Below are positions 1-64,000 of a DNA stretch of 64,000 nt, in pieces. The position numbers and the translations under genes are program-made. The notes beneath the pieces were generated by a model that ran no database searches, was not told where the DNA came from, and saw only the letters and a program-made list of their open reading frames with translations. How positions within the stretch are numbered: the stretch's first letter is position 1; the number at the start of each line of letters is the position of its first letter. Source of the stretch: Kandleria vitulina DSM 20405 (lineage in GTDB: Bacteria > Bacillota_I > Bacilli_A > Erysipelotrichales > Coprobacillaceae); the NCBI RefSeq assembly GCF_000702065.1, contig NZ_JNKN01000009.1, positions 1 through 64,000 of the forward strand, in the 5' to 3' direction.

Positions 1-1
1 A

Positions 2-565
2 AGAGGCAATCATACAAAAGTTGACCCACATGAACTGAAAACACTTGCTCAGAGATCTATCGGTCAGAACATAGATGCAAACAATCTTGAGATTGAATAT
101 CTTCTGGGAATGATCGAATTTCTTGAGGAAAAGAAGAAAATCTATACGAAAAAAATAGAAGAATATGCCCGCCAGCTAAATTCTCCTATTTTCAGTATTC
201 CAGGCATTGGTTATACGACTGGACTATCCATTTTAAGTGAAATTGGAGATATCGCTCTTTTCTCATCTGCCACAAAAGTTGTCGCTTTCGCAGGTGTCGA
301 TCCAAGCGTATATCAGTCTGGAGAATACCAGGGAAACGGCCTAGCCATTTCAAAACGAGGCTCTAGATATCTTCGTAAGGCTCTTTATCAGTGTATCCTC
401 ACAGTGTGTAATAACAGTTCCACTTTCAAGAACTATTATAACCTAAAGAAGAGCCAGGGTAAAACACATTTATGCGCTCAGGGCCACTGCGTAAGAAAAC
501 TGATCAGAGTAATCTACAAGCTGCTGACACAAAATATCAAATTTGATGAAACTGCGCTAGTATAA
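2..565 (+). CDS. IS110-family transposase, C-terminal part (gene cut by window edge)
   Basis: The reading frame is open from base 2, so the gene starts outside the window; 187 residues are visible. They match the C-terminal half of IS110/IS1111-type DEDD transposases (Transposase_20): a helix-rich linker, then SIPGIGYTTGLSILSEIG, AFAGVDPSVYQSG and ISKRGSRYLRKAL, the segment carrying the catalytic serine region in this family. The N-terminal RuvC-like domain is not visible. These enzymes move circular intermediates without a target duplication and are guided by a bridge RNA in the element's non-coding end. That RNA could lie just outside the window or in the 200 bases after the stop, where I could not define it. 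Confidence 0.9.
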   Translation, partial: RGNHTKVDPHELKTLAQRSIGQNIDANNLEIEYLLGMIEFLEEKKKIYTKKIEEYARQLNSPIFSIPGIGYTTGLSILSEIGDIALFSSATKVVAFAGVDPSVYQSGEYQGNGLAISKRGSRYLRKALYQCILTVCNNSSTFKNYYNLKKSQGKTHLCAQGHCVRKLIRVIYKLLTQNIKFDETALV

Positions 566-772
566 CCTTTGCATAACTATATTCATAGTATTGCTAGAAG
601 GCCAGGGCCTTTTGTGTACACAAATATTCAGTTTTCAATATACTTCTAAAATAATATGGTTCAATAACAGATGATTAGTATGAAATCGCAACTGTTATTT
701 AATGAGATCAGCCAAGGAACAAAGATAATGTGATAAAACTTCAATTTTTACTTGAATTCCTTATAGTTGGCT

Positions 773-1375
773 TTAGTAGATAAATATCATTAAATTGTAA
801 ATAGTATGTAAGATAATTGAGTACATTATCGTATTTGTTTTATTAGATATATAACCAAGAATTAATCCGATTGGAAAACGTATTAATAGATTGATAAGAA
901 TATCTTCGTTAATATGTAAGATAAATGAGAATAATAAAGCACTTATAGCAATTGATATCCACACTTTATATTTTTGTTTAAGGACATCTAAAATGAGTGT
1001 TCTATATGTATATTCTTCTCCAAGACTAACTATTGAGTAATGTAGTATAATTATGATCATCATGGAGAGTGAATCAAATTTATTTATGAATAGTAATCCA
1101 TAAATTATTGAGAATACTAATAAAAATGTGATTGTAAATATGATTTCTTTAATAGAAATATTCTTATTTTTTATTAAGAACTTACTCAATGATTTTGGTA
1201 AGAGATAAAGTGAAATGATTGTAGGTAGCGTTAGCGTTATTAACATAGATATTTCTTTTGTTTTTACAGGAATGATACTGAAAGTAATCATTAGTAAAAG
1301 TAAAATGCATGAAGTTATTACGGAAATTGTTAAACTGGTTAATAATGCATAATCTTTTTTTAAGTAATCATTCAT
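773..1375 (-). CDS. CPBP (CAAX/Abi) family intramembrane metalloprotease
   Basis: This 200-residue polytopic membrane protein has the three CPBP family motifs: GEEYTYR (EExxxR), FILH (second motif His) and HTIYNLM (HxxxN) near the C terminus. The start is supported by a purine-rich site (GGAGAGGACGATAAG). Members cleave prenylated substrates or peptides in the membrane; in Firmicutes they are common beside Agr-type regulators as bacteriocin self-immunity or peptide-maturation proteins. Here it follows a GHKL kinase and LytTR regulator on the same strand but is separated from them by a terminator and has its own putative operator. Self-immunity or pheromone processing is inferred from the neighbours. 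Confidence 0.85.
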   Translation of the reverse strand: MNDYLKKDYALLTSLTISVITSCILLLLMITFSIIPVKTKEISMLITLTLPTIISLYLLPKSLSKFLIKNKNISIKEIIFTITFLLVFSIIYGLLFINKFDSLSMMIIIILHYSIVSLGEEYTYRTLILDVLKQKYKVWISIAISALLFSFILHINEDILINLLIRFPIGLILGYISNKTNTIMYSIILHTIYNLMIFIY

Positions 1376-1421
1376 CTTATCGTCCTCTCCTATTGTTTTC
1401 TATCCTAGCTTAAATATTCTC

Positions 1422-1464
1422 TTTATGCGTAGATATGTCGTATTCTGTATAAAATGATGTCGTA
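1422..1464 (-). promoter_or_regulatory. putative LytTR-type direct-repeat operator and promoter of the CPBP gene
   Basis: ATGTCGTA occurs twice on the plus strand, at 1435-1442 and 1457-1464, with 22 bases start to start, about two helical turns. Reading toward the protease gene (minus strand), a weak -10 (CATAAA, 1427-1422) follows the proximal repeat by 7 bases and there is no good -35. Paired repeats 21-22 bases apart in place of a -35 are typical of AgrA/ComE/VirR-type LytTR activators, and such a regulator is encoded at 2755-3501. The bile salt hydrolase promoter has the same geometry. Regulation is inferred. Confidence 0.45.
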
Positions 1465-1475
1465 ATTGGTAATAA

Positions 1476-1510
1476 AAAGAGATATCTCTTATCTAAAGGG
1501 ATATCTCTTT
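1476..1510 (-). terminator. intrinsic terminator of the sensor/regulator operon
   Basis: Arms AAAGAGATATC (1476-1486) and GATATCTCTTT (1500-1510) form an 11-bp stem. On the minus strand it is followed by TTATTACC. It overlaps the last codons of the histidine kinase gene and separates that gene from the CPBP gene. Confidence 0.75.
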
Positions 1511-2773
1511 ATTGATTGGAATAATGATAAGTGCAGTGTATTTTTCATTATGATAATTAAAATCATAATATCCTTTAAGACGATCAACTCTTTCTTTAAT
1601 ACTGCTAATACCTATTCCATATCTTTTTCCTTTTTCTGATTTAATCAGTTTATTTGAAATGTCTGTTTTTATTAGATTAGCAGTATTTTGAATATTAAAG
1701 ATGAGTTTTCCTCTATCATAGTTTACTGTTATATTGATAATTTTTTGTTTATCTTTATTTAAACGAAGTACACCTTCTATCGCATTGTCTAAAAGGTTTC
1801 CCCATATTGCACTAATATCAATGAGTAAATTGTGATTGATTTCTAAATTGTTGGGAATTTTCAAATTAGTTGTATATGTGATATTGTGTTTTTTCATTTC
1901 TAACAATTTACTAGTTAAGATGGAATCTATAGCTATACAACCCGTGTATTTACCGTATTGAAGTACTTTTGTATGTAACAAGGTATCTATTTGTTTTTGT
2001 GCTTGTATTACATCGTTATTTTGTATACTTGAATCTATTGTGATTAAGATATTTTTTAAATCATGTTTGAGTTTTCTTATTTCATCTTGGTTTATTATTT
2101 GTTGGTGATAATAATGATTTTGTTTTTCTATTTCTAAGAACCGTTGTCTTTCATAGTTTTCTTTTAGAAACTTGTTATAGATTATGAGGTAACTTAAGTT
2201 AATAAGTATCAGACTTATACAACTTATCAATCTTAAAAGTGGTGATAAGTCTGATATAAGATAAAGAATAACTAATGAAGATGCTGGAATAATGGATAAG
2301 ATGAGGTATTCTCTTGATGTTAAACCAATAGCATTATCTTCTCGATAGTACATGAGTACTTTTATTATTGCGATAACGGAGAAATAAAATATGATATTAA
2401 TGATGAAACAGATAGCTACTTTGATTATATCGTTACTGCTTATATCACTGAGTGCGAAAGTTGCATATGTGCTTTCAAAAAGAGTTAAGCTAAATACAAA
2501 TGATATAACATGATATATTTTTTTCTCTATTGATCCATTCAAGGTTAATGAAGCTAGTATTAACATGAAGAATATAAGTAATAGGATACGTCCTAATATA
2601 TTATCAGGTATGAATTTTATCATTATCAGATAAATAAATGAGATTATGATAAATATTTTTTTATTCACTTTGAATGAAAAGAAACCATTAAAATACGTAT
2701 AGAGGATATATGTTTGTAGAAAAGTTATAAGTATAATAAAGAAATAGAATAAGATTATTTCAATGATTGACAT
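1493..2773 (-). CDS. AgrC/ComD-like sensor histidine kinase (GHKL type)
   Basis: This is a 426-residue peptide-sensor kinase. Residues 1-200 hold about six hydrophobic segments, the usual peptide-pheromone sensor module. A linker with many charged residues follows, then the phosphoacceptor box KLKHDLKN (His237), the N-box WGNLLDNAIEG and a glycine box YGIGISSIKERV, as in the HATPase_c_5 group. It is predicted to pass phosphate to the LytTR regulator encoded just upstream, with which it overlaps by 19 bases (translational coupling). No agrD/agrB-like pheromone pair is visible nearby, so the ligand is unknown. Confidence 0.92.
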   Translation of the reverse strand: MSIIEIILFYFFIILITFLQTYILYTYFNGFFSFKVNKKIFIIISFIYLIMIKFIPDNILGRILLLIFFMLILASLTLNGSIEKKIYHVISFVFSLTLFESTYATFALSDISSNDIIKVAICFIINIIFYFSVIAIIKVLMYYREDNAIGLTSREYLILSIIPASSLVILYLISDLSPLLRLISCISLILINLSYLIIYNKFLKENYERQRFLEIEKQNHYYHQQIINQDEIRKLKHDLKNILITIDSSIQNNDVIQAQKQIDTLLHTKVLQYGKYTGCIAIDSILTSKLLEMKKHNITYTTNLKIPNNLEINHNLLIDISAIWGNLLDNAIEGVLRLNKDKQKIINITVNYDRGKLIFNIQNTANLIKTDISNKLIKSEKGKRYGIGISSIKERVDRLKGYYDFNYHNEKYTALIIIPINKEISL

Positions 2774-3501
2774 ATTCCAACCTTCCTTTGTACATAGAGA
2801 CTATATGCTTGTTTCACTGCTTTTCTTCTACTTCTGCTTATAGGAATAATAAGTCCTGTAGTTAAGTGTATTTCATCGCTTGAAATGATATGAACGTAGT
2901 TAAGATTAATGATTGTACCTTGGTTAACTTTAATAAATATTAAGGGGTTAAGTTGTTTCTCTATATTTTTTATTCTTTCATAAAATAAGTTTTCAGATTG
3001 TTCTTCTCTTGTAACAACTCGTAACATACGTCCTTTTTCTGAGATGATAACTATAATTTCTTCACAATTTATTTGATATTGTTTATTATTGGACTTAAAA
3101 AATACGCTTTCTAAGTTATTGAGAATATCTTCAACAGCTATAGAGAAAACTTGATTGATATCTTCATAATTTACTGGTTTTAATAGATATCGAAATGGAG
3201 AGACTTCAAAGCTATCCATTGTATATTTATCAAAACTTGTAACATATATAATAATCATATTACGATCGAATTCTCTAATCTTCTTTCCTGTTTGTATACC
3301 ATCCATACCTCCCATTTCTATATCTAGAAATAAAATCTTAGGTCTTTCTTTTTCTATTTCTAATATTTTAAGTAGTTCTTCTCCTGACTGGTATACTTCT
3401 ATTTCTACTTTTATGTTTGTATATTTTTTTGTGATTGTTAACAGGTGTTGTTCCATTCTCATAGAGTGGTTTAATTCATCATCACAAATAGCTACTTTCA
3501 T
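2755..3501 (-). CDS. LytTR-family response regulator (AgrA/ComE-like)
   Basis: The protein has 248 residues. Residues 1-125 form a receiver domain with Asp7/Asp8, the phosphoacceptor Asp60 in KILFLDIEMGGMDG, and the switch region FRYLLKPV. Residues about 140-240 form a LytTR DNA-binding domain (FIKVNQGTIINLNYV, IPISRSRRKAVKQ). These regulators bind paired direct repeats about 21 bases apart. The strong site GGGGGTGG precedes the ATG. It is the first gene of the operon with the downstream kinase. Two repeat pairs of the expected spacing lie before the CPBP and bile salt hydrolase genes and are candidate targets. Confidence 0.93.
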   Translation of the reverse strand: MKVAICDDELNHSMRMEQHLLTITKKYTNIKVEIEVYQSGEELLKILEIEKERPKILFLDIEMGGMDGIQTGKKIREFDRNMIIIYVTSFDKYTMDSFEVSPFRYLLKPVNYEDINQVFSIAVEDILNNLESVFFKSNNKQYQINCEEIIVIISEKGRMLRVVTREEQSENLFYERIKNIEKQLNPLIFIKVNQGTIINLNYVHIISSDEIHLTTGLIIPISRSRRKAVKQAYSLYVQRKVGICQSLK

Positions 3502-3534
3502 ATATCCACCCCCTAATTTATATAGTTTAAGAAG

Positions 3535-3563
3535 ATGTTAGCATATACATATCAGTAATGCAA
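3535..3563 (-). promoter_or_regulatory. probable SigA-type promoter of the regulator/kinase operon
   Basis: On the minus strand TTGCAT (3563-3558), a 17-base spacer and TAACAT (3540-3535) lie about 35 bases upstream of the regulator start codon. This is a reasonable vegetative promoter by eye; no start site is known. Confidence 0.45.
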
Positions 3564-3602
3564 TTTCGCCCTGTTTATCACCACTATTTAACTATTTTAA
3601 AA

Positions 3603-3621
3603 CATGAGTTGTAAACTCATG
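3603..3621 (-). terminator. perfect 8-bp hairpin followed by T-rich sequence
   Basis: CATGAGTT, a 3-base loop GTA, then AACTCATG. On the minus strand it is followed by TTTTAAAATAG. It probably backs up the stronger terminator just upstream (3672-3706) so that transcription from the 118-residue gene does not enter the two-component operon. Confidence 0.5.
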
Positions 3622-3671
3622 CATGTTATTTGCTAGCTCGTATTCACTATTGTAGTAGATTGATTCTAGTT

Positions 3672-3706
3672 GAAAAGCACCCTCACTTTATGTGAAGGTG
3701 CTTTTC
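3672..3706 (-). terminator. intrinsic terminator after the 118-residue membrane protein gene
   Basis: A 15-bp stem with one G-U pair on the minus strand (GAAAAGCACCTTCAC / GTGAGGGTGCTTTTC) and a 5-base loop, about 30 bases after the stop codon at 3735. Confidence 0.8.
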
Positions 3707-3734
3707 GTTACAGACTCTTTTTATCTCTATAAGA

Positions 3735-4091
3735 TTATGCATGTTTTTTCTTTTTAAAGATATCAATAATTGCAAGAACCGCAATAATTAAACAGAATGT
3801 TCCCCAAACAGAAAGATCCTTAAAGTAGCTTCCACCAGTAAATGCAAATAATGCAGATAGAAGATAGATAACTACAATTGCGATATTTCCTCCATTTTTT
3901 TTCATTCCTCTTACTGCAATCGAGACTATTCCTCCCGCTAACATTAGAATCGCAACAAAAAATCCTAATGCGCCATCTGATGTGCTTGCTCCACCTAAGG
4001 ATTCCCCTAATCCTGCAGCTACTGACTGAAAAAGAACAACTAGAGAAAATACTATAGATAAAATACCACTAACTAACTTAAAAACTTTCAT
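3735..4091 (-). CDS. small four-helix membrane protein, DUF4064-like
   Basis: This 118-residue protein has four hydrophobic stretches (about 5-27, 42-60, 68-86, 92-112), a glycine/serine-rich loop (GLGESLGGASTSDG) after the first, and a lysine-rich tail (DIFKKKKHA) consistent with a cytoplasmic C terminus. The layout resembles the small DUF4064-type membrane proteins of Firmicutes; the match is by pattern, not motif, and no function is known. It is a single-gene unit with its own site GAGGGG and a terminator 30 bases downstream. The upstream TTGTAT and TTAAAA hexamers with a 17-base spacer could be its promoter. Confidence 0.7.
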   Translation of the reverse strand: MKVFKLVSGILSIVFSLVVLFQSVAAGLGESLGGASTSDGALGFFVAILMLAGGIVSIAVRGMKKNGGNIAIVVIYLLSALFAFTGGSYFKDLSVWGTFCLIIAVLAIIDIFKKKKHA

Positions 4092-4206
4092 TTTTTCCCC
4101 TCACTTTTCTTAATATGACTATATTTTAACATATACACATGTAATTATACAACTATATGGTAGCAAATAGAGAAAAACTACCACCTTCCTCTTCTAGAAA
4201 TATATA

Positions 4207-5172
4207 CTAGATAATATCCAATGGTTCATCTTTAATGAGTTTATGTATAGTTAGTGTAGATGCATCTAGATCAGTGTGATGCATATTCACTCCGTGAATA
4301 TGACTATTATTATAAGTTGTATAGTAGTAGATACCTTCTTCTATGTTTACACATGATGAGTAGATTGTATATTCATAAGCACCAGGTGTTACTTCACATA
4401 GACCGTATTGTTGCTCTACTGATCCTAATATCTTGAAGAATTGATGTACGGCACTGTTTTCATCTTCTTTTGATTTAGAATTTAGTTTAGTATAAGCTAC
4501 TTTAATAAAACGAGATTTACTAGATAGATCACCAGGTAATCCTAATCCACCCATTCCTCTAGAGTAAAGATGTAAGGATGTTCCAAATGTGTTTTCTGGT
4601 TGTTTTGGGGATAATGATGCATAATCATTTAAGGCGAAGTTCATGATGTTAAATGGAGGATTATTTGTCATAACACCTACTGGATTATCATAGATATGTA
4701 AACCATCTTTCATTGACTCTACTACGATAGCTTCTTCCTTATCCGCAATCATCCAATGTAAAGTAGAATTAGGATATTCTTTAGAGAATGGTTCATCATA
4801 GAGATTAATAGTTTTTAGTTTAACTCTTGCTTCTTTAACATTCTTACATGTTGATAGGATATAAGGTATGAATTCAAATGAAGTAACATTATCTTTTGAT
4901 TCATTATATGGATTTAGATAACTGTAATCTGGGAAATTAAGTCCTGCCATGGATAATCCTTCTTCATTAGTTGCATCATAGAATAGTGGATAATTACCTA
5001 CTACTGTAGCCATTCCTATAATAGCATAATGAGATTCAATAGCTTTCATCTTTCTCATAATAAAATTATAATGGCGTGGCATGATGACTACAGTCTCATT
5101 ATAAGAGTAATCTAAATCTAGATTTCTACCGAAATAGTGATTTCCTGAATGATATGTAATTACTGTACACAT
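4207..5172 (-). CDS. bsh: choloylglycine hydrolase / bile salt hydrolase
   Basis: This 321-residue N-terminal nucleophile hydrolase has its nucleophile Cys2 exposed directly after Met1 (MCTVITY). The family residues are in place: Arg16 and Asp19 (FGRNLDLDY), Asn79 (GLNFP), Asn170/171 (VMTNNPPF) and Arg221 (SRFIKVAY). It should cleave the amide bond of glycine- or taurine-conjugated bile acids in the cytoplasm. SRG at 204-206 lies in the loop where an S-R-x sequence has been linked to glycine-conjugate preference; this is suggestive only. Penicillin V acylase is the main alternative, but the GLNFP and SRF context favours bile salts. The site GGAGGTG precedes the ATG. It is a monocistronic gene. 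Confidence 0.88.
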   Translation of the reverse strand: MCTVITYHSGNHYFGRNLDLDYSYNETVVIMPRHYNFIMRKMKAIESHYAIIGMATVVGNYPLFYDATNEEGLSMAGLNFPDYSYLNPYNESKDNVTSFEFIPYILSTCKNVKEARVKLKTINLYDEPFSKEYPNSTLHWMIADKEEAIVVESMKDGLHIYDNPVGVMTNNPPFNIMNFALNDYASLSPKQPENTFGTSLHLYSRGMGGLGLPGDLSSKSRFIKVAYTKLNSKSKEDENSAVHQFFKILGSVEQQYGLCEVTPGAYEYTIYSSCVNIEEGIYYYTTYNNSHIHGVNMHHTDLDASTLTIHKLIKDEPLDII

Positions 5173-5196
5173 ATGTACACCTCCTTCTTAATTAAT

Positions 5197-5237
5197 ATTA
5201 TAACCTTTATGTGACGTTATTTTTAAAATTTGTGACG
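5197..5237 (-). promoter_or_regulatory. bile salt hydrolase promoter with LytTR-like repeat pair
   Basis: On the minus strand a perfect -10, TATAAT (5202-5197), sits 25 bases before the start codon, but no -35 is present. In its place TGTGACG (plus-strand sense) occurs at 5210-5216 and 5231-5237, 21 bases start to start, the proximal copy 7 bases from the -10. The spacing matches LytTR activator sites and the placement is the same as at 1422-1464. Activation by the 2755-3501 regulator or a paralogue is inferred. Confidence 0.5.
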
Positions 5238-5244
5238 ATTTGAA

Positions 5245-5271
5245 TAAAAAAGCACTCCAACTTGGAGTGCT
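5245..5271 (-). terminator. intrinsic terminator reading leftward
   Basis: AGCACTCC / GGAGTGCT stem with a 5-base loop, followed on the minus strand by TTTTTTATTC. It lies just upstream of the bile salt hydrolase promoter and stops leftward transcription from the RloAB side. Confidence 0.75.
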
Positions 5272-5419
5272 AAATTAGGTACATTGCAACAAAAGTTATC
5301 TATCCATTTAAATACGAAGTTCTATTAATATGATATTAAAGTATTTTTTATGAGTAAATACGATAAAACAATTTAAGATTTGTCTATAGAAGAAAAACTT
5401 TTTCAGTGTTCTTTAGTGC

Positions 5420-5472
5420 ATAGTGTAAAATTTTTTGTGTAAATTCGTTTATCAGAATTTATGTCTGTTGTA
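5420..5472. repeat. solo end of an IS256-derived MITE
   Basis: From ATAGTGTAAAA through GTGTAAATTCG to ATGTCTGTTGTA these 53 bases match one end of the MITE at 18591-18748 almost base for base, and more distantly the left end of the IS256 element at 22191. The similarity stops abruptly at 5472 and no second end is seen, so this is a truncated relic. It lies in a 690-base stretch (5173-5859) without genes. Confidence 0.8.
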
Positions 5473-5541
5473 ATATTTTTCTATTATATATAGTATAATA
5501 TAAAATATTATGAAATTTAATATATTTTCGAATTGAAAATA

Positions 5542-5572
5542 AAAACATGGCAGTCAAGACTGATATGTTTTT
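5542..5572. terminator. AT-flanked hairpin, possible bidirectional terminator
   Basis: Arms AAAACATGGCAGTC and GACTGATATGTTTT pair except for two central mismatches and carry T runs on both strands. It lies in the gene-free stretch between the RloB gene and the bile salt hydrolase gene. Confidence 0.5.
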
Positions 5573-5713
5573 TTCATCCATCATAGCTTTTTTTATGTTA
5601 TTCTCCAGACATAAATAATTCTTTATTTTTTTTCAGTAATAAAGACTCAACACTCTTATCTCTTAATCTTATTACAAAAGATCTCTATCATATTTTGTAA
5701 TACGGCTTTACAA

Positions 5714-5747
5714 AAAGAACACCCGCTATACACAGCAGGTGTTCTTT
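5714..5747 (-). terminator. intrinsic terminator of the RloA-RloB operon
   Basis: Arms AAAGAACACCCGCT and AGCAGGTGTTCTTT pair with one G-U; on the minus strand the stem runs into TTTTTG. It is about 110 bases after the RloB stop codon. Confidence 0.8.
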
Positions 5748-5859
5748 AAACAATAACTCTAACTATAAGTCCTTGACTCTTAAGATTAATCCTCAAATTA
5801 AAAACATTAGAAGAAGACTGTGTAAGGTATGTTATATTTATATTCTACTTTTCAATAAA

Positions 5860-6522
5860 TTATATCAATTTGTTTTTGTATGCTGATGCTTTTTGGACTA
5901 TTTCGCCAACAAGTTCATAAACAGTTGTACAAAGATGCATATCTGAAGGTTTTCTTTTTCCATATTGAATAGAAACTTCATATCTATTTCTAGCAATCTC
6001 TACAGCACTTTTTTCATCCCCATTCTTTGTTAATAGCTCATATATTTCTTTATTAGCTTTAGAATATTCTTGTCCTGTTTTCTGCTTGTATTTTTCACCA
6101 AACTTCCTACAACATTCTTGTGAATCAACCATTTGAGGAATTTTCCCAAAATAACCATACATCCAAACTTCAAAGCAAGGATTAGACCACCCAACATGTA
6201 TTCCTCTTTTTTTTGCATCTTCAATGATGTTATCAAATCTTGTTACCTGATCACGATCAAACACAATCCACGGTATACGATATTGCGGATCATTAGAAAA
6301 TAATTCAACACACTTTTTAATAAGCTGGTCTGTCTTTTTTGCTTTTTCAACATGGATAATCAATTTATTTCTCATCCCCTCAGGCAAAGCATTTCGAAGG
6401 CCAATAAAATAATTTCGTTCAGTAGCATTTGTATCAGTTACAATTAAATAATATCCTAATGACGGAATTCTACTGTTAATACGACGAGATTTTCGTTTCC
6501 CATTTCTTTCTTTTCGTGTCAT
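5860..6522 (-). CDS. rloB: RloB-family protein (abortive-infection partner of RloA)
   Basis: This 220-residue protein shows the RloB family pattern: a basic N terminus (RKERNGKRKSRRINSR), then a nuclease-like core with YYLIVTDTNATE near 30, IVFDRDQ near 90, and GWSNPCFEVWMYGYF near 120, where the SNPCFExW block is diagnostic. The acidic residues of TDTNATE and FDRDQ resemble TOPRIM-type metal sites. RloB works with the AAA ATPase RloA and the pair is related to lactococcal AbiL. It follows rloA with a single base between stop and start and has the site GAGGAG, so the two are co-translated. Antiphage function is by family, not shown here. Confidence 0.88.
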   Translation of the reverse strand: MTRKERNGKRKSRRINSRIPSLGYYLIVTDTNATERNYFIGLRNALPEGMRNKLIIHVEKAKKTDQLIKKCVELFSNDPQYRIPWIVFDRDQVTRFDNIIEDAKKRGIHVGWSNPCFEVWMYGYFGKIPQMVDSQECCRKFGEKYKQKTGQEYSKANKEIYELLTKNGDEKSAVEIARNRYEVSIQYGKRKPSDMHLCTTVYELVGEIVQKASAYKNKLI

Positions 6523-6523
6523 A

Positions 6524-7780
6524 TTAATTCTCCTCTAATAGACCAATATTGTTCAATGTAGGAATAGCACCATATTTACCTAAAAGATAATTCTTCTCAT
6601 AGCTTTCATCTTTTCTAATACGTGTACCTTTCTCATCCACAAAATCTACTAAAGAGTAAAGCGTAGAAACACCGTTCTTATCTTTTTCAGTAAACCAGAT
6701 TTCATCTCTACGTAAAAGTTGATTTGATAACTGCCAAGTATCATGTGTAGTAAAAATCAATTGTGCATTATTCACATTAACCTTCGGATTATAAAATGTT
6801 AGAATGATATTTCTAACTAACAATGGATGTAATCTAGCATTTAATTCATCTACAAATAATATACTTCCTTTTTTCAATACAGACTGTAATTCAGAATAAA
6901 GAGCGAACATCTTTAATGTTCCTGCAGATTCAGAAGATAAAGGAATCTTTGCCAATTCTTCTGAATTGAGTTTTTTATGTAATGCATCAATAGTATATCT
7001 TTCTGCCTTATCATTATCAGGAGATGGTATTTTATTAACTTCAAATCCTTTAATTTGATCATCGAATGAAGAAAAGAAATTTACTACATCATCTTGTACA
7101 CTCGCATCTTCTACAAAGCCAGACGGCAACATTCTTGATAAGAAGAAATTGCTAACCGCATTACCAAAATCCGCAAATTCATTTTCTTTAAACCAATCAC
7201 GTACCATTTTACATTCATTAATTTTTAGCTTAGCTCCTAATGATGCTACTAGAACTTGTTGCTCTAAAGCAATCTTAATATTATCACGACTCTTTTTTGA
7301 GATACCTGATAAATCAAGTGTGTCTTTATCACGATAAAATATAGTTTTAGATTTTTCAGAGTTAGCTACCCTATAATTCAGCCATTCTTCAGTAACACCT
7401 TCTATACCAAGACAGAATCCATAATTATATACATATTCTGATTGATCTTTTGGAAGAGTAAAATACACTTCAAAAGTTGTATCCTCTGCTTCTGATTTAC
7501 TATCAAATAAAAATGGAGAAGGACGTACTTCATCATATTCTTTTCTATCATCACCATAATTAAATGAATTTAAGACATACTTTGACATGAATGCAAATGC
7601 GCTATACACATTAGATTTACCACTAGCATTTGCGCCATAGATTGCCGCTACTGGAAGAATCTTTTCTCCATTTACTTTTTCAACTCTTTCAGAGAACTCA
7701 GTAATATTTGTAGCAGATAGATCTAAAGTTGTTTCGTCCCGAAACGACTTATAGTTTTTAAAATCAAACTGTATTAACAT
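6524..7780 (-). CDS. rloA: RloA-like AAA ATPase (SMC/OLD-type ABC ATPase)
   Basis: The 418-residue ATPase opens with FDFKNYKSFRDETTLDLSA, the usual start of AAA_15/AAA_21 proteins. The Walker A motif is GANASGKSN at 49-57. The signature-like region is LSSESAGTLKMFALYSEL, the Walker B motif is GSILFVDELNARLHPLL, and the switch histidine is in LIFTTHDTWQLS. The middle, variable part probably holds the dimerising coiled arm. It is the first gene of the RloAB operon, with a site GGGGTGAAG before the ATG. In related two-gene systems the ATPase senses the phage and licenses the nuclease partner; that role is inferred here. Confidence 0.9.
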   Translation of the reverse strand: MLIQFDFKNYKSFRDETTLDLSATNITEFSERVEKVNGEKILPVAAIYGANASGKSNVYSAFAFMSKYVLNSFNYGDDRKEYDEVRPSPFLFDSKSEAEDTTFEVYFTLPKDQSEYVYNYGFCLGIEGVTEEWLNYRVANSEKSKTIFYRDKDTLDLSGISKKSRDNIKIALEQQVLVASLGAKLKINECKMVRDWFKENEFADFGNAVSNFFLSRMLPSGFVEDASVQDDVVNFFSSFDDQIKGFEVNKIPSPDNDKAERYTIDALHKKLNSEELAKIPLSSESAGTLKMFALYSELQSVLKKGSILFVDELNARLHPLLVRNIILTFYNPKVNVNNAQLIFTTHDTWQLSNQLLRRDEIWFTEKDKNGVSTLYSLVDFVDEKGTRIRKDESYEKNYLLGKYGAIPTLNNIGLLEEN

Positions 7781-7984
7781 GATACTTCACCCCATCTTAT
7801 ATTCTTATATACTATTATATACGTCTCTTTTCTCACATTAAATACTAAATGAGAATTTTTCTCATTAATATAGATATTACTAAATATATATTTATAAATA
7901 ATTCATTCTATTGAGAGTAATCCTCATTATATCAGTAGAAGACTTTCAGTCAGATTATTCATTTAGGATTACTACTTTTTAATG

Positions 7985-8077
7985 TTGACCTAAAATAAAA
8001 ATATGATACTATATAGACAACTTCTCCCTCAGGCCTCTGTGGAAACACATGCACACTTGAGGGCGTTTTGTTTTTTA
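7985..8077 (+). ncRNA. candidate small RNA with own promoter and terminator
   Basis: TTGACC (7985-7990), 16 bases, TACTAT (8007-8012) make a plausible promoter on the plus strand. About 10 bases later comes CCCTCA (8026-8031) pairing with TGAGGG (8058-8063), with an inner TGTG-GAAA-CACA hairpin, followed by CGTTTTGTTTTTT. The predicted transcript is about 60 bases and has no coding room. It is antisense to the 3' side of the leftward-read sequence at 8078-8258, the arrangement of the antisense RNA in type I toxin-antitoxin loci such as txpA/ratA. The assignment is a hypothesis; promoter and terminator are visible. Confidence 0.5.
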
Positions 8078-8258
8078 TTCATTAAACACAAAAGGACACC
8101 CGTTTTAAGCGGGGGCCTTTAAACGATTGTTAGTGTGGCATCAGTGAAACTGACCACGCCACCTACAAAATATTTAATGAATCATACGTTGCTACTTGTG
8201 CACTGATAACAATAAAAACATACAACAGAACAATCTGCTTAAAGAAAGTCTAATGTTT
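8078..8258 (-). other. possible decayed type I toxin message opposite the small RNA
   Basis: On the minus strand this gene-free stretch contains a short frame reading LLYVFIVISAQVATYDSLNIL and then a stop; it is hydrophobic and ends in a TYDSL-like motif seen in small holin-like toxins, but has no good ATG or ribosome site. A GC-rich hairpin (8096-8124, arms AAAGG..CCCG / CGGGGGCCTTT) follows and then the complement of the small RNA at 7985-8077. It may be a degraded toxin gene; equally it may be only a terminator region. Confidence 0.3.
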
Positions 8259-9260
8259 TCATGTTACTTTACCTTTATATCTCTTCTTTAAAAGAAGATA
8301 CACAATGGCAATCATACTGCTTATGATTGCTGTTACAAAGAAGGAATCTAATCCAAATGTTTTATGGTTATAGATTAACTTGTAATAAATACTCCATACA
8401 TACATATGCATGAAGTATATGACTGTACTCATTTTTCTTATGAATGGGTAAACAATGGAGTCTTTAAATGAAATAGATGAAACTATTCCAAATAGTCCTA
8501 TCGATGATAATGAGATTAATATTGAACTTATATGAGGTTGTGTTATTAACACGTTAATAATATATCCTGCTAACAATAGAATCCAGCAATAAGAGCTTTT
8601 TAATGATTTCTTAGAAAACATCATTCCCATTGGAATATAGAACATGCCACTAAATATTCTTCCTGAACTAATAGTTAGACTTAGTATTCTTTTGATAACA
8701 TTGATGATCATAACTTCTTGACCAGTATAATCTGATATATAAGTGAGGCCTATTCCTAGTAGGAATAGAATGACACCTATTATTGTTATTGTTTTTAATG
8801 ATTGTTTTCTTTTTAATAAGAAGATAATAAACAATAATGAATATATCGTAGAAAGAAGATACCATAATGGCCATGAGTTATATTGTTGTCCTACTAGGAA
8901 TAGTCCTCTTAGATAGAGATATATGGACATTAATGGAGTACTTTTATCTAAGATAAAACCAATTATTGCAAGTGGAAGATAGATGATATTCCATATTAAG
9001 TAGAGTTTCACTATTCTTATTAGATAGTTTTTAATTATGTCTATGTTTTCTTCTTTATGTAGTGGTAATTGTAATTTTTTAGCTAACAAGAAGCCTGAGG
9101 CTATAAAGAAGAATGGGACTGCCATGTTTACAAAGCTATCGTATAGTTCATTAATAATAGTTAGTTTTGATTGTTCTAGTGTTATTGTGTGTAGGGCTAC
9201 CACACAAAATGCCATAATGAGTTTCCATAGATCTATGGAGTTATATCGTTTTGCATTCAT
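8259..9260 (-). CDS. acyltransferase family 3 membrane protein (OafA/WecH-like)
   Basis: The 333-residue protein has about ten membrane segments and the family start: KRYNSIDLWKLIMAFCVVALHT, where the His of the first helix is the likely catalytic residue, followed by NMAVPFFFIASGFLLAKK and a late helix with IYFMHMYVWSIYYKL. Such enzymes O-acetylate or succinylate cell-wall sugars, peptidoglycan or capsule using cytoplasmic acyl-CoA. The site GGAGGAAAAAC precedes the ATG. It stands alone between the small-RNA region and a terminator, so its substrate cannot be guessed. VanT-like racemase N-terminal domains look similar but no racemase domain follows. Confidence 0.85.
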   Translation of the reverse strand: MNAKRYNSIDLWKLIMAFCVVALHTITLEQSKLTIINELYDSFVNMAVPFFFIASGFLLAKKLQLPLHKEENIDIIKNYLIRIVKLYLIWNIIYLPLAIIGFILDKSTPLMSIYLYLRGLFLVGQQYNSWPLWYLLSTIYSLLFIIFLLKRKQSLKTITIIGVILFLLGIGLTYISDYTGQEVMIINVIKRILSLTISSGRIFSGMFYIPMGMMFSKKSLKSSYCWILLLAGYIINVLITQPHISSILISLSSIGLFGIVSSISFKDSIVYPFIRKMSTVIYFMHMYVWSIYYKLIYNHKTFGLDSFFVTAIISSMIAIVYLLLKKRYKGKVT

Positions 9261-9362
9261 GTTTTTCCTCCGGTTGCCCTTCTAAAGAAATTGTCCTTGT
9301 TTTATTCTACTATATTATTTATTTGAAATCTAATTTTAGTGGATGTTTGGGGATATATTATA

Positions 9363-9397
9363 AAAGAACTGATATCAACTAGTGATATCAGTTCTTT
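9363..9397 (-). terminator. intrinsic terminator of the 470/182-residue gene pair
   Basis: Perfect 15-bp stem AAAGAACTGATATCA / TGATATCAGTTCTTT with a 5-base loop, running on the minus strand into TTATAATATA, 20 bases after the stop codon at 9417. Confidence 0.85.
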
Positions 9398-9416
9398 CTG
9401 ATTAAATATACAGCTA

Positions 9417-10829
9417 TTACATTGAATCATACAATTGATCAATTTCATCTAATTCTTTTTGAAGTCTTTCACTGATTTCATTTTCTACAAATTCTTGCTT
9501 GATTTTAGTGATAAATCTTATATCCAGGAACAAATGAGAAACTGTATTTAGTAAACCGCCTATATCTAGCGATTTAGGATTTTTTGTTATAGCAGCATTA
9601 ATAATAGCGCTTGTTGATGCAATAGAGTTAGAGATTAATAATATCTTACGGGTTCTAACTTTGTATAGATCCACATCTTCATCAGGCTTTTTATACAATC
9701 CGTGTACAAAAGCGATGATCATATCAAAAAAACGTGATACAGCGGCAGATGTACCCACAATTTTAACATCTCTTGAAAAGCACAATGCATCATAATTTTC
9801 TCTGTATAATTTACTTGCAAGCTCTTTATTAAAAATCTCCAGCACTGGAACAGGCAACCCTAATTTGGTATTCTTGTCAGACTTTAGGTGTTGTGATTGT
9901 GCAAATATAGCAGCCGCAAGATTAAGTTTATTTTCCATTGTTATATCATAAGATTCTTGAAACATCTTTGATAAGGGAACAATTTCATGTGTAATTTTCA
10001 TATTTTTGGCATGTGTTTTTGGATCATGTCTAATGATTCTATTTGTTTGCAAATTATCGAAAGTAATACAGTCAGTAAGTATGTTCGCTGTTCCAAAAAT
10101 CCAGCCAAGGATAGGATCATGTCCTAATGTATGGAGTCTATGATATCTTCCTTCCATATGGATTCCCTGCTTAGCAGATCCTTTGGTAATATCATAGGGG
10201 ACTGTTTGATATAGTATTTCTATCCACTTACCTGCATCATTCTTCTTTAATTTCTTATCTCTGTACTTATCATTTGCTTCTCGATGTGCTTTTTTTATTG
10301 ATTTGTCATTATGATCAAGTCTATCCTTTGGATCAAAGCTTTTTCCATATTCGAACTTATTAGCAATATATGGGAATAATAATGTCTTAGTAACCTGTAA
10401 TACAATCGCAACTGTCAAGACTGCTAAATCTGTTTTATTACCAATTGATGTTTTCTTAGAGAATTTTTCATTTATTTCATCTAATTCATCAAATACTGAT
10501 TGGATTTCATCAGGTGTCATGAAATCTTCGATTTCAACGACATCTGTGTATTTTGAATGAGCTTGTTCTACAATTTCTTCCCATGATTCTAATTTTGGAG
10601 AATGTTCGAGTTTTCTTGTTTTCTCCTTTATTTTTTTAGATAGATCGTCTACTTCTTTTTTCTTATTTAATGAACACAATAGTTTTTGTGATGATGTTAT
10701 GTTTTCATCTGATTGATTTCTAATAGCTTTCATTATTGGATCATTAAGCAAGTCACTAGAAGCATCTAGATTCATTTTTAAGACCTTATTGATGTCTAAT
10801 TCTTCTTTAGAATACTGAAATTGTCCCAT
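9417..10829 (-). CDS. unrecognised 470-residue protein with HTLGHDPILGWIFGT motif
   Basis: I cannot assign this to a named family with certainty. The N-terminal 140 residues are hydrophilic and helical (probable coiled coil, KKKEVDDLSKKIKEKTRKLE). A hydrophobic segment follows near 150 (LAVLTVAIVLQVTKTLLFPY), then a conserved-looking block RYHRLHTLGHDPILGWIFG and TANILTDCITFDNL near 230, where the His/Asp set could bind metal, then more hydrophobic helices (about 345-365 and 395-415) and a charged tail. I recall the HxLGHDPxLG block from other uncharacterised gut Firmicute proteins. It lies 12 bases after the glycine-rich membrane protein gene, so the two form one unit. Site AGGAGAAATTGAT. 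Confidence 0.75.
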   Translation of the reverse strand: MGQFQYSKEELDINKVLKMNLDASSDLLNDPIMKAIRNQSDENITSSQKLLCSLNKKKEVDDLSKKIKEKTRKLEHSPKLESWEEIVEQAHSKYTDVVEIEDFMTPDEIQSVFDELDEINEKFSKKTSIGNKTDLAVLTVAIVLQVTKTLLFPYIANKFEYGKSFDPKDRLDHNDKSIKKAHREANDKYRDKKLKKNDAGKWIEILYQTVPYDITKGSAKQGIHMEGRYHRLHTLGHDPILGWIFGTANILTDCITFDNLQTNRIIRHDPKTHAKNMKITHEIVPLSKMFQESYDITMENKLNLAAAIFAQSQHLKSDKNTKLGLPVPVLEIFNKELASKLYRENYDALCFSRDVKIVGTSAAVSRFFDMIIAFVHGLYKKPDEDVDLYKVRTRKILLISNSIASTSAIINAAITKNPKSLDIGGLLNTVSHLFLDIRFITKIKQEFVENEISERLQKELDEIDQLYDSM

Positions 10830-10841
10830 ATCAATTTCTCC

Positions 10842-11390
10842 TTAAGCTTCTACTCCTAAATCATGCTGTAAATCTTTGATGGCTGCTTTTAACATAAGGT
10901 TAAGTCCGTTTAAGTAATCAAATCTTTCCTTATCAGCATCAGCTTCTTCTTTAAGAGCTTTGCAAATAGCTGTTTGTTTAGCTAATGCTTCTTTATATAC
11001 TAATTCTTTTGCTTCTCGTAATTTTTTATTTTTGGCACGGGATGTAGCCAAAGCTGCACCAGTACCAAGAACAACAGCCGGAGCAGCTAATACAGCGATA
11101 CCGGCAGCCATACCTCCTCCGATGAGTCCTCCTGCTGTAGCTAACCCACTTGTAATACCTGCCGCACTTAGACCGACAGTTCCTCCAAAATATAATCCTG
11201 CAAATCCTAGTACTCCTCCTGCTCCTGCTCCTAGTGCACCAGCAATGGTTTCACTAAATGGTGAATTGGTTAGATTTCTTCCTTTATCATGTAAGGCTTC
11301 GTTTGCTTCTACAATAACGTTTTCGACTGCCTTTAATGATTCTTGATTTTTAAATTTCATTTCTTTTTTGTTTTTTACATATTCTCCCAT
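10842..11390 (-). CDS. glycine-zipper membrane protein, 182 residues
   Basis: It begins with a hydrophilic helix (residues 1-45) and then has a long glycine/alanine-rich hydrophobic stretch (about 47-114) with small-xxx-small patterns such as GALGAGAGGVLGFAG and GLIGGGMAAGIAVLA, typical of tightly packed or pore-forming membrane helices. A charged helical tail (KNKKLREAKELVYKEAL...) follows. No enzyme motif is present. It is the first gene of the two-gene unit with the 470-residue protein and has the site AGGAGAGACATAAAC. A membrane effector or scaffold is a guess; function unknown. Confidence 0.75.
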   Translation of the reverse strand: MGEYVKNKKEMKFKNQESLKAVENVIVEANEALHDKGRNLTNSPFSETIAGALGAGAGGVLGFAGLYFGGTVGLSAAGITSGLATAGGLIGGGMAAGIAVLAAPAVVLGTGAALATSRAKNKKLREAKELVYKEALAKQTAICKALKEEADADKERFDYLNGLNLMLKAAIKDLQHDLGVEA

Positions 11391-11726
11391 GTTTATGTCT
11401 CTCCTTCTAAAATACTTTTAAGAATGGCTTTCTTATGATTTCTACTAGATAATAACATCACTAATGACCCACTGATGTGTCCCAGTAAAAATATATTTGT
11501 TAAAATTACTGATTGAATATGAGATGAAAGCAATAAGTTAATAATAAGAGAAAGAAAAGATAATAGGTAAGATGTGTGCTCAATCCTACAACATTTCTGA
11601 TGCTTAATTTATAGAACTGATAGTAGAAACAAGAAGATTGAGGAGCTTTTAAAACAGTAAACTGTGATTTAAATGAAGAAAGCAACAATCAATAGCAAAG
11701 CTAAAACAGCTACAAACGTTAAGACA
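11391..11726. other. gene-free stretch upstream of the 182-residue protein gene
   Basis: A frame of 60 codons exists on the minus strand (11506-11688) but it lacks a ribosome site and reads as random hydrophobic sequence. The promoter of the 182/470 pair should lie here; I see no clear pair of hexamers. Confidence 0.5.
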
Positions 11727-11763
11727 TAAAAAAAGCAGCCACACCTAATGGTAGATGTGGCTG
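11727..11763 (-). terminator. intrinsic terminator of the ABC transporter operon
   Basis: Stem CAGCCACATCT / AGGTGTGGCTG on the minus strand with a G-U pair, followed by CTTTTTTTATG. It ends the three-gene unit that starts at 13488. Confidence 0.85.
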
Positions 11764-11821
11764 TAATCGTTTGCCGCGCACAGCGCGGAGAACTATTCAC
11801 TCTGTGTAGTCAGCAGTCTTA

Positions 11822-11986
11822 CTATTTTGTTTTCTTCCCCATTCGTTCTATTGCTCCCGCAATAAGGACGGGAATGATTGCAAAAAAGATTGATCCCTTT
11901 TCTCCCCAGATTAGTAATACTACCGCAAGTACAATTGAAATAACTGCTAATACAACTGCTATTAGATGATACACTTTATAGTTCAT
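11822..11986 (-). CDS. 54-residue two-helix membrane peptide
   Basis: The frame starts with ATG after GGAGTAATAAT. It encodes a short N terminus (MNYKVYH), a first helix rich in Leu/Ile/Val (about 8-27), a turn WGEKGS, a second helix (about 32-45) and a basic tail IERMGKKTK. It is only 10 bases after the ABC permease gene and before the operon terminator. Such small membrane peptides often accompany exporters; it could stabilise the permease or be a bacteriocin-resistance accessory. The function is unknown, but the start signal and position support a real gene. Confidence 0.65.
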   Translation of the reverse strand: MNYKVYHLIAVVLAVISIVLAVVLLIWGEKGSIFFAIIPVLIAGAIERMGKKTK

Positions 11987-11996
11987 ATTATTACTC

Positions 11997-12650
11997 CTAT
12001 CTGTTAAAAGTATTGAAATATAATCTTGTAGAAATGATCATAGAAATGACTGATATAAATGCAATTATAATACAGCTTATAACAATCAATAACAAAGCAT
12101 TCGCATGACTGATCCAAGAAACAAACATTATACCTAAAGCTGTTTTCTGTATAATATAGACCATTCCCATGATGAGAACTAAAACCAATATATTTACAAT
12201 TGTACTCCCAAATGAGCCAAAAGCATAAACTGCCGGGAGTAAGAATATGACATACATAATACCAATCAATAAGCCAACCATTGAAATAGATATATGTATC
12301 TGTAGACTGAATTGCTGAAAAATAAGAGCTGTAACAACACTTAAAATGAAAGTAATAAGACTAACAAATACAATTAAAGAAATACAGAAAATATATCTAG
12401 CTAGAACTATGTTCTTTTTAGTAATTGGGAAAACACCAACATATCTATTCCAGCCATTTTCATCATCAGCAACTAATAAACCAGTTGGAATAGATGCTAA
12501 TCCAATTGGAATCATTACCGATAGAAATATCGTGCCAGACTCTCTACCAAAAATTGTTACCAGTAGCAATACAAGTGCAATGAGTATCCTGTTTACTACA
12601 CCTACTTTATTTAAGATAAGCTGAAAATCTTTATAAAGAAGTCCGATCAT
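11997..12650 (-). CDS. ABC-2 type transporter permease
   Basis: This 217-residue membrane protein has six predicted helices, beginning MIGLLYKDFQLILNKVG, a usual opening of ABC-2 permeases of the YtrC/BcrB type. The segment VADDENGWNRYVGVFPITKKNIVLARY matches the cytoplasmic loop of bacitracin/lantibiotic-type exporter permeases. Its start overlaps the ATPase gene by 20 bases, so the two are coupled. With the ATPase it should make a small drug or peptide exporter. No GntR/YtrA-type regulator is adjacent, which is unusual for this transporter class. Confidence 0.85.
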   Translation of the reverse strand: MIGLLYKDFQLILNKVGVVNRILIALVLLLVTIFGRESGTIFLSVMIPIGLASIPTGLLVADDENGWNRYVGVFPITKKNIVLARYIFCISLIVFVSLITFILSVVTALIFQQFSLQIHISISMVGLLIGIMYVIFLLPAVYAFGSFGSTIVNILVLVLIMGMVYIIQKTALGIMFVSWISHANALLLIVISCIIIAFISVISMIISTRLYFNTFNR

Positions 12651-13488
12651 CCATCTTCACTCCCTTTGCTAAAAATAACAATATTTCTTCTAATGACGCA
12701 TAATGATTATTTTCATTTTCTTCTTGTGATATATCAACGAGATATTGAACAGTGTTATCTTGGTATAATTTATATTTAATAGTATTCAAAGATAAACCAC
12801 TAATATCAGACTTAATTATAAAACGATTAAGTAATTCACTTCTTTCACCTTTTAATAAAATATTACCATTTTCAATAAAAACAAAATAATCAGCAACCCT
12901 TTCTAAATCACTTAAGATATGAGACGACAACAATACTGTCATTTTATTTTCTTTTACAAACCCCTCTAACAAAGATAAAATCTCTTTCCTTACAATAGGA
13001 TCAAGACCACTTGTTGCTTCATCCGCAATTAAGAGGCGAGGATGATGAGACAATGCTGAAGCAAAATTCAGTTTTACTAGCATCCCTCTTGAGAAATTCT
13101 TTATAGCCTTATTGGTAGGTAAAGAAAAATGATCAATTAAATAATGATACAGTTCTTTATCCCAATTGGGATAAATACCCTCTAGCATCTTTTCAACTTG
13201 TAAGACTGAGAATGAATCAGGAAAATAATTTTGTTCTAAGATTACACCTAAGTTAAGTTTTATTCGATATTCATCTTTAGAATAATCTAGTCCTAATATT
13301 TTAATACTACCTAATTCACTTTTTATTTGATTTAACAGTAGATTCAAAAAGGTAGACTTACCTGCTCCATTTTCTCCTATTAAACCAACTATAAGACCTT
13401 CATTAATTATTAAATTGTTAATCTGTAGTTGAAAATCTTCGTACTTCTTACTTATGTTTAGCACTTCTATTACTGGTTTTGTATTCAT
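12631..13488 (-). CDS. ABC transporter ATP-binding protein (YtrB/BcrA-like)
   Basis: The 285-residue ATPase has Walker A GENGAGKST at 38-46, a Q-loop in LGVILEQNYFPDSFSV, the signature NFSRGMLVKLNFASAL (a divergent LSGGQ), Walker B RLLIADEATSGLDP and the switch His in VLLSSHILSDLERV. The C-terminal 80 residues (NGNILLKGERSELLNRFII...) are the accessory domain usual in antibiotic exporters. It is the first gene of the operon with the permease and the 54-residue peptide, with site GCGAGGTATAAA before the ATG. Substrate unknown; export or self-protection against a peptide is likely by family. Confidence 0.92.
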   Translation of the reverse strand: MNTKPVIEVLNISKKYEDFQLQINNLIINEGLIVGLIGENGAGKSTFLNLLLNQIKSELGSIKILGLDYSKDEYRIKLNLGVILEQNYFPDSFSVLQVEKMLEGIYPNWDKELYHYLIDHFSLPTNKAIKNFSRGMLVKLNFASALSHHPRLLIADEATSGLDPIVRKEILSLLEGFVKENKMTVLLSSHILSDLERVADYFVFIENGNILLKGERSELLNRFIIKSDISGLSLNTIKYKLYQDNTVQYLVDISQEENENNHYASLEEILLFLAKGVKMDDRTSL

Positions 13489-13852
13489 TTTATACCTCGC
13501 TAAGATTGCAATATCATATATACAATCGTTAATCTATTTCTATTTAATATGATTAACGTGAACAATATGTTTTATCCTTTTAGATACATTGACTTTCTTT
13601 AGCTTAATAAATAGTAAATCCATTACAATATAATTGTCTAAACTACTGAGTTAAGTATGTTAATTTGTTGCTACAGAACACCTCCTATTATTAATTATCT
13701 TATGTATACTTTGAGTCATGTACTCTAGTATCTATTATATCAATATATTTTTAGAAATATATATTATTGGTGGATGAGAGAAAAAAGAGCTAATTTATCA
13801 GCAAGTAATTATTTTTTCATAGTTTAATTAATCTAATATTCATATCAAAAAA
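13489..13852. other. gene-free AT-rich stretch between ABC operon and retron
   Basis: No plausible gene. On the minus strand an isolated ribosome-site-like AGGAGGTG near 13678-13685 is not followed by a start codon, perhaps a gene relic. TTGACT and TAGTAA spaced 17 on the plus strand (13590-13620) lead to no gene. Confidence 0.4.
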
Positions 13853-13877
13853 GGCTGCTTTCAAAATGAAGACAGCC
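13853..13877 (-). terminator. intrinsic terminator downstream of the retron
   Basis: On the minus strand GGCTGTCTTC, loop ATTTT, GAAAGCAGCC, then TTTTTTGAT. It closes the retron transcript about 135 bases after the RT stop codon. It is very similar to the terminator at 18486-18514. Confidence 0.85.
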
Positions 13878-14012
13878 CTATGACATGTATTTTATTTTAT
13901 TCATTTGTTATAAGAAAAATATACATTATTGCCCTTAATAATTTCATATAGACACAACTCTAATTGATGAATAAAATTTATCAAAAGATTCAAACTCTAA
14001 TAAAAATTATCA

Positions 14013-15725
14013 TTAATACCATTTATTATCATCCATATTAATATATTTTTCATAATCTTTTTTTATAGCACTAATTACATCTAGCAATCCCTTAAAACCA
14101 CTAAAATTAATACTTCTATAATGTGACAATACATATCTAGATAATTCGTCTTTGCTCATAACATTTGTTTCGCCTTTTTTTGGACTTCTTTTAAAAGACT
14201 TACCATTAATTTTTCCATCGAGAAATTCTTTACTGAACAAGTCCTCAATCTCCATTTCCTCCACCCCAGGCTCTAGAGGAAATGTTGCTAAATATAGATT
14301 TTCAACTAATCTAATATAATTATAATCATTAAAAAAAGCTTTCTCATGATCTGTTAGATTTTTATAATGCTCATCTCGATAACTCTGTAAAAATTTATTT
14401 AGAGGTTTTCCATTAGTTTGCTCATTATCCATTAATAAAATAACAGGTGCGTTTGGTTTACGTCGCATTTTAGATTTAAGAATAGAGCATAGATTTGCAT
14501 ATCCATTTCTGCCAGTATATAACAATGCAATAATATTAAATGAATCGGCCCCATATTGCATAAAATCTAAAAAGTATTCATATTTTTTATTTCTTGATCC
14601 AAATAATATTTTATATTCAAATTTACCATTTTCATTTTTTTCAATTAAATCATCATATTGAATATATAATTTCTTTAAAGCCGCCTTTATATATCTTGAG
14701 TCAGTTTTACCTTCTGTGTATATTACAGGTCTATCATTTCCTAAAAATAATTTATAAAATAAGAATTGCTGATAAGCTTTCTCTCTAACATTTAATTTTT
14801 CTAAATGCTTTCCTTTAGAAGTATTATTAACTATATTATTATACTTATCAAATTGATTAATAAATGCGAATCTCCCTTCTAATTGATCCATTGTTCCTAT
14901 TTTATTATCTATAACAAAACCGCCTGTGCTATAAAGATTTTGTGCCATTGCTCTTGTTTCTTTAATAAAAGTTTTATCTGCGTTTAATTTTTTGTTTACA
15001 ATAACACCAGTCACTTCCTGCTTACTTGAATTAAAACAAACTCTAGTTTTCTTTGTATTAATTTCAAAGCCGAGTCTACTTAGAGTTTCACTTAAATCAC
15101 AAATAAATTTTTCAATCTCTACAAGAGAATAATTAATGTTCGTAGAAAAAGTCATATCATCAGCATATCTTGTATAATAAAGCTTGTACTGCTTACAAAG
15201 CTTTAGAATATGATAATCAATAATTTGTCCAATCATATTTGCAATAACAGGTGATGTAGGAGCACCTTGTGGTAACTTACCTTGATAGCATGTTAACTGT
15301 GCAATCATTGTTGCTACTTTATTGTTTAACTTATAGAATTTATTATTTTCAAAATAACCTTTTACTCTTCCAAAATGGATAGTACCAAAAAAATCAGAAA
15401 TATCTACATTTATTATTACTCTTTTATTTCTATGATATCTCGCATTTGTAATAATACCTTTATTTTTAATAAACCCTTGCGCAACATTATTTGAATTAAT
15501 CTCCAAATAATCCTCATTAAGCACTTCAGCTAATTTTTTCTGTATTCTTTTCAATTGAGCACAAGGAACTAATATTTGTCTTTCAGAGCCATCTTTCTTT
15601 GGTATTACGAATGATGAATATCTCATTGTTTCTGGCAATACGTACAAACAATAAGTTAGTACTTTAACCTTCACATCAAGTAATTGTGCTAAATCCTTTC
15701 GATTTTTTACATCTTTTAATCGCAT
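14013..15725 (-). CDS. retron reverse transcriptase fused to TOPRIM domain (Ec67/type I-C-like)
   Basis: The protein has 570 residues from the ATG at 15725, chosen because GAGGAAAAATTT precedes it; the frame is open 18 codons further up, into the a2 repeat of the retron RNA. Residues 30-300 are a reverse transcriptase with retron hallmarks: NARYH (NAxxH) at 94-98, DISDFF at 108-113, QGAPTSP at 153-159, the catalytic YADD at 187-190 and VTG at 238-240. From about 330 a TOPRIM nuclease follows: TEGKTD at 337-342 and LLMDNE ending in D433/E435. The size and domain order match the RT of retron Ec67 (Eco2). It should make the RNA-linked msDNA and, with the TOPRIM effector, act as antiphage abortive infection. 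Confidence 0.93.
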   Translation of the reverse strand: MRLKDVKNRKDLAQLLDVKVKVLTYCLYVLPETMRYSSFVIPKKDGSERQILVPCAQLKRIQKKLAEVLNEDYLEINSNNVAQGFIKNKGIITNARYHRNKRVIINVDISDFFGTIHFGRVKGYFENNKFYKLNNKVATMIAQLTCYQGKLPQGAPTSPVIANMIGQIIDYHILKLCKQYKLYYTRYADDMTFSTNINYSLVEIEKFICDLSETLSRLGFEINTKKTRVCFNSSKQEVTGVIVNKKLNADKTFIKETRAMAQNLYSTGGFVIDNKIGTMDQLEGRFAFINQFDKYNNIVNNTSKGKHLEKLNVREKAYQQFLFYKLFLGNDRPVIYTEGKTDSRYIKAALKKLYIQYDDLIEKNENGKFEYKILFGSRNKKYEYFLDFMQYGADSFNIIALLYTGRNGYANLCSILKSKMRRKPNAPVILLMDNEQTNGKPLNKFLQSYRDEHYKNLTDHEKAFFNDYNYIRLVENLYLATFPLEPGVEEMEIEDLFSKEFLDGKINGKSFKRSPKKGETNVMSKDELSRYVLSHYRSINFSGFKGLLDVISAIKKDYEKYINMDDNKWY

Positions 15726-15745
15726 AAATTTTTCCTCAAAAAAAA

Positions 15746-15920
15746 GCGCATGATAACTCATTATAAAACAACAAAACACGTGAATATTCTAAAAAGTGCT
15801 TATAAATATATTCTGAAAGGGCGTGCTATAAAGCATAATATTAAAAATTATTTAAACAGTCGTCGAGTACCCTTTCCGCCAAGACTCACGATTCATGAGT
15901 CAAAAGATCTAATCATGCGC
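15746..15920 (-). ncRNA. retron msr-msd non-coding RNA
   Basis: Directly upstream of the RT gene, GCGCATGAT (a1, minus strand, 15920-15912) pairs with ATCATGCGC (a2, 15754-15746), the end-to-end inverted repeat required in retron RNAs. The G in a1-TTAGATC, just after a1, sits where the branching guanosine is found in Ec86 (TTAGC). A hairpin GACTCA-TGAATCG-TGAGTC (15901-15883) would be in msr, and a long stem closed by GAAAGGG/CCCTTTC (15876-15815 span) would be the msd stem. The RNA would be about 175 bases and ends 20 bases before the RT start. Exact msd limits are not known. Confidence 0.75.
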
Positions 15921-15943
15921 ATACCTTGTCATATTGTTTATTT

Positions 15944-15972
15944 ACATTACCAATCTACAGTAATTTTATCAA
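15944..15972 (-). promoter_or_regulatory. putative promoter of the retron
   Basis: On the minus strand TTGATA (15972-15967), 17 bases, TAATGT (15949-15944). Transcription would begin about 15-20 bases before the a1 repeat, as expected for a retron in which RNA and RT share one transcript. Confidence 0.45.
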
Positions 15973-16249
15973 TTTAATGTTCTAAATCACCTTCCATATC
16001 AAAATATTTCTATACCTTTCTTTAATTTAATATTACTAAATAATCTTCTCATTTCAAAAATAAATATTATTTTTTAAAAAAATGTTTTATTAATGCAAAT
16101 TACTTCTATCAAGTTTTCAATCCGATAGAAAAATACAGATACAAGAATTATTGCTATCTTAATCTGTATTCTAATAAAAAGATTGATACTTTTATGATTG
16201 TTATTCAACTAAAAGTATGGAATATTTTAATGAATTGAGAAAATAAAAG

Positions 16250-16276
16250 AGCTAGCAAGATTGTATCTTGCTAGCT
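16250..16276 (-). terminator. intrinsic terminator of the 276-residue protein gene
   Basis: Perfect 12-bp stem AGCTAGCAAGAT / ATCTTGCTAGCT with a 3-base loop; the minus strand continues CTTTTATTTTCTC. It isolates the retron promoter from upstream transcription. Confidence 0.9.
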
Positions 16277-16340
16277 TTGTTACATAGAAAAATGAATTTT
16301 ATTCTTTTCAGAGCTTAAATCTAACTGTCTCATAAAAATA

Positions 16341-17171
16341 TTATTTTTTAGAAGTATATTCATTTTTGGAAAAAACTAGCAAAGGTTCAATATCTTTAAC
16401 TGGCTCTTTAGAATATAACCCCCAAAACTCGTTAGTACTATTAATCAATTTTTCTACAAATACATTATAAATACATATACAATTATCATCTTTCTTCATA
16501 ACAAATAATTTATTATTTATATCAACAATCAGTTTACAACACTGTCTAAAACTTCCCTCACCACTCTTTAAATAGTCAAAGTGAATCTGATACCTTTTCA
16601 ATAAATCAATCATATCTTCTATTCTTAAATAAATATCTTTGTAAGCTAAATCATTACGAACATTTTTATTAAAAATAAAATCGAGATTTCCATATGAAAA
16701 ATCCAATTCATTGAAAGATATTTCAAGTATTTTTTCAAGGTTATTAATATATTGTTTGAAACTATTCTTCGCTGTTTCAATTACATGATCACAATTCTTT
16801 TCAGAATCATCTTTTCCATTTTCTTTCAACCACTTCTTTAATTCATTGCGTGCTATTCTTCTTTCATCAGACTGGAACTCATTCATATTTCTAAGTATTA
16901 AATCTAGTGGTTGATCAAAGCATAATGGTTTAATCTTTAAAAAAGCATCAATATATACTGTTGAGCTTGATATAAATTTCTCCATAGCCAATCTTTTTTC
17001 AAAGAAATACTCAATCAATGACATAATTAATCCTAGAATAGAACTACCAAAAATAGCCAAAGATATATCATATACTTTTGAACACTGGTTTTTTGAAATA
17101 ACTAAAACAACTATTATACTCAAAACAGTTAATAATCCTGTTATAAAAACCAACCATTTTTTTCCTCTCAC
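16341..17171 (-). CDS. membrane-anchored protein of unknown function (2 TM, helical cytoplasmic domain)
   Basis: The 276-residue product starts at GTG after GGAAGTGGGAA. Two hydrophobic helices (about 5-27 and 34-57) are followed by a long soluble part rich in Glu/Lys/Asn and predicted mainly helical (LKKWLKENGKDDSEKN..., NNLEKILEISFNELDF). No catalytic motif is seen. A two-helix anchor with a helical cytosolic domain recurs in genes of defence islands, and the gene sits between the retron and a broken HEPN gene, each with its own terminator. Its AT-rich composition matches the island. I do not recognise the family. Confidence 0.7.
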   Translation of the reverse strand: MRGKKWLVFITGLLTVLSIIVVLVISKNQCSKVYDISLAIFGSSILGLIMSLIEYFFEKRLAMEKFISSSTVYIDAFLKIKPLCFDQPLDLILRNMNEFQSDERRIARNELKKWLKENGKDDSEKNCDHVIETAKNSFKQYINNLEKILEISFNELDFSYGNLDFIFNKNVRNDLAYKDIYLRIEDMIDLLKRYQIHFDYLKSGEGSFRQCCKLIVDINNKLFVMKKDDNCICIYNVFVEKLINSTNEFWGLYSKEPVKDIEPLLVFSKNEYTSKK

Positions 17172-17523
17172 GTATTCCCACTTCCTAAAATATTAGTTTA
17201 TTTTTGTTCAATGATAAATTATCACGTATTATATTTTTCCTATTAAAATACATGTCTTTCTTTATGATTTTATTGTTATTATCATTGATAAAAGAACATT
17301 CATTGTTCTATGTGATCTCTCGATAGCAAACCCTAGGAAAAACTAAAGTTTAAATTAATCCAATTTATCTCAAACATCTAAGTAAAAACATAAAAGTAAA
17401 TATAAATCCTGATAGAATCACATTACTACTAACTTCACTCATACTAAGTGAATTAAATTAATCAATATAAAGATCAATCTATTGTATTACTCGCATAAAC
17501 ACACTCACTAGTGATTAAAGATT
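17172..17523. other. gene-free AT-rich stretch
   Basis: Short frames only. The region should hold the promoter of the 276-residue protein gene, but no convincing hexamer pair stands out. Confidence 0.4.
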
Positions 17524-17550
17524 AGATGATGATCAGTGGTATCATCATCT
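17524..17550 (-). terminator. hairpin after the HEPN pseudogene
   Basis: AGATGATGAT / ATCATCATCT stem, 7-base loop, on the minus strand followed by AATCTTTAATC. It is 15 bases after the pseudogene stop; the weak T run makes it a modest terminator. Confidence 0.45.
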
Positions 17551-17564
17551 ATTAGATTTTCTAT

Positions 17565-18032
17565 TTATAACTCTTCTAATTTATCAACTTCCTCTTCGAT
17601 ACAATCTATAAAGATACTAAGATCTAAACCTCCTAGCAGATTAGATTTCTTATTTCCCTCATAATAATATCTCCAATCCTCAAATGCATTATCATACTCT
17701 CTTAAACACTCATCTAATGTTATAAAATCATAAGATAACTTAGAACGTTTATTATATTCTTCACATTTATTCTCATAATTTCTTATGATTGATTTCTTTA
17801 TACTATCATCTACTTTTTCAAATAAAGATACCAAACTATGGCCTGTAGTATCATCACATAAAAGAGCTTTTAAATACAGTTCACATGATAAAGATAAATT
17901 CGTAGTATATGCTGGACCATATTCTAATAAAGTCGCACCATTCTTACTTATTAATGTATTAAATGATTTGCTGCTTCTTTAAATCCTGAAGCATTGAAAG
18001 CTATGTCTCTTCTTTTAGATATTTAGATTCAT
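17565..18032 (-). pseudogene. HEPN-domain protein gene broken by two frameshifts
   Basis: The last 89 codons are open (to 17834), but homology-like sequence continues upstream in other frames. From ATG at 18032 (site AAGAGGAG) the reading is MNLNI, then a shift to SKRRDIAFNASGFKEAANHLI, then another shift to NTLISKNGATLLEYGPAYTTN and LSLSCELYLKALLCDDTTGHSLVSLFEKV. The pattern EYGPAY..N..LS.ELYLKAL......GHSL..LF is that of HEPN-type toxin or abortive-infection proteins (AbiV-like). Two single-step frame changes indicate a decayed gene; sequencing error is the alternative. The intact protein would be about 155 residues. Confidence 0.65.
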
Positions 18033-18485
18033 CTCCTCTTTTAAGAAATTGACTATTCTTTTGAATAGAATTATAAAGTGAAAAATAGCAATTCGGTCTA
18101 ATTTAAATAATAAATTGACCTCTTTGTTACTTTGATTATAGACACTAAAACAAAAAATAGTAAAGTATTATTTTCTATTGATTACATCGACATAATTTCA
18201 AAAATAGTATGTAAGCATGTATTAAAACCATAAGAAGATTTTTTTCTTTTATGCTGTATTTTCCATTACTTTTTATATGTGTCTAAACGTTTTACATGTA
18301 ATAGAAAACGGACAATAAAAAAATTCTAAAAAAATTTTGAATTTCTTTGATTAATTTATAATACAAATTCAGAAAACATATTAATTGCATGTGAATTAAT
18401 GGTTAGTTGTTATGTGAATCTTGGGTATATTTTGATACAAATACTGACTCTGCTGAGCGATAATAAATGATCTATAAAAGAAAAA
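18033..18485. other. gene-free stretch of very low GC
   Basis: No open frame with start signals and no recognisable repeat. Long A/T runs around 18330-18370 resemble an upstream promoter element. I see nothing more specific. Confidence 0.5.
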
Positions 18486-18514
18486 AGGGCTATCTTCAAA
18501 ATGAAGACAGCCCT
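18486..18514 (-). terminator. intrinsic terminator, near copy of the one at 13853
   Basis: On the minus strand AGGGCTGTCTTC, loop ATTTT, GAAGATAGCCCT, then TTTTTTC. It would end transcripts of the two-gene unit at 18834-20116. The core ATGAAGACAGCCCTAT and the flanking bases are shared with the retron terminator. Confidence 0.85.
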
Positions 18515-18590
18515 ATACTACATATTTAATTTTATTAAATTTTTATATAAGTGAATAGCTATATTCATATTAATGTTTACATAATAGAAG

Positions 18591-18748
18591 ATAGCGTCAA
18601 GAATTTTGTGTAAATTCTAATTCCTTTATTAAATGATTTCTGCAACAAAAACAATCACAAAGGAGTATACCTTTTTTGTCTATCAGCCAATCTATACAAC
18701 AGACATAAATTCTGATAAACGAATTTACACAAAAAAATTTTACACTAT
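18591..18748. mobile_element. 158-bp MITE derived from the IS256-family element
   Basis: One end (18591-18642) is identical over 52 bases to the right end of the IS256 element at 23575-23626, in inverse orientation. The other end (ending ACACTAT at 18748) has the left-end sequence GTGTAAATTCGTTTATCAG and matches the relic at 5420-5472. The middle keeps CACAAAGGAGTATACC, the ribosome site region of the transposase, but no coding sequence. It is therefore an internally deleted, non-autonomous copy, mobilisable only by a transposase in trans. No target duplication is visible. Confidence 0.85.
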
Positions 18749-18833
18749 GTTCTAACATTATCTTAACCATATAAATTTGCATTCAATTATATATACCTTA
18801 CCTTTCTAAATTTCATTTATAACCATTTCCATG

Positions 18834-19250
18834 TTAATCAGTTTTAAAAACAATTTTCATCAACCACATTATATCATAAGAAATTAAAATCAAGGATATA
18901 AACATTACAACAAAAGAACATAAATATAAACATACAAAAATCTTAATATATTGAAAATTAATAAATTCTAGAATTTTATAGATATAATGTAAAATAATAT
19001 TAAATAGACCTACATACAAGCAAGTCTTATTTGATTTTTTAAATCGATCCAAATATCCATATTTTGATAACCTTTTTACTTTTTCGTGATCAATTAATGC
19101 AATTATAATTGTTACAACAGTAAGTACAATTGCAAGAATATCCACTGATAATGTATACATATCATTTTCAATTTTCATAACAAACTTTGAACAATCAAAT
19201 TTATATAATGCCACAAAAAATAGACTTATGTATTTTGTATAAGTTCGCAT
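18834..19250 (-). CDS. small membrane protein, second gene of an unrecognised pair
   Basis: The 138 residues include about three clear membrane helices (33-53, 76-96, 100-130) separated by a basic cytoplasmic loop (DHEKVKRLSKYGYLDRFKKSNK). The first 25 residues may be non-native; Met25 is an alternative start but has no better ribosome site. The gene overlaps the upstream 296-residue gene by 25 bases, so translation is coupled and the products probably act together. The pairing of a small multi-helix membrane protein with a soluble partner is common in defence modules; no family is recognised. Confidence 0.65.
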   Translation of the reverse strand: MRTYTKYISLFFVALYKFDCSKFVMKIENDMYTLSVDILAIVLTVVTIIIALIDHEKVKRLSKYGYLDRFKKSNKTCLYVGLFNIILHYIYKILEFINFQYIKIFVCLYLCSFVVMFISLILISYDIMWLMKIVFKTD

Positions 19251-20116
19251 ATTTCATATTTCTTATTTGAATATTTAGATTTTATCAACTCATACATAGT
19301 TTTATACTTTGAAAAGTCATGCTCATTGTATTCTATTTTGTCTTTATATCTATATTCTAATAAATTAAAACGTTCTTTTTTTTCACCTTTATTTTTTGCA
19401 TCTATATGAAAACTTTTTAGCAGTTTATACTTACTGGTTATATCATTAAACACCGTCAGTACTCGCCTATTATCATCAAATGCCGATTTATTTCTATCAA
19501 TACATAATTTACATGTCATTTGCATAGATTTTTTGTTTTGAATATCATTAAATACATCTCTATTTAGATGAATACTGCTCAAAATTTCATCTGAAGGAAC
19601 TGCATAACTAAATTCAATATTACTAATAATATCTTTTTTCATAATTGTTTTAATAATATCTTTAGATAAAATATTAGCAAAACTCACATTTGTGATATCC
19701 TTTTTATATTTATCAATCAAGAGCTTTTTTACAGCCGTTCCATATCCAATACCTTCAGAACTGCATATTGTAGCAATACAAGTGTTAAAGTCCATATAAA
19801 AATATAATATTGTATTAAGTTGTTGATTCTCTTTAATATTAATTGGTCCACTTTTAAAAGTATCTTTATCCCTTATTTCAATCGCATTATTCATATTTGC
19901 TTTACCGATTTTTAAAAACATTTCTTCCTGATTAAAAATCATAAAATCATAATAATACAATCCATCCAATTCACATGTTTTATAAACATCAACCGATCTT
20001 GTATGATTATATATATCTTCAAACATTTGATATATTTCATTATTATTTAAAGCAATTTCAGATTTGTCTTTCTTCTTTTTAACAACTAACTCATAATAAT
20101 AAATATTCTTTTCCAT
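19226..20116 (-). CDS. soluble 296-residue protein of unknown function, first gene of a pair
   Basis: Starts at ATG after AAAGAGGTG. The N-terminal part reads YYYELVVKKKKDKSEIALN, then MFLKIGKANMNNAIEIRDKD and ILYFYMDFNTCIATICSSEGIGYG, a beta-rich layout with a conserved-looking FxxxGK..N..xxxxR motif. This layout recalls uncharacterised phage-defence and DUF6731-like proteins, but I cannot make the assignment. The C-terminal half is helical and lysine-rich. It is co-translated with the 138-residue membrane protein and lies in an island with a retron, a HEPN relic and IS elements, which suggests a defence or toxin role by context only. Confidence 0.7.
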   Translation of the reverse strand: MEKNIYYYELVVKKKKDKSEIALNNNEIYQMFEDIYNHTRSVDVYKTCELDGLYYYDFMIFNQEEMFLKIGKANMNNAIEIRDKDTFKSGPINIKENQQLNTILYFYMDFNTCIATICSSEGIGYGTAVKKLLIDKYKKDITNVSFANILSKDIIKTIMKKDIISNIEFSYAVPSDEILSSIHLNRDVFNDIQNKKSMQMTCKLCIDRNKSAFDDNRRVLTVFNDITSKYKLLKSFHIDAKNKGEKKERFNLLEYRYKDKIEYNEHDFSKYKTMYELIKSKYSNKKYEICELIQNT

Positions 20117-20215
20117 TTAAACACCTCTTTTCAAGAACGAATCAAATCAAAACAGTCTTATTAATCATCTATTGCATTTTTACTCAATTTAAGAAAAGTG
20201 TTGCTTTGGGTAATC

Positions 20216-21261
20216 TTATTCAGCAAAAATACCATAACGATATTCGTAATATGCTTCCTTAAGTGAAATAGGCATAGGTGTAGCTCTTACCATTTCATTA
20301 CTGAAAGCCTCAGTATCCATCATCATTCTTAGAATCTCAGATGCCATTTCCTTTCTCTTGAATGTATACTTAGCCTGCTCCTTAAGAAGCAGGAAATCTA
20401 GATAACCTTGTATGTATCTGGTTCCAATGCCTCTTGTTGTCTGTATCATTGAGCTTACTTCTGTCATCATCTCATTGACAGCTCCTAATGATTTACCATC
20501 ATCAGTAAGATATCGTTTCTCTAAAGGAGATGTCTTTATCTTATTGTTTACTGCTTCAAGATAGTTGGCAAACTGCTGTATGCTTGCCTTTGAATCTGGT
20601 ATGAACTCTTCCACATCCTTAAAGTAGTCTTTATTCGCCTTATATTTATCGAATGACTCACTTCCAAGACCTGACACCTGCATCATCATATGATCATTTT
20701 CATCTGTAGCACAGACAATGGCAACCTTGTGATGAGATATTCCTCTATATGCAGCCTGTTTACCTCTTTTCTTTGAGTATCTAGGCATATTCTGAGGGCG
20801 TGTTCCCTTTAGGTTGATACTTTTATACTGTGTATCTATTTCAACTTCACCAGATAATTTCTGATGACCTATGATTTCAGATGCTACATGATAAAGTTTA
20901 TGACGCATATAGAAGCAGGTTGTCTTGCTTGTCCCCAAGACTTGAGCTTCACCCTCTAGAGGCATTTTATATAGTTCCAGTTCAATGAAGTGAAGCCACT
21001 GGTCCAAAGTAAAATGAGACCAGTAGAATAAGGTGTTGGTTCTATCACTAAAAGACTTGTGACAGTCAAGACAGATATATCTCTGATGTCCGTTCTTATC
21101 TTTTCCATTCTTCTTGAAATGAACTGAACCACATATAGGGCATGCCTTATGAGATGGATCAATGTCTTCATCATCCTGTTCATATAATGATTCGATAAGT
21201 TTATTTACATAATCCTTATCCTTAGATCTTAAATAGTTTTTACCTGGTTTTCAGTTATCAT
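20216..21261 (-). pseudogene. IS1595-family (ISXO2-like) transposase, frameshifted near the start
   Basis: The open frame 21250-20216 encodes an N-terminal zinc ribbon (CPICGSVHFKKNG...YICLDCHKSF), a helix-turn-helix (DQWLHFIELELYKMPLE) and the ISXO2-like DDE domain (GEVEIDTQYKSINLKG, RGISHHKVAIVCATDENDH). No start codon is available in that frame before the stop at 21253-21251. An ATG in another frame (21261) reads MITENQVK and would join at a run of A bases near 21240, so one base has been lost or gained there. The element is probably inactive unless frameshifting or sequencing error explains it. I could not define its ends. Confidence 0.75.
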
Positions 21262-21493
21262 AGCACTCACCTGACCTTTTAAGATCATTTTACAATTATT
21301 TAAAAAATCATGACTTAAGTTAGGTGGCTATAAAGTAGAAATCAGGTGTTAAGCTAAATTTAATGATCTAGTAGCAACATTTTTCTTAAACTTAGCGATT
21401 TTATTTACACTATCTGTTTTCTCTCACCACCATAGATGTATAGTAAAGTTTTAATTCATTAAGTTTTCTTTTTTCTTCAAAAAAATTTATTCG

Positions 21494-22081
21494 TTAATAA
21501 ATTTTTTTACTCTCTTTCAGCAATAATTCAAAATGCTTTTTATATCTTTTGATTATCTCATCTCCATCGTACACTTTGCTACCAAAGTAAATTGGATGAT
21601 AATCAATAGATGTTTCTGAATTATTAGTATCATCTTTATATACAAGGCCTGTAAGAACGACTGTATTGCCAATTATTGTATAATAACTGTCTGATTTGTT
21701 TTTGTATTCATAAATACTTAATTCTTGTATACTTCCTTTTCTATGCAAATTCTTCCATATTTTTATACAATCATCTAAAGTTGACAAATATTCACTCGTC
21801 TCGTTTTCCATTTTTCTAATTAATATTTCTAATTTTTTTATTCGAATAGAAGGATTCCCTAATAATTCATTTTGAAAGATAGTAGCCCATGTAAAAGAGT
21901 TTACAGTATATAAAGAAATATTATCTGACTTTAACATATCTTCCAATAAATCTTCATCACGAGCACATACATGCACTTTTTCTTTGACCTTTTTCTTTGT
22001 TCCACAATAGTACGAAACAACTGAACAAATAATAGAAATTGTAACTGATATTATAAAGTAATAATAATTTTCTAAATTCAT
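21494..22081 (-). CDS. membrane-anchored protein of unknown function (195 residues)
   Basis: I chose the ATG at 22081 because AAAGGAGTGAAAGGATA precedes it; the frame is open further up to 22192, but that upstream start codon is made by the end of the IS256 element. The protein has one N-terminal helix (about 6-24, YYFIISVTISIICSVVSYYCG), a basic stretch (KKKVKEKVHVC), then a soluble domain with TWATIFQNELLGNPSIRIKKLEILIRKM and a beta-rich end. No family is recognised. A single anchor plus small cytosolic domain fits an effector or sensor. The IS insertion directly upstream may have replaced its promoter. Confidence 0.65.
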   Translation of the reverse strand: MNLENYYYFIISVTISIICSVVSYYCGTKKKVKEKVHVCARDEDLLEDMLKSDNISLYTVNSFTWATIFQNELLGNPSIRIKKLEILIRKMENETSEYLSTLDDCIKIWKNLHRKGSIQELSIYEYKNKSDSYYTIIGNTVVLTGLVYKDDTNNSETSIDYHPIYFGSKVYDGDEIIKRYKKHFELLLKESKKIY

Positions 22082-22259
22082 TATCCTTTCACTCCTTTTT
22101 TTATTGCTACGAATTATCAGATTAATTATGCTGTTGTTAATGAAATCAATCACATCAATCATATTTCTTAAATAATTAACTTCAAGATTCATAGTGCAAA
22201 ATTTTTTGTGTAAATTCGTTTTGTCGAATTTTATTTAACGTTATTCAATAGACAAAAAA

Positions 22260-22315
22260 GGTATATTCCTTGTAGAATGATTTCTGCAAACAAAACAACC
22301 ACAAAGGAGTATACC
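22260..22315 (+). promoter_or_regulatory. hairpin sequestering the transposase ribosome site
   Basis: GGTATATTCCTT (22260-22271) can pair over 12 bases, with one G-U, with AAGGAGTATACC (22304-22315), which contains the AAAGGAG site two bases before the ATG. Transcripts entering from outside would carry both arms and translate poorly, the known way IS elements guard against impinging transcription. A promoter inside the element starting after the left arm would escape it. Confidence 0.7.
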
Positions 22316-22316
22316 C

Positions 22317-23534
22317 ATGAATCATTTTACTACATTGCTTATCAGAAATCTATTAAATAACGAACACAATCTTCCTGAATTTGAAAGCGTTCTTTCTGAA
22401 GTATTCCGTCAGCAGCTCGAAGAAGCGGTCAATGACGTCCTGAACTATGAGCTGGAGCAGTTCCTTGGTTATGAAAGATACAAGCATACCAATGAAAAGG
22501 GTTCAAGAAACGGATTCAAGCCTGAAAGAAAAATAGATACGAAATACGGTCCCATTACAATCAGGATGCCCAGAGACCGTCTTGGCCTTTTTGTGTCTTC
22601 ACTGATTCCTGCCTACATGAGACGTACTCAGGAGACTGAAAATTCAATCATCGATCTGTTTGATCTTGGACTCACAAACAGCGTAATCACCGAAGCAGTC
22701 GAGAAGATGTTTGGTGCAAAGGTTTCCAGAGGAACCGTATCAAACATCACAAACAGAATCATATCCAATATAGACTCATTCAAAAATCGACATCTCGCAA
22801 AGGAATATGCTGTTGTCTATGTCGATGCGACAATGATGCCTCTAAGACGTGATACAGTCCAGAAGGAGGCAGTACACATCGCACTGGGAATTCGCACCGA
22901 TGGAACAAAGGAAATCATTGACTATTCCATTGCACCCAGTGAATCAAAATCAAACTGGAAGGAAATGATTGAATCAATCAGGGAACGTGGCGTAGAGCGT
23001 GTTGCGCTCTTCTGCACCGATGGATTGAACGGGATGGAAGAGGTAATAGCTTCCGTCTATCCCATGTCAAGAATTCAGAGATGCCTGCTACATGTGCAAA
23101 GAAACATCAGCAGTAAGTGCAGAGCCAGTGATCGTGCAGAAATCACTGAAGACTTCAAGGCTGTCTATACTGCTGCTGACAAGAACGCTGCACAGGATCA
23201 GCTGGCAAACTTCAACAGGAAGTGGAGCAGAAAGTATCCCAAGATAATCGAGTCTCTCAAGAGCATCAACATGTTCACCTTCTATGATTTTCCAAGTGAA
23301 ATAAGAAGTAGCATCTACACTACGAACATGATTGAAAGCTACGACAAGCAGCTCAAGCGTCACTTCAAGGCAAAGGAACAGTTTCCTACAGAACTGTCAG
23401 AAGAAAAGTTCCTTGTGTCACAGTTTGAACGATACAACGAGAAGTTCCTTAATCGCATACACAAGGGATTTGGGAAGGTCACTGACTTCTGGTTCAGTGA
23501 AGGTAGTGAGACCCATTTGTCCACTGAAGAGTAG
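22317..23534 (+). CDS. IS256-family transposase
   Basis: This 405-residue Mutator-type DDE transposase appears intact. Its parts in order are the N-terminal DNA-binding region (FRQQLEEAVNDVLNYELEQFLGYER), the family block GSRNGFKPERKIDTKYGPITI, and the catalytic core with VVYVDATMMPLRR (first Asp), ALFCTDGLNGM (second Asp) and IQRCLLHVQRNI (the conserved CxxHxxR block). The third acid lies in the helix near IYTTNMIES. It uses the site AAAGGAG at 2-base distance behind a hairpin. It is GC-richer than its surroundings, fitting recent arrival. Confidence 0.95.
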   Translation: MNHFTTLLIRNLLNNEHNLPEFESVLSEVFRQQLEEAVNDVLNYELEQFLGYERYKHTNEKGSRNGFKPERKIDTKYGPITIRMPRDRLGLFVSSLIPAYMRRTQETENSIIDLFDLGLTNSVITEAVEKMFGAKVSRGTVSNITNRIISNIDSFKNRHLAKEYAVVYVDATMMPLRRDTVQKEAVHIALGIRTDGTKEIIDYSIAPSESKSNWKEMIESIRERGVERVALFCTDGLNGMEEVIASVYPMSRIQRCLLHVQRNISSKCRASDRAEITEDFKAVYTAADKNAAQDQLANFNRKWSRKYPKIIESLKSINMFTFYDFPSEIRSSIYTTNMIESYDKQLKRHFKAKEQFPTELSEEKFLVSQFERYNEKFLNRIHKGFGKVTDFWFSEGSETHLSTEE

Positions 23535-23567
23535 TACTTCCATTACTGCATGCAGTAATGGAAGTAC
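23534..23567 (+). repeat. perfect 34-bp palindrome after the transposase stop codon
   Basis: GTACTTCCATTACTGCA is followed with no loop by its exact complement; the first G is the last base of the TAG stop. It has no T run, so it is not an ordinary terminator. It may block incoming antisense transcription or bind a dimeric protein. Confidence 0.85.
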
Positions 23568-23678
23568 CAACATACAGAAATCATTTAATAAAGGAATTAG
23601 AATTTACACAAAATTCTTGACGCTATCTATCAATTTACTTTTTTAAATACAATTATTCATTTTATTATTTATCAAATA

Positions 23679-24767
23679 TCATGATAAATATATATTAATT
23701 TTAAATCCAAAAAAATCAATTATTTTATGTACATGAAATAATTTAAATAATACTTTTCTTATCAAATCTAATAAAACACATATAATATATGTACCAATAA
23801 TAGAAATTATGATAATAGTTATAATAATTATAAAGTTATATTTCACTATAGGTGCAAACAAATTTGTTATAATATTATAATATATTATTCGATGGCAATG
23901 AATAATATATACTGAAAAAGAGAACCCACTAAAATAACTAATGATATTGTAAATTTTCATGTTTTTTATGTTAATATTTATAAAAAGTAGTAATAAAATA
24001 ATTGAAGATACTAAAGTGAATGGAGATATATAATCAATAAACCAATTTGGTTTTATATAGTCACCAATTAATTTAAATGAAATAATCTTTAATAAATAAT
24101 TGAAACATAAGGAACAAATTAAAGAAAATACCAATATTATTATTTTTTTTCTAGTTGTGATAAATGGATTATATAATTTTATATATCCGCCAATCATATA
24201 TAGATAAATAAGCCAGAAAGGACTATATCCAAAATTAATCTTAAATAAATCTGTATACAACAATACATTTTGAATAATACAAAAAAAGAAAAAAAGTATA
24301 ATTAATAATTTTTTATATTTTTCTCTACTTAGATTAATTAAAAATAAATTAATATATTGCATTATAAAAAACAAAAAAACATAACAAGTTATATACCAAT
24401 AATTACCACAAAGAAATGGAAACAATCCTTTAAAAACTTCTAAAATGCCTTTGTTTCTAAAACCTACTATATTAAAAATATAAAATACAAAAGTAATAGT
24501 AAAGCACCAAAATAATACACATAATAATAAATCTAAAATTCTTGAATAATTAATTGTTCTTTTTTCTATGTTTAAATAACCAGATAATAGTCCAAAAACA
24601 TTAACAGAAGTATATAAAATTGTTAAAAATAACAGCACCGGAATATATTTAAGAGAAAAAACATTTAAGTTATCTATTACTCCACCTTGGTTTATAAAAT
24701 GCAAACCTATTATTCCAAACATGGATAATATTCTAAGTAAATCTATTCCTATTATTCTCTTTTTCAC
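23679..24767 (-). CDS. acyltransferase family 3 membrane protein, last gene of capsule operon
   Basis: The product has 362 residues from GTG at 24767, where the sequence becomes the family start (V/M)KKRIIGIDLLRILSMFGIIGLHF; an ATG 10 codons upstream has no ribosome site. About ten membrane helices are present; His in the first helix is the likely catalytic base. NYWYITCYVFLFFIMQY and SFSVYIIHCHRIIYYN are further family blocks. It probably O-acetylates the exopolysaccharide repeat unit. It follows the Fe-S/FrhB-like gene by 46 bases and ends 53 bases from the IS256 end, so the operon may have been cut short by the insertion. Very AT-rich. Confidence 0.85.
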   Translation of the reverse strand: MKKRIIGIDLLRILSMFGIIGLHFINQGGVIDNLNVFSLKYIPVLLFLTILYTSVNVFGLLSGYLNIEKRTINYSRILDLLLCVLFWCFTITFVFYIFNIVGFRNKGILEVFKGLFPFLCGNYWYITCYVFLFFIMQYINLFLINLSREKYKKLLIILFFFFCIIQNVLLYTDLFKINFGYSPFWLIYLYMIGGYIKLYNPFITTRKKIIILVFSLICSLCFNYLLKIISFKLIGDYIKPNWFIDYISPFTLVSSIILLLLFININIKNMKIYNIISYFSGFSFSVYIIHCHRIIYYNIITNLFAPIVKYNFIIIITIIIISIIGTYIICVLLDLIRKVLFKLFHVHKIIDFFGFKINIYLS

Positions 24768-24813
24768 AAAATCACCATACCATATATTATTAAGCATTAT
24801 TATATAATTCGTT

Positions 24814-25962
24814 TTATTTCAATTTATTTAATAATCTCAAAATTATTTTTTTATATAACGGTAAAATATAACCATATTTTTCAAATAAATCATCAAAATC
24901 ATAATTATCAGCTTCTTTAATAAAATGTTTTCTGCTAATTGGTTTTTTAACAGAAGATATTAAAGCAACATTATCTTTTATAGCGTGTTCATAAGAAACA
25001 TGTATTTTAATAATATCATTACTTATTCTATCAAAATACTCTTGGCCTTTATCAGTATTTATTATTAACAAAGATACACCCTTGCCATCATTCATTTTAG
25101 GATCTATTTTATCTATTCCCCAAAAATCACCTAATGTTATATCTGATTTTCTTTTATCTCCTTTTGATTTACAATTATAACAAGAATTTCTTAAACAACT
25201 ATTTAATAAAAAAGATTGCATATAGATATCTTTGTTATGATCCATTATATAGTTATGACTTTTGTATTTGAAAATAATATTAAACTTGTTCCATCCGTTA
25301 TCTTTGTTACGAAAAGAAATAATACTAGGCTTTTCTTTATCTTTATTCTCCCTAAAATCTAAATATTTACTCCATATCTTTGGTGAAGGAACTCCATGAC
25401 AAATTATATCTATTGTAATTAAATTATCATATTCTTTTCCTAAAAAATATTTTAACCCTCTTACTTGACAAGGTGTTCCAGAAAATAAAACTTTCTTGTT
25501 TAAAGATAAAAAATGTTTAACATCCTTATAAGAATTACCAATACTACTTTGAACATATTTAGAACCAAGAATCTTGATTAATTCACTTTCACTTTCAATA
25601 TATATATGTTTAATACTCATTTTTTCATCAAAAGCAGCCCCAAAAACAACGCCATGTTCTTTTAAGACATTTTTCGCTATTACTCCAAATATACCACCAG
25701 ATGAACTATTGTTTCTTAAATAATCATCCTTACTATAACATGCATATGAAATATTTTTATTATTACTTTGTTCTTCTTTATTAATAGGGCATTTATAATA
25801 ACACATTCCACAATTTATGCATTTTGATTTATCAATTGTTGGATACAAAAACCCCTCTTCATCATCTTTCATTATTATTGCTCCCTTAGGACAAATATTT
25901 GAACACAATCCACAACCAGAACAATAATTTTTTTCTATTTTTTCTACAGTATTTTTGTTCAT
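24814..25962 (-). CDS. Fe-S / coenzyme F420 hydrogenase beta-subunit-like protein (capsule locus type)
   Basis: The protein has 382 residues from the ATG at 25962; GTG three codons upstream is the alternative. The first 60 residues hold two 4Fe-4S ferredoxin motifs: CSGCGLCSNICPKGAI and CINCGMCYYKCP. Residues 75-370 form the FrhB N and C domains (SSGGIFGVIAKNVL, FSGTPCQVRGLKYFLG, DIICHGVPSPKIW, SDITLGDFWGID). Proteins of this kind sit next to polysaccharide pyruvyl transferases in capsule loci and may supply reducing equivalents for sugar modification; substrate unknown. It fits that pattern, with the pyruvyl transferase two genes upstream. Confidence 0.88.
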   Translation of the reverse strand: MNKNTVEKIEKNYCSGCGLCSNICPKGAIIMKDDEEGFLYPTIDKSKCINCGMCYYKCPINKEEQSNNKNISYACYSKDDYLRNNSSSGGIFGVIAKNVLKEHGVVFGAAFDEKMSIKHIYIESESELIKILGSKYVQSSIGNSYKDVKHFLSLNKKVLFSGTPCQVRGLKYFLGKEYDNLITIDIICHGVPSPKIWSKYLDFRENKDKEKPSIISFRNKDNGWNKFNIIFKYKSHNYIMDHNKDIYMQSFLLNSCLRNSCYNCKSKGDKRKSDITLGDFWGIDKIDPKMNDGKGVSLLIINTDKGQEYFDRISNDIIKIHVSYEHAIKDNVALISSVKKPISRKHFIKEADNYDFDDLFEKYGYILPLYKKIILRLLNKLK

Positions 25963-25975
25963 ATATATCACATAA

Positions 25976-27493
25976 TTATCTTAATACTTTCTTTAATTTT
26001 CTATTTATATTTAATAATATATCTTTTTCATAATTATTAAAGCAAAATAAATAAGCTATAACAAAATACATTGCTGAATAAATACCAGCATATACAACAA
26101 TATATAAATAATTTCTAGTAAATACATAATGCTTTAATAAAGCTATCATTACTATAGGAATAAACAAAGGTATTATTAATCTAAAAATGTTCTTCCAAAA
26201 GGTTATAACATCTATTTTAATAATCTTATAATAATAAACATTCATAATTATTATATTAACAATAACCAAAGATATACAAGTTCCTAATGCACTACCAATC
26301 GGTCCAAATTTTTTTGCAAGAGGAATGCTTATTATAATATTTATTAAAGCCATAATAAATGTAACAAATGATTTAAATTTATATTTGTTTTGTGCTTGTA
26401 AAATAGTTAAACCCAAATTTTGAATTAAAGGAATTGTTAATGGAACAATTAGTAATAAAGCAACATAATATGAATTTATATATTCTTCTCCCACCCATAA
26501 AACAATAAAATCTTTTCCAAAAATAATCAATCCAGTTAACATTAAAAAGACTACATAAAATTGAATCCTTCCTACTTTTATAAATTCTTGAGTAATAACA
26601 GATGGCTTATTATTTGTTGTAACAAGTTTACTTATTTTAGGCAATAATACTCCATTTATAGCACCTGAAAAATTAATAAACAAATTGTTAAAAGATGTTG
26701 CTACAGTATATATAGAAATTGCAACCGTACTACAAACACTTCCAAGTATTATTTGATCAGTACTCCAATTTAATTTATCAACAACACTTGCAACAAAAAT
26801 AAAGAAAGAATATGAGAACATGGTTTTAAATAATTCCCAATCAAAATTATATTTTTTAGATTTATAATTCAATTTTTTTCTACAATAAATATAATCAATA
26901 ATATTACATACAATATTAATAAAGGCAACAACCATTGTCATAGCAATAGATTTGTATCCAAGTATTAGTAAAGGTAACATTATTATCGGATTTGATATAA
27001 TGCGCGCAATCGTTAAGCTTCTTTGAAAAACAAATTTCTCATTTATTGTAATAATTGAATCATATAAAGACATTGGAAAATTAATACATAAATTAATTGT
27101 TAAAATAATTACCATTATTTTACATCTTTCAATCTCAAATGCTGTCATTGCCGATCCAAATATATTTTGGATATTAAAGTAAATAATTATGCACAAGAAA
27201 AGAGTTATAAAACTTATTATTTTATAAACTTTACTAAAAATACTATATATTTTATATTCTCCTTCTTCGTCATTTTTAGCACGACACTTTGATGCAAAAA
27301 CTATTATTGCATTTCCAAACCCAAAATCAAATACAGCAAGATACTGCATAATTGAACTTACCATCGAATATAAGCCATACTCTGATTGTCCAATAGTTTT
27401 TAGCATAAAAGGAGTATATAGTAATGTAATAAGCATATTAATAAATATGCTTATATAAGATAAGACTGCTCCTTTTTTTCTCTCATTTTTCAT
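25976..27493 (-). CDS. Wzx-type oligosaccharide flippase
   Basis: The 505-residue MATE/MOP-type membrane protein has about fourteen helices, beginning KKGAVLSYISIFINMLITLLYTPFMLKTIGQSEYGLYSMVSS, the classical start of Wzx/RfbX flippases. It should move the lipid-linked repeat unit from the cytoplasmic to the outer face of the membrane for Wzy polymerisation. It lies between the pyruvyl transferase and the Fe-S protein genes in the operon, 7 bases from its upstream neighbour. The site GGTGAG precedes the ATG. Confidence 0.93.
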   Translation of the reverse strand: MKNERKKGAVLSYISIFINMLITLLYTPFMLKTIGQSEYGLYSMVSSIMQYLAVFDFGFGNAIIVFASKCRAKNDEEGEYKIYSIFSKVYKIISFITLFLCIIIYFNIQNIFGSAMTAFEIERCKIMVIILTINLCINFPMSLYDSIITINEKFVFQRSLTIARIISNPIIMLPLLILGYKSIAMTMVVAFINIVCNIIDYIYCRKKLNYKSKKYNFDWELFKTMFSYSFFIFVASVVDKLNWSTDQIILGSVCSTVAISIYTVATSFNNLFINFSGAINGVLLPKISKLVTTNNKPSVITQEFIKVGRIQFYVVFLMLTGLIIFGKDFIVLWVGEEYINSYYVALLLIVPLTIPLIQNLGLTILQAQNKYKFKSFVTFIMALINIIISIPLAKKFGPIGSALGTCISLVIVNIIIMNVYYYKIIKIDVITFWKNIFRLIIPLFIPIVMIALLKHYVFTRNYLYIVVYAGIYSAMYFVIAYLFCFNNYEKDILLNINRKLKKVLR

Positions 27494-27500
27494 TTAATAC

Positions 27501-28550
27501 TCACCTATTCAAACTATCTTTTAAATACTTTAATGATTTATCTTTTTCATTGTTGATTATTTTTTTACATTTATCATAATCAATATTTTTATTTAATAAA
27601 TCTTTTTCTACAATTTCATCTATTGAATTAATTTTTAAGCTGTTTAATTCAACCATTTTTAAAAGTGTATTTATTCTTCCTTCCATATGCTTTTTGTTGT
27701 TAATCATTCTATCTAATATTGCAAATTTTTTTTCAAATATGATAGAAAAAATACATGCATGGTACGAATCTGTTATAATGAATTCAGCATTTTTTATTAA
27801 ACCAAGAAACTCATTTGGTCCACAAGAATAAATATCTTTATTATTCCTATCATTCATATAAATAATTTCAAAATTATTTCCAAATAATCTTTCTATGTTT
27901 TTTAATTTATCCCCTAAAACATAAACCAAAATATATTTTCTCTTAATTATTTTAGATTTAACTAAAGAATCCCATTCTTCTCTTGAAAGTAATAAAGTTG
28001 GATCCAGTACAACAGGACACTTTTTTCCAATCAACTTTTCTGTTAAAACTTGACCATCTTGTTCTCTTAGAGAAATGCTTTTAAAATTATTTAATCCCGT
28101 AATATATATTTCTTCATATTCTTTTGGAATGCTACTTACTCCATAACTAGCAGCATAAGCAATGTTTTTTTCTTTTTGAGAAAATTTTAATAAAGTATTG
28201 TCACCAAATTCATTAAAATGATAATTCCAAACTTGATCACTACCACATACAAAATATTCATATTTATCAACTTCTATCTTAGTATTGTTATAAATGTTTT
28301 TTGAGAAAGGAATCATTTTATTGAAATCTCTAAATTTTTTATTTCTTTTATATCTTCCAAGCCCCAAAAAAACTACAACATCTCTAAATAAAATTTTTAT
28401 TCTATTTTTTACATTACAATTCATATACTTAAAGTTGATTGTTTCAACATCATATTTTAAAGATTTTAATACAGCATAAAGAGCATAATTTTGCAATCTA
28501 TTTCCATAATTATAATCTCCTATAATTGTAACAATTCCTATTTTTTTCAT
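27501..28550 (-). CDS. polysaccharide pyruvyl transferase family protein
   Basis: The 349-residue protein starts KKIGIVTIIGDYNYGNRLQNYALYAVLK, the standard N terminus of PS_pyruv_trans enzymes. YFVCGSDQVWNYHF near 105 and EFIITDSYHACIFSIIF near 255 are the family's phosphoenolpyruvate and sugar-site blocks. It should attach a pyruvate ketal from phosphoenolpyruvate to a sugar of the repeat unit, adding negative charge. Site AAGGAGC before the ATG. It is followed closely by the flippase gene. Confidence 0.92.
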   Translation of the reverse strand: MKKIGIVTIIGDYNYGNRLQNYALYAVLKSLKYDVETINFKYMNCNVKNRIKILFRDVVVFLGLGRYKRNKKFRDFNKMIPFSKNIYNNTKIEVDKYEYFVCGSDQVWNYHFNEFGDNTLLKFSQKEKNIAYAASYGVSSIPKEYEEIYITGLNNFKSISLREQDGQVLTEKLIGKKCPVVLDPTLLLSREEWDSLVKSKIIKRKYILVYVLGDKLKNIERLFGNNFEIIYMNDRNNKDIYSCGPNEFLGLIKNAEFIITDSYHACIFSIIFEKKFAILDRMINNKKHMEGRINTLLKMVELNSLKINSIDEIVEKDLLNKNIDYDKCKKIINNEKDKSLKYLKDSLNR

Positions 28551-28562
28551 TTTTTGCTCCTT

Positions 28563-29144
28563 TTATTTCATTTTTGTTATATCACTTATATCTTTCTCCC
28601 ACCATTTACTATCTAATATTTCTTGAATTCGATTTTTATCAAATCTATACTTTATTATTTTACCAGGATTACCGACTACAATTGCATATGGGGGAACATC
28701 TTTTGTAATAATAGTTCCAGCACCAATTATTGCTCCTGTTCCAATTCTTACTCCATTAAGAATTATAGAATTACATCCAATCCACACATCGTTCTCTATT
28801 ACAGTATCCTTATTATTAATATTAATATGATTAGTTATATCTTTGTTCCATGTTTTATCATATAAAATTGGATGTGTAGTAAATAGTTTATAGTCATGAT
28901 TACCTGGTCCAATTACACAATTAGGACCTATTGAACAAAATGCACCTATTTTAGTGTTTTCATATATTTTTGTATCAAAACTTATATATGTAAATCTACC
29001 AATAGAAACCTTATTAGCAATGTAAACATTATTATATATTTTAACATTAGATTCTAGTTTTACATCGAAAGATACATTTTTGCTCATAATTTTACAATTT
29101 TTATTTTTAAATGTTAATAATAATCTTTTTATAATTCTTTTCAT
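28563..29144 (-). CDS. left-handed beta-helix acetyltransferase (sugar O-acetyltransferase)
   Basis: The 193 residues include hexapeptide repeats (VKIYNNVYIANKVSIG, ENTKIGAFCSIGPNCVIGPG) and the CatB/Vat-type block NDVWIGCNSIILNGVRIGTGAIIGAGTIITKDV with GNPGKIIKYRF at the end, typical of XAT/LbH acetyltransferases. It uses acetyl-CoA and would acetylate a sugar of the capsule repeat unit. In the operon it lies between the GT-D and pyruvyl transferase genes, 12 bases from the latter. Confidence 0.9.
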   Translation of the reverse strand: MKRIIKRLLLTFKNKNCKIMSKNVSFDVKLESNVKIYNNVYIANKVSIGRFTYISFDTKIYENTKIGAFCSIGPNCVIGPGNHDYKLFTTHPILYDKTWNKDITNHININNKDTVIENDVWIGCNSIILNGVRIGTGAIIGAGTIITKDVPPYAIVVGNPGKIIKYRFDKNRIQEILDSKWWEKDISDITKMK

Positions 29145-29162
29145 TTCATAGTCCTTTCATAT

Positions 29163-29885
29163 TTATACAAGCGGGTCATCAATAAAATGGCCTGTATCAA
29201 TTACTTGAATATTTCTTTTTGAAAGACGATATACTAACACTTTAGCCATTGGACCAGAGGATACTAAAACTATGTAATTTTCTATATTTTTAACATTTAG
29301 AACTTTTTTTTCAATATCATCTATTATTTTATAAGAATCATTGCAATTAGTTTTAATAAATATAGCTTTTTTATTATATTTTTTATTAAATATTTTTACC
29401 CATTTTTCATCATTGTGAATCAATACTATTTTTTCCTTTTCATCCCATAAACTGGAATAAATGTCATCTTTTCCTTTACCAAATACAAAAGCATCTCCAT
29501 AAATTTCTTTCTTATTTTGCTTTATTCTAAATAGTAATCTAGGTTTTGCAAAACACATTGCTAATTCAATTCTATTTTTTAAAAACCAAAAAATATTATT
29601 TTTAAAAAAAGGGGGAATACATATTATATATTTATCTTTAAATTTATCATAATTTTCAAATATAGTTAGTAATTCTTTTCCAAGCTTTGGATCATATCCT
29701 TGATAATGTATCCCTTTTTTTGAAAACATTAATCTATATTCTCCATCTCCAAACCTTATCAATGACATTCTATTATTTTTAACAAAATCAATTAATTTTT
29801 TTTCAGAATAAATTGTTGTTTTTGTCTTAAAAGGTGATAAAAATAACAATAGATAACTATATATTATTAATATGATTTTTTTCAT
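29163..29885 (-). CDS. GT-D fold glycosyltransferase
   Basis: The 240-residue protein has the signature MSLIRFGDGEYRLMFSKKG near 40, the FGDGE block of the GT-D glycosyltransferase fold (SP_1767/DUF1792 type), followed by GYDPKLGKELLTIF, VWIGxx-like YGDAFVFGKG and LVSSGPMAKVL. The Asp-Gly-Glu is predicted to bind the nucleotide-sugar metal. The N terminus is a hydrophobic helix (IILIIYSYLLLFL), so it is probably membrane-associated. Its start overlaps the upstream GT2 gene by 29 bases. Confidence 0.88.
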   Translation of the reverse strand: MKKIILIIYSYLLLFLSPFKTKTTIYSEKKLIDFVKNNRMSLIRFGDGEYRLMFSKKGIHYQGYDPKLGKELLTIFENYDKFKDKYIICIPPFFKNNIFWFLKNRIELAMCFAKPRLLFRIKQNKKEIYGDAFVFGKGKDDIYSSLWDEKEKIVLIHNDEKWVKIFNKKYNKKAIFIKTNCNDSYKIIDDIEKKVLNVKNIENYIVLVSSGPMAKVLVYRLSKRNIQVIDTGHFIDDPLV

Positions 29886-30765
29886 TACTTACTCCTTTTT
29901 TCAAATAATGATAAAACATGATTGGAAAAAGAATAATTGAGAACATACGCACAATATTATTAACTTTATATTCTTTAAATACATCATTATTTTTTATCTT
30001 AAACAATTTATTAATCGATAAAAATCTTGAATAACAAAGTACCCTTTTTTTAAACGAATTAAATTTATTACATGCTCCAGATAAATTAGATAAAGATGTC
30101 CCTTTAGGAGACGCCAACAAATATTTTGTACTATTTTTTGTATAACCATCTTCATAGTATTCGCTAATATATAATGGATAGTCTATTGTGGAAATATAAT
30201 AATCCATATTATCCAAATAATCATATAAAATATTTTCTGGAATCAATTTTTCATTATCAAATTTAGGGAATTTAAATGATTTTATATATTCTGTTTTGAT
30301 AATAATATATGTATCTCCAACATATTTATATCTACAATAAATATCTGCAAATTTACAACAAGTATTATCTCCAATTGTCCATTTGTTATTTTTAATACCT
30401 GCCGTTTTTGTTCTAGGCCCTACAACAGCCCAAATATCCTTTTTAAAGCTTTTTTTTATGTTGTTATTTATCATATAGATAGCATTATTTGATAATTCAT
30501 CATCTGAATCAACACATATCATATATTCTGTTTTACAATTTTTTATCGCATTATTTATTGCAATATGCTTTCCAGAATTATTTTGATAAATATATTCAAT
30601 TTTCATTGTTTTTTTCCATTTTTCTATTAATTCACAGGTATTATCCGAAGAGCCATCATCGATAACTAGCCAAACAAAATCATGATCAGATTGAGATTTT
30701 AGGCTATTATACAATTTTTCTAATTTTTTTGCTCTATTATAAGTTGGTGTAAATACTGTTATCAT
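29857..30765 (-). CDS. GT2 family glycosyltransferase
   Basis: The 302-residue protein starts ITVFTPTYNRAKKLEKLYNSL with a GT-A fold. VWLVIDDGSSDNT binds the nucleotide and YMICVDSDDEL is the DxD-type metal site. The middle block DNMDYYISTIDYPLYISEYYEDGYTKN is common to GT2 enzymes of Firmicute capsule loci. The C terminus has a short hydrophobic segment (IILFPIMFYHYL). It adds one sugar to the lipid-linked repeat unit. Site AAGGAGG. Overlaps the Wzy gene by 4 bases. Confidence 0.92.
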   Translation of the reverse strand: MITVFTPTYNRAKKLEKLYNSLKSQSDHDFVWLVIDDGSSDNTCELIEKWKKTMKIEYIYQNNSGKHIAINNAIKNCKTEYMICVDSDDELSNNAIYMINNNIKKSFKKDIWAVVGPRTKTAGIKNNKWTIGDNTCCKFADIYCRYKYVGDTYIIIKTEYIKSFKFPKFDNEKLIPENILYDYLDNMDYYISTIDYPLYISEYYEDGYTKNSTKYLLASPKGTSLSNLSGACNKFNSFKKRVLCYSRFLSINKLFKIKNNDVFKEYKVNNIVRMFSIILFPIMFYHYLKKGVSNEKNHINNI

Positions 30766-31952
30766 TTTAACCTCCTTATATTTAAATAATAATAATCTAA
30801 TATATAGAAAAGTATTGAATTATAAAAACCAAAAATGAAAAAGACTGATTCGGATAAACCAATAATTAAAAGGGACATATAAACAATAACAATAAATCTA
30901 TTAATATTATGTATATGGCAACATCTTATACTATTAATAAGTGTAATACTGAAAAATAATATTACAAATGATGAAAGTATTATTCCATAATTTACTAATA
31001 ATGAAATATATGAATTATGCATAGAAGTATTAAAATTTAGATAATTATTAAGAAAAATATTATCAGAATTAATACCATGTCCAATCAATTGGATATTATT
31101 TTTCCCAATTTCCCACATTGTATTTCTCCCATTTAAATCAACACTTGAAAAGATATTATTAAAGTTGATTGATAATATAAAAACAATCAATATAAAACCA
31201 AAAAACAATCCTAAAGCATTTTTTTTGTTAGTGAAATCAATTTTCTTTAGAATAAAGTTAAAGATCAAAATAAACAATAATAATATGAACCCCATTCTAG
31301 AACCAGATATTATCAATCCAAAAATACATATTATCAATTTAAAAAGCCTTTTACTTTTTTTAGAATCATCAAGTATTAAAAAGTATGTCAAAGAAAACAT
31401 GCTCATAGAAGATAATGTATTAGCATTTCCAGTTAATGAACCGACTAAGAAACCATATTTTGGATCTCCAACAGCAGATTGAATTAATCTAATTCCTCCA
31501 ATATATAATTCCTGGACATAACTTTTACTGATTGGATCATATGACATACTTTTATTTCCAAAATAATAAACAATTAAACCATATAATATTAAAAAAATCG
31601 TAATATATGAAAAATTTTTAAAGACTTTTAAAAATATCTCTTCTTTTTTTTCTTGTGTAGAAATTATTAAAAATAATAGAATAATAGTCCCCCATACTAG
31701 TAGAGTGCTGCTAATATTTTTAATAAATAACGGATTGTATAGAGGTAAAAGAATAGAAATTATACTGCCTATAATGATAAAACAGAATAATGCTTTGTTA
31801 ATTTTCGCTTTATTATTTTTATAATTTAATGCAAAACAAAGAATTAATAAAAGCATACAAACAATTGGAATATATTTACTATTAAATAATAACTGAGTGA
31901 TTGTTAATAGTAATGTTATACTAAAAACGTTAAATTTTTCTAATTTATTCAC
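30762..31952 (-). CDS. Wzy-like polysaccharide polymerase (O-antigen ligase family)
   Basis: The 396-residue protein has about eleven membrane helices and a large extracytoplasmic loop between helices near 120-175 (NKSMSYDPISKSYVQELYIGG). The block DLNGRNTMWEIGKNNIQLIGHGINS is the conserved RxxxW...G.G segment of O-antigen ligase/Wzy proteins. It should join repeat units on the outer face. I chose GTG at 31952 because GGGAG is well spaced from it; a TTG at 31961 would overlap the GT32 stop codon. It is the polymerase of this Wzx/Wzy-dependent locus. Confidence 0.88.
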   Translation of the reverse strand: MNKLEKFNVFSITLLLTITQLLFNSKYIPIVCMLLLILCFALNYKNNKAKINKALFCFIIIGSIISILLPLYNPLFIKNISSTLLVWGTIILLFLIISTQEKKEEIFLKVFKNFSYITIFLILYGLIVYYFGNKSMSYDPISKSYVQELYIGGIRLIQSAVGDPKYGFLVGSLTGNANTLSSMSMFSLTYFLILDDSKKSKRLFKLIICIFGLIISGSRMGFILLLFILIFNFILKKIDFTNKKNALGLFFGFILIVFILSINFNNIFSSVDLNGRNTMWEIGKNNIQLIGHGINSDNIFLNNYLNFNTSMHNSYISLLVNYGIILSSFVILFFSITLINSIRCCHIHNINRFIVIVYMSLLIIGLSESVFFIFGFYNSILFYILDYYYLNIRRLK

Positions 31953-31957
31953 ATTGT

Positions 31958-32728
31958 TCAACTCCCAATTTTTTGTTTAATTTTTGACATAAATCTATAT
32001 GGAATAAAAATAGTATTATATAACATAGTTCCCATTTTTTTACCATATTTATCATTCATCTTTTTTAATAGTTTAGCCCTCTTTATTTCCTCTTTATGTA
32101 ACCATGAACCATCAAAGTGATGAATAGATACAGTATTTTTAGTGATTAAAAGTTCTTTCCCATAGCCTCCCTTAGGATTCATATAATCTGATGGATATAT
32201 TGCTATTCCGTTTTTTTCTTCATATGTATTATTTAAGGAAAAGCCATTTTCTATTAATACTTTACTATTAACTATGGGACACGATATTGTATTTAGCTTG
32301 TTTTTATTACTTGTAAAATCTATATTATTATAGTCATCCAACATTTCTTTAATTATTTTATGTTTAGGGATAGCACCAAAACCTAGCCCAGTAGCAATTT
32401 TTCCTTCAGATTCAATACCGAAAAACACATCATTATTAATCAGTTTTTCAAATGATTTTATTACTTCAACATCAGTATCAAAATACAATCCACCATAATT
32501 ATAAATAATATATAATCTTGCAACGTCAGTGAAGAAGGCGTATTTTTTAGCTTCATATGCGTCATGAGAAAATTTATTAATATTAATATTTAGATTTGAT
32601 TCATTCCATTCTATTATCTCATAATCAGGGAAATACTTTTTCCAACTATCAATACATTTTTTTGCAATTGGAGGTAATGGAGCACCTCCAAACCAACAAT
32701 AATGAATTTTTTTAGGTATATTATTCAT
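31958..32728 (-). CDS. GT32 family glycosyltransferase
   Basis: The protein has 256 residues from the ATG at 32728, preceded by AAGGTGATT; the frame is open 8 codons further. It starts NIPKKIHYCWFGGAPLPPIAKKCIDSWKKY, the standard capsular-sugar-synthesis GT32 opening, followed by DVARLYIIYNYGGLYFDTDVEVIKS with the DxD metal site and VSIHHFDGSWLHK. It would add a hexose or galactose-type residue to the repeat unit. It starts 4 bases after the double GT4 gene ends. Confidence 0.93.
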   Translation of the reverse strand: MNNIPKKIHYCWFGGAPLPPIAKKCIDSWKKYFPDYEIIEWNESNLNININKFSHDAYEAKKYAFFTDVARLYIIYNYGGLYFDTDVEVIKSFEKLINNDVFFGIESEGKIATGLGFGAIPKHKIIKEMLDDYNNIDFTSNKNKLNTISCPIVNSKVLIENGFSLNNTYEEKNGIAIYPSDYMNPKGGYGKELLITKNTVSIHHFDGSWLHKEEIKRAKLLKKMNDKYGKKMGTMLYNTIFIPYRFMSKIKQKIGS

Positions 32729-32732
32729 AATT

Positions 32733-34883
32733 CTAATCACCTTCATATACATCTTTAATGATTTTTAAATATTTTTCTAAACTATTAATTTCTTTAAATC
32801 TACTAATAGAATTATTTGAATAATAACTATAATTTTTTTTATTTAAAATTAGTAAAATGTTATCGGCTAGTTCTTCATCTATGTCAGATAAAAAACCATT
32901 ATATCCATTCTCAACAATATTAAGTAAACCATCAACAGGAGTAGCAACAATTGGTTTTCCAAAGCACTGTGCTTCCAAAGCGCACATTGGAGTGCCTTCG
33001 TATAATGATGTCATAATCAATATTTTAGAATTTTTTAATATGGGATAAGGGTTTGCTAAAAAACCAAAAAAAGTAATATTTGATTTAAACACTGATTTAT
33101 TAACAATATTGGTTATTTTCAATCTATCCTCACCATCCCCCACGATTGCAACTGATATTTTATTATTTTTCTCGTATAATAATTCAATTATTTTAATTAA
33201 ACGTTCAGGATTTTTAGGATAACCAATTCTACCTAAGAATACAACATCAAATTCTTTATCTATTTTTGATTCATTTGCTTTTAATTGTATATTCTTATCA
33301 TCTATAACATTTGGCAATATAATACTCTTATTCATAACTTTTTTATGAAAATAATAACCATCTATTGAACTTTTCGATACCCATATAAATTTACTTATTC
33401 TTTTTGAGCAATAATTAAATAAAATTGTTTTTATATTTATCGTATTCATAATTTTATTATTTCCGTGAATATGAGATATAATCATACATCTACTGCTAAA
33501 AAAAGAAGAGATAACAGTTGCTTTATTATCATGAGCATGAATTATATCCGGTTTGTATTTATTAATAATTTTTTTTAGGTCATTAATTGAAATATTATTA
33601 ATTGGAATATAATTAATTCCGTATGTCTTTAAATTATTTTCTATTGTGCCATTTGGTGAGCAATAGTATAATTCATAGTCATCTTTTATATTATTAATTA
33701 TTGTGCAAGCAACATTCTCAGCACCAGAATAAAAATTACTTGACAGCAAATGAATAACTACTTTTTTTCTAAAATATATCTTTTTAATCTGTAATTGAAT
33801 ATTATCTAACAAATAATTATTTATTTCCTTTTTACTATAAAGTCCAAATCTTTTATAATCATTTTTAGCCAAATAAATCTTTTCAATAGATTCAACTAAA
33901 GATTTTTTATCATCAATATTAATTAAAAAGCCATTTTTATTATCTTTAATCAAATCTTTTTGTCCTCTACAATTTGTTGCTATAATTGGCAATCCAACAT
34001 ACATTGCTTCTATAACATTTAATGGTAATCCTTCTCTATATGAAGTAGCAAGTGCAAGATCTGAAATCTTTAACAATTTTGGGATGTCTTTTCTATATCC
34101 CAAAAAAATAATATTATTATCTAACTTCTTATCCTTAACAAGTTTTTGATAATACCCATTATATGAATCGACACCTGGAAGCAACACTTTAATATTTGAA
34201 TACTTTTGTACTAATTGTTCCATTGCATTAATAATTAACAATTGATTTTTATTTTTGTTTAATTCAGCAGGATAAATCATTACAAAATCATTTTCTTTTA
34301 ATCCTATTGATTCTTTCAATTCTTTTTTTTCTTTATCAGTCATTTCAAAATTAAATTTTTTCTCATCTATTCCAACACCAGGAACATATTGAATATCTTT
34401 GCATCTTCTAGAAAATTTATTTTTTGCAAGTTCATAATCTTCGACGTTTATAGTTATTAAAGTATCTGTAAATTTAGATAAATACCATTCAACTGGATAA
34501 AAAATTATCCAATTTTTAATTGAAGCTCCTTTAAAGAAATGAAAACCATGTGCTGTATAAATAACCCTAGTATTATATTTTTTTCTTGATTTGTTTGCAG
34601 CAATTCTTGTAACAACAGAACCCATTGGAGTATGAGTATGTATAATATCAAATTTTTCTTTTTCACATATTTTTTTTAATTGTTTAATTGCTTTTAAATT
34701 GTTGATTTTTATTGGACTTCTCTCAAAAGACACAACATGTTTAACATCACAATATGGTATTTTTTCATTTCCATTAGTAGCAACATGCACTTCATACCCA
34801 TTTTCTTTAAACATCTTTAAAAAAGGTAAATGGAATTGTAATATGTGTGAATCAACAGTAGCAGTAAATAAAACTTTTTTCAT
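32733..34883 (-). CDS. two GT4 glycosyltransferases fused in one polypeptide
   Basis: At 716 residues it is about twice the usual GT4 length. Residues 1-370 are a full WbnK/GT4_CapM-like enzyme (FTATVDSHILQFHLPFLK, HTHTPMGSVVTR, YTAHGFHFFKG, TSYREGLPLNVIEAMYVGLP). Residues 372-716 are a second GT4 (VVIHLLSSNFYSGAENVA, FDVVFLGRIGYPKNPERL, TSLYEGTPMCALEAQCFGKP), with both EGxP..xxEA donor motifs intact. A single chain probably adds two consecutive sugars. No internal stop or frameshift is seen. Site GGAGGTG. It is the first glycosyltransferase after the priming enzyme. Confidence 0.93.
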   Translation of the reverse strand: MKKVLFTATVDSHILQFHLPFLKMFKENGYEVHVATNGNEKIPYCDVKHVVSFERSPIKINNLKAIKQLKKICEKEKFDIIHTHTPMGSVVTRIAANKSRKKYNTRVIYTAHGFHFFKGASIKNWIIFYPVEWYLSKFTDTLITINVEDYELAKNKFSRRCKDIQYVPGVGIDEKKFNFEMTDKEKKELKESIGLKENDFVMIYPAELNKNKNQLLIINAMEQLVQKYSNIKVLLPGVDSYNGYYQKLVKDKKLDNNIIFLGYRKDIPKLLKISDLALATSYREGLPLNVIEAMYVGLPIIATNCRGQKDLIKDNKNGFLINIDDKKSLVESIEKIYLAKNDYKRFGLYSKKEINNYLLDNIQLQIKKIYFRKKVVIHLLSSNFYSGAENVACTIINNIKDDYELYYCSPNGTIENNLKTYGINYIPINNISINDLKKIINKYKPDIIHAHDNKATVISSFFSSRCMIISHIHGNNKIMNTINIKTILFNYCSKRISKFIWVSKSSIDGYYFHKKVMNKSIILPNVIDDKNIQLKANESKIDKEFDVVFLGRIGYPKNPERLIKIIELLYEKNNKISVAIVGDGEDRLKITNIVNKSVFKSNITFFGFLANPYPILKNSKILIMTSLYEGTPMCALEAQCFGKPIVATPVDGLLNIVENGYNGFLSDIDEELADNILLILNKKNYSYYSNNSISRFKEINSLEKYLKIIKDVYEGD

Positions 34884-34884
34884 A

Positions 34885-35595
34885 CTATTTACTCACCTCC
34901 ATTTGCTTATTATTATTTTTTAAATCATCTAATTCTTTCTTTATCGTATTCTTACCAGCGTCTGCTCCGTGGCCAGTAAACACTGTCTTTATTGTTAAAA
35001 AAATTATTTTAATATCTTGATATAAAGAATAATCTCTAATATATTCTAAGTCATAATTAATTTTATCAAATATTGAGATATTATTTCTTCCCATCGCTTG
35101 AGCTAAACCTGTTAAGCCCGGTCTAACTGCATATCTTCTTCTCTGTTCTTCATTCATGTTGTCATAATAGTCTGTAATCCATGGTCTAGTACCGATGAAC
35201 GACATCTTTCCAATTGCAATTGAAAATAACTGTGGTAGCTCGTCCAAACTCGTCTTACGTAAGATTTTTCCAATTTTTGTATGCTCATCAGCTTTACTAA
35301 AATCATGAACATCATTTTTTTCTACCATAGTTCTAAATTTATATATATAAAAGTTTTTACCATGTTTTCCTGTTCTTTCTTGTTTAAATAAAACTGGTCC
35401 TTTGCTATCTAACTTAATTGCAATAGCAATTATTATCATTAATGGTGATGCAACCATTAATCCAAATATAGCTAAAAGACGATCAAACATAAATTTAATT
35501 CCAGCAAATACAACTATCAATGCTTGTGAATAAATTTTTCTGTGAATAACATTTCCATTTAAAGTAACGTAAGTTTCAACAATATTTTCGTTCAT
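34885..35595 (-). CDS. priming sugar transferase (undecaprenyl-phosphate glycosyl-1-phosphate transferase), short form
   Basis: The 236 residues have one membrane segment (about 40-62) followed by the catalytic bacterial sugar transferase domain (PF02397): IKLDSKGPVLFKQERTGKHGK, FYIYKFRTMV, LRKTSLDELPQLFSIAIGKMSFIGTRP and PGLTGLAQAMGRN. It starts the repeat unit by transferring a sugar phosphate to undecaprenyl phosphate. This short monotopic type lacks the four N-terminal helices of the other priming enzyme at 37299-38654. It is the first gene of the intact capsule block, 1 base before the double GT4 gene. Confidence 0.92.
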   Translation of the reverse strand: MNENIVETYVTLNGNVIHRKIYSQALIVVFAGIKFMFDRLLAIFGLMVASPLMIIIAIAIKLDSKGPVLFKQERTGKHGKNFYIYKFRTMVEKNDVHDFSKADEHTKIGKILRKTSLDELPQLFSIAIGKMSFIGTRPWITDYYDNMNEEQRRRYAVRPGLTGLAQAMGRNNISIFDKINYDLEYIRDYSLYQDIKIIFLTIKTVFTGHGADAGKNTIKKELDDLKNNNKQMEVSK

Positions 35596-35896
35596 AACCC
35601 TACATCCATTCCTTATGACAAAACCAAAAATGTTTTTGTGTACCTAACCAGTTTGCCCCTAATAAAAAATATCACCTAAGTGACTATCTTGTTATATTTT
35701 ACACTTATTTTACATTTTCAACAACCATTTGGACGTATTTTCTTGCTCAAACGTTTTTATATTACAAAAATGGTTAACCCCCTCTTTCAAAGAGTGTAGT
35801 ATCATGCCATAAAAAACAAATAATTCAATACTTTATCATTAAAATATCCAACATTTTAGAGACAACGTATCCTTGCATATCATAAAAAGTATTTTT
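35596..35896. other. gene-free stretch upstream of the short priming enzyme gene
   Basis: No gene. Low-GC sequence that may contain a promoter; I see no strong hexamer pair and no terminator. Confidence 0.4.
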
Positions 35897-36625
35897 TTAA
35901 TAGGATGGTAACACAAATCCATATATAACATTACTATCAACAGAATACTTTTTAGCTCTGCAACCATCGTCAGTAGAGTTACCTTCAATTGTGTAAATGT
36001 ATCCATTTTCACTCTTTTCCACTATACCAACATGGTTTGGTTTTCCATCTACTTCCCAGTCAAAGAATATAATATCTCCAGGTCATGGAAAATATCCTCT
36101 ACTTTGCCATTGCCCTCTAGATTTAAACCATTCTATTCCAGTAGCAACTCCAGCAAATTTTGGAATCTTATCATTTAGTACTCCTGCTTGATTTGCAGTC
36201 CAACTTACAAAAACTGCACACCATTCAATTCTGTGATCAAATCCGTACCATCTCCAATAAGGTTCTCTTCCTATATTTCCTACTTACTACTTGGCTATTT
36301 CTACTATCTGCTTATTCCCATTCAAAGATCCATATTTTAAGTTTCTCCATAGAGAATCATATTTGTCACTTAATAGTTCATTGACACTTGCTATTTCAGT
36401 TTGACTAAAACCTAGATCTTTCATAACTTCTTCTTTGCTTTTGCTTGTAATCTTTATTTTTAATATAGTTTTATATTTTCCGTCTTCAATTGATACTTTC
36501 TCAGTAGAATATTGTATTGAATTAAATTTCTAAAAAATCTCTTTTATGTATTTTTCATTCAAATCATCTATTTGCTGCATTAAAGATTTATATTCTCTTA
36601 AATATTTCAAGTCAAATAGCCCCAT
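35897..36625 (-). pseudogene. CHAP-domain endolysin/amidase gene with in-frame stops
   Basis: From ATG at 36625 a single frame of 243 codons reads MGLFDLKYLREYKSLM to the stop at 35897, interrupted by TAG after EIF, TAG-TAA after IVEIAK and TGA after YFP. The lost protein has an N-terminal helical part and a CHAP domain: GREPYWRWYGFDHRIEWCAVF (catalytic Cys), VSWTANQAG, PGDIIFFDWEVDGKPNHVGIV (catalytic His), IYTIEGNSTDDG. It resembles secreted or phage cell-wall amidases common in gut Firmicutes. Four point stops without frame loss show recent decay. It lies inside the capsule operon beside an ISL3 fragment. Confidence 0.85.
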
Positions 36626-36764
36626 AAAATCACCTACTTTTCATTTTTATATCACAATATTTATTATTTCAAAAACACCTGTGAAAAGGTATCTAAAGTG
36701 AATTTTTGATGATTTTTCGCAATTTTTTAGCAAAGAAAAAACTCGCGTTTTCCCTTATTTTATC

Positions 36765-37187
36765 GGCTCTATAATAAAAGTGGATCGTGAGGAATGCGCT
36801 GACTTCAAACCTGCATATGATCTTTATCAGGAGTTCCTGGACATACTGCATCTCCCGCAGAGCGACTACAAGGAAGCATTGAACAACTGGATAGACAAAT
36901 GCATCGACGGTGAGTGCAAGGCATTCAGTGCATCAGCCAAGAACTTCAGGAAGAACTGGTTCCTGGCCATACTGAGATCTTTGACGTACACTGCATACTA
37001 CAGAAGAAATGGAATCACATACAGGACATCATTCAACAACGGCTTTTGCGAATCACAGAACAACAAGGTTAAACTGGTCAAAAGAAATGCATTCGGCTAT
37101 AAGTACTTCATAAATCTGAGAAAGAGAATCCTTCTTCATTTAGGCTTCAGATACACTCTTAATTTTGAAGAAACAAAAAAGGGATAA
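36765..37187 (+). pseudogene. ISL3-family element remnant: one end joined to the transposase C terminus
   Basis: GGCTCTATAATAAAAGTG (36765-36782) looks like an ISL3 terminal repeat. It is fused directly to the last 135 codons of a transposase (EECADFKPAYDLYQEFLDIL, FNNGFCESQNNKVKLVKRNA, FGYKYFINLRKRILLHLGF), which is the C-terminal DDE segment of ISL3 enzymes. The catalytic N-terminal two thirds are gone, so the GTG start at 36780 inside the repeat is not a real gene start. GC content is higher than in the surrounding DNA. The same 18-base end sequence occurs at 56487-56504. Confidence 0.8.
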
Positions 37188-37298
37188 ATGATTTCAAAAA
37201 TCATTTACCCCCACTCTTGAAATTAATCCATAATATCTATTACGATAATTATTACGATAATACATATAAATCTTCTCAATTATTAATAAATACTTAAT

Positions 37299-38654
37299 CT
37301 ATTTCATTGCAGTATCCTGATTTACATCAATACCTTCAGTGCTATCCTTAACAAATAAAATCTTAACAGTCGCAAAAATAATTCTAAGATCTTCTAATAA
37401 TGAAGGTTTAGCAATATACATTAAGTCCATTAATAACTTATCATATGGTTCAGTATTATACTTACCATATACCTGTGCATAACCTGTAAGACCTGCTTTA
37501 CACTGCAGACGCAATCTAAATTCAGGAATAGTTTCATAATACTCTTCAGCTATTTCTGGTCTTTCAGGTCTAGGTCCAACAATTGTCATATCACCCTTAA
37601 GAATATTAATTAACTGAGGCAATTCATCAAATCTAATCGCTCTAATGACTCTCCCTACCTTAGTAATACGAGGATCATTTTCTCCTGCAGAAAGTACTGC
37701 TTTACCATTACTTTCTGCATTAACTCTCATGGATCTGAACTTTAACACCTTAAACTTCTTTCCGTTTTGAGTTAATCTTACTTGCTTATAGAATACTGGT
37801 CCACCATCAGACTTAACAAATATAGCTACAATAATCATTACTGGTGAAAGAATGATTATACCTAATAAAGAAGCAATAATATCTATTAGTCTCTTTACAA
37901 TTAAATACTCAATTTTAGGGTTATATTTTGTAACTCTAAAGATAGGTAAATGGAAGAAATGCATACTTTCTGCAGACATCATAAGTGTATCCCCAATTCT
38001 TGGAATAACAAAACATAAAATATTATTCTGCACACAATATTTCATAATTTCATTTCTATCTTTTGAATGTACGTCTACAAAGAAGACTGTATCAATGCCT
38101 TCAAGCATATCTTCATGATTATGTAATATTTCATCAATTTTAATAATCTTTAAGATAGTAAACTTAGAATCCATGTAGAACTCTGAAAGCTTATGAGATA
38201 CTTCTCTCTCATTACCAATGATTATTGCGGATTTTCTTTTTTCATAGATCTTGAAATATATTTTTTGTGCTAGCCAAGACCAAATAATGGATACAAAGAA
38301 TTGTCCGATTAGACACATAATTAATGGAATTGGATTGACTGTATACTCTCTTACCAAGAGAATAATCAATAGATACATAAAAAATAATGAAATAGAAGCT
38401 GATAACATCTGACTATATACTAATTCAGAAAACTTAGAATAAGATATCATCAATCCATCATAGACTTGCACTAATACTATATAAAGTAACATAAAAATGA
38501 ATACAACATAATAATTACCTTTATAAAAGAATGGATCAGTTAATCTCCATGAAAAACATTTAAACCACACGATACTAAAGAGATATGTCATCAACAAAAT
38601 ATTAATCAGCTTGATAATTCTGATAAAGGTAACTTTTCTTTTCTTTTCCTTCAT
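37299..38654 (-). CDS. priming sugar transferase, full-length (polyprenyl glycosylphosphotransferase, CpsE/WbaP-like)
   Basis: The 451-residue protein has four or five N-terminal membrane helices (about 10-130), a central CoA-binding-like domain (IIIGNEREVSHKLSEF), one more helix (about 245-270) and the catalytic PF02397 domain: KSDGGPVFYKQVRLTQNG, KFRSMR, RFDELPQLINILKGDMTIVGPRPERPE and AGLTGYAQVYGKY. It transfers a sugar phosphate to undecaprenyl phosphate at the membrane. It directly follows loaP and the terminator at 38684, so its expression should depend on LoaP read-through. A second priming enzyme lies 1.7 kb downstream. Confidence 0.93.
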   Translation of the reverse strand: MKEKKRKVTFIRIIKLINILLMTYLFSIVWFKCFSWRLTDPFFYKGNYYVVFIFMLLYIVLVQVYDGLMISYSKFSELVYSQMLSASISLFFMYLLIILLVREYTVNPIPLIMCLIGQFFVSIIWSWLAQKIYFKIYEKRKSAIIIGNEREVSHKLSEFYMDSKFTILKIIKIDEILHNHEDMLEGIDTVFFVDVHSKDRNEIMKYCVQNNILCFVIPRIGDTLMMSAESMHFFHLPIFRVTKYNPKIEYLIVKRLIDIIASLLGIIILSPVMIIVAIFVKSDGGPVFYKQVRLTQNGKKFKVLKFRSMRVNAESNGKAVLSAGENDPRITKVGRVIRAIRFDELPQLINILKGDMTIVGPRPERPEIAEEYYETIPEFRLRLQCKAGLTGYAQVYGKYNTEPYDKLLMDLMYIAKPSLLEDLRIIFATVKILFVKDSTEGIDVNQDTAMK

Positions 38655-38683
38655 AAACTATTTTCTTCCCTATATAATAAAAA

Positions 38684-38707
38684 AGTTTCTAAGAAAACTT
38701 AGAAACT
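38684..38707 (-). terminator. strong intrinsic terminator at the end of loaP, before the capsule genes
   Basis: Perfect 10-bp stem AGTTTCTAAG / CTTAGAAACT with loop TTTT, then TTTTTTATTATA on the minus strand. It overlaps the loaP stop codon and precedes the priming enzyme gene by about 30 bases. Placed within an operon, it is the natural target for LoaP-mediated processive antitermination. Confidence 0.9.
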
Positions 38708-39201
38708 ATCTCTAATCCTACTTTAACTGTAGTCACTGTATTAAACAATTCTACATCAATAAATGCTAACCGTTTATGTCGATCAATCTTCTTAATAAAA
38801 CCTTCATATCCCTTTAATGGGCCACTTTCTACAATAATGTGATCTCCCTCGATAATACCCTTAGACATTTTAATTAAATGTTCCTCAGAATACTTAAGAA
38901 GATGAAGCACTTCTTCTTTATAAATAGGATAAATATCATCCTTACCTATTAACTTAGTAAATTCAGGTATCCTCTTTAACTGAATAAAAAGATCATCTAA
39001 ATGATCAGTAACCACAAACAAATAACCAGGAAACATCACTTTCTTCTCTTTATGCCATCTCCCATGATATTTCTTCATATATTCATAATGAATAACAACA
39101 CACTCATTAAGAATAGATTTAGAAATCATAGTTTCACACTTATTGGCAATACGCTCTTCCTGTCCAGTCATCACCTGTAGTACATACCAGTTCTCATACA
39201 T
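38689..39201 (-). CDS. loaP: LoaP, NusG-paralogue transcription antiterminator
   Basis: The 170-residue protein has an NGN domain (NWYVLQVMTGQEERIANKCE, KKVMFPGYLFVVTDHL) and a C-terminal KOW domain (EGDHIIVESGPLKGYEGFIKKIDRHKR). Sequence style and gene position match LoaP, the specialised NusG that binds an RNA hairpin in the 5' leader and lets RNA polymerase pass terminators in long polysaccharide or antibiotic operons. It is the first gene of the capsule operon, with its own promoter and a 140-base structured leader. The site GGAGGTG precedes the ATG. A decayed duplicate lies at 40022-40388. Confidence 0.93.
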   Translation of the reverse strand: MYENWYVLQVMTGQEERIANKCETMISKSILNECVVIHYEYMKKYHGRWHKEKKVMFPGYLFVVTDHLDDLFIQLKRIPEFTKLIGKDDIYPIYKEEVLHLLKYSEEHLIKMSKGIIEGDHIIVESGPLKGYEGFIKKIDRHKRLAFIDVELFNTVTTVKVGLEIVSKFS

Positions 39202-39213
39202 AAGAACACCTCC

Positions 39214-39304
39214 AAAAAGGCATGCTTCGCCACTTCACTTTCATAGTGAATCCTTATAGATATGACATGTTTTATCTTTAAACGCGACAAAGCGACGATT
39301 TATC
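39214..39304 (-). ncRNA. structured leader of loaP (candidate LoaP-responsive RNA)
   Basis: On the minus strand: ATAAATCGTCGCTTTGTCGC, GTTTAAAGATAAAACATGTC, a short variable part, the hairpin TTCACT-ATGAA-AGTGAA, then GTGGCGAAGCATGCCTTTT just before the ribosome site. The whole block recurs before the decayed loaP copy at 40401-40492, where the hairpin is TTCGCTTTT/AAAAGCGAA. The A-U to G-C exchange between the two copies preserves pairing, which argues for an RNA structure. LoaP is known to bind leader hairpins; that this is the site is inferred. Confidence 0.65.
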
Positions 39305-39349
39305 GAAATAAACAATTTGTTAGTTAGAATAACATTTTTCTACATCTTT

Positions 39350-39378
39350 AATATACTACGTTTAGATATTATAGTCAA
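39350..39378 (-). promoter_or_regulatory. promoter of loaP and the capsule operon
   Basis: On the minus strand TTGACT (39378-39373), a 17-base spacer, TATATT (39355-39350): a near-consensus vegetative promoter giving a leader of about 140 bases before loaP. Confidence 0.75.
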
Positions 39379-39691
39379 ATTTAAGTAATATTATAGTTAA
39401 GGAAAAAGCGGTAACATTTCGCTATATTTTACATTTTCCTAATATTTTCATTATTTAAAATAAAGAATAATCATCCCCCCTATTCTTAACTTTTTTGAAT
39501 TATTAAGCAACCATTCGGTTGTATATTTATGAAATTAACTAATTATTGACTTTTTATTATTTTCTATTATATAGATACCTATACCTTTCTTTTATTTGAT
39601 AAAGATATAATTAAAAAATATTTCTAACCTGTGAATTATTTACATTTATATGACCCTGATTAATTATATTCAAATTAAGGAGGAAATTATT

Positions 39692-39967
39692 ATGAAAAGT
39701 ATCATGAAGATAGCTTTATCAGTTCTTTTTGCATTCACATTAATGTCTGGTATTGACAAAGCTACTAAGCAGCAAGTGTCAACACCAGTGATAGTTAATG
39801 TGTCTGCAAAGAAAAAGAAAGCAAAGAAGGTCTATTATGCAAAAAAAAGCAAGAAGTACCACAGTACTAAGTCTTGCCGTAGTCTTAAACGTTCTAAGAA
39901 GCTTTATTCTACTTCTTTAGCTAATGCTAAAAAGAAGAAATTAAAAGCATGTAAAATTTGTTATTAG
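39692..39967 (+). CDS. small secreted basic protein with Cys/His motif
   Basis: It encodes 91 residues from ATG after AAGGAGGAAATTATT; an earlier in-frame ATG (39650) has no site. A signal peptide (MKSIMKIALSVLFAFTLMSG) is followed by a linker and a lysine-rich region. The end YHSTKSCRSLKRSKKLYSTS then LANAKKKKLKACKICY matches the small YH..xC..L..S.....SL..A......C..C module found at the C terminus of secreted nucleases and wall proteins, probably a zinc or disulfide fold. It reads opposite to its neighbours and sits between the two loaP copies with its own terminator. Role unknown. Confidence 0.8.
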   Translation: MKSIMKIALSVLFAFTLMSGIDKATKQQVSTPVIVNVSAKKKKAKKVYYAKKSKKYHSTKSCRSLKRSKKLYSTSLANAKKKKLKACKICY

Positions 39968-39968
39968 T

Positions 39969-39995
39969 AAACGGATAGAATTTCTATCCGTTTTT
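39969..39995 (+). terminator. intrinsic terminator of the small secreted protein gene
   Basis: Perfect 12-bp stem AAACGGATAGAA / TTCTATCCGTTT followed by TTC, starting just after the TAG stop codon. Confidence 0.85.
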
Positions 39996-40005
39996 CAATA
40001 GAAAA

Positions 40006-40023
40006 GATCGGCATACGCCGATC
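40006..40023 (-). terminator. hairpin at the end of the decayed loaP copy
   Basis: GATCGGC-GTAT-GCCGATC on the minus strand, then TTTTC. It overlaps the pseudogene stop, showing that the C-terminal coding part was replaced by a terminator-bearing segment. Confidence 0.75.
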
Positions 40024-40388
40024 AAAAGGGCTCAATTTCAATAATGAGCTGATCCCCTTTAATGATTCCTTTAGACATCTCAATAAGATGTTTATCAGAA
40101 TACTTAAGAAGATGAAGCACTTCTTCCTTATAGATAGGAAAGATTTCACTTTCACCAAGTAACTTGGTGAAATCAGGAATCTTCTTTAGATTGACATATA
40201 ACTCATCAACCTTATTTGTAACCATAAACAGATAACCAGGAAATAAAACTTTCTCTTCCTTGTGCCATCTTCCTTGTTACTTCTTCATATGTTCATAATG
40301 CAAGACTACACATTCTTCTAGAATATCTTTAGAAATAAGTGACTGACATTTATCAGCTATCACTTGTTCCTGTCCAGTTCTCATACAT
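40022..40388 (-). pseudogene. decayed second copy of loaP
   Basis: It starts MYENW like loaP, but 23 bases between two ACTGG repeats are missing, shifting the frame; TGQEQVIADKCQSLISK continues in the new frame. A TAA interrupts HYEHMKK*QGRWHKEEKVLFPGYLF, and the protein ends at the start of the KOW domain (KGIIKGDQLIIEIEPF). The NGN part is about three quarters identical to LoaP at 38689-39201 by eye. Leader and promoter are retained upstream. It may be the relic of a second LoaP-driven operon that has been lost. Confidence 0.88.
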
Positions 40389-40400
40389 TCCTATTCCCCC

Positions 40401-40492
40401 AAAAGGCATGCTTCGCCACTTCGCTTTTTTAAAAGCGAATCATTTAAATATGACATGTTTTATCTTTAAACGCGACAAAGCGACGATTTATC
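40401..40492 (-). ncRNA. second copy of the loaP leader element
   Basis: The block is nearly identical to 39214-39304: AAACATGTCATA, then a hairpin TTCGCTTTT/AAAAGCGAA at the position of TTCACT/AGTGAA, then GTGGCGAAGCATGCCTTTT. Upstream TTGTTT (40563-40558) and TATAGT (40540-40535), spaced 17, give a promoter. The RNA may still be made and could titrate LoaP. Confidence 0.6.
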
Positions 40493-40730
40493 AATCAAAC
40501 AATTTTTACAAAATTTTGACTTTTTGATATTTCTACTATATTACATTTTGTGTTGTAAAACAATTTTATTTTACGTAAATATAACTCTTAAATCGCCCTT
40601 CACCGTATTTTAAACGCTTACACATCTAATTATCCTAAATACAGAATTATTAATAGTTCATCATAAAATCATCATATTTTAATAAATATGTTAGCTTTAA
40701 AATAGAAAATAGAGATTATTTCGATAATCT

Positions 40731-41915
40731 CTATTTCAAATGTAAGTCTTTTATCATTTTATTTTTTTTCTTATAATTTTTATATCCGTCTACTACAGTA
40801 GAGATTCCTCTACTGTTTCTCACTTGTCTTATGTAATAAATAATCTGATAGATCCATGCAAATGGTCTTAATACAATGTATTTCTCTGATGCTTTCCAAT
40901 TAACTCTGCCACACCTATGTAGATTTCTGAAAACATGAAATGGTTGTGAATACAATTTTATAACCATTTCTGCTTTAGTTATATCTATACTCTTTCTACC
41001 GAAATTCCCATAACTTGTCACGCTTTGAAATATATATTGTTCTAAGTCCTTATCGCAATCCAAATCATGATAAGCGAATCCGAAATAATCTATACATATT
41101 TGAATACACACTTCCGCAAACTTACGAAGATTGACTTTTTCACTATATTTTAAGAATTCTTCGATATCATTTATATGCTTTATACATTCATAAAAATCAA
41201 TAAGCTGTCGATATCCTACACCACTATTTTTAAAATGCTGCAAGATATGCTTCAATAATACCAATCCATTAATCAATGGTGGTAAACACGGAAATGTATG
41301 TTCATTAATAGAATGATACTCACATTGATCAATACCTTCATAGATCATCTGATCTAAAAGATTTTTTTCTTTGGTACGTTCACCATATGTAAAATAATTG
41401 TGTAACTCAATTATAATGTTTTCATTTGTCTTATAACTAATATGACGATCATTTTTATACAAATCATCCTTAAACTTATAGTTTTTCTGCTTGTCATAAA
41501 CAAGTACATAATGTCTACTTAGTAACTCATAAGCTTTATTGAAATCCTCTGGCTTAACAATAATATCTATATCACCCATAGTACGATATTCTGGATGAGG
41601 ATAGTACATAGCTGCAGCTGCACCTTTTAATATAACAAGGGGAATGTCTGCATTTTTAAACAGTACTAACATTTGTGTTTGTGCGTGAAGCAGCTGATAG
41701 CTATGAGCTATATTTTGAAAACAAAGCCTCTTATATTCCTTAAGTTCTTCTGATTTTAAGAGGTTGCTTTCTACAATGTTTTTATAAGGAAGACAAAAAA
41801 CGGTATGATTTTTTAATTCTTCTAATGTTTCATTCCAATGAGGAAGTTCTTCTATTTGTTCATTGTTTAATGCTTTTGATAATAATGTTAATACATTCTT
41901 ATCTACTTCGTTCAT
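40731..41915 (-). CDS. nucleotidyltransferase family protein (PF14907 type)
   Basis: This 394-residue protein has the NTP_transf_5 core: ADIPLVILKGAAAAMYYPHP, then EYRTMGDIDIIVKPEDF with D115 and D117 as the metal-binding pair, and a third acidic position in the strand IIELHNYF. The C-terminal half is helical. Family members accompany kinase-containing lasso peptide and other peptide clusters, where they are thought to transfer a nucleotide or nucleotide-derived group; the substrate is not established. It is the last gene of the peptide-modification operon, 6 bases after the S26 peptidase gene, with site AGGAGG. A terminator is not evident downstream. Confidence 0.88.
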   Translation of the reverse strand: MNEVDKNVLTLLSKALNNEQIEELPHWNETLEELKNHTVFCLPYKNIVESNLLKSEELKEYKRLCFQNIAHSYQLLHAQTQMLVLFKNADIPLVILKGAAAAMYYPHPEYRTMGDIDIIVKPEDFNKAYELLSRHYVLVYDKQKNYKFKDDLYKNDRHISYKTNENIIIELHNYFTYGERTKEKNLLDQMIYEGIDQCEYHSINEHTFPCLPPLINGLVLLKHILQHFKNSGVGYRQLIDFYECIKHINDIEEFLKYSEKVNLRKFAEVCIQICIDYFGFAYHDLDCDKDLEQYIFQSVTSYGNFGRKSIDITKAEMVIKLYSQPFHVFRNLHRCGRVNWKASEKYIVLRPFAWIYQIIYYIRQVRNSRGISTVVDGYKNYKKKNKMIKDLHLK

Positions 41916-41921
41916 AGTTTT

Positions 41922-42347
41922 TTACCTCCTTATTCTTCTTAGGAGTGATTTCATATAAAGAATCATTATTCTAATATATAGAAAGTCACACCATAAATGT
42001 ACATAAATCTGATAAATCTTATTTGTTTGATCTATTCTTTTTCCGTCTCTGATCACCGCTTCTAAAACCCCAATAATTTGCTGATCAGTAATGCCATATT
42101 CTTTATGGACGCAGTGATCTCCTATAATCACGTAGTCATTCTTTCTGACTTTGATGATACGATGCAATATGTATCTGTTTCCTATCCTATAAAGGACCAC
42201 ATCATATTTTTTGCATCTCTCTTTTCCTTTCTTATTTATAAGCATGATGTCCTTATTCTGGCGAATGAGAGGCATCATGCTTACTCCTACATTTGTAAAG
42301 GCAATGTGTCCATGTTTTTGTAGTTCTTCTTCGAATGTAGATTTCAT
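41922..42347 (-). CDS. S24/S26-type signal peptidase-like protease
   Basis: The protein has 141 residues from the ATG at 42347, which overlaps the kinase stop codon as ATGA; an upstream in-frame start inside the kinase gene is unlikely. TNVGVSMMPLIRQNKDI carries the nucleophile Ser23. The second block, VVLYRIGNRYILHRIIKV then DYVIIGDH, has His62 where bacterial Lep enzymes have Lys, as in SipW/ER-type signal peptidases. A hydrophobic helix near the C terminus (WCDFLYIRIMILYMKSLL) would anchor it. In this operon it is the candidate leader peptidase for the 117-residue precursor-like protein. Confidence 0.85.
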   Translation of the reverse strand: MKSTFEEELQKHGHIAFTNVGVSMMPLIRQNKDIMLINKKGKERCKKYDVVLYRIGNRYILHRIIKVRKNDYVIIGDHCVHKEYGITDQQIIGVLEAVIRDGKRIDQTNKIYQIYVHLWCDFLYIRIMILYMKSLLRRIRR

Positions 42348-43075
42348 TGCATACCCTCGTAGGCGACTTTCGCCGCATCTTCTCGTGTATTGCACTCTAA
42401 TTTATACAGTGGCACTTTGGTGCCTAATTCTTTTAGAAGAAACATGGTTTTTTCCATCTTGTCAATATCAGTCGGACGGTAACATTGCTTTAGTAGTGCA
42501 GGGAAGGCTTGGGTGAATGTGAGGCGGTGTATGTTGTTGTGGGGGGAGCGTTCGAGTAGGCAGATGGCTTTGAGGGGGACGTTTATATTGGTGCTGATAT
42601 GGTGTTTGCCATCCCAGGGTGTCCCATAGATGATAACTTGGTTTTCTTCAATCTTAATCAAGGGCTTATCATCATTAATCATTACCGCTCTTTCTTTAAA
42701 GAGCTTTCTCCATAACCTAGTATGTGTGCTTTTGCCTGTGCCGCTCTTGGCGGTGAAGAGGTACCCCTCTTCATCCACGGCAATAGCACTTCCATGAAAC
42801 AAAAGAATATCTTGAGAAAGCAGCTCTTCGACAAGCTTGCGGTACACCGCAAGTGTCTCTAAATAACTATCGGAGAATATACGAATAGGATTTCCTTCAT
42901 AAAGATCTTCTTCTTTTGATTTCATTCGCTCATAGTCGATATCACTTGGCATAGTTGTAATAATAAACTGCGGCACTCCATCACACCTATAATCAGAACA
43001 CAGATCATGCACTTCCTGATAAAGAGAATCAATCTCTACAAGAGTATCCGCAATTCTATAGATTCCTTTGATCAC
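42344..43075 (-). CDS. HPr-kinase-like serine kinase of peptide-modification type
   Basis: The 243-residue protein starts at GTG in a GTGA overlap with the PqqD-like gene. LLFHGSAIAVDEEGYLFTAKSGTGKSTHTRLWRKL contains the P-loop SGTGKST at 111-117, followed by MINDDKPLI (N134-D136) and YGTPWDGKHH. These blocks are those of the HPrK/PEPCK-like kinases of lasso peptide clusters that phosphorylate the C-terminal Ser of the precursor (paeninodin type), not of true HPr kinase, which is longer. The target here is probably the product of 46228-46581. Confidence 0.88.
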   Translation of the reverse strand: MIKGIYRIADTLVEIDSLYQEVHDLCSDYRCDGVPQFIITTMPSDIDYERMKSKEEDLYEGNPIRIFSDSYLETLAVYRKLVEELLSQDILLFHGSAIAVDEEGYLFTAKSGTGKSTHTRLWRKLFKERAVMINDDKPLIKIEENQVIIYGTPWDGKHHISTNINVPLKAICLLERSPHNNIHRLTFTQAFPALLKQCYRPTDIDKMEKTMFLLKELGTKVPLYKLECNTREDAAKVAYEGMQ

Positions 43076-43341
43076 GGAATAAGCACACCTTCATGTAATA
43101 ATGTATTAAAGAAAGACTCCAGCATCTTCCCTATTTCATCCTTACTAGAATCCGGATACTTTTCCATCATGGCCGCATGAACCTTTTCTGGTGTTGTATC
43201 TTCTTCTAGTAATGAAAAGATCTCTACGCCTATATCATTTAGACGAATTACACCATGCAATTGATCCTTTTCATCACCTACTGGTACAGCGACAATCTCA
43301 TCTCCCATATCCACAATCTTAAACTGATATCTTAACTTCAT
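43072..43341 (-). CDS. PqqD-like peptide carrier (RRE protein)
   Basis: The protein has 89 residues from the ATG at 43341 (AGGAGG 9 bases upstream). Its fold signature is PqqD: YQFKIVDMGDEIVAVPV, LHGVIRLNDIGVEIFSLLEE, DTTPEKVHAAMMEKY and a C-terminal helix SFFNTLLHEGVLI. Such proteins bind the leader of ribosomal peptide precursors and present it to the tailoring enzymes. It overlaps the acyltransferase gene by 23 bases and the kinase gene by 4, so all are made together. Stand-alone PqqD plus kinase is strong evidence for a peptide-modification operon. Confidence 0.92.
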   Translation of the reverse strand: MKLRYQFKIVDMGDEIVAVPVGDEKDQLHGVIRLNDIGVEIFSLLEEDTTPEKVHAAMMEKYPDSSKDEIGKMLESFFNTLLHEGVLIP

Positions 43342-44386
43342 TTTCTTCATCCTCCTCAAAACGCATTGAATCCACGCATCCTCTCACTACGATTCCTATA
43401 AGTAAACTTGTAATAAACGCCACAATAGAAACTAATGGAGCGAGATAATAATAGTAACGAGATAACAAATTTCTAATCATCAACAAATAAATGATTCCAC
43501 ATATTTGATGAAAAGCATAAACGTATTTCACATAATGTCTCGCATTACTGATTAAATAGTTATCTTTGTACATAGGTTGCTGTCCCCAGTCTTCTCTCAT
43601 AATGACATAACCACATAGCACACACGCCAATAACCCATTCCCTATCATATGGCCTGTATAAATGAGATTGTTGCTTTTAGATAATGCTTGTATTTCTACT
43701 ACAGTTAACCAGACTGAAACAGGGATAAATGTTAAATAAATCTCCATCCTATGTTTAACAAAATACTTTCTGTTTCTGCCAATGATTCTTCCTAGCAGAA
43801 GATAAGGGAGTGATCTTGTTATCACGGTTGAAGGAATATGAGTATAGCCTAAGAAATTGAAATGAATGATATTTGCTAGTTCACCTGTTAAAACAGCTAT
43901 AATAAGACAAATCAAACATATGATGTAGTCATACTTCAAAAGATCCAGCTTTTTAAGTATATAAATTGCGACATAGCCATAAAGGAGACATTGAATAAAC
44001 CAGAACGTATCTCCAATTGGTAAGAACCAGGCGTTCAATGCAACAAACTGGAAGATCATTCTTTTAGAAGTCATGAAAGCTTTCATGACTTCTAAAAATG
44101 ATTGTTTTCTTAATGCAAGATAAACAATATTAAGAAGTAAATAAAAGAAAAATAATGTTAATGCCATTATGCCTGTGCGACGTATTGCTGCTTTTATTTT
44201 TTGTTCAATATGGTGATTATGACGTAAGACAAGAAAACCAGAGAGAATAAAGAAACAAATATAGGCAAAACCACTAATGATTTTTAAATAAGCGCCTAGC
44301 TGTCCTGGAAATGAGAAAGTATTTACACAGACAAAGATCATAAGAACCCATCTTAGTATATCAATATAGTAATAACGTCTTCTCAT
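43319..44386 (-). CDS. acyltransferase family 3 membrane protein in peptide operon
   Basis: The protein has 355 residues from the ATG at 44386, chosen for AGGAGGTGATAATC before it; an ATG at 44395 overlaps the exporter stop. About ten helices are present: YYYIDILRWVLMIFVCVNTF at the start (the usual catalytic His is absent from this helix, which has Asn instead), GFAYICFFILSGFLVLRHNHH, and late YAFHQICGIIYLLM. Loss of the first-helix His suggests an altered or non-catalytic role. It is unusual for such a gene to lie between an exporter and a PqqD protein; acylation of the peptide product is a guess. Confidence 0.8.
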   Translation of the reverse strand: MRRRYYYIDILRWVLMIFVCVNTFSFPGQLGAYLKIISGFAYICFFILSGFLVLRHNHHIEQKIKAAIRRTGIMALTLFFFYLLLNIVYLALRKQSFLEVMKAFMTSKRMIFQFVALNAWFLPIGDTFWFIQCLLYGYVAIYILKKLDLLKYDYIICLICLIIAVLTGELANIIHFNFLGYTHIPSTVITRSLPYLLLGRIIGRNRKYFVKHRMEIYLTFIPVSVWLTVVEIQALSKSNNLIYTGHMIGNGLLACVLCGYVIMREDWGQQPMYKDNYLISNARHYVKYVYAFHQICGIIYLLMIRNLLSRYYYYLAPLVSIVAFITSLLIGIVVRGCVDSMRFEEDEENEVKISV

Positions 44387-44391
44387 GATTA

Positions 44392-46161
44392 TCACCTCCT
44401 ATTATCTTCCATGATTGTCTTATGTTGAAGTCTATAGATGCGATCACATTGATCCAACACACTTGTACGATGTGTAGATATGATGCATGTCTTATTGGGA
44501 CGTTGTTGGATGATATTTTTAAGCACTCGTTTTTCCGTTTCTTTATCTAATGCGCTAGTGGCTTCATCAAGCATTAGAATAGGTGAATCTCTAAGAATGG
44601 CTCTTGCGATAGAGATACGTTGTGCTTGTCCCATCGATATTCCTCGCCCATTATCGCCAAGTCGGCTATTAAGGCCATCTGGAAGCTGTTCTACAAACTC
44701 CCATGCACAAGATAGCTTTAATGCATCTACGATTTCTTCGTCACTGGCCTCTTCCTTGACCATTCGCATGTTCTCTGCGATTGTCCCTGAAAGAACCGTA
44801 TTCCCCTGTGGTACATAGGAGAAAAGCTTTCTAAGATCAGCATTGATACTCACTTCGTGACCATCAATGCCATAAAGAAGGACTTCTCCTTCTTCAGGAT
44901 GAATAAGACCCAGCAACATTCTTAATAAGGTTGTCTTCCCTTCTCCCGAAGGCCCTAAGATAGCTACAATCTCGCCTGGTCTAGCGATGAAATGACTATC
45001 CTTATAGATAACATGATCTTTTCTATATGAGAAAGTGGCATGACGCATTTCTACAGAAATGCCTTTGTCTGCCATTTTCTTCATATCTTCATAGCTTTGT
45101 GGATCATGATATTCTTTTTGCAATTCCACCAATTCTCTTACACGGTGAGCTGAAACAGCACTGTTCATCATGCTGGGGAATGTTCTTACCAATGAATTAA
45201 AATTACTAGACAAGGCACTTCTTTGTTGGAGAAAGAATGTCATATCCCCATAAAGAATCTGACCTGTCCATAAACGATAGAGGCAGTAAAAGAAGGCCAC
45301 CATCGCAACGGCGGTAGAAAGAAGTGTCATCATGATATTAGCCTTGATTTCAAATTTATTATAATCAAGATTAAAGATCTTAAACTTTTTCTGCCACTCT
45401 CTTAATGTTCTTGAATAATGGTCAATAATTCCAAAAGATTTGATTGTATCAAAGTTCTCAAATGTCTCTACTTCAAAAGACATCATCTGAGAATTCAATT
45501 CCAAGACCCTCTTTCTATACTCTTTCAGCTTTCTCATGATGAATCGTGACATGACCATAAGAACAGGTGCAGATAAAAAGGCTATTAAAGCCATAATAGC
45601 ATCCATTCTTACCATAACCACAAAGGTGATAATAAATGTATAGACATTAATGATAAGACTAGGAATCCACCCAATGGCATTGCTAGAAATGGTGCTGACA
45701 TCAGAATTAAAACGATTCAATAGATCTCCATTTTGATATTTGTTTAAATCTTCCCATTTAGCATCAATAATCTGATCAAAGATTTCAGATTGAATATCAT
45801 TGTTTACAAAAATAGAGATCTTCATAGAAATACGACTCATGACAGAGCTAAAAACCATAGAAAAAAGTGTGGAAATAAGCATAGTAATAATCAAGATCCA
45901 AAGATTTTGATATTGCTTTTCAACGATAATATTGATAAGCATACGACTTATATACGAGGCTCCTAATGATAAGGTAGAACTGAATATTCCTAAAAAAGTA
46001 TAGAAAACAATAATCCAACGATATCTTTTGGAAAAAGAAAAAATCCATTTCCAATCGTCAATGAATTCAGAAAAAGTTCCATCGTCAATCTTGTCCATCA
46101 ACAATTGAACAGCCCCACTTTGAATAAACTTATTCACACCTGAGTATTTCTTTTTTTCCAT
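44392..46161 (-). CDS. ABC exporter, fused permease and ATPase
   Basis: The 589-residue half-transporter has an N-terminal cytoplasmic extension (about 50 residues), six membrane helices (about 55-310) and an ATPase domain with Walker A GPSGEGKTT, signature MGQAQRISIARA (the LSGGQ reads ISMGQ), Walker B SPILMLDEATSALD and the switch His in CIISTHR. No N-terminal C39 peptidase is present, so leader removal must come from another protein, plausibly the S26-type protease. It directly follows the precursor-like gene and should export the mature peptide as a homodimer. Confidence 0.93.
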   Translation of the reverse strand: MEKKKYSGVNKFIQSGAVQLLMDKIDDGTFSEFIDDWKWIFSFSKRYRWIIVFYTFLGIFSSTLSLGASYISRMLINIIVEKQYQNLWILIITMLISTLFSMVFSSVMSRISMKISIFVNNDIQSEIFDQIIDAKWEDLNKYQNGDLLNRFNSDVSTISSNAIGWIPSLIINVYTFIITFVVMVRMDAIMALIAFLSAPVLMVMSRFIMRKLKEYRKRVLELNSQMMSFEVETFENFDTIKSFGIIDHYSRTLREWQKKFKIFNLDYNKFEIKANIMMTLLSTAVAMVAFFYCLYRLWTGQILYGDMTFFLQQRSALSSNFNSLVRTFPSMMNSAVSAHRVRELVELQKEYHDPQSYEDMKKMADKGISVEMRHATFSYRKDHVIYKDSHFIARPGEIVAILGPSGEGKTTLLRMLLGLIHPEEGEVLLYGIDGHEVSINADLRKLFSYVPQGNTVLSGTIAENMRMVKEEASDEEIVDALKLSCAWEFVEQLPDGLNSRLGDNGRGISMGQAQRISIARAILRDSPILMLDEATSALDKETEKRVLKNIIQQRPNKTCIISTHRTSVLDQCDRIYRLQHKTIMEDNRR

Positions 46162-46227
46162 ACCTCATTCCCCCTATAAGAAAAAGATTGGAAGTGAGTA
46201 GCCTTCCTAATCTTTTAAAGCATTCAT

Positions 46228-46581
46228 TTAATAATCGCCATGTGATGCGTCGGGAGCTTCATTCCACCAAGACCAATCGCTATGTCCATCATAAATATAA
46301 GCACTATAGCCAGTAGATGATCCATCATAGGTAATACCACTTGTATATTGTGTAGTCCCCCCGTTATGTTTTAATTCTGTGTTGCTACCAAGTTCAGCAA
46401 CAGGTGTGTTAGTGTTAGAATTATAATCATAAACAAAATAACTATTGTTTTGATTATTGCGATGCAAAATTCTATCTCCTGTTTGCAACGAATTAACTGT
46501 ACAATTTATAACACCACTTGTAGCAATTACGTCTTCAGCATCGAATCGTACGATTTCAATATATGGTTTGTTCATTTTCAT
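46228..46581 (-). CDS. precursor-like peptide of a putative RiPP operon
   Basis: The product has 117 residues. The N-terminal KPYIEIVRFDAEDVIATSG fits the leader of many Firmicute precursor peptides (hydrophobic-E-x-x-x-F...EDVI.TSG). The remainder is rich in Asn, Thr, Ser, Gly, Tyr and Trp with almost no Lys: NNSYFVYDYNSNTN, SGITYDGSSTGYSAYIYDGH and SDWSWWNEAPDASHGDY at the end. It is the first gene of the operon, 67 bases before the exporter gene, with site AGGAGGTTTATTT. The Ser residues in the tail are candidate kinase targets. No homologue is recognised beyond the leader. Confidence 0.75.
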   Translation of the reverse strand: MKMNKPYIEIVRFDAEDVIATSGVINCTVNSLQTGDRILHRNNQNNSYFVYDYNSNTNTPVAELGSNTELKHNGGTTQYTSGITYDGSSTGYSAYIYDGHSDWSWWNEAPDASHGDY

Positions 46582-46752
46582 AAATAAACCTCCTTCTAAA
46601 AATTACCTATAGGTTTTTGATTTATTGTTCATGATCTACTCCTCATTAAACAACCGTTTGTTAAAAATATAACTAAACTATGACTTAAATGTAACATTAA
46701 ACGCTTACATTGTCAAATTATCATCAATTTATCAAAAAATCATTCAATAGAA

Positions 46753-46774
46753 AAACGAATCTCTCGATTCGTTT
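46753..46774 (-). terminator. intrinsic terminator of the VanZ-like gene
   Basis: AAACGAATC-GAGA-GATTCGTTT on the minus strand, followed by TTCTATTG, 4 bases after the stop codon. It separates the VanZ-like gene from the peptide operon. Confidence 0.85.
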
Positions 46775-46777
46775 GGA

Positions 46778-47281
46778 TTATCTCTTTAATTTTTTATAAA
46801 TCATATAGCCAAGGACAATACCTAAAGTATTGTGTATCATATCATCAATCTCAAACCAGCCTTTCATAAAGATAAACTGAGAACATTCTATACTCAATGA
46901 AAAAAGAAAACCAAACAGTGCAACTGCACTGTTTGTCTTAAGTCTTGTTGCTAAGGGGAGAAGAAATCCCAAAGGCATCATCATGACAATATTGATGATC
47001 ACTTCAAGAAATAGTTCCCTACTTCCTTGAAAGATGACAGGATAAGACCATAGTGGTATGAGCTTTACCATTCTTATAGTACTATGTCGATCTAATAGAG
47101 TAAGGCATAGCACTAAATACATGTACATAATTATCAAATATAATAGAATGCATTTCTTAAACGATAAGTGCTTTCTATATTGAAATAAACAAACACACAT
47201 CAATACCACTATGCTCACTATAAGCGAGCGTAGTGGATTGATGGACATAGCTAATTCTGATAACGAATAGACATACTCCAT
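46778..47281 (-). CDS. VanZ-like family membrane protein
   Basis: The 167-residue protein has four or five helices and the VanZ block INIVMMMPLGFLLPL plus LFGFLFSLSIECSQFIFMKGWFEIDDMIHNTLGIVLGYMIY, where the acidic pair in DDMIHNTLG is conserved. VanZ proteins give low-level glycopeptide tolerance in enterococci, but most family members have unknown roles in the cell envelope. Site GAAGGAG. It lies 12 bases after the SWIM protein gene, so both are probably one transcript. Confidence 0.88.
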   Translation of the reverse strand: MEYVYSLSELAMSINPLRSLIVSIVVLMCVCLFQYRKHLSFKKCILLYLIIMYMYLVLCLTLLDRHSTIRMVKLIPLWSYPVIFQGSRELFLEVIINIVMMMPLGFLLPLATRLKTNSAVALFGFLFSLSIECSQFIFMKGWFEIDDMIHNTLGIVLGYMIYKKLKR

Positions 47282-47293
47282 TTTTAACTCCTT

Positions 47294-47950
47294 CTATATT
47301 TCCTCTACAAAAAAACATTCAAAAAAAGAATTAATTTCTTTCTCTACACACTTTGAGTAATCACATTTTTTTATTTGTTGGCGAAACCAGTAAATGATAT
47401 CATTACGCTCTTTCTTTGATGCAAAATTATAACAGGTAAGCCAATCTTTTGTCACAATAGTCATGTATTCAATAAATCGTTTATTATTATCTAAGAGATC
47501 TAATTCATCAGCAATCAATAATACATAATTAATAAGATCAAAAGCATCTAAAGGATTCTGTTCATCAAAAATGAGATTTTCTACAGTATCATATAGATAG
47601 TGATCATATAAACGGTTATAAAGCCACACATTGTCACCAGTCTTGATATCTTTTTCAATTTGTTGAGCATAGATATCTAACATGAATACATTCTGATGCC
47701 TTTTCTCCCACTCATATAAAAGTGCTGCCATATGTTTGCAATTAAAAGCTTGTCTGGCATAAGGACAATCACAAGTCATGCTTGTAACTTTCCCATTGGC
47801 ATATGAAATGCTCACATGATAAATTCGACTTCCTTTTACTTCACCGATAATTTTGCCATTCTCTTCTGCAATCTTTATAACCTTTCCTCTTCTTGCGTAA
47901 TTTTTTCCCCTATTTTTTATAGTCTGCGTAAACATTCTTTTCCATTTCAT
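47294..47950 (-). CDS. SWIM zinc-finger protein
   Basis: The 218-residue protein has one SWIM motif near the N terminus: VTSMTCDCPYARQAFNCKHMAALLYEWE, where the CxCx(n)CxH residues would bind zinc. The rest is helical. SWIM domains bind DNA or proteins and often accompany SNF2-type helicases, but no helicase gene is nearby; the lone gene pairs with VanZ instead. It starts after GAGGG. Function unknown. Confidence 0.85.
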   Translation of the reverse strand: MKWKRMFTQTIKNRGKNYARRGKVIKIAEENGKIIGEVKGSRIYHVSISYANGKVTSMTCDCPYARQAFNCKHMAALLYEWEKRHQNVFMLDIYAQQIEKDIKTGDNVWLYNRLYDHYLYDTVENLIFDEQNPLDAFDLINYVLLIADELDLLDNNKRFIEYMTIVTKDWLTCYNFASKKERNDIIYWFRQQIKKCDYSKCVEKEINSFFECFFVEEI

Positions 47951-48015
47951 ATCAAATACCCTCTAAAATTTATTATACAGGGTTTAATACTTTTGTCTAA
48001 TTTCTTTATCATTTT

Positions 48016-48041
48016 AAAAAGAGTCAGAATGATTCTGGCTC
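48016..48041 (-). terminator. intrinsic terminator after the YfhO-like gene
   Basis: Minus-strand AAGAGCCAGAAT / ATTCTGACTCTT with one mismatch, then TTTTAAAATG, one base after the stop codon at 48042. Confidence 0.75.
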
Positions 48042-50810
48042 TTATTTAAATAGTTGTGCTGTGATCAAATGTCTATATCTTCTTCTTATCTGTAAAGAGA
48101 TAATCAATAGAATAATAGAAAGAATAGATATAATACAACCAAGCTTAAAACCTGGTGTGGTATATCTTAGTTCAATGTTATGATGTCCTTTTTCAAGATA
48201 AGTCCCAATAAACATACCATTTGTCTTATAGGATGGGACTTTCTTGCCATCTACATAGATTGTCCATCCTGATGAATAAGGGACTGTCATATTCAATAGT
48301 TTCTTATCACTTACAGTAATATCACCCTTAATGATATTGTTATCGATGGAAATATTCTGTAAAGTCTCCTTACCCAATGCTTCCAATCTTTCTTTTGTAT
48401 GGACATGAGGTACATTGTAGACTTTCATCTGATCAAGCTTATAGATGCCCTTCTTATCTAAAGTCAGTGTAATGGACTGTTTACCTGTCTTAAAAGAAGA
48501 CATCCCCACTGTATAGAACTTTCTCTTGATATATCGACTATTGTACTTTGTTCTATAGCTTATATATCTCTTTGCTTTATTGCTGCCGTGTAAACGAAGA
48601 GTAGAAGACTTGATTCTCTTCTCACGATAAGAAATCTTCTTATCTTCAATTCCTAATACTTTAGGTAATCCTTCATCTTCTTTAGTAAAAGATTTCATTG
48701 AGAAATCTTCTACAGTAAAGTAGATGTCATTATCTTCTGGTGCATCAAAAATCAATTTGATTTTTGATTTCCCAGTAGAAATATATGTCCCATCATAGTA
48801 TGTCAACGTGTCAGGTGTTAAGTTCTCTATCTTCACAGGAAGTTCCTGTTCAGGAAGATCGATATGTTCACTCTTGATTTTAGCATCCTTGTCATCTACT
48901 AAAGCAGACTGCAATAAGGCCTGCGATCTTGTTAACACATTGATCTTTTCATAGTCTGATTTCTTGATGACTGATGAATAAGTAAACCCAAGTGGCAATG
49001 CATACTTGTTGACGTAGACATCATATCGAAATGATGAAAGCTTATCCGAGCGTTCATAGCCATATGGTGGTATCGTCACGGAATTCTTTTTTCCGATAAG
49101 ATACTTTACACCAAACAGATTAGCCACAGCACTACGTCCTTCTAAGAAGTTAATACGGTGAGTTACATTGTTGGTGTATCCCAATGATTCTAGGAAAAGA
49201 TAAGAATCTCCTGGCAACAATGAAAGATAAGTCATGATTGATGACTGATTGGTATTCATTGTACGATTATATTTCTTTGTGAAGTTTACATAATCAAAAC
49301 GGTAGTTTTGATTATGTGGCAATAACTTGAAGTTTTCATTAAGGATTAGATCCTTTTCCACATGTCCATATTTAAGATATTCTTTGGAATATCCACCAAA
49401 ATTCTTATTGTAGAAGAAGGCTCCATTAAGTGCCACATTGGCAGCGACAATAAGTGTCATCAATGGGAACATATTCTTCTTTATTGATTTTACATAAAGT
49501 ACTATCAATAATGAACACATACAGACAATAGTAATGATTATTGCCCACAGCTTGCTGGCATCCTTGGTGAAGAATACAAACATAAATGAGAAGAGCACAT
49601 AACAGGAAGATAAGACAAAGACACCTATCGCTCTCTTCTTATCTTCCAAGAGATTCTCAAGATCTGGATAGATCTTCGCTAACATTGTACCAATGGCCAA
49701 TGCGCAGACGAACGTCCAGCGATTAGCTACATAAGATAATCCATTGAAGAATGATCCAAAGAATGGGAAAAGCAAGAATAGCAACATAAGTATAAGCGTT
49801 ACTTTCTCTCTAATATACTTCTTCCCTGATACGACAATGACATTAATGACAATAATCGCAATAGCGGAAAGTGACAGTCTTACCCAATCTGGTGCCAGAT
49901 AAGAGGAACCAAACGATAAGAACAGATCACGATAGTAGTTCCAAGTGTAGACAAGTGGCACGAACGACTTCTCAGCAGCTCTCGCTGAAGAGAAGAAGAG
50001 ATAGACTACCGGCAAGAAGATAATACATGAAATCCCCACACCAATAAGGGCATACCACACACATTTCGCTACACTGTAGAATACATATTTTACAGTTAAG
50101 TTCTCATGTCCTAATATCGATACAATCGCATAGAGGACGGTAAAGATAACCAACATGTAGAAGAAGTAGAAGTTGCTTAATAATGACAACGCAACAACCA
50201 TACAGAAAAACCAAGGAGACTTACGATCTAGAATACGATCTACTCCTAAACAATATAACGGGAAATAGACAAGCGTATTTAAGAAATAGGGATGCTTAAT
50301 ACAATAGATGGAGAAACCTGAAAAGCAATAAACAATCGTACCAAGAAGGATCCCCTTCTTGCTACGATTGTGATAGAGATTGTAAACAATAAAGGCAATC
50401 CCTGCACAATAAAGACGAACTGGTACCAATGCATTAAATGCGATTTCAGCATATCTTGTAGGAACCAATCCTGAAACTAAGGCAAAGATATCACCCACCG
50501 CATAGTAATGAATGGTAGAGATGATATCTTGGCCATAGCCAATACTTAAATCGAATGTCTTAAGGTTAAGACTATGATCTACAAAGATAGTATAAAAAAG
50601 GTGTCTTAGATAACGTCCATAGTAAGTAAAAGCATTAACATGCTGATCAATACCATCCGTATTGCCACCAGTACTCCAAATAAATGAACGTCCTCCAAGA
50701 TAGAAAGCCATATAAACAACAAGTGCAATAACGATAAACAGGAAAGTGTAAGCCGCAAATAGCTGCTTTCTCTTTCCCTTCTCGCTTATCGCGGGTGTAA
50801 ATAGTTTCAT
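48042..50810 (-). CDS. YfhO-like membrane glycosyltransferase (GT-C type)
   Basis: The 922-residue membrane protein has a dozen or more helices over the first 500 residues with FSTGG..DGIDQHVNAFTYYG near 35 (the acidic loop after the first helix typical of YfhO), then a large extracytoplasmic domain and a C-terminal helix. SSGWTIYVDGKKV and GHHNIELRYTTPGFKLG near the end are YfhO family blocks. YfhO/CsbB-type proteins transfer N-acetylglucosamine or glucose from a polyprenyl carrier to lipoteichoic acid outside the cell. The polyprenyl glycosyltransferase gene is just upstream (25 bases), which completes the pair. Confidence 0.9.
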   Translation of the reverse strand: MKLFTPAISEKGKRKQLFAAYTFLFIVIALVVYMAFYLGGRSFIWSTGGNTDGIDQHVNAFTYYGRYLRHLFYTIFVDHSLNLKTFDLSIGYGQDIISTIHYYAVGDIFALVSGLVPTRYAEIAFNALVPVRLYCAGIAFIVYNLYHNRSKKGILLGTIVYCFSGFSIYCIKHPYFLNTLVYFPLYCLGVDRILDRKSPWFFCMVVALSLLSNFYFFYMLVIFTVLYAIVSILGHENLTVKYVFYSVAKCVWYALIGVGISCIIFLPVVYLFFSSARAAEKSFVPLVYTWNYYRDLFLSFGSSYLAPDWVRLSLSAIAIIVINVIVVSGKKYIREKVTLILMLLFLLFPFFGSFFNGLSYVANRWTFVCALAIGTMLAKIYPDLENLLEDKKRAIGVFVLSSCYVLFSFMFVFFTKDASKLWAIIITIVCMCSLLIVLYVKSIKKNMFPLMTLIVAANVALNGAFFYNKNFGGYSKEYLKYGHVEKDLILNENFKLLPHNQNYRFDYVNFTKKYNRTMNTNQSSIMTYLSLLPGDSYLFLESLGYTNNVTHRINFLEGRSAVANLFGVKYLIGKKNSVTIPPYGYERSDKLSSFRYDVYVNKYALPLGFTYSSVIKKSDYEKINVLTRSQALLQSALVDDKDAKIKSEHIDLPEQELPVKIENLTPDTLTYYDGTYISTGKSKIKLIFDAPEDNDIYFTVEDFSMKSFTKEDEGLPKVLGIEDKKISYREKRIKSSTLRLHGSNKAKRYISYRTKYNSRYIKRKFYTVGMSSFKTGKQSITLTLDKKGIYKLDQMKVYNVPHVHTKERLEALGKETLQNISIDNNIIKGDITVSDKKLLNMTVPYSSGWTIYVDGKKVPSYKTNGMFIGTYLEKGHHNIELRYTTPGFKLGCIISILSIILLIISLQIRRRYRHLITAQLFK

Positions 50811-50822
50811 AGAACCCTCCCA

Positions 50823-50845
50823 AGAAAAAGCATATTATGCTTTTT
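50823..50845 (-). terminator. hairpin at the end of the polyprenyl glycosyltransferase gene
   Basis: GAAAAAGCATA / TATGCTTTTTC stem overlapping the last codons (KEKA, stop). No separate T run follows, so it probably attenuates rather than stops transcription into the YfhO-like gene. Confidence 0.45.
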
Positions 50846-51758
50846 CTTTAACAATATAGATTTGTCTCTTCTTTGTTTCTAGGTAAATCTTAGAAATATA
50901 TAATCCCACAATTCCAAGACATAATAGGATCATACTTCCTAAAAGCAACATGATACTTACCATTGATGGCCATCCTGATACTGGATCACCAAATAGCATC
51001 GCTCTAATGACAATACCAAATAAGGCAATGACAGAAATGACAAAGAAAATCAATCCCAAAATAGATGAAATAAACAATGGTACTACAGAATAAGCAAGAA
51101 TACCTTCAATCGAATATTTAAATAAACTAAAGAATGACCATTTTGTATTACCGGCACTTCTTTCTACATTCTCATAAGCCAACCATTTAGTCTTGAATCC
51201 TACCCAGCTAAAGATTCCTTTTGAGAATCTGTTATATTCCTGATCTTTAATAATCGCATCAACCATCTGTCTACTCATAAAGCGATAGTCTCTGGCCCCA
51301 TCAACTATCTCTGTTGAAGACATCTTGTTAATAAGCTTATAGAACATTCTCGCAAAGAATGAACGAATAGGTGGTTCACCTTTTCGTGTCGATCTTTTCG
51401 TAGCAACACAATCGTAATCTTCATTTTTTACGATATTATACATTTCAGGTAGAAGATGAGGTGGATCCTGTAAATCCACATCCATAGTAACGACATAATC
51501 ACCTGTCGCTAATTCTAACCCAGCATATAAACCCGCTTCTTTTCCAAAGTTTCTAGAGAACGATACATAGTGTACACGTTCATCTTCTTCATGCAATGCT
51601 TTTAATATATCTAAAGTATGGTCATGACTACCATCATCTACAAAACAAAATTCTAATTCTGCATCTAACTGCGATTCGTATTTTAATACTTCGTTATAGA
51701 AGATACGAATAGTTTCTTCTTCGTTGTAACAAGGTACAACCAATGATATTTTATCCAT
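50835..51758 (-). CDS. polyprenyl-phosphate glycosyltransferase (GtrB/CsbB-like GT2)
   Basis: The 307-residue protein has an N-terminal GT2 domain (SLVVPCYNEEETIRIFYNEV, FCFVDDGSHDHT, DVDLQDPPHLLP with the DxD, GEPPIRSFFARMFYKLINKM) and two C-terminal helices (about 230-290). It charges undecaprenyl phosphate with a sugar on the cytoplasmic side. The downstream YfhO-like protein then uses the carrier outside. A second enzyme of this class lies at 56517-57473. Site AAAGGAG before the ATG. Confidence 0.93.
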   Translation of the reverse strand: MDKISLVVPCYNEEETIRIFYNEVLKYESQLDAELEFCFVDDGSHDHTLDILKALHEEDERVHYVSFSRNFGKEAGLYAGLELATGDYVVTMDVDLQDPPHLLPEMYNIVKNEDYDCVATKRSTRKGEPPIRSFFARMFYKLINKMSSTEIVDGARDYRFMSRQMVDAIIKDQEYNRFSKGIFSWVGFKTKWLAYENVERSAGNTKWSFFSLFKYSIEGILAYSVVPLFISSILGLIFFVISVIALFGIVIRAMLFGDPVSGWPSMVSIMLLLGSMILLCLGIVGLYISKIYLETKKRQIYIVKEKA

Positions 51759-51948
51759 TTTTTCCCAAAACTCCTTTATAAGTATTGCAATAATAACACC
51801 ATAAGTTTAACACTTCAATACCGTTTATGGCAATGAAATCTACTATTTTCATAATTTAATACTTATTAAATATGTGTAGTTGTTACATTTGACATTTCAT
51901 TGACAAATGTACAACTTAATTCACCTTTATGAACTGAATATGAAGAAA

Positions 51949-51979
51949 AATAAGGAATCACTTTGCGTGATTCCTTATT
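51949..51979 (-). terminator. intrinsic terminator of the large secreted protein gene
   Basis: Perfect 13-bp stem AATAAGGAATCAC / GTGATTCCTTATT followed on the minus strand by TTTCTTCA; it includes the stop codon at 51975. Confidence 0.9.
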
Positions 51980-54146
51980 TAGTACGAATTTTTCTTATTG
52001 AAGAATAAGCAGAGTAAATGTATTTTCCATTTACAATCTTATATGTACGTATTCTTACATAGTAGTATTTCTTACGAGAGAGATGTTTTAATGTTGTGGA
52101 GGTGGCCGTCTTAAACTTCTTGCTTACCGCATTTTTCATATTCTTATGCGTTGAATACTGTATTTCATAACGCGCATCCTGTTTCTTCCACTTAAGTGTG
52201 ATAGCACCCTTCTTTGCTTTATGGGACTTGATCTTTGTGGCTTTTGGCACAATCTTATAAGTTCTATAAATCACACGTGTAGCGTATGGATTGTCCTGCA
52301 AGGTGATCTTGATTGTGTAGATGCCTACCTTCTTAGATTTTGGTGAGAGGTATTCTACTTTTTTAACTTTGATCTTATGTCCAAAAATGACAACACTTTT
52401 TATGCTTGGTTTTTGTACTTTCTTGTTATAAGTGAAGGAAGTACGAGACAAGCTTACACTTCCATAAGTATTGGCGTTCGCCTTGATGATGGTATAACGG
52501 ATATTTTTCACTCCACTATATGTCGGTGTATTGATCGTGATTGTCATCACATATGTTCCTGGCGTCTTTGACGCTGTGTATTTGATGCTGTAAGGGAGGT
52601 ACATGTTCTTATACTTAACACTGGTAACACTTGGATAGCGAATCTTTCCATTGTAACTAAATGATGTAGCATTCACACTAACATCAATATCACTATCACT
52701 TAAAGTTCGCTTCATATTCACCATATTGGATGATTTACCAGCAATCACCTTTCCCATAGGTGCTACTGCACTATTCATAGGATTAGCATTGTAGCGATGT
52801 GAACCTGATTCAAACAAGACATATAATGTGCCATCCTTTTCCACAATACCTTCTGACATGCCAGGCAATACGATTGAAGAAACAGCACTGATCTTAGAAT
52901 CACTCTGCCCCACATTAGTTACAGAATAAGCATATAAACCAGACGAATTCACCCTTCCATAAGAAGAAGACACCATCAGATAAGTTATACCATCGACAGT
53001 CAAGAAGGCCGCTCCCTGCGCCTTCTTTATGACTGAATAACTTACAAAAGCATTCTCACTACCAGGATGAAATCCCTTAATAACACTATTTGATGAACTA
53101 TTGAATGTACCAACATACAAATCATCATTAAAACTAGTCACAAAAGAAGCAGACGTAACACCATTAATCTTGTTCTCTCCATCATAATGATCCACTACAT
53201 ATTCATCATCATTATCCCAATTAAGCTGATCATGAATAGTCTTCGTATTAAGATACACAAGCTTCTGCCCACTAGAATTACCAGTATCTAGTGATATCCA
53301 CAACTGACCATTCAAGCAAGTCAATCCACCTACATGATTAGTATCAGGAAGAACAATAGTCTTATACTTTCTTAACTCATCATTAAGCCTTAACACATAG
53401 ATTACAGAATTATGTACCTGAATCTGTTCATTACTCTTCCCTAAGTCACTAAGATAAGCCTTTATTCCATCATATGAAGAAATATAGACATAGTTATCAT
53501 CCATAGCTAACCCTTGTGGTACATCCACAATTTCATTAGTTTTAACTTCTTTGTTTACTCTTGGAACAGTTATATCTTTATCATCCTGATCAAAACGTTC
53601 AAGGTCCTTATATTTTTTCTTGGCATCCTCTTCTTTTTGATTTGCGATATGGACTTCTTCATCAGATACACTATTAACAGTAGTTGTAGGATCATCTTCA
53701 GAAGGAGATTCTACATCACTTTTCAAAAGTCCCTTTCTCTTAACTGTATCTTCTTGATTCACACTATTTTCAGAAGATACATCTTGTTTTGTATTCTTAT
53801 TAGTAGAATCTTCCTGTTTAACATCTTCATTAGAAACTTCACCCTGAACAGTCTTCTTAGAAGAATCCTCCTCTGCAGTATCATTATTAGAAGTATCATT
53901 CTGAGTTGTATCTTCATCTGAAGTCTCTTCATTATTATTTAAATCATTATCCTGCTCATTATCCATCATCGTCTTCTTAATAGAATATGACTTCTCATTA
54001 GAAAAACGAATCTCTCCCATATTATTAATCAAGTTACTAAAATCAAGACGTGGATAGCGTTTCACTACTGTAGAAGCAGAAGGAACACTAATCACCCCTG
54101 AAAGAACTGTCGCTGATATATAAATAGACGTAAGTTTCTTATTCAT
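51975..54146 (-). CDS. large secreted protein: acidic repeat region, propeller-like domain, Ig-like and Fn3 ends
   Basis: The protein has 723 residues from the ATG at 54146 (GAGGTGAGAGAG); an earlier ATG 24 codons up would hide the signal peptide (NKKLTSIYISATVLSGVISVPSAS). Residues 55-160 are a degenerate Asp/Asn/Glu/Ser/Thr-rich repeat (NDTSNNDTAEEDSSKKTVQG). Residues 185-480 read as a beta-propeller-like domain (VPQGLAMDDNYVYISSYDGI, VGGLTCLNGQLWISLDTGNS). Two copies of a SxTSFSYNGKxxxP Ig-like module follow, then a fibronectin-like end (ITLKWKKQDARYEIQYSTHK, YYVRIRTYK). No LPxTG anchor is seen, so it is either released or held by its domains. Confidence 0.85.
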   Translation of the reverse strand: MNKKLTSIYISATVLSGVISVPSASTVVKRYPRLDFSNLINNMGEIRFSNEKSYSIKKTMMDNEQDNDLNNNEETSDEDTTQNDTSNNDTAEEDSSKKTVQGEVSNEDVKQEDSTNKNTKQDVSSENSVNQEDTVKRKGLLKSDVESPSEDDPTTTVNSVSDEEVHIANQKEEDAKKKYKDLERFDQDDKDITVPRVNKEVKTNEIVDVPQGLAMDDNYVYISSYDGIKAYLSDLGKSNEQIQVHNSVIYVLRLNDELRKYKTIVLPDTNHVGGLTCLNGQLWISLDTGNSSGQKLVYLNTKTIHDQLNWDNDDEYVVDHYDGENKINGVTSASFVTSFNDDLYVGTFNSSSNSVIKGFHPGSENAFVSYSVIKKAQGAAFLTVDGITYLMVSSSYGRVNSSGLYAYSVTNVGQSDSKISAVSSIVLPGMSEGIVEKDGTLYVLFESGSHRYNANPMNSAVAPMGKVIAGKSSNMVNMKRTLSDSDIDVSVNATSFSYNGKIRYPSVTSVKYKNMYLPYSIKYTASKTPGTYVMTITINTPTYSGVKNIRYTIIKANANTYGSVSLSRTSFTYNKKVQKPSIKSVVIFGHKIKVKKVEYLSPKSKKVGIYTIKITLQDNPYATRVIYRTYKIVPKATKIKSHKAKKGAITLKWKKQDARYEIQYSTHKNMKNAVSKKFKTATSTTLKHLSRKKYYYVRIRTYKIVNGKYIYSAYSSIRKIRTK

Positions 54147-54319
54147 CTCTCTCACCTCACTAGTAGCCATTATAACGTGAAAGACTAAAATAAACCATAA
54201 AAAAGAGAAATCCATCATATAGATTCCTCTTCATAACCATCACTAGTCATCATACAGATGCTTCACAAATTATAAAATGACCATAGTTTCATTCATAAAA
54301 CTTTCTAATAAACAAGAAA

Positions 54320-54727
54320 TTATTTATCAGCTTTAAACACAAAATATCTTTGACCAAAATAATTCAAGATCACAAACAATCCCATACCTACAAGCATAGA
54401 TAAGTTATCCTGCAACTTAGTAGACATAGATGAAAGAACAGTTCTTACTAATGGTTTAGCAACACCGTAGGCAACTAAATAACAGATTGTAATATTAACA
54501 ATAAAACGTAAAACATTCTTTACATCCTTAGACTTATTCTCAAAAGTAAAATACTTATTCAAGAAATAACTTAAGATACTACCAAATACATAGTTAGAAG
54601 CTGAAGACACCCAATATGAGAAGTGTAACAAGTTATAAGCAATAAACATAACTGCTGTACCAAAGAGTGTATTGGCTACACCGACAATAATGAATTTTAA
54701 GAATGTCTTATCAAAAAATTTATTCAT
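54320..54727 (-). CDS. GtrA-family membrane protein
   Basis: The 135-residue protein has four helices and the GtrA block FIIVGVANTLFGTAVMFIAYN, then YVFGSILSYFLNKYFTFENK and NYFGQRYFVFK. GtrA proteins are thought to help flip polyprenyl-linked sugars and work beside GtrB/CsbB-type glycosyltransferases, of which two are encoded nearby. Site AGGAG. It follows pgsA with a terminator between them. Confidence 0.92.
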   Translation of the reverse strand: MNKFFDKTFLKFIIVGVANTLFGTAVMFIAYNLLHFSYWVSSASNYVFGSILSYFLNKYFTFENKSKDVKNVLRFIVNITICYLVAYGVAKPLVRTVLSSMSTKLQDNLSMLVGMGLFVILNYFGQRYFVFKADK

Positions 54728-54747
54728 ACTTTTCTCCTATTAATGAA

Positions 54748-54769
54748 AAACAGTTCATAAGAACTGTTT
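54748..54769 (-). terminator. intrinsic terminator after pgsA
   Basis: AAACAGTTC-TTAT-GAACTGTTT on the minus strand then TTCATT; it overlaps the pgsA stop codon. Confidence 0.8.
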
Positions 54770-55361
54770 ACATACTTTCCATAATAAAATCTTTACTACC
54801 GCGAAGATAATCAATTCCAGAGAAGACTGAGAAGGCTGTTGCCAAGTACATTAGAATCAAGTCTACCGGAATGTGGCATACGGAAAAGATTGGATTGTTC
54901 AATAACATTAAACAGATAGCAATCATCTGTGTCATTGTTTTTGACTTACCCCAGATACTAGCCGCAATAACGACATTATTAGATGCTGCTAAGAATCTTA
55001 CTGCATCTACGATTGTATCTCTTAGAATCATGATAATCAAAAGTGCTGCAGGCATCTTTTGATCAACTGTTAATAAGATCAATGCTGAATTGACAAGCAT
55101 CTTATCTGCAACTGGATCGACAAACTTACCGAAAGTTGTAACAAGATTATTGGCTCTTGCAATCTTTCCATCAAGGAAATCTGTAATAGATGCGATTGCA
55201 AAAACACCAAATGCAATCAGGTCTACCAATGAAATATGTGTCCATAGGATATCAAAGACAGGTACCTGGATACCACACATTTTATAAGGGAATAAGTACA
55301 CAACAATAAAAAATGGCACCATGATTAAACGTACCACTGTTAACCTATTAGGTAGATTCAC
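54768..55361 (-). CDS. pgsA: CDP-diacylglycerol--glycerol-3-phosphate 3-phosphatidyltransferase
   Basis: The 197 residues start from GTG at 55361 (AAGGATTTAC before it), where the family start NLPNRLTVVRLIMVPFF appears; the frame is open further up but without a site. The CDP-alcohol phosphotransferase motif DGKIARANNLVTTFGKFVDPVAD fits D-G-x2-A-R-x8-G-x3-D-x3-D exactly. About five helices are present. It makes phosphatidylglycerol phosphate, the first step to phosphatidylglycerol, which feeds lipoteichoic acid synthesis. A diacylglycerol kinase and an LTA-synthase-like sulfatase nearby fit that route. Confidence 0.96.
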   Translation of the reverse strand: MNLPNRLTVVRLIMVPFFIVVYLFPYKMCGIQVPVFDILWTHISLVDLIAFGVFAIASITDFLDGKIARANNLVTTFGKFVDPVADKMLVNSALILLTVDQKMPAALLIIMILRDTIVDAVRFLAASNNVVIAASIWGKSKTMTQMIAICLMLLNNPIFSVCHIPVDLILMYLATAFSVFSGIDYLRGSKDFIMESM

Positions 55362-55558
55362 GTAAATCCTTCTTTCTATTTTCAATTTGTTACTAGAGCT
55401 ATATGTACTATAACAAAATTTTTTCTTTTCATCAATCAAAAAATCTTGAGAACATCATATTTGTGTAAGCTTTTTCATAATATGTTTTTTTGTTTTGTAT
55501 AGACTTGTATTTCAAAAAAAATCTAGTAAACTTAAACTATGTAATTGGAGGTCGTGAA

Positions 55559-56455
55559 ATGAAGTGTTTATTTGTCATTAACCCTGTTTCAGGAACACAA
55601 GCTTTCCATAGAAAGCTTAATTCTTTTGTAGGAACTTTAATAATGAAAACAGATGTCAATACTATTGATACATTCTTTACTAAAGGCAAAGATGATGCGT
55701 ATAAGAAATGCAAGTCACTTAAAAAAGGCGACTATGATTTCATTGTATCAGTAGGTGGAGATGGAACTGTCAATGAATGTCTAGGTGGACTGATCAAATC
55801 TGGCAGTGATATTCCTATTGCCTTGATTCCAGCAGGTACTGTCAATGATTTCGCGAACTATCTTAACCTTCCTGTTAAAGTTAATGATTTCGTAGAAATG
55901 ATCAATCATTTCCATACAGAAAAGATTGATGTTGGAGAAGTCCAGGGACAAGTCTTCGCCAACGTAGTTGCCGGAGGCATGTTCAGTGATATTGCTTTCC
56001 AGGTTACAAGCAAGGATAAGAACACATGGGGTCCATTAGCTTACTATATTACAGGCTTATCTCAGTTGCCTCAGCAGCTTTCTTTAAATCTTAAATTGAA
56101 GGTCACTGCTGATGGACATGAGTTTGAAGAAGAAGCTTCATTATTCTTAGTAGCCAACTCTCAGTCAGTTGGTGGCTTTAAGGGTATTACTCCTAAAGCA
56201 AGTGTACAGGATGGCAAGCTTGACTTGCTTATTATCAAGAAATCAAATGTTGCAGAACTTATCGCTTTAATGAAAGATTTAGCATTCAATGCACATCTCA
56301 ATAATCCAAATATCAAATATGTGCAGGCAAAACATCTTCGTATCGAATGCGACAAGAATATTCTCTATGATGTAGATGGTGAAGAAGGAAGTACCTTCCC
56401 TCTTGAAATCAACTGTTTACCTAAAGCTGTCAACTTACTTACAAGAAATGAATAA
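55559..56455 (+). CDS. diacylglycerol kinase family lipid kinase (YegS/DagK-like)
   Basis: This is one of few plus-strand genes here: 298 residues from the ATG after GGAGGTCGTGAA. MKCLFVINPVSGTQAFHRKL opens the catalytic domain, FIVSVGGDGTVNECLGGLI is the GGDGT nucleotide site, IPAGTVNDFANYL follows and the C-terminal half is beta-rich with YDVDGEEGSTFPLEI. It phosphorylates diacylglycerol released during lipoteichoic acid synthesis, returning it to phospholipid synthesis. It is divergent from pgsA, sharing the intergenic region 55362-55558. Confidence 0.93.
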   Translation: MKCLFVINPVSGTQAFHRKLNSFVGTLIMKTDVNTIDTFFTKGKDDAYKKCKSLKKGDYDFIVSVGGDGTVNECLGGLIKSGSDIPIALIPAGTVNDFANYLNLPVKVNDFVEMINHFHTEKIDVGEVQGQVFANVVAGGMFSDIAFQVTSKDKNTWGPLAYYITGLSQLPQQLSLNLKLKVTADGHEFEEEASLFLVANSQSVGGFKGITPKASVQDGKLDLLIIKKSNVAELIALMKDLAFNAHLNNPNIKYVQAKHLRIECDKNILYDVDGEEGSTFPLEINCLPKAVNLLTRNE

Positions 56456-56486
56456 GGCGTAGCTCAAATGAGCTACGCCTTATTTT
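56451..56486 (+). terminator. intrinsic terminator of the lipid kinase gene
   Basis: Perfect 15-bp stem AATAAGGCGTAGCTC / GAGCTACGCCTTATT with loop AAAT, then TT. It directly follows the stop codon. Confidence 0.9.
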
Positions 56487-56504
56487 GGCTCTATAATAAA
56501 AGTG
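56487..56504. repeat. 18-base sequence identical to the ISL3 end at 36765
   Basis: GGCTCTATAATAAAAGTG is repeated exactly from the ISL3 remnant. Here it forms the arm and T tract of the leftward terminator at 56498-56524, so a lost element may have donated its end as a terminator. Confidence 0.5.
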
Positions 56505-56524
56505 ATGCTATTCACATCACTTTT
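56498..56524 (-). terminator. intrinsic terminator of the 56517-57473 glycosyltransferase gene
   Basis: AAAAGTGATG / CATCACTTTT stem, 7-base loop, then TATTATAG on the minus strand. It faces the kinase terminator, making a convergent pair. Confidence 0.8.
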
Positions 56525-57473
56525 CTTTATTCCAAGTTCTTTCACTAATAATATAACGTGGACGATGTTTTACTTCCATATAGATCTTACCAATGTATTC
56601 ACCAATAACACCTAATGACACAAGCTGTACACCACCTAAGAAACACATAATAGCAAGTGTACTGCTCCATCCTGTAACAGTATGACCAGTAAGATTAGAA
56701 ATCACTGCCCAAATGACGCCAATAAAGCTCAATAGAGAGACGAGAAGACCAAACCATGTAATAATGCGGATTGGCTTAACACTCAAGCTTGTGATGCCAT
56801 CAAACGCCAAAGAAAGCATCTTAGACAATGGGTAATGTGATTCACCGGCAATACGTTCATGTCTTTCATAGTAGACAGATGTACTTTTGAATCCTACAAG
56901 AGGAATCATTCCTCTTAAGAAAAGATTAACTTCCTTGAAGTTCGCAAATTCTTCTAGAACACGAGCAGAGATCAAGCGATAATCCGCATGATTATAGACA
57001 ACTTCTGCCCCCATCATATTCAAGAACTTATAGAAGCCCTGAGCTGTTGTTCTTTTAAAGAATGTATCAGTATCTCTTGAACTTCTTACACCATAAACAA
57101 CTTCACAGCCATCATGGTAGGCATCTACCATGCCTTCCATGGCTGTAATATCATCTTGTCCATCACAATCAATTGAAATCGTAATATCGAACATATCCTT
57201 GGCTTCCATTAAACCTGCTAACACCGCATTCTGATGTCCTCTGTTTCTACTTTGTGTAATGCCAATAAAATGTTCATCTTCTTTTGAAAGAGATTTAATA
57301 ATTTCCCAAGTGGTATCCTTGCTTCCATCATTGACAAACATGATACGACTCTCATCACTGATTTTTCCTTTTTTTACAAGGAGATGAAGTTCATCCAAAA
57401 ACATCTTTGATGTTGTAGGAAGAACTTCTTCTTCATTATAACAAGGAATAACCATACATAATCTTGTTTCCAT
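56517..57473 (-). CDS. polyprenyl-phosphate glycosyltransferase (GtrB-like GT2), second paralogue
   Basis: The 318-residue protein has the GT2 fold: RLCMVIPCYNEEEVLPTTSKMF, IMFVNDGSKDTTWEI, ISIDCDGQDDITAMEGMVDAY with the metal-binding Asp set, and FKRTTAQGFYKFLNMMGAEV. Two C-terminal helices (about 230-295) anchor it. It should make undecaprenyl-phosphate-linked glucose or N-acetylglucosamine. It begins 9 bases after the LbetaH gene, so the sulfatase, LbetaH and glycosyltransferase genes form one operon. Site AGGAG. Confidence 0.93.
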   Translation of the reverse strand: METRLCMVIPCYNEEEVLPTTSKMFLDELHLLVKKGKISDESRIMFVNDGSKDTTWEIIKSLSKEDEHFIGITQSRNRGHQNAVLAGLMEAKDMFDITISIDCDGQDDITAMEGMVDAYHDGCEVVYGVRSSRDTDTFFKRTTAQGFYKFLNMMGAEVVYNHADYRLISARVLEEFANFKEVNLFLRGMIPLVGFKSTSVYYERHERIAGESHYPLSKMLSLAFDGITSLSVKPIRIITWFGLLVSLLSFIGVIWAVISNLTGHTVTGWSSTLAIMCFLGGVQLVSLGVIGEYIGKIYMEVKHRPRYIISERTWNKEK

Positions 57474-57482
57474 AATGATCTC

Positions 57483-58142
57483 CTATCTTTTTTTGATCAC
57501 TGTTCCATCATTTTTATGAATAGAATTTTCAGGTACAACGCCTCTTACACATGAAGTAGGATAGATATTAGAATGTCTTCCGATAACTGTTCCTGGATTC
57601 AATACTGAATTGCAGCCAACTTCTACATAGTCACCAAGCATTGCCCCCATCTTCTTTAATCCTGTTTCAATAGCTTCTTCACCATTTTTAACAACGATCA
57701 GTTTCTTATCAGATTTCACATTAGAAGTGATGGCACCAGCACCTGTATGAGAATAATATCCTAAGATAGAATCTCCTACATAGTTGTAATGAGGTGTCTG
57801 TACATGATCAAATAAAATGACATTCTTTAATTCAGTAGAGTTCCCTACTACACAATCAGCACCTACAAGCGCTGAACCACGTACAAAGGCACACTGTCTT
57901 ACTTCACTGCGAGGACCAATAATACATGGTTCTCCAAGATAAGCTGAATCAAACACTGTAGCACTCTTATGTACCCATACATGTGGTTTTACTTCTGTGT
58001 ATTCTTCCTTATCTAATGTTTCACCTAATTTATAAATAAAATCCTTGATCCCAGCTAACGCTTCCCATGGATAAGTAAACTGAGATAAATAATCTTTCGC
58101 TAAAGTGTGTTCTAAATCATAAAGATCATTAATTGTATACAT
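57483..58142 (-). CDS. left-handed beta-helix protein, GlmU-C-terminal-like
   Basis: The 219 residues are built of hexapeptide repeats from about 50 (VWVHKSATVFDSAYLGEPCIIGPRSEV), with SHTGAGAITSNVKSDKKLIV near the middle, the region that holds the active His in GlmU acetyltransferase domains, and GAMLGDYVEVGCNSVLNPGTVIG. No N-terminal nucleotidyltransferase domain is present. It may acetylate a sugar nucleotide or a sugar of the wall polymer. Site AAGGAG. Operon with the sulfatase (11 bases upstream) and the glycosyltransferase. Confidence 0.85.
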   Translation of the reverse strand: MYTINDLYDLEHTLAKDYLSQFTYPWEALAGIKDFIYKLGETLDKEEYTEVKPHVWVHKSATVFDSAYLGEPCIIGPRSEVRQCAFVRGSALVGADCVVGNSTELKNVILFDHVQTPHYNYVGDSILGYYSHTGAGAITSNVKSDKKLIVVKNGEEAIETGLKKMGAMLGDYVEVGCNSVLNPGTVIGRHSNIYPTSCVRGVVPENSIHKNDGTVIKKR

Positions 58143-58153
58143 AATTCTTCTCC

Positions 58154-59971
58154 TTAAATATTGATTTTCTGCGTACCACTATCATACTTCTTATTGTCCT
58201 TAGATACAACGTAAACTTTTACATAAACAGTTTTTGTCTTACCTTTTAGACTTGTATAATCAATGGATGCATCATATCTTCTTTTTTCTTTATGTGTCAT
58301 CTTGATTGATGACTTATTTGATCCCTTTTCATCACTGGAAATTTCCATTTCCAGATGATCAATATCATTTAATGCGATATTTTCTATTGTAGACACATAA
58401 GCATAAAGCTTCTTATCATCATTAGTAACTGAGAAAGAAGCATACGGCACATTAGCATTTCGCTTTTGTGTCTGTGCCGTGACTTCTACTTTTTCAAGTT
58501 TCTGAAGCAGCGGCGATCTTCGCTTAAGTTCTTTTTGTACATAGTTGATACCGTATTTTTCAAGCAATGTCTTCTTATCTGAGAAAAGATTTGTACCTAA
58601 AGCTAATCTATCCCCTTTGATTGTAGCTCCCATCGCCGCTAATGTCGTTGGGAAATGATCAAAGGTAGAATATAGACGATAGCTATTCTGCTTTGGCTTA
58701 ACTGCCGCATTAATATAGACTGAATAGACTTTTCTTTGATATGAAGAAGGGACATCATCACAGAAATGACTAGCCATCGTTGGATGATCACCTGAAATAA
58801 CGATAGTTGTATCTTTATACCATGATTGTTTTTGTGCCCATTTTACAAATGCAGCGACATGTCTTGATGAACAATGCATCGCATCCGCATACTGATCACC
58901 AAACTGATTATCACAGTATTTGCATTTATAGCCATCTTCAAAATGAGTATCTACTGTTAACATCGTCATATTGAAAGGCTGACTCTTCTTGCTCATCTTG
59001 GTAATTTCGCTTCTTGCAAAATTGAACAGCTTGTGATCTTCATATCCCCAGAACACATTATAGTCCTGTGGAATCCAGCCCTGCTGTTTGGCATAAGAAT
59101 AATCTTCAATGTTGTAGTTGCCATGATCTTTATAATAAAGTCTTCTTCCACCAAATGTCGCATCTGACCCAATCAATAGTGATTGATTGTATCCTTCATC
59201 TTTAAGAATATCCCCCAAGCTTCTGATACTTGGGAAGAATGTATTTTGTGTATCCAATGAAGAAGTACCAGCTGTTGGTCTTAATGGTAAGCCTGAAGAC
59301 TGTCCAAACATCGCTCCCATCGTCCAAGTAGCACCTGTCAATGATACACCACCATTTAACTTACTTTCATTACCTGAGAAGTCTTCATTTTCCTGTGCCA
59401 CCTTTGTCAATTCAGGAATGATATTCTGCTTAAAAGCACCACCGCTTTTTTCATCAGTATATGTCATTTCCATTGATTCCAAGAAGATGTAGATCAAGTT
59501 TCTTTTCTTAGTAAAGCTGACTTCTGTTTTATGTGGGTCAGCGTAGTTATCTTCAATAAATGAAGATGGATGAAGCTGATTATAAATATAATCACCTATT
59601 CCTAGTGTCTTATAAAACTTGTAGACACCCTTGTATCCTCCTACTGCGACACAGGCAGCTAATACTAAACAGATGGCAGGCTTTACTTTCCTGATGCGTT
59701 TAGCAATATATAAGAACACAATTGTTAATAGCGTCAATATGATGGATGGCAATAATGCTTTAAGCATATATTCATTAATCATGCCATTTCCAGTTCCTTT
59801 AATAGGAGCTGTCATTGTATAGATGAGTTCATCTACTGAAAGATGTTGCCATGTTTTTAAGCACCATCTTACACTAAAGAATATTAATAAACTGATAAAC
59901 GTAATTAAAACAACTGCTATATACCCTATAATCTTTAATAGGGAATGTTGCTTTTTCTTTGTTTCTTCCAT
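58154..59971 (-). CDS. LTA synthase-type sulfatase (phosphoglycerol transferase family)
   Basis: This 605-residue enzyme has five N-terminal helices (about 10-125) and an extracytoplasmic sulfatase/alkaline-phosphatase domain. IYIFLESMEMTYTD carries the first metal ligand Glu, GVSLTGATWTMGAMF the nucleophile Thr, and TIVISGDHPTMASHF the second metal site. This is the LtaS/MdoB group. It should polymerise glycerol phosphate from phosphatidylglycerol or add phosphoglycerol to a glycan. A C-terminal domain of about 130 residues (KRRSPLLQKLEKVEV onward) is longer than in LtaS. Site AGGAGG. It heads the operon with the LbetaH and GT2 genes. Confidence 0.92.
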   Translation of the reverse strand: MEETKKKQHSLLKIIGYIAVVLITFISLLIFFSVRWCLKTWQHLSVDELIYTMTAPIKGTGNGMINEYMLKALLPSIILTLLTIVFLYIAKRIRKVKPAICLVLAACVAVGGYKGVYKFYKTLGIGDYIYNQLHPSSFIEDNYADPHKTEVSFTKKRNLIYIFLESMEMTYTDEKSGGAFKQNIIPELTKVAQENEDFSGNESKLNGGVSLTGATWTMGAMFGQSSGLPLRPTAGTSSLDTQNTFFPSIRSLGDILKDEGYNQSLLIGSDATFGGRRLYYKDHGNYNIEDYSYAKQQGWIPQDYNVFWGYEDHKLFNFARSEITKMSKKSQPFNMTMLTVDTHFEDGYKCKYCDNQFGDQYADAMHCSSRHVAAFVKWAQKQSWYKDTTIVISGDHPTMASHFCDDVPSSYQRKVYSVYINAAVKPKQNSYRLYSTFDHFPTTLAAMGATIKGDRLALGTNLFSDKKTLLEKYGINYVQKELKRRSPLLQKLEKVEVTAQTQKRNANVPYASFSVTNDDKKLYAYVSTIENIALNDIDHLEMEISSDEKGSNKSSIKMTHKEKRRYDASIDYTSLKGKTKTVYVKVYVVSKDNKKYDSGTQKINI

Positions 59972-60020
59972 ACGTTACCTCCTAAATTATTTCCATTCTA
60001 CCAAAATGAGGACATAAAAA

Positions 60021-60057
60021 AAAGGGTATAGTCCATCAAGTATGGACTATGCCCTTT
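60021..60057 (-). terminator. intrinsic terminator of the M50 protease gene
   Basis: AAAGGGCATAGTCCAT / ATGGACTATACCCTTT on the minus strand with one mismatch, 5-base loop, then TTTTTATG. It overlaps the last base of the stop codon. Confidence 0.9.
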
Positions 60058-61201
60058 AAGATTTCTGTGAAGCAATCTCATCTACAAGCTGCATAAGCTC
60101 TCTTTCAGCTGCTGCTTCTTGTGGATATGGATAAGAGGAAACAACCTTTTCAAATTTCTTTTTTAATTGTTCTGCTTTATTTTTATTCTTTCTTCTTAGT
60201 ACATTATAGGCATATAGAACACGGATAATAGATGGTTCATTTTTAAGATATTTCATAATCTTAAAAACTTCATTAATGAACTGATTCTCGATCAGATCTT
60301 CTTTATTGCTTGTAATAAGTTCTATATATGTTCTTTCTGCAATAAGAATACTGCGATGAATTGAAACAATGCCTGTATCAATGGAAAGAAGATGATCTAT
60401 CAATTGCGCTGCTTCTTCAAAGCGACGTTCATCTACAAATCTATTACATTTATAGACAGCGATAGAAGACACCAATCCATTTTTCATTGATTCTTCTGAA
60501 GGAAGAGTGAACCAAGAAGATGGCATCTCTTTTAGTCTTTCACCTTGTTGCTGGCGATTACTAATATGAAGCGTTATCCAAAAGGCACGTGCTGCTTCTG
60601 GATAATGCATAATATCAAAGGCATTCATGCCATCGTTATTAATGGAATTAGTGATCATAGGCCAGCCATTAGAAAAGGCAAGAAGTATACCCATAATCAA
60701 AAAGATAAAACATATAAGTCCAAATAATGAGTTAAGTCCAACAACTAAAAGAATCAATAATGAAATGATACTTGCGAGAATGTTGAAAATAACGCCTCCG
60801 AGATTATAAAGAAGATATGGTATCTGATTATTTTCATCTAATGACGGTGGCAGCATGATGCACTGACCTGGCGCAAAGTTCACTTTATATCTTGTAAAAC
60901 GAATGTGTCCATTATCATTGACCCACATGAAACTGAAGATACGAAATGAGACAAATGAATATCCTGTCAATAAACCAAAGACCATATGTCCTGCTTCATG
61001 AATGATAATATGTAAAATAAATCCAATTATGCCAAATACGGCCAAGAAGATCAGTTCAATAATTAATCTCTCAAATGGTAAAGATGATGATATGCTTGTC
61101 ATATTTTTTCCAATTATTATTCCACTAAACCATCCTACCGCTAACATTAAGACAAAATCCAATATTTTTCCAGCATAGCTGATCATTTTTCTTTTTTGCA
61201 T
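60056..61201 (-). CDS. M50-like membrane zinc metalloprotease
   Basis: The 381-residue protein has about six helices; IIHEAGHMVFGLLTGYSF carries the zinc HExxH (His-Glu-Ala-Gly-His) within a helix. NGWPMITNSINNDGMNAFD is in the position of the NxxPxxxxDG block of site-2 proteases. The C-terminal 170 residues are a soluble helical region resembling TPR-like repeats (FVDERRFEEAAQLIDHLLS). M50 proteases cleave regulators or peptides in the membrane. It is a single-gene unit with its own terminator. Site AGGAG. Confidence 0.85.
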   Translation of the reverse strand: MQKRKMISYAGKILDFVLMLAVGWFSGIIIGKNMTSISSSLPFERLIIELIFLAVFGIIGFILHIIIHEAGHMVFGLLTGYSFVSFRIFSFMWVNDNGHIRFTRYKVNFAPGQCIMLPPSLDENNQIPYLLYNLGGVIFNILASIISLLILLVVGLNSLFGLICFIFLIMGILLAFSNGWPMITNSINNDGMNAFDIMHYPEAARAFWITLHISNRQQQGERLKEMPSSWFTLPSEESMKNGLVSSIAVYKCNRFVDERRFEEAAQLIDHLLSIDTGIVSIHRSILIAERTYIELITSNKEDLIENQFINEVFKIMKYLKNEPSIIRVLYAYNVLRRKNKNKAEQLKKKFEKVVSSYPYPQEAAAERELMQLVDEIASQKS

Positions 61202-61218
61202 CTTTTTCTCCTATAATT

Positions 61219-61252
61219 AAAAAGGAATATTTCAAATGAAACATTCCTTTTT
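61219..61252 (-). terminator. intrinsic terminator of the GT-C-like gene
   Basis: AAAAAGGAATGTTTCA / TGAAATATTCCTTTTT on the minus strand with one mismatch; it lies about 30 bases after the stop codon. Confidence 0.8.
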
Positions 61253-61283
61253 GATTATATAATATACTGTTGTGAATTTCAAA

Positions 61284-62792
61284 TTATTTACTTTTTGATA
61301 ATGTAAGTGGATATGCAAATAGAATAAAGAAGTAATAATATGTTGCAACATACTGTGCTTTTGTTTCCCACAAGATGTGGAAGAAGAAACCACCAATCAT
61401 AAATAGCATCGCAAATAGTGCCATAAATGAGATGTCTTTCTTTTTAATCATGATAATAGAATAAATAAATGCCATCAAAGCGATAAAGATGTTAAAGCTT
61501 GACATAATAAATTCTAGAATACGATAGTTTCTTGTCACTTTATCTTGATAGAGTAATTTAATAAAACTGCTGTGATAAGTATTTTTCATACCACCGTGTG
61601 CACCACTCCATAATGACATAAATGTTGGATCTGTCCATGTCGTTGCGATTTTATTTCCATAGAAATTCAGTGCATAAGCTGGATCGTTCTTGAATTTTTC
61701 TAATCTTATTTTCATATCTTTTTTAGCAGCTTCTTTTGATTTTTCTTCATCTTGATTTAATGAAAGATATGTTTTTAAAGAGTAAGAATTATACCAGCCT
61801 TCTGCTCTTTTTCCATTCTGCATACCCATCGTGATCCACATAATTTTTGGAATACCCTTGCCATAATTGATACCTGAGACATGTCTATAATAAGCATTGA
61901 CTCCTTTTCCTCCTATCACGTAAGCAATGACAATCATCGCGATAGCGATAAGATGACGGAAGTTTTTTTCTCGAAGAGACAAAATCAATAAAGAAAGTAC
62001 GCAGGCAATAAGGGCAATTAAGTAATTGCTTCTAAGAAGAATGCCCACCGAGAGTGCGAGAGCACCGGCTAGGGCATAAGCCCACTTAGTCTTTTTTATA
62101 TAGAGACTAATTAAATATAAAGCTAATACCAAGAAGAACTGACCAGGTATTTCTCCATATAGGAAACGGATAAAGAACAGCTGTGGCAGGAACATGAATC
62201 CTAATAATAAAGTATATTTTGCCTGAAGGCTGTTCTTTTCCGTATAGAGTTCCACGCTTTTAGCTAAGAAGATATTAGTAAGAATAACTTGAATAAGATT
62301 GATGTAATAAAAGAAAGTGGGATTCTTACTGATGATTCCTAACAGACTTTCATAAAGAACAAGTCCGAGCTGATGTGGATAATAGCTCAAATACTTTCCG
62401 TGTTGAAGCGCACTATAATTCCCTACGCTAAACTCCTTCATTGCCTTAAAAACAGCTCCAGCATCAGCTCTTACTGGTGCATCAATAGTGAAAATGAGTA
62501 TTGAACCTAATATCAGATAGATTAATGATAAGATAATACTCATATGCTTAATAGAAATCTTCTCTAATACATTTCTTAGTGCATATAACACTAAGAATAC
62601 AAAAACAACTCCTACTAGGATATAGAAAGGTTGAAGCGATAAAATCGCATGCTCGTTTCTTCCTTTTACTGTTGTCTTGAATACAAGTGTCATAAATGAC
62701 ATTGAAAACGTAAAGACTATAAATAGTCCCATTATCATTTTATATGAACAATGACTAAGAACTTCTCTTAGTTTTTCCAATTGCTTTTTCAT
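61284..62792 (-). CDS. GT-C fold membrane glycosyltransferase-like protein (PMT/ArnT type)
   Basis: The 502-residue membrane protein has about twelve helices. The N-terminal loop after the first helix pair carries APVRADAGAVFKAMKEF, the acidic position of GT-C enzymes, followed by YSALQHGKYLSYYPHQLGLVLYE. The rest is hydrophobic with extracytoplasmic loops such as SGINYGKGIPKIMWITMG. GT-C enzymes use polyprenyl-linked sugars outside the membrane; acceptor unknown. With two carrier-charging GT2 enzymes nearby, donor supply fits. Site GAAGGAG. Confidence 0.8.
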   Translation of the reverse strand: MKKQLEKLREVLSHCSYKMIMGLFIVFTFSMSFMTLVFKTTVKGRNEHAILSLQPFYILVGVVFVFLVLYALRNVLEKISIKHMSIILSLIYLILGSILIFTIDAPVRADAGAVFKAMKEFSVGNYSALQHGKYLSYYPHQLGLVLYESLLGIISKNPTFFYYINLIQVILTNIFLAKSVELYTEKNSLQAKYTLLLGFMFLPQLFFIRFLYGEIPGQFFLVLALYLISLYIKKTKWAYALAGALALSVGILLRSNYLIALIACVLSLLILSLREKNFRHLIAIAMIVIAYVIGGKGVNAYYRHVSGINYGKGIPKIMWITMGMQNGKRAEGWYNSYSLKTYLSLNQDEEKSKEAAKKDMKIRLEKFKNDPAYALNFYGNKIATTWTDPTFMSLWSGAHGGMKNTYHSSFIKLLYQDKVTRNYRILEFIMSSFNIFIALMAFIYSIIMIKKKDISFMALFAMLFMIGGFFFHILWETKAQYVATYYYFFILFAYPLTLSKSK

Positions 62793-62854
62793 AAACGGCT
62801 CCTTCCCATCACCAATTAGTATACAATAAACACATTTATTATACTATTAGTAAA

Positions 62855-62880
62855 AAAGGATGAAAATTGATCCATCCTTT
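62855..62880 (-). terminator. intrinsic terminator of the leftward unit at the window end
   Basis: AAAGGATG / CATCCTTT stem followed by TTTTTTAC on the minus strand; it follows the ATPase-tail pseudogene (62889). Confidence 0.8.
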
Positions 62881-62888
62881 ATATATAA

Positions 62889-63239
62889 TTATTCCTTTAC
62901 TTTCCGCGATTCCCCTCGTGCTGATCCAAACTTAATAAGAATTCCCTTAACTTTAAGATCTTTAATACTCTTTTCAACCGCCGCTTAGTTATATTCATTC
63001 TCTTGCGATAGTAGCTGCAGATAATTTTCATCACCTTTTATTAATCTTAATATTTCAATTTGCGTATCGTTCAGTACTCTATCACCGAACTTTTCGGAGT
63101 TTTCACCAAACTTCTTTTCTATTTCTTTCTTATTCATTTTAAAATAATTCGAATTATATAAAGTAAGTGTGAAATCTTTATTCTGTGCTTTAAATATAGG
63201 CATCAATTCCTTTGTAGTATTCTCTTGAAATTGAGCCAA
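62889..63239 (-). pseudogene. C-terminal tail of an AlbA_2-type ATP-binding protein with in-frame stop
   Basis: From about 63239 the frame reads FKAQNKDFTLTLYN, then FGENSEKFGDRVLNDTQIEI, a TAA at 62985, and continues in the same frame AAVEKSIKDLKVKGILIKFG and SARGESRKVKE to 62889. The FxVTLYN stretch and the winged helix VEKSIKDLK...GSARG are the C terminus of AlbA_2/divergent AAA_4 (RecG-like) proteins. The N-terminal domain is missing and the remaining part has a stop, so the gene is a remnant. TTG at 63239 is not a real start. Confidence 0.7.
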
Positions 63240-63299
63240 AATCTAACGATTGGGAGGTCGGTACACATAGCTCAGACGTTTTAAATATTACATTGTTAT

Positions 63300-63824
63300 T
63301 TATTCATTAAGAAGATCTGCTAAACATTTTTTATCTTTAATTTGTTTATGCAGACTTTTATGTTTTTTAATCGCTTTTACAAGTAATTCAACATCACTAA
63401 AATACTCTCTAATAAACTCTTTATTTTTTACATATTGTAATCCCAATTTTTCTATGCAGTATTCACTTGGCTTTAATTTACTTTTATACTTCTGAAAATC
63501 TGTATATTTATCTTCATTTATTATTATTAACATCTCTATTTCTGGTGAAGTAATAACATCTATAACATTCACTTTATCTTTATAAGCCTTATCTAATTTA
63601 AATTTCTCATTAGGAGAATCTAAAATACGTAAAATAGTGAGACTCTTCTTAAAGCCTTTTCCAAGATAACGTTTTTGAAAGTTACGCGCCATTCTACATC
63701 TTATTATTTTTTCTTCAAGTAATTGTTCTCTCGAAAACTTTAATTTATTTGCATCTAAAAGAATATTCATAATCTCTTCTTCTGCTGCACCCTCACAAAT
63801 ACATGCATAAAAATCAGAATCCAC
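63300..63824 (-). CDS. uncharacterised 174-residue partner of an ATPase
   Basis: Starts at GTG with GAGGGTGG 6 bases upstream, and 14 bases after the stop of the truncated gene at 63839. The N-terminal MDSDFYACICEGAAEEEIMNIL has an E-G-AAEEE stretch like the first strand-helix of TOPRIM/DUF4276-type nucleases (xExxxE), and EIEMLIIINEDKYTDF could hold the second acidic site. The family is not recognised. The pairing of an ATPase with a small TOPRIM-like protein recalls RloA/RloB at 5860-7780, but the two proteins are not similar by eye. Possible second defence pair. Confidence 0.65.
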   Translation of the reverse strand: MDSDFYACICEGAAEEEIMNILLDANKLKFSREQLLEEKIIRCRMARNFQKRYLGKGFKKSLTILRILDSPNEKFKLDKAYKDKVNVIDVITSPEIEMLIIINEDKYTDFQKYKSKLKPSEYCIEKLGLQYVKNKEFIREYFSDVELLVKAIKKHKSLHKQIKDKKCLADLLNE

Positions 63825-63838
63825 AATAAACCACCCTC

Positions 63839-64000
63839 TTACATATGATTTTTAATTACTTTCATTAAACCCATATAAGAATCATATGAAGGAGCAGTAC
63901 CATTAAGAAAATCACTTTTAAAAGCATCACTTTTCTTAATATCATTACGTTTTAAAGCTTCACATAACTTCTGTAGGGTAATTCCACCATGATTACGAGC
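63839..64000 (-). CDS. C terminus of an unseen protein, probably an AAA ATPase (cut by window edge)
   Basis: An open frame reads ARNHGGITLQKLCEALKRND, then IKKSDAFKSDFLNGTAPSYD and SYMGLMKVIKNHM, then TAA at 63839. The SDFLNGTAPSYDSY segment resembles the C-terminal helix region of RloA/OLD-type ATPases, but only 53 residues are visible and no nucleotide motif is in the window. It is followed closely by the 174-residue gene. Confidence 0.5.
   Translation of the reverse strand, partial: ARNHGGITLQKLCEALKRNDIKKSDAFKSDFLNGTAPSYDSYMGLMKVIKNHM

Follow-up and report, generated by a model that had tools for sequence, protein, structure and literature searches.

The window, a 64,000-nucleotide stretch of a Kandleria vitulina DSM 20405 contig, carries on its minus strand an operon of seven genes (46581→40731) encoding, from 5' to 3', a precursor peptide, an ABC exporter, an acyltransferase, a PqqD carrier, an HprK-like kinase, an S26-like protease and a PF14907 nucleotidyltransferase (NT). 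All seven ORFs were found at the coordinates in Table 1, and the reading frames are intact across the whole operon. A sequence-only reading had described seven tightly overlapping genes; the ORFs are real, but the precursor is set off from the ABC gene by a 66 bp gap that contains a weak terminator-like hairpin. That reading had also omitted the acyltransferase from its list of parts, although the gene overlaps both of its neighbours and for this reason belongs to the operon. Promoter-like sites in the region did not exceed in total those of shuffled sequences, and an Rfam search of 36-52 kb gave no match. A sugar transferase, a NusG-like antiterminator and a GT2 gene lie near the operon within the window.

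Table 1. Features of the operon and its flanking signals.
Feature	Position	Strand	Description
Promoter-like site TTGACA-17-TACATT with TG	46688..46716	-	upstream of precursor; consensus match only
Precursor, 117 aa	46228..46581	-	leader of 22-23 residues MKMNKPYIEIVRFDAEDVIATS(G) + 95-aa core
Terminator-like hairpin, possible attenuator	46190..46207	-	between precursor and ABC gene; fold z -1.9, weak
ABC exporter, 589 aa	44392..46161	-	ABC_membrane + ABC_tran (Pfam); without C39 peptidase domain
Acyltransferase 3 family membrane protein, 358 aa	43319..44395	-	PF01757 (Acyl_transf_3) 47.2 bits
PqqD-type leader-binding carrier (predicted), up to 95 aa, start uncertain	43072..43359	-	PF05402 39.5 bits
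HprK-like kinase, 243 aa	42344..43075	-	Hpr_kinase_C 17.5 bits; NCBIfam HprK-related
S26-type Ser/His protease, 142 aa counted from ATG	41922..42350	-	NCBIfam sigpep_I_arch 28.9 bits
PF14907 nucleotidyltransferase-fold enzyme, 394 aa	40731..41915	-	NTP_transf_5 115.7 bits (Pfam)
Terminator hairpin stretch, operon end	40690..40745	-	strong hairpin just beyond NT stop, z -4.9

The leader is the only conserved part of the precursors. In the window it reads KPYIEIVRF..EDVIATS, the family consensus being MKExYExPEMEVIEFExEDVITTSG; no Pfam or NCBIfam model matches it, and a leader HMM found the window precursor in its own genome with E=2.1e-11. Ser closes the motif in 74/74 leaders that could be registered (64 by script, and 10 mis-registered ones read by eye), and 13 cores contain no Ser, Thr or Tyr after this residue. 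Precursors of relatives are mostly 30-50 aa long, with cores of mostly about 9-26 aa and varied C-terminal residues, so that the 117-residue precursor, while present as originally described, is atypical. Its core begins GVINCTVNS, ends GDY and holds 12 N, 11 S, 10 G, 10 T, 9 Y and 3 W in 95 residues; to call it Ser/Tyr/Trp-rich is fair but incomplete, N, G and T being abundant as well. The calculated average mass of the unmodified core is 10,550.9 Da when counted from Gly23 and 10,638.0 Da when counted from Ser22. The window is thus a long-core variant, with counterparts in two other genomes; all seven genes recur at locus L127, where the long-core precursor has 133 aa, and G145 has long-core precursors together with a PqqD, kinase, S26, ABC and NT operon.

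The kinase and the S26 protein match their families below curated cut-offs; within eight homologues each, kinase H94, SGTGKSTH and the second Asp of NDDKP are invariant, as are Ser24 and His63 of the S26 protein. We take the kinase His, Walker A and Asp motifs to be the active site, after the residue roles of HprK. The proposed replacement of Lys by His in the protease was borne out, the Ser/Lys dyad of bacterial-type S26 signal peptidases being absent. With Ser/His S26 signal peptidases, including the Ni-SOD maturation protease family, the protein shares the Ser/His pair and small size, but it scores below curated cut-offs and sits in a PqqD/kinase operon. Family score, KG...DxD motif and fold all place the NT in PF14907. 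A Glu is conserved along with this motif, and the fold search listed MenT1 (E=1.1e-5), LnuA (8.4e-4) and, weakly, the phospho-ribitol transferase FKRP (E about 0.1, prob up to 0.98). Profiles of the NT, kinase and S26 families, run against the sequences of solved structures, gave no meaningful match. Close relatives of the acyltransferase are scarce: none reached E<=1e-15 among 395 genomes of the class, and among the loci examined only L127 has one, next to its precursor (E=5.6e-46).

Kinase, PqqD and NT are known as lasso tailoring partners, and the Thr near the junction and the Gly at the core start also recall lasso precursors. We considered whether the operon is a degenerate or incomplete lasso cluster whose B2 leader peptidase and cyclase were lost or are borrowed from elsewhere in the genome, and judge this very improbable. 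B2 (Transglut_core3, PF13471) had no match in the genome itself and none over cut-off in 46 relative genomes. The Asn_synthase matches of the genome are AsnB (MCGI start) on contig C56, a polysaccharide-cluster protein on C11 and a weak one on C16, and none of them is a lasso-type cyclase paired with the operon. The PqqD, the only one in the genome, qualifies as a B1-type leader-binding protein by PF05402, but against the lasso-specific NCBIfam model it scores only 19 bits where 80 are required. Moreover, the core has its Gly1 without Asp or Glu at positions 7-9, the frames are undamaged, and the cyclase-free set recurs in many genera with a leader motif of its own. A lasso cluster was therefore rejected, and the earlier claim that lasso-like parts stand here without transglutaminase-like protease and cyclase holds for the whole genome. 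We likewise rejected a paeninodin-like phosphorylation of a C-terminal Ser, the substrate of PadeK/PsmK-type kinases, because the core lacks this residue; its absence does not exclude another kinase site.

Among known systems, the paeninodin and pseudomycoidin (psmK/psmN) clusters share with the window an HprK-like kinase, a PqqD-type carrier, an ABC exporter and the leader-directed logic, pseudomycoidin also a nucleotidyltransferase-annotated enzyme; the window differs by lacking B2, the Asn-synthetase-like cyclase, macrolactam residues and the C-terminal Ser, and by having an S26-type protease and a different leader motif. A lasso region on plasmid pNP243 of Butyrivibrio fibrisolvens, also a gut Firmicute, likewise has genes for PqqD and NT, and an S24/S26 peptidase and another PqqD are encoded close by; it differs in having a B2 protein, a protein related to asparagine synthase, a two-component system and a GT2. 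HprK-like kinases also occur in radical-SAM clusters such as SynChlorMet (ScmC), which resemble the operon in their HprK-related kinase, PqqD and small precursor; in contrast, the window operon has no radical SAM gene, and a radical-SAM protein cluster occurred in 8 of 80 relative loci.

These 80 loci came from a search with the kinase alone and, many of their contigs being cut, contained PqqD in 65, S26 in 61, ABC in 46, NT in 38 and the leader peptide in 38 cases. Within 311 genomes of the order, the kinase was present in 17 of 19 leader-positive genomes (p=6e-10). Kinase, PqqD, S26, ABC and NT recur together without a cyclase in gut Clostridia, far beyond chance; the co-occurrence of kinase, PqqD and PF14907 proposed as a check was thereby confirmed, and the precursor's leader proved conserved beside the kinase set and genome by genome. 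A plasmid search for kinase and NT gave three distant and two hits, and the NT on a Ruminococcus albus plasmid stands without kinase or PqqD. Cultured hosts of relatives include Ruminococcus flavefaciens Y1 and Coprococcus catus VPIC661.

In relatives, leaders lay directly downstream of giant secreted proteins in 30/73 cases, compared with 36/670 control ORFs (p=6e-16). The giants include LRR, transglutaminase-like and GH32 types, and many share a C-terminal tandem domain with no Pfam match, for which a fold search of the PDB gave nothing below E=0.18 from which a function could be read. In many cases a membrane 'stalk' comes next, with a C-terminal tail resembling the core (permutation p<1e-5). 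Three weak local alignments suggestive of core copies inside giants were judged to be chance. Giant surface proteins, and membrane proteins whose tails resemble the core, are thus frequent parts of the wider system; the window has neither beside its precursor, and the giants' C-terminal domain is absent from its genome.

The most likely function of the operon is to phosphorylate a small tagged protein, probably to decorate it further, and to trim and export it. Gene content and leader conservation support the original view of an operon that modifies and exports its peptide under the direction of a leader, using tailoring parts of the lasso type but no cyclase, and we favour, with reasonable rather than high confidence, an exported product made without ring formation as follows. 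PqqD would bind the leader, and the HprK-like kinase would phosphorylate Ser/Thr near or within the core, the best candidate site being the leader-closing Ser on account of its invariance in the family. To that phosphate the PF14907 enzyme would then add a sugar or sugar-phosphate, plain nucleotidylation being the alternative; the S26-type Ser/His protease would cleave the ATS/G junction, the ABC protein would export the product, and the acyltransferase may acylate the added group. The kinase and NT pair has a precedent in PsmK and PsmN: PsmN, a characterised lasso enzyme that carries this NT annotation, attaches one or two hexoses to phosphoserine in vivo, its reaction not being settled in vitro (PMC8498205, PMC9266682). 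By analogy, the product is most likely a core phosphorylated on Ser/Thr and then perhaps phospho-glycosylated. Since PsmN adds hexoses to phosphoserine, mass shifts of +80 and then about +242/+404 Da would be expected first.

The sequence-only reading had suggested nucleotidylation (+329/345 Da), in which the NT would attach AMP or a different nucleotide either to the phosphopeptide or straight onto Ser/Thr/Tyr. The MenT1- and LnuA-like fold and the conserved KG...DxD and Glu allow this, but PsmN, with the same kinase partner, gives hexose additions, and FKRP also appears, weakly, in the fold search; we regard nucleotidylation as a minority prospect. Less probable still is that a cell-envelope glycan or some other protein is the target of kinase and NT, the leader peptide being merely an exported signal or bacteriocin. 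The sugar transferase, antiterminator and GT2 genes nearby, and the relatives that sit in polysaccharide regions, would fit such a role, whereas the genome-by-genome co-occurrence of kinase and leader, the peptide-carrier family of PqqD and the many relatives without an adjoining polysaccharide gene speak for a peptide substrate. The kinase could have a substrate other than the peptide, as loci L060 and L102 pair stalk and kinase without other operon genes nearby. A C-terminal Ser is the substrate of the known peptide kinases of this kind, and its lack in the window core counts against the phosphorylated-core explanation that we prefer.

A role at the cell surface, and not that of a free antibiotic, is the most likely one for the product, because the family's usual short cores are often encoded directly after giant secreted proteins; as the window has no giant and no stalk, this role is assigned by analogy. 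More tentatively, gut Firmicutes may possess an undescribed system for surface display or for the control of surface proteins, of which the operon would be one branch. In such a system a single kinase/PqqD/S26/NT/ABC operon would modify several peptides tagged with the leader, and each of these would be encoded together with a giant secreted protein, often one bearing the tandem domain; the stalk would show an unmodified copy of the peptide tail, and peptide and stalk tail would both hold one surface partner or compete for it. The window's own tagged peptide would have become a 95-residue domain. Sortase and exosortase surface sorting offers an analogy, with one enzyme set serving several dispersed secreted proteins with a common C-terminal domain, as in the relatives. 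In the relatives, however, every secreted protein has a separate leader-core peptide as its partner; the window lacks such clients, and anchoring would be by analogy.

With a conserved leader, a variable core, and modifying enzymes and exporter encoded together, the operon fits the general description of a RiPP. No published class with this gene set was found in the libraries and open papers searched, in line with the earlier claim, and a text search for the leader motif, a weak test for peptide letters, returned nothing. The operon belongs to a widespread and apparently unnamed family of gut Firmicutes. Its relatives raise the question why a modified secreted peptide should have its tail in common with a membrane protein and be placed behind giant surface proteins. 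RiPP classes usually take their names from a ring-forming or backbone-altering enzyme; if our reading is true, a widespread class that relies on a kinase, an NT-fold transferase, a carrier, a protease and an exporter alone would give gut bacteria a new way of making phosphorylated or phospho-glycosylated peptides, one that standard cyclase-keyed genome miners would miss.

The seven genes that the sequence-only reading had grouped as an operon lie on one strand, running from 46581 to 40731 on the minus strand. Genes 2–7 overlap or nearly do so, as described, while the precursor gene stands 66 bp apart, with a weak hairpin in the gap; a strong hairpin lies at the operon end. Family identity of the kinase and the S26-type protease is supported by conserved residues, i.e. 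His94, SGTGKSTH and the Asp of NDDKP in the kinase, and Ser24 and His63 in the protease, in agreement with the proposed His for Lys. The PF14907 nucleotidyltransferase-fold protein (NT) conserves KG...DxD plus a Glu. The region beyond the operon contains two copies of a gene for a NusG-like antiterminator. The copy closer to the operon is degenerate (64% identity over 66 aa), and the intact one is followed by a sugar transferase gene, near which a transposase fragment lies.

Features of the operon, its surroundings and loci of relatives (L numbers)
Feature	Position	Strand	Remark
Precursor, 117 aa	46228-46581	minus	
ABC exporter	44392-46161	minus	family match
Acyltransferase-3 protein	43319-44395	minus	family match
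PqqD carrier	43072-43359	minus	family match
HprK-like kinase	42344-43075	minus	below curated cut-offs; conserved residues
S26-type protease	41922-42350 (from ATG)	minus	below curated cut-offs; conserved residues
PF14907 protein (NT)	40731-41915	minus	family match
NusG-like gene, degenerate	40022-40225		
Small secreted Lys-rich protein	39650-39967	opposite to operon	just past operon; Cys-rich end; weak Ada_Zn_binding match
NusG-like gene, intact	38689-39201		
Sugar transferase	37299-38654		
ISL3 transposase	36780-37187		C-terminal fragment
Stalk gene	L060:8555-9004		ends ELPFIPIENIQ
Stalk gene	L102:8415-8945		ends ELPFVPIN
Leader fused to 331-aa protein	L261:5664-6659		Hint/intein-like domain below Pfam cut-off
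Secreted GH32 protein	L250:2245-6114		levanase/inulinase-type; leader gene follows directly
Five tandem leader peptides	L269:6809-7692		genome G133; Thr-rich cores; adjoin PqqD, S26 and kinase genes

The operon's parts are known from lasso peptide tailoring. However, the K. vitulina genome (2.13 Mb in 75 contigs, completeness 99.9%) holds no Transglut_core3, the domain of the lasso leader peptidase B2, and its Asn_synthase matches are AsnB (with the N-terminal Cys of a glutaminase), a polysaccharide-cluster protein and one weak match, so that the reported lack of leader protease and cyclase extends to the whole genome. The core (GVINCTVNS) carries no Asp or Glu at positions 7–9. A lasso cluster was ruled out. 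The only PqqD lies within the operon. None of 46 relative genomes had Transglut_core3 over cut-off. In contrast to the window operon, a true lasso region of Butyrivibrio combines PqqD, NT, B2 and an Asn-synthase-like protein.

Scanning one genome per species with a kinase alignment yielded 586 or more relatives; of these, the 80 best-ranked loci come almost entirely from gut Clostridia. Around these 80 loci (selected by kinase alone, unweighted by phylogeny, some from related species and many on short contigs) we counted PqqD in 65, S26 in 61, the ABC exporter in 46 and NT in 38. With a leader HMM built from seven seed peptides, 38 of the 80 loci proved to encode leader peptides (consensus MKExYExPEMEVIEFExEDVITTSG), none of them with a credible Pfam or NCBIfam match. 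Searching 311 genomes of the order for the leader alone gave 19 positives, 17 of which also carry the kinase (74 kinase-positive among 311; hypergeometric p=6e-10, optimistic because the genomes are related). K. vitulina has one leader; in many relatives there are several, as many as 10, encoded at a distance from the enzyme operon. Leaders with Cys-containing cores occur in five loci (L088, L091, L092, L095, L137), and radical SAM genes adjoin those of L137 and L092, which suggests a thioether-forming subtype. Five more distant kinase loci (L048, L050, L053, L055, L056) show apparent CpsB-type phosphatase and Wzz-type chain-length genes, as read from N-terminal sequences only.

The window leader and enzymes belong to this family. 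The 95-aa core comes without giant (the large secreted protein encoded directly upstream of many leaders in relatives) or stalk (a small membrane or lipoprotein), and the genome lacks the C-terminal domain of the giants. A matching long-core precursor occurs in L127 with all seven gene types, acyltransferase included; genome G145 has four dispersed ones, one with a Hint-like domain below cut-off, and an enzyme operon lacking the acyltransferase. Alignment among the long-core precursors is poor beyond the leader.

Secreted proteins of ≥ 450 aa, on the same strand and ending within 200 bp upstream, precede 30/73 leaders vs 36/670 of the remaining ORFs at those loci (p=6e-16). At the C-terminus, many such giants carry two ∼120-aa domains in tandem, confidently predicted (pLDDT 90.7), without a PDB match by fold search or a Pfam match in the giants scanned; their N-terminal parts vary (BspA LRR, Transglut_core, Big_2, GH32). 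Thirteen of 17 domain-positive genomes in the order carry the kinase (p=3e-6).

The interval between leader and kinase frequently holds a stalk gene (16/75 by a strict filter), whose product ends in a sequence similar to the core from its own locus, e.g. GELPFVPAE and ...IELPFVPAF (L128), NCPNETEIL and ...GPNETEILP (L181), NLDEDELPWVPANE and ...EEDELPWIPA (L104). Similarity scored 25.3 for own vs 15.1 for swapped pairs, a difference reached in 0/100,000 permutations of 16 pairs picked without regard to tail similarity, one of them clearly not a stalk. Where a longer ORF at these loci contains an LPFVP-type motif, the motif almost always sits at a stalk C-terminus (10 of 11 cases). In L060 and L102, stalk gene and kinase occur together with the other genes not nearby.

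We propose that PqqD would bind the leader, the kinase act on the peptide, NT then act on the phosphate, S26 cut and the ABC protein export the product, with an optional acyltransferase step. Leader-directed modification and export is very probable, and phosphorylation of the peptide reasonably likely. The Ser closing the leader motif is present in 74/74 registered leaders, and in 13 cores no further hydroxyl residue follows it; this makes the Ser the best candidate for the site, if retained in the product, yet its invariance could equally reflect recognition by protease or carrier. As for nucleotidylation, which had also been proposed, the top fold matches of the NT model are indeed nucleotidyltransferases, but glycosylation seems the likelier outcome, on precedent rather than fold: PsmN, the corresponding enzyme of the lasso peptide pseudomycoidin, places hexoses on phosphoserine in vivo and may nucleotidylate first (PMC8498205, PMC9266682).

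The window operon is RiPP-like. A text search of the open-access literature found no description of a cyclase-free class, in line with the earlier claim; such a class with its own leader, and its giant/stalk association, appear new. The position behind giants and the tail common to core and stalk suggest that the two engage a single partner, for which the C-terminal domain of the giant is a candidate. By analogy, the window peptide may have such a partner too, and a role at the cell surface is a tentative possibility.
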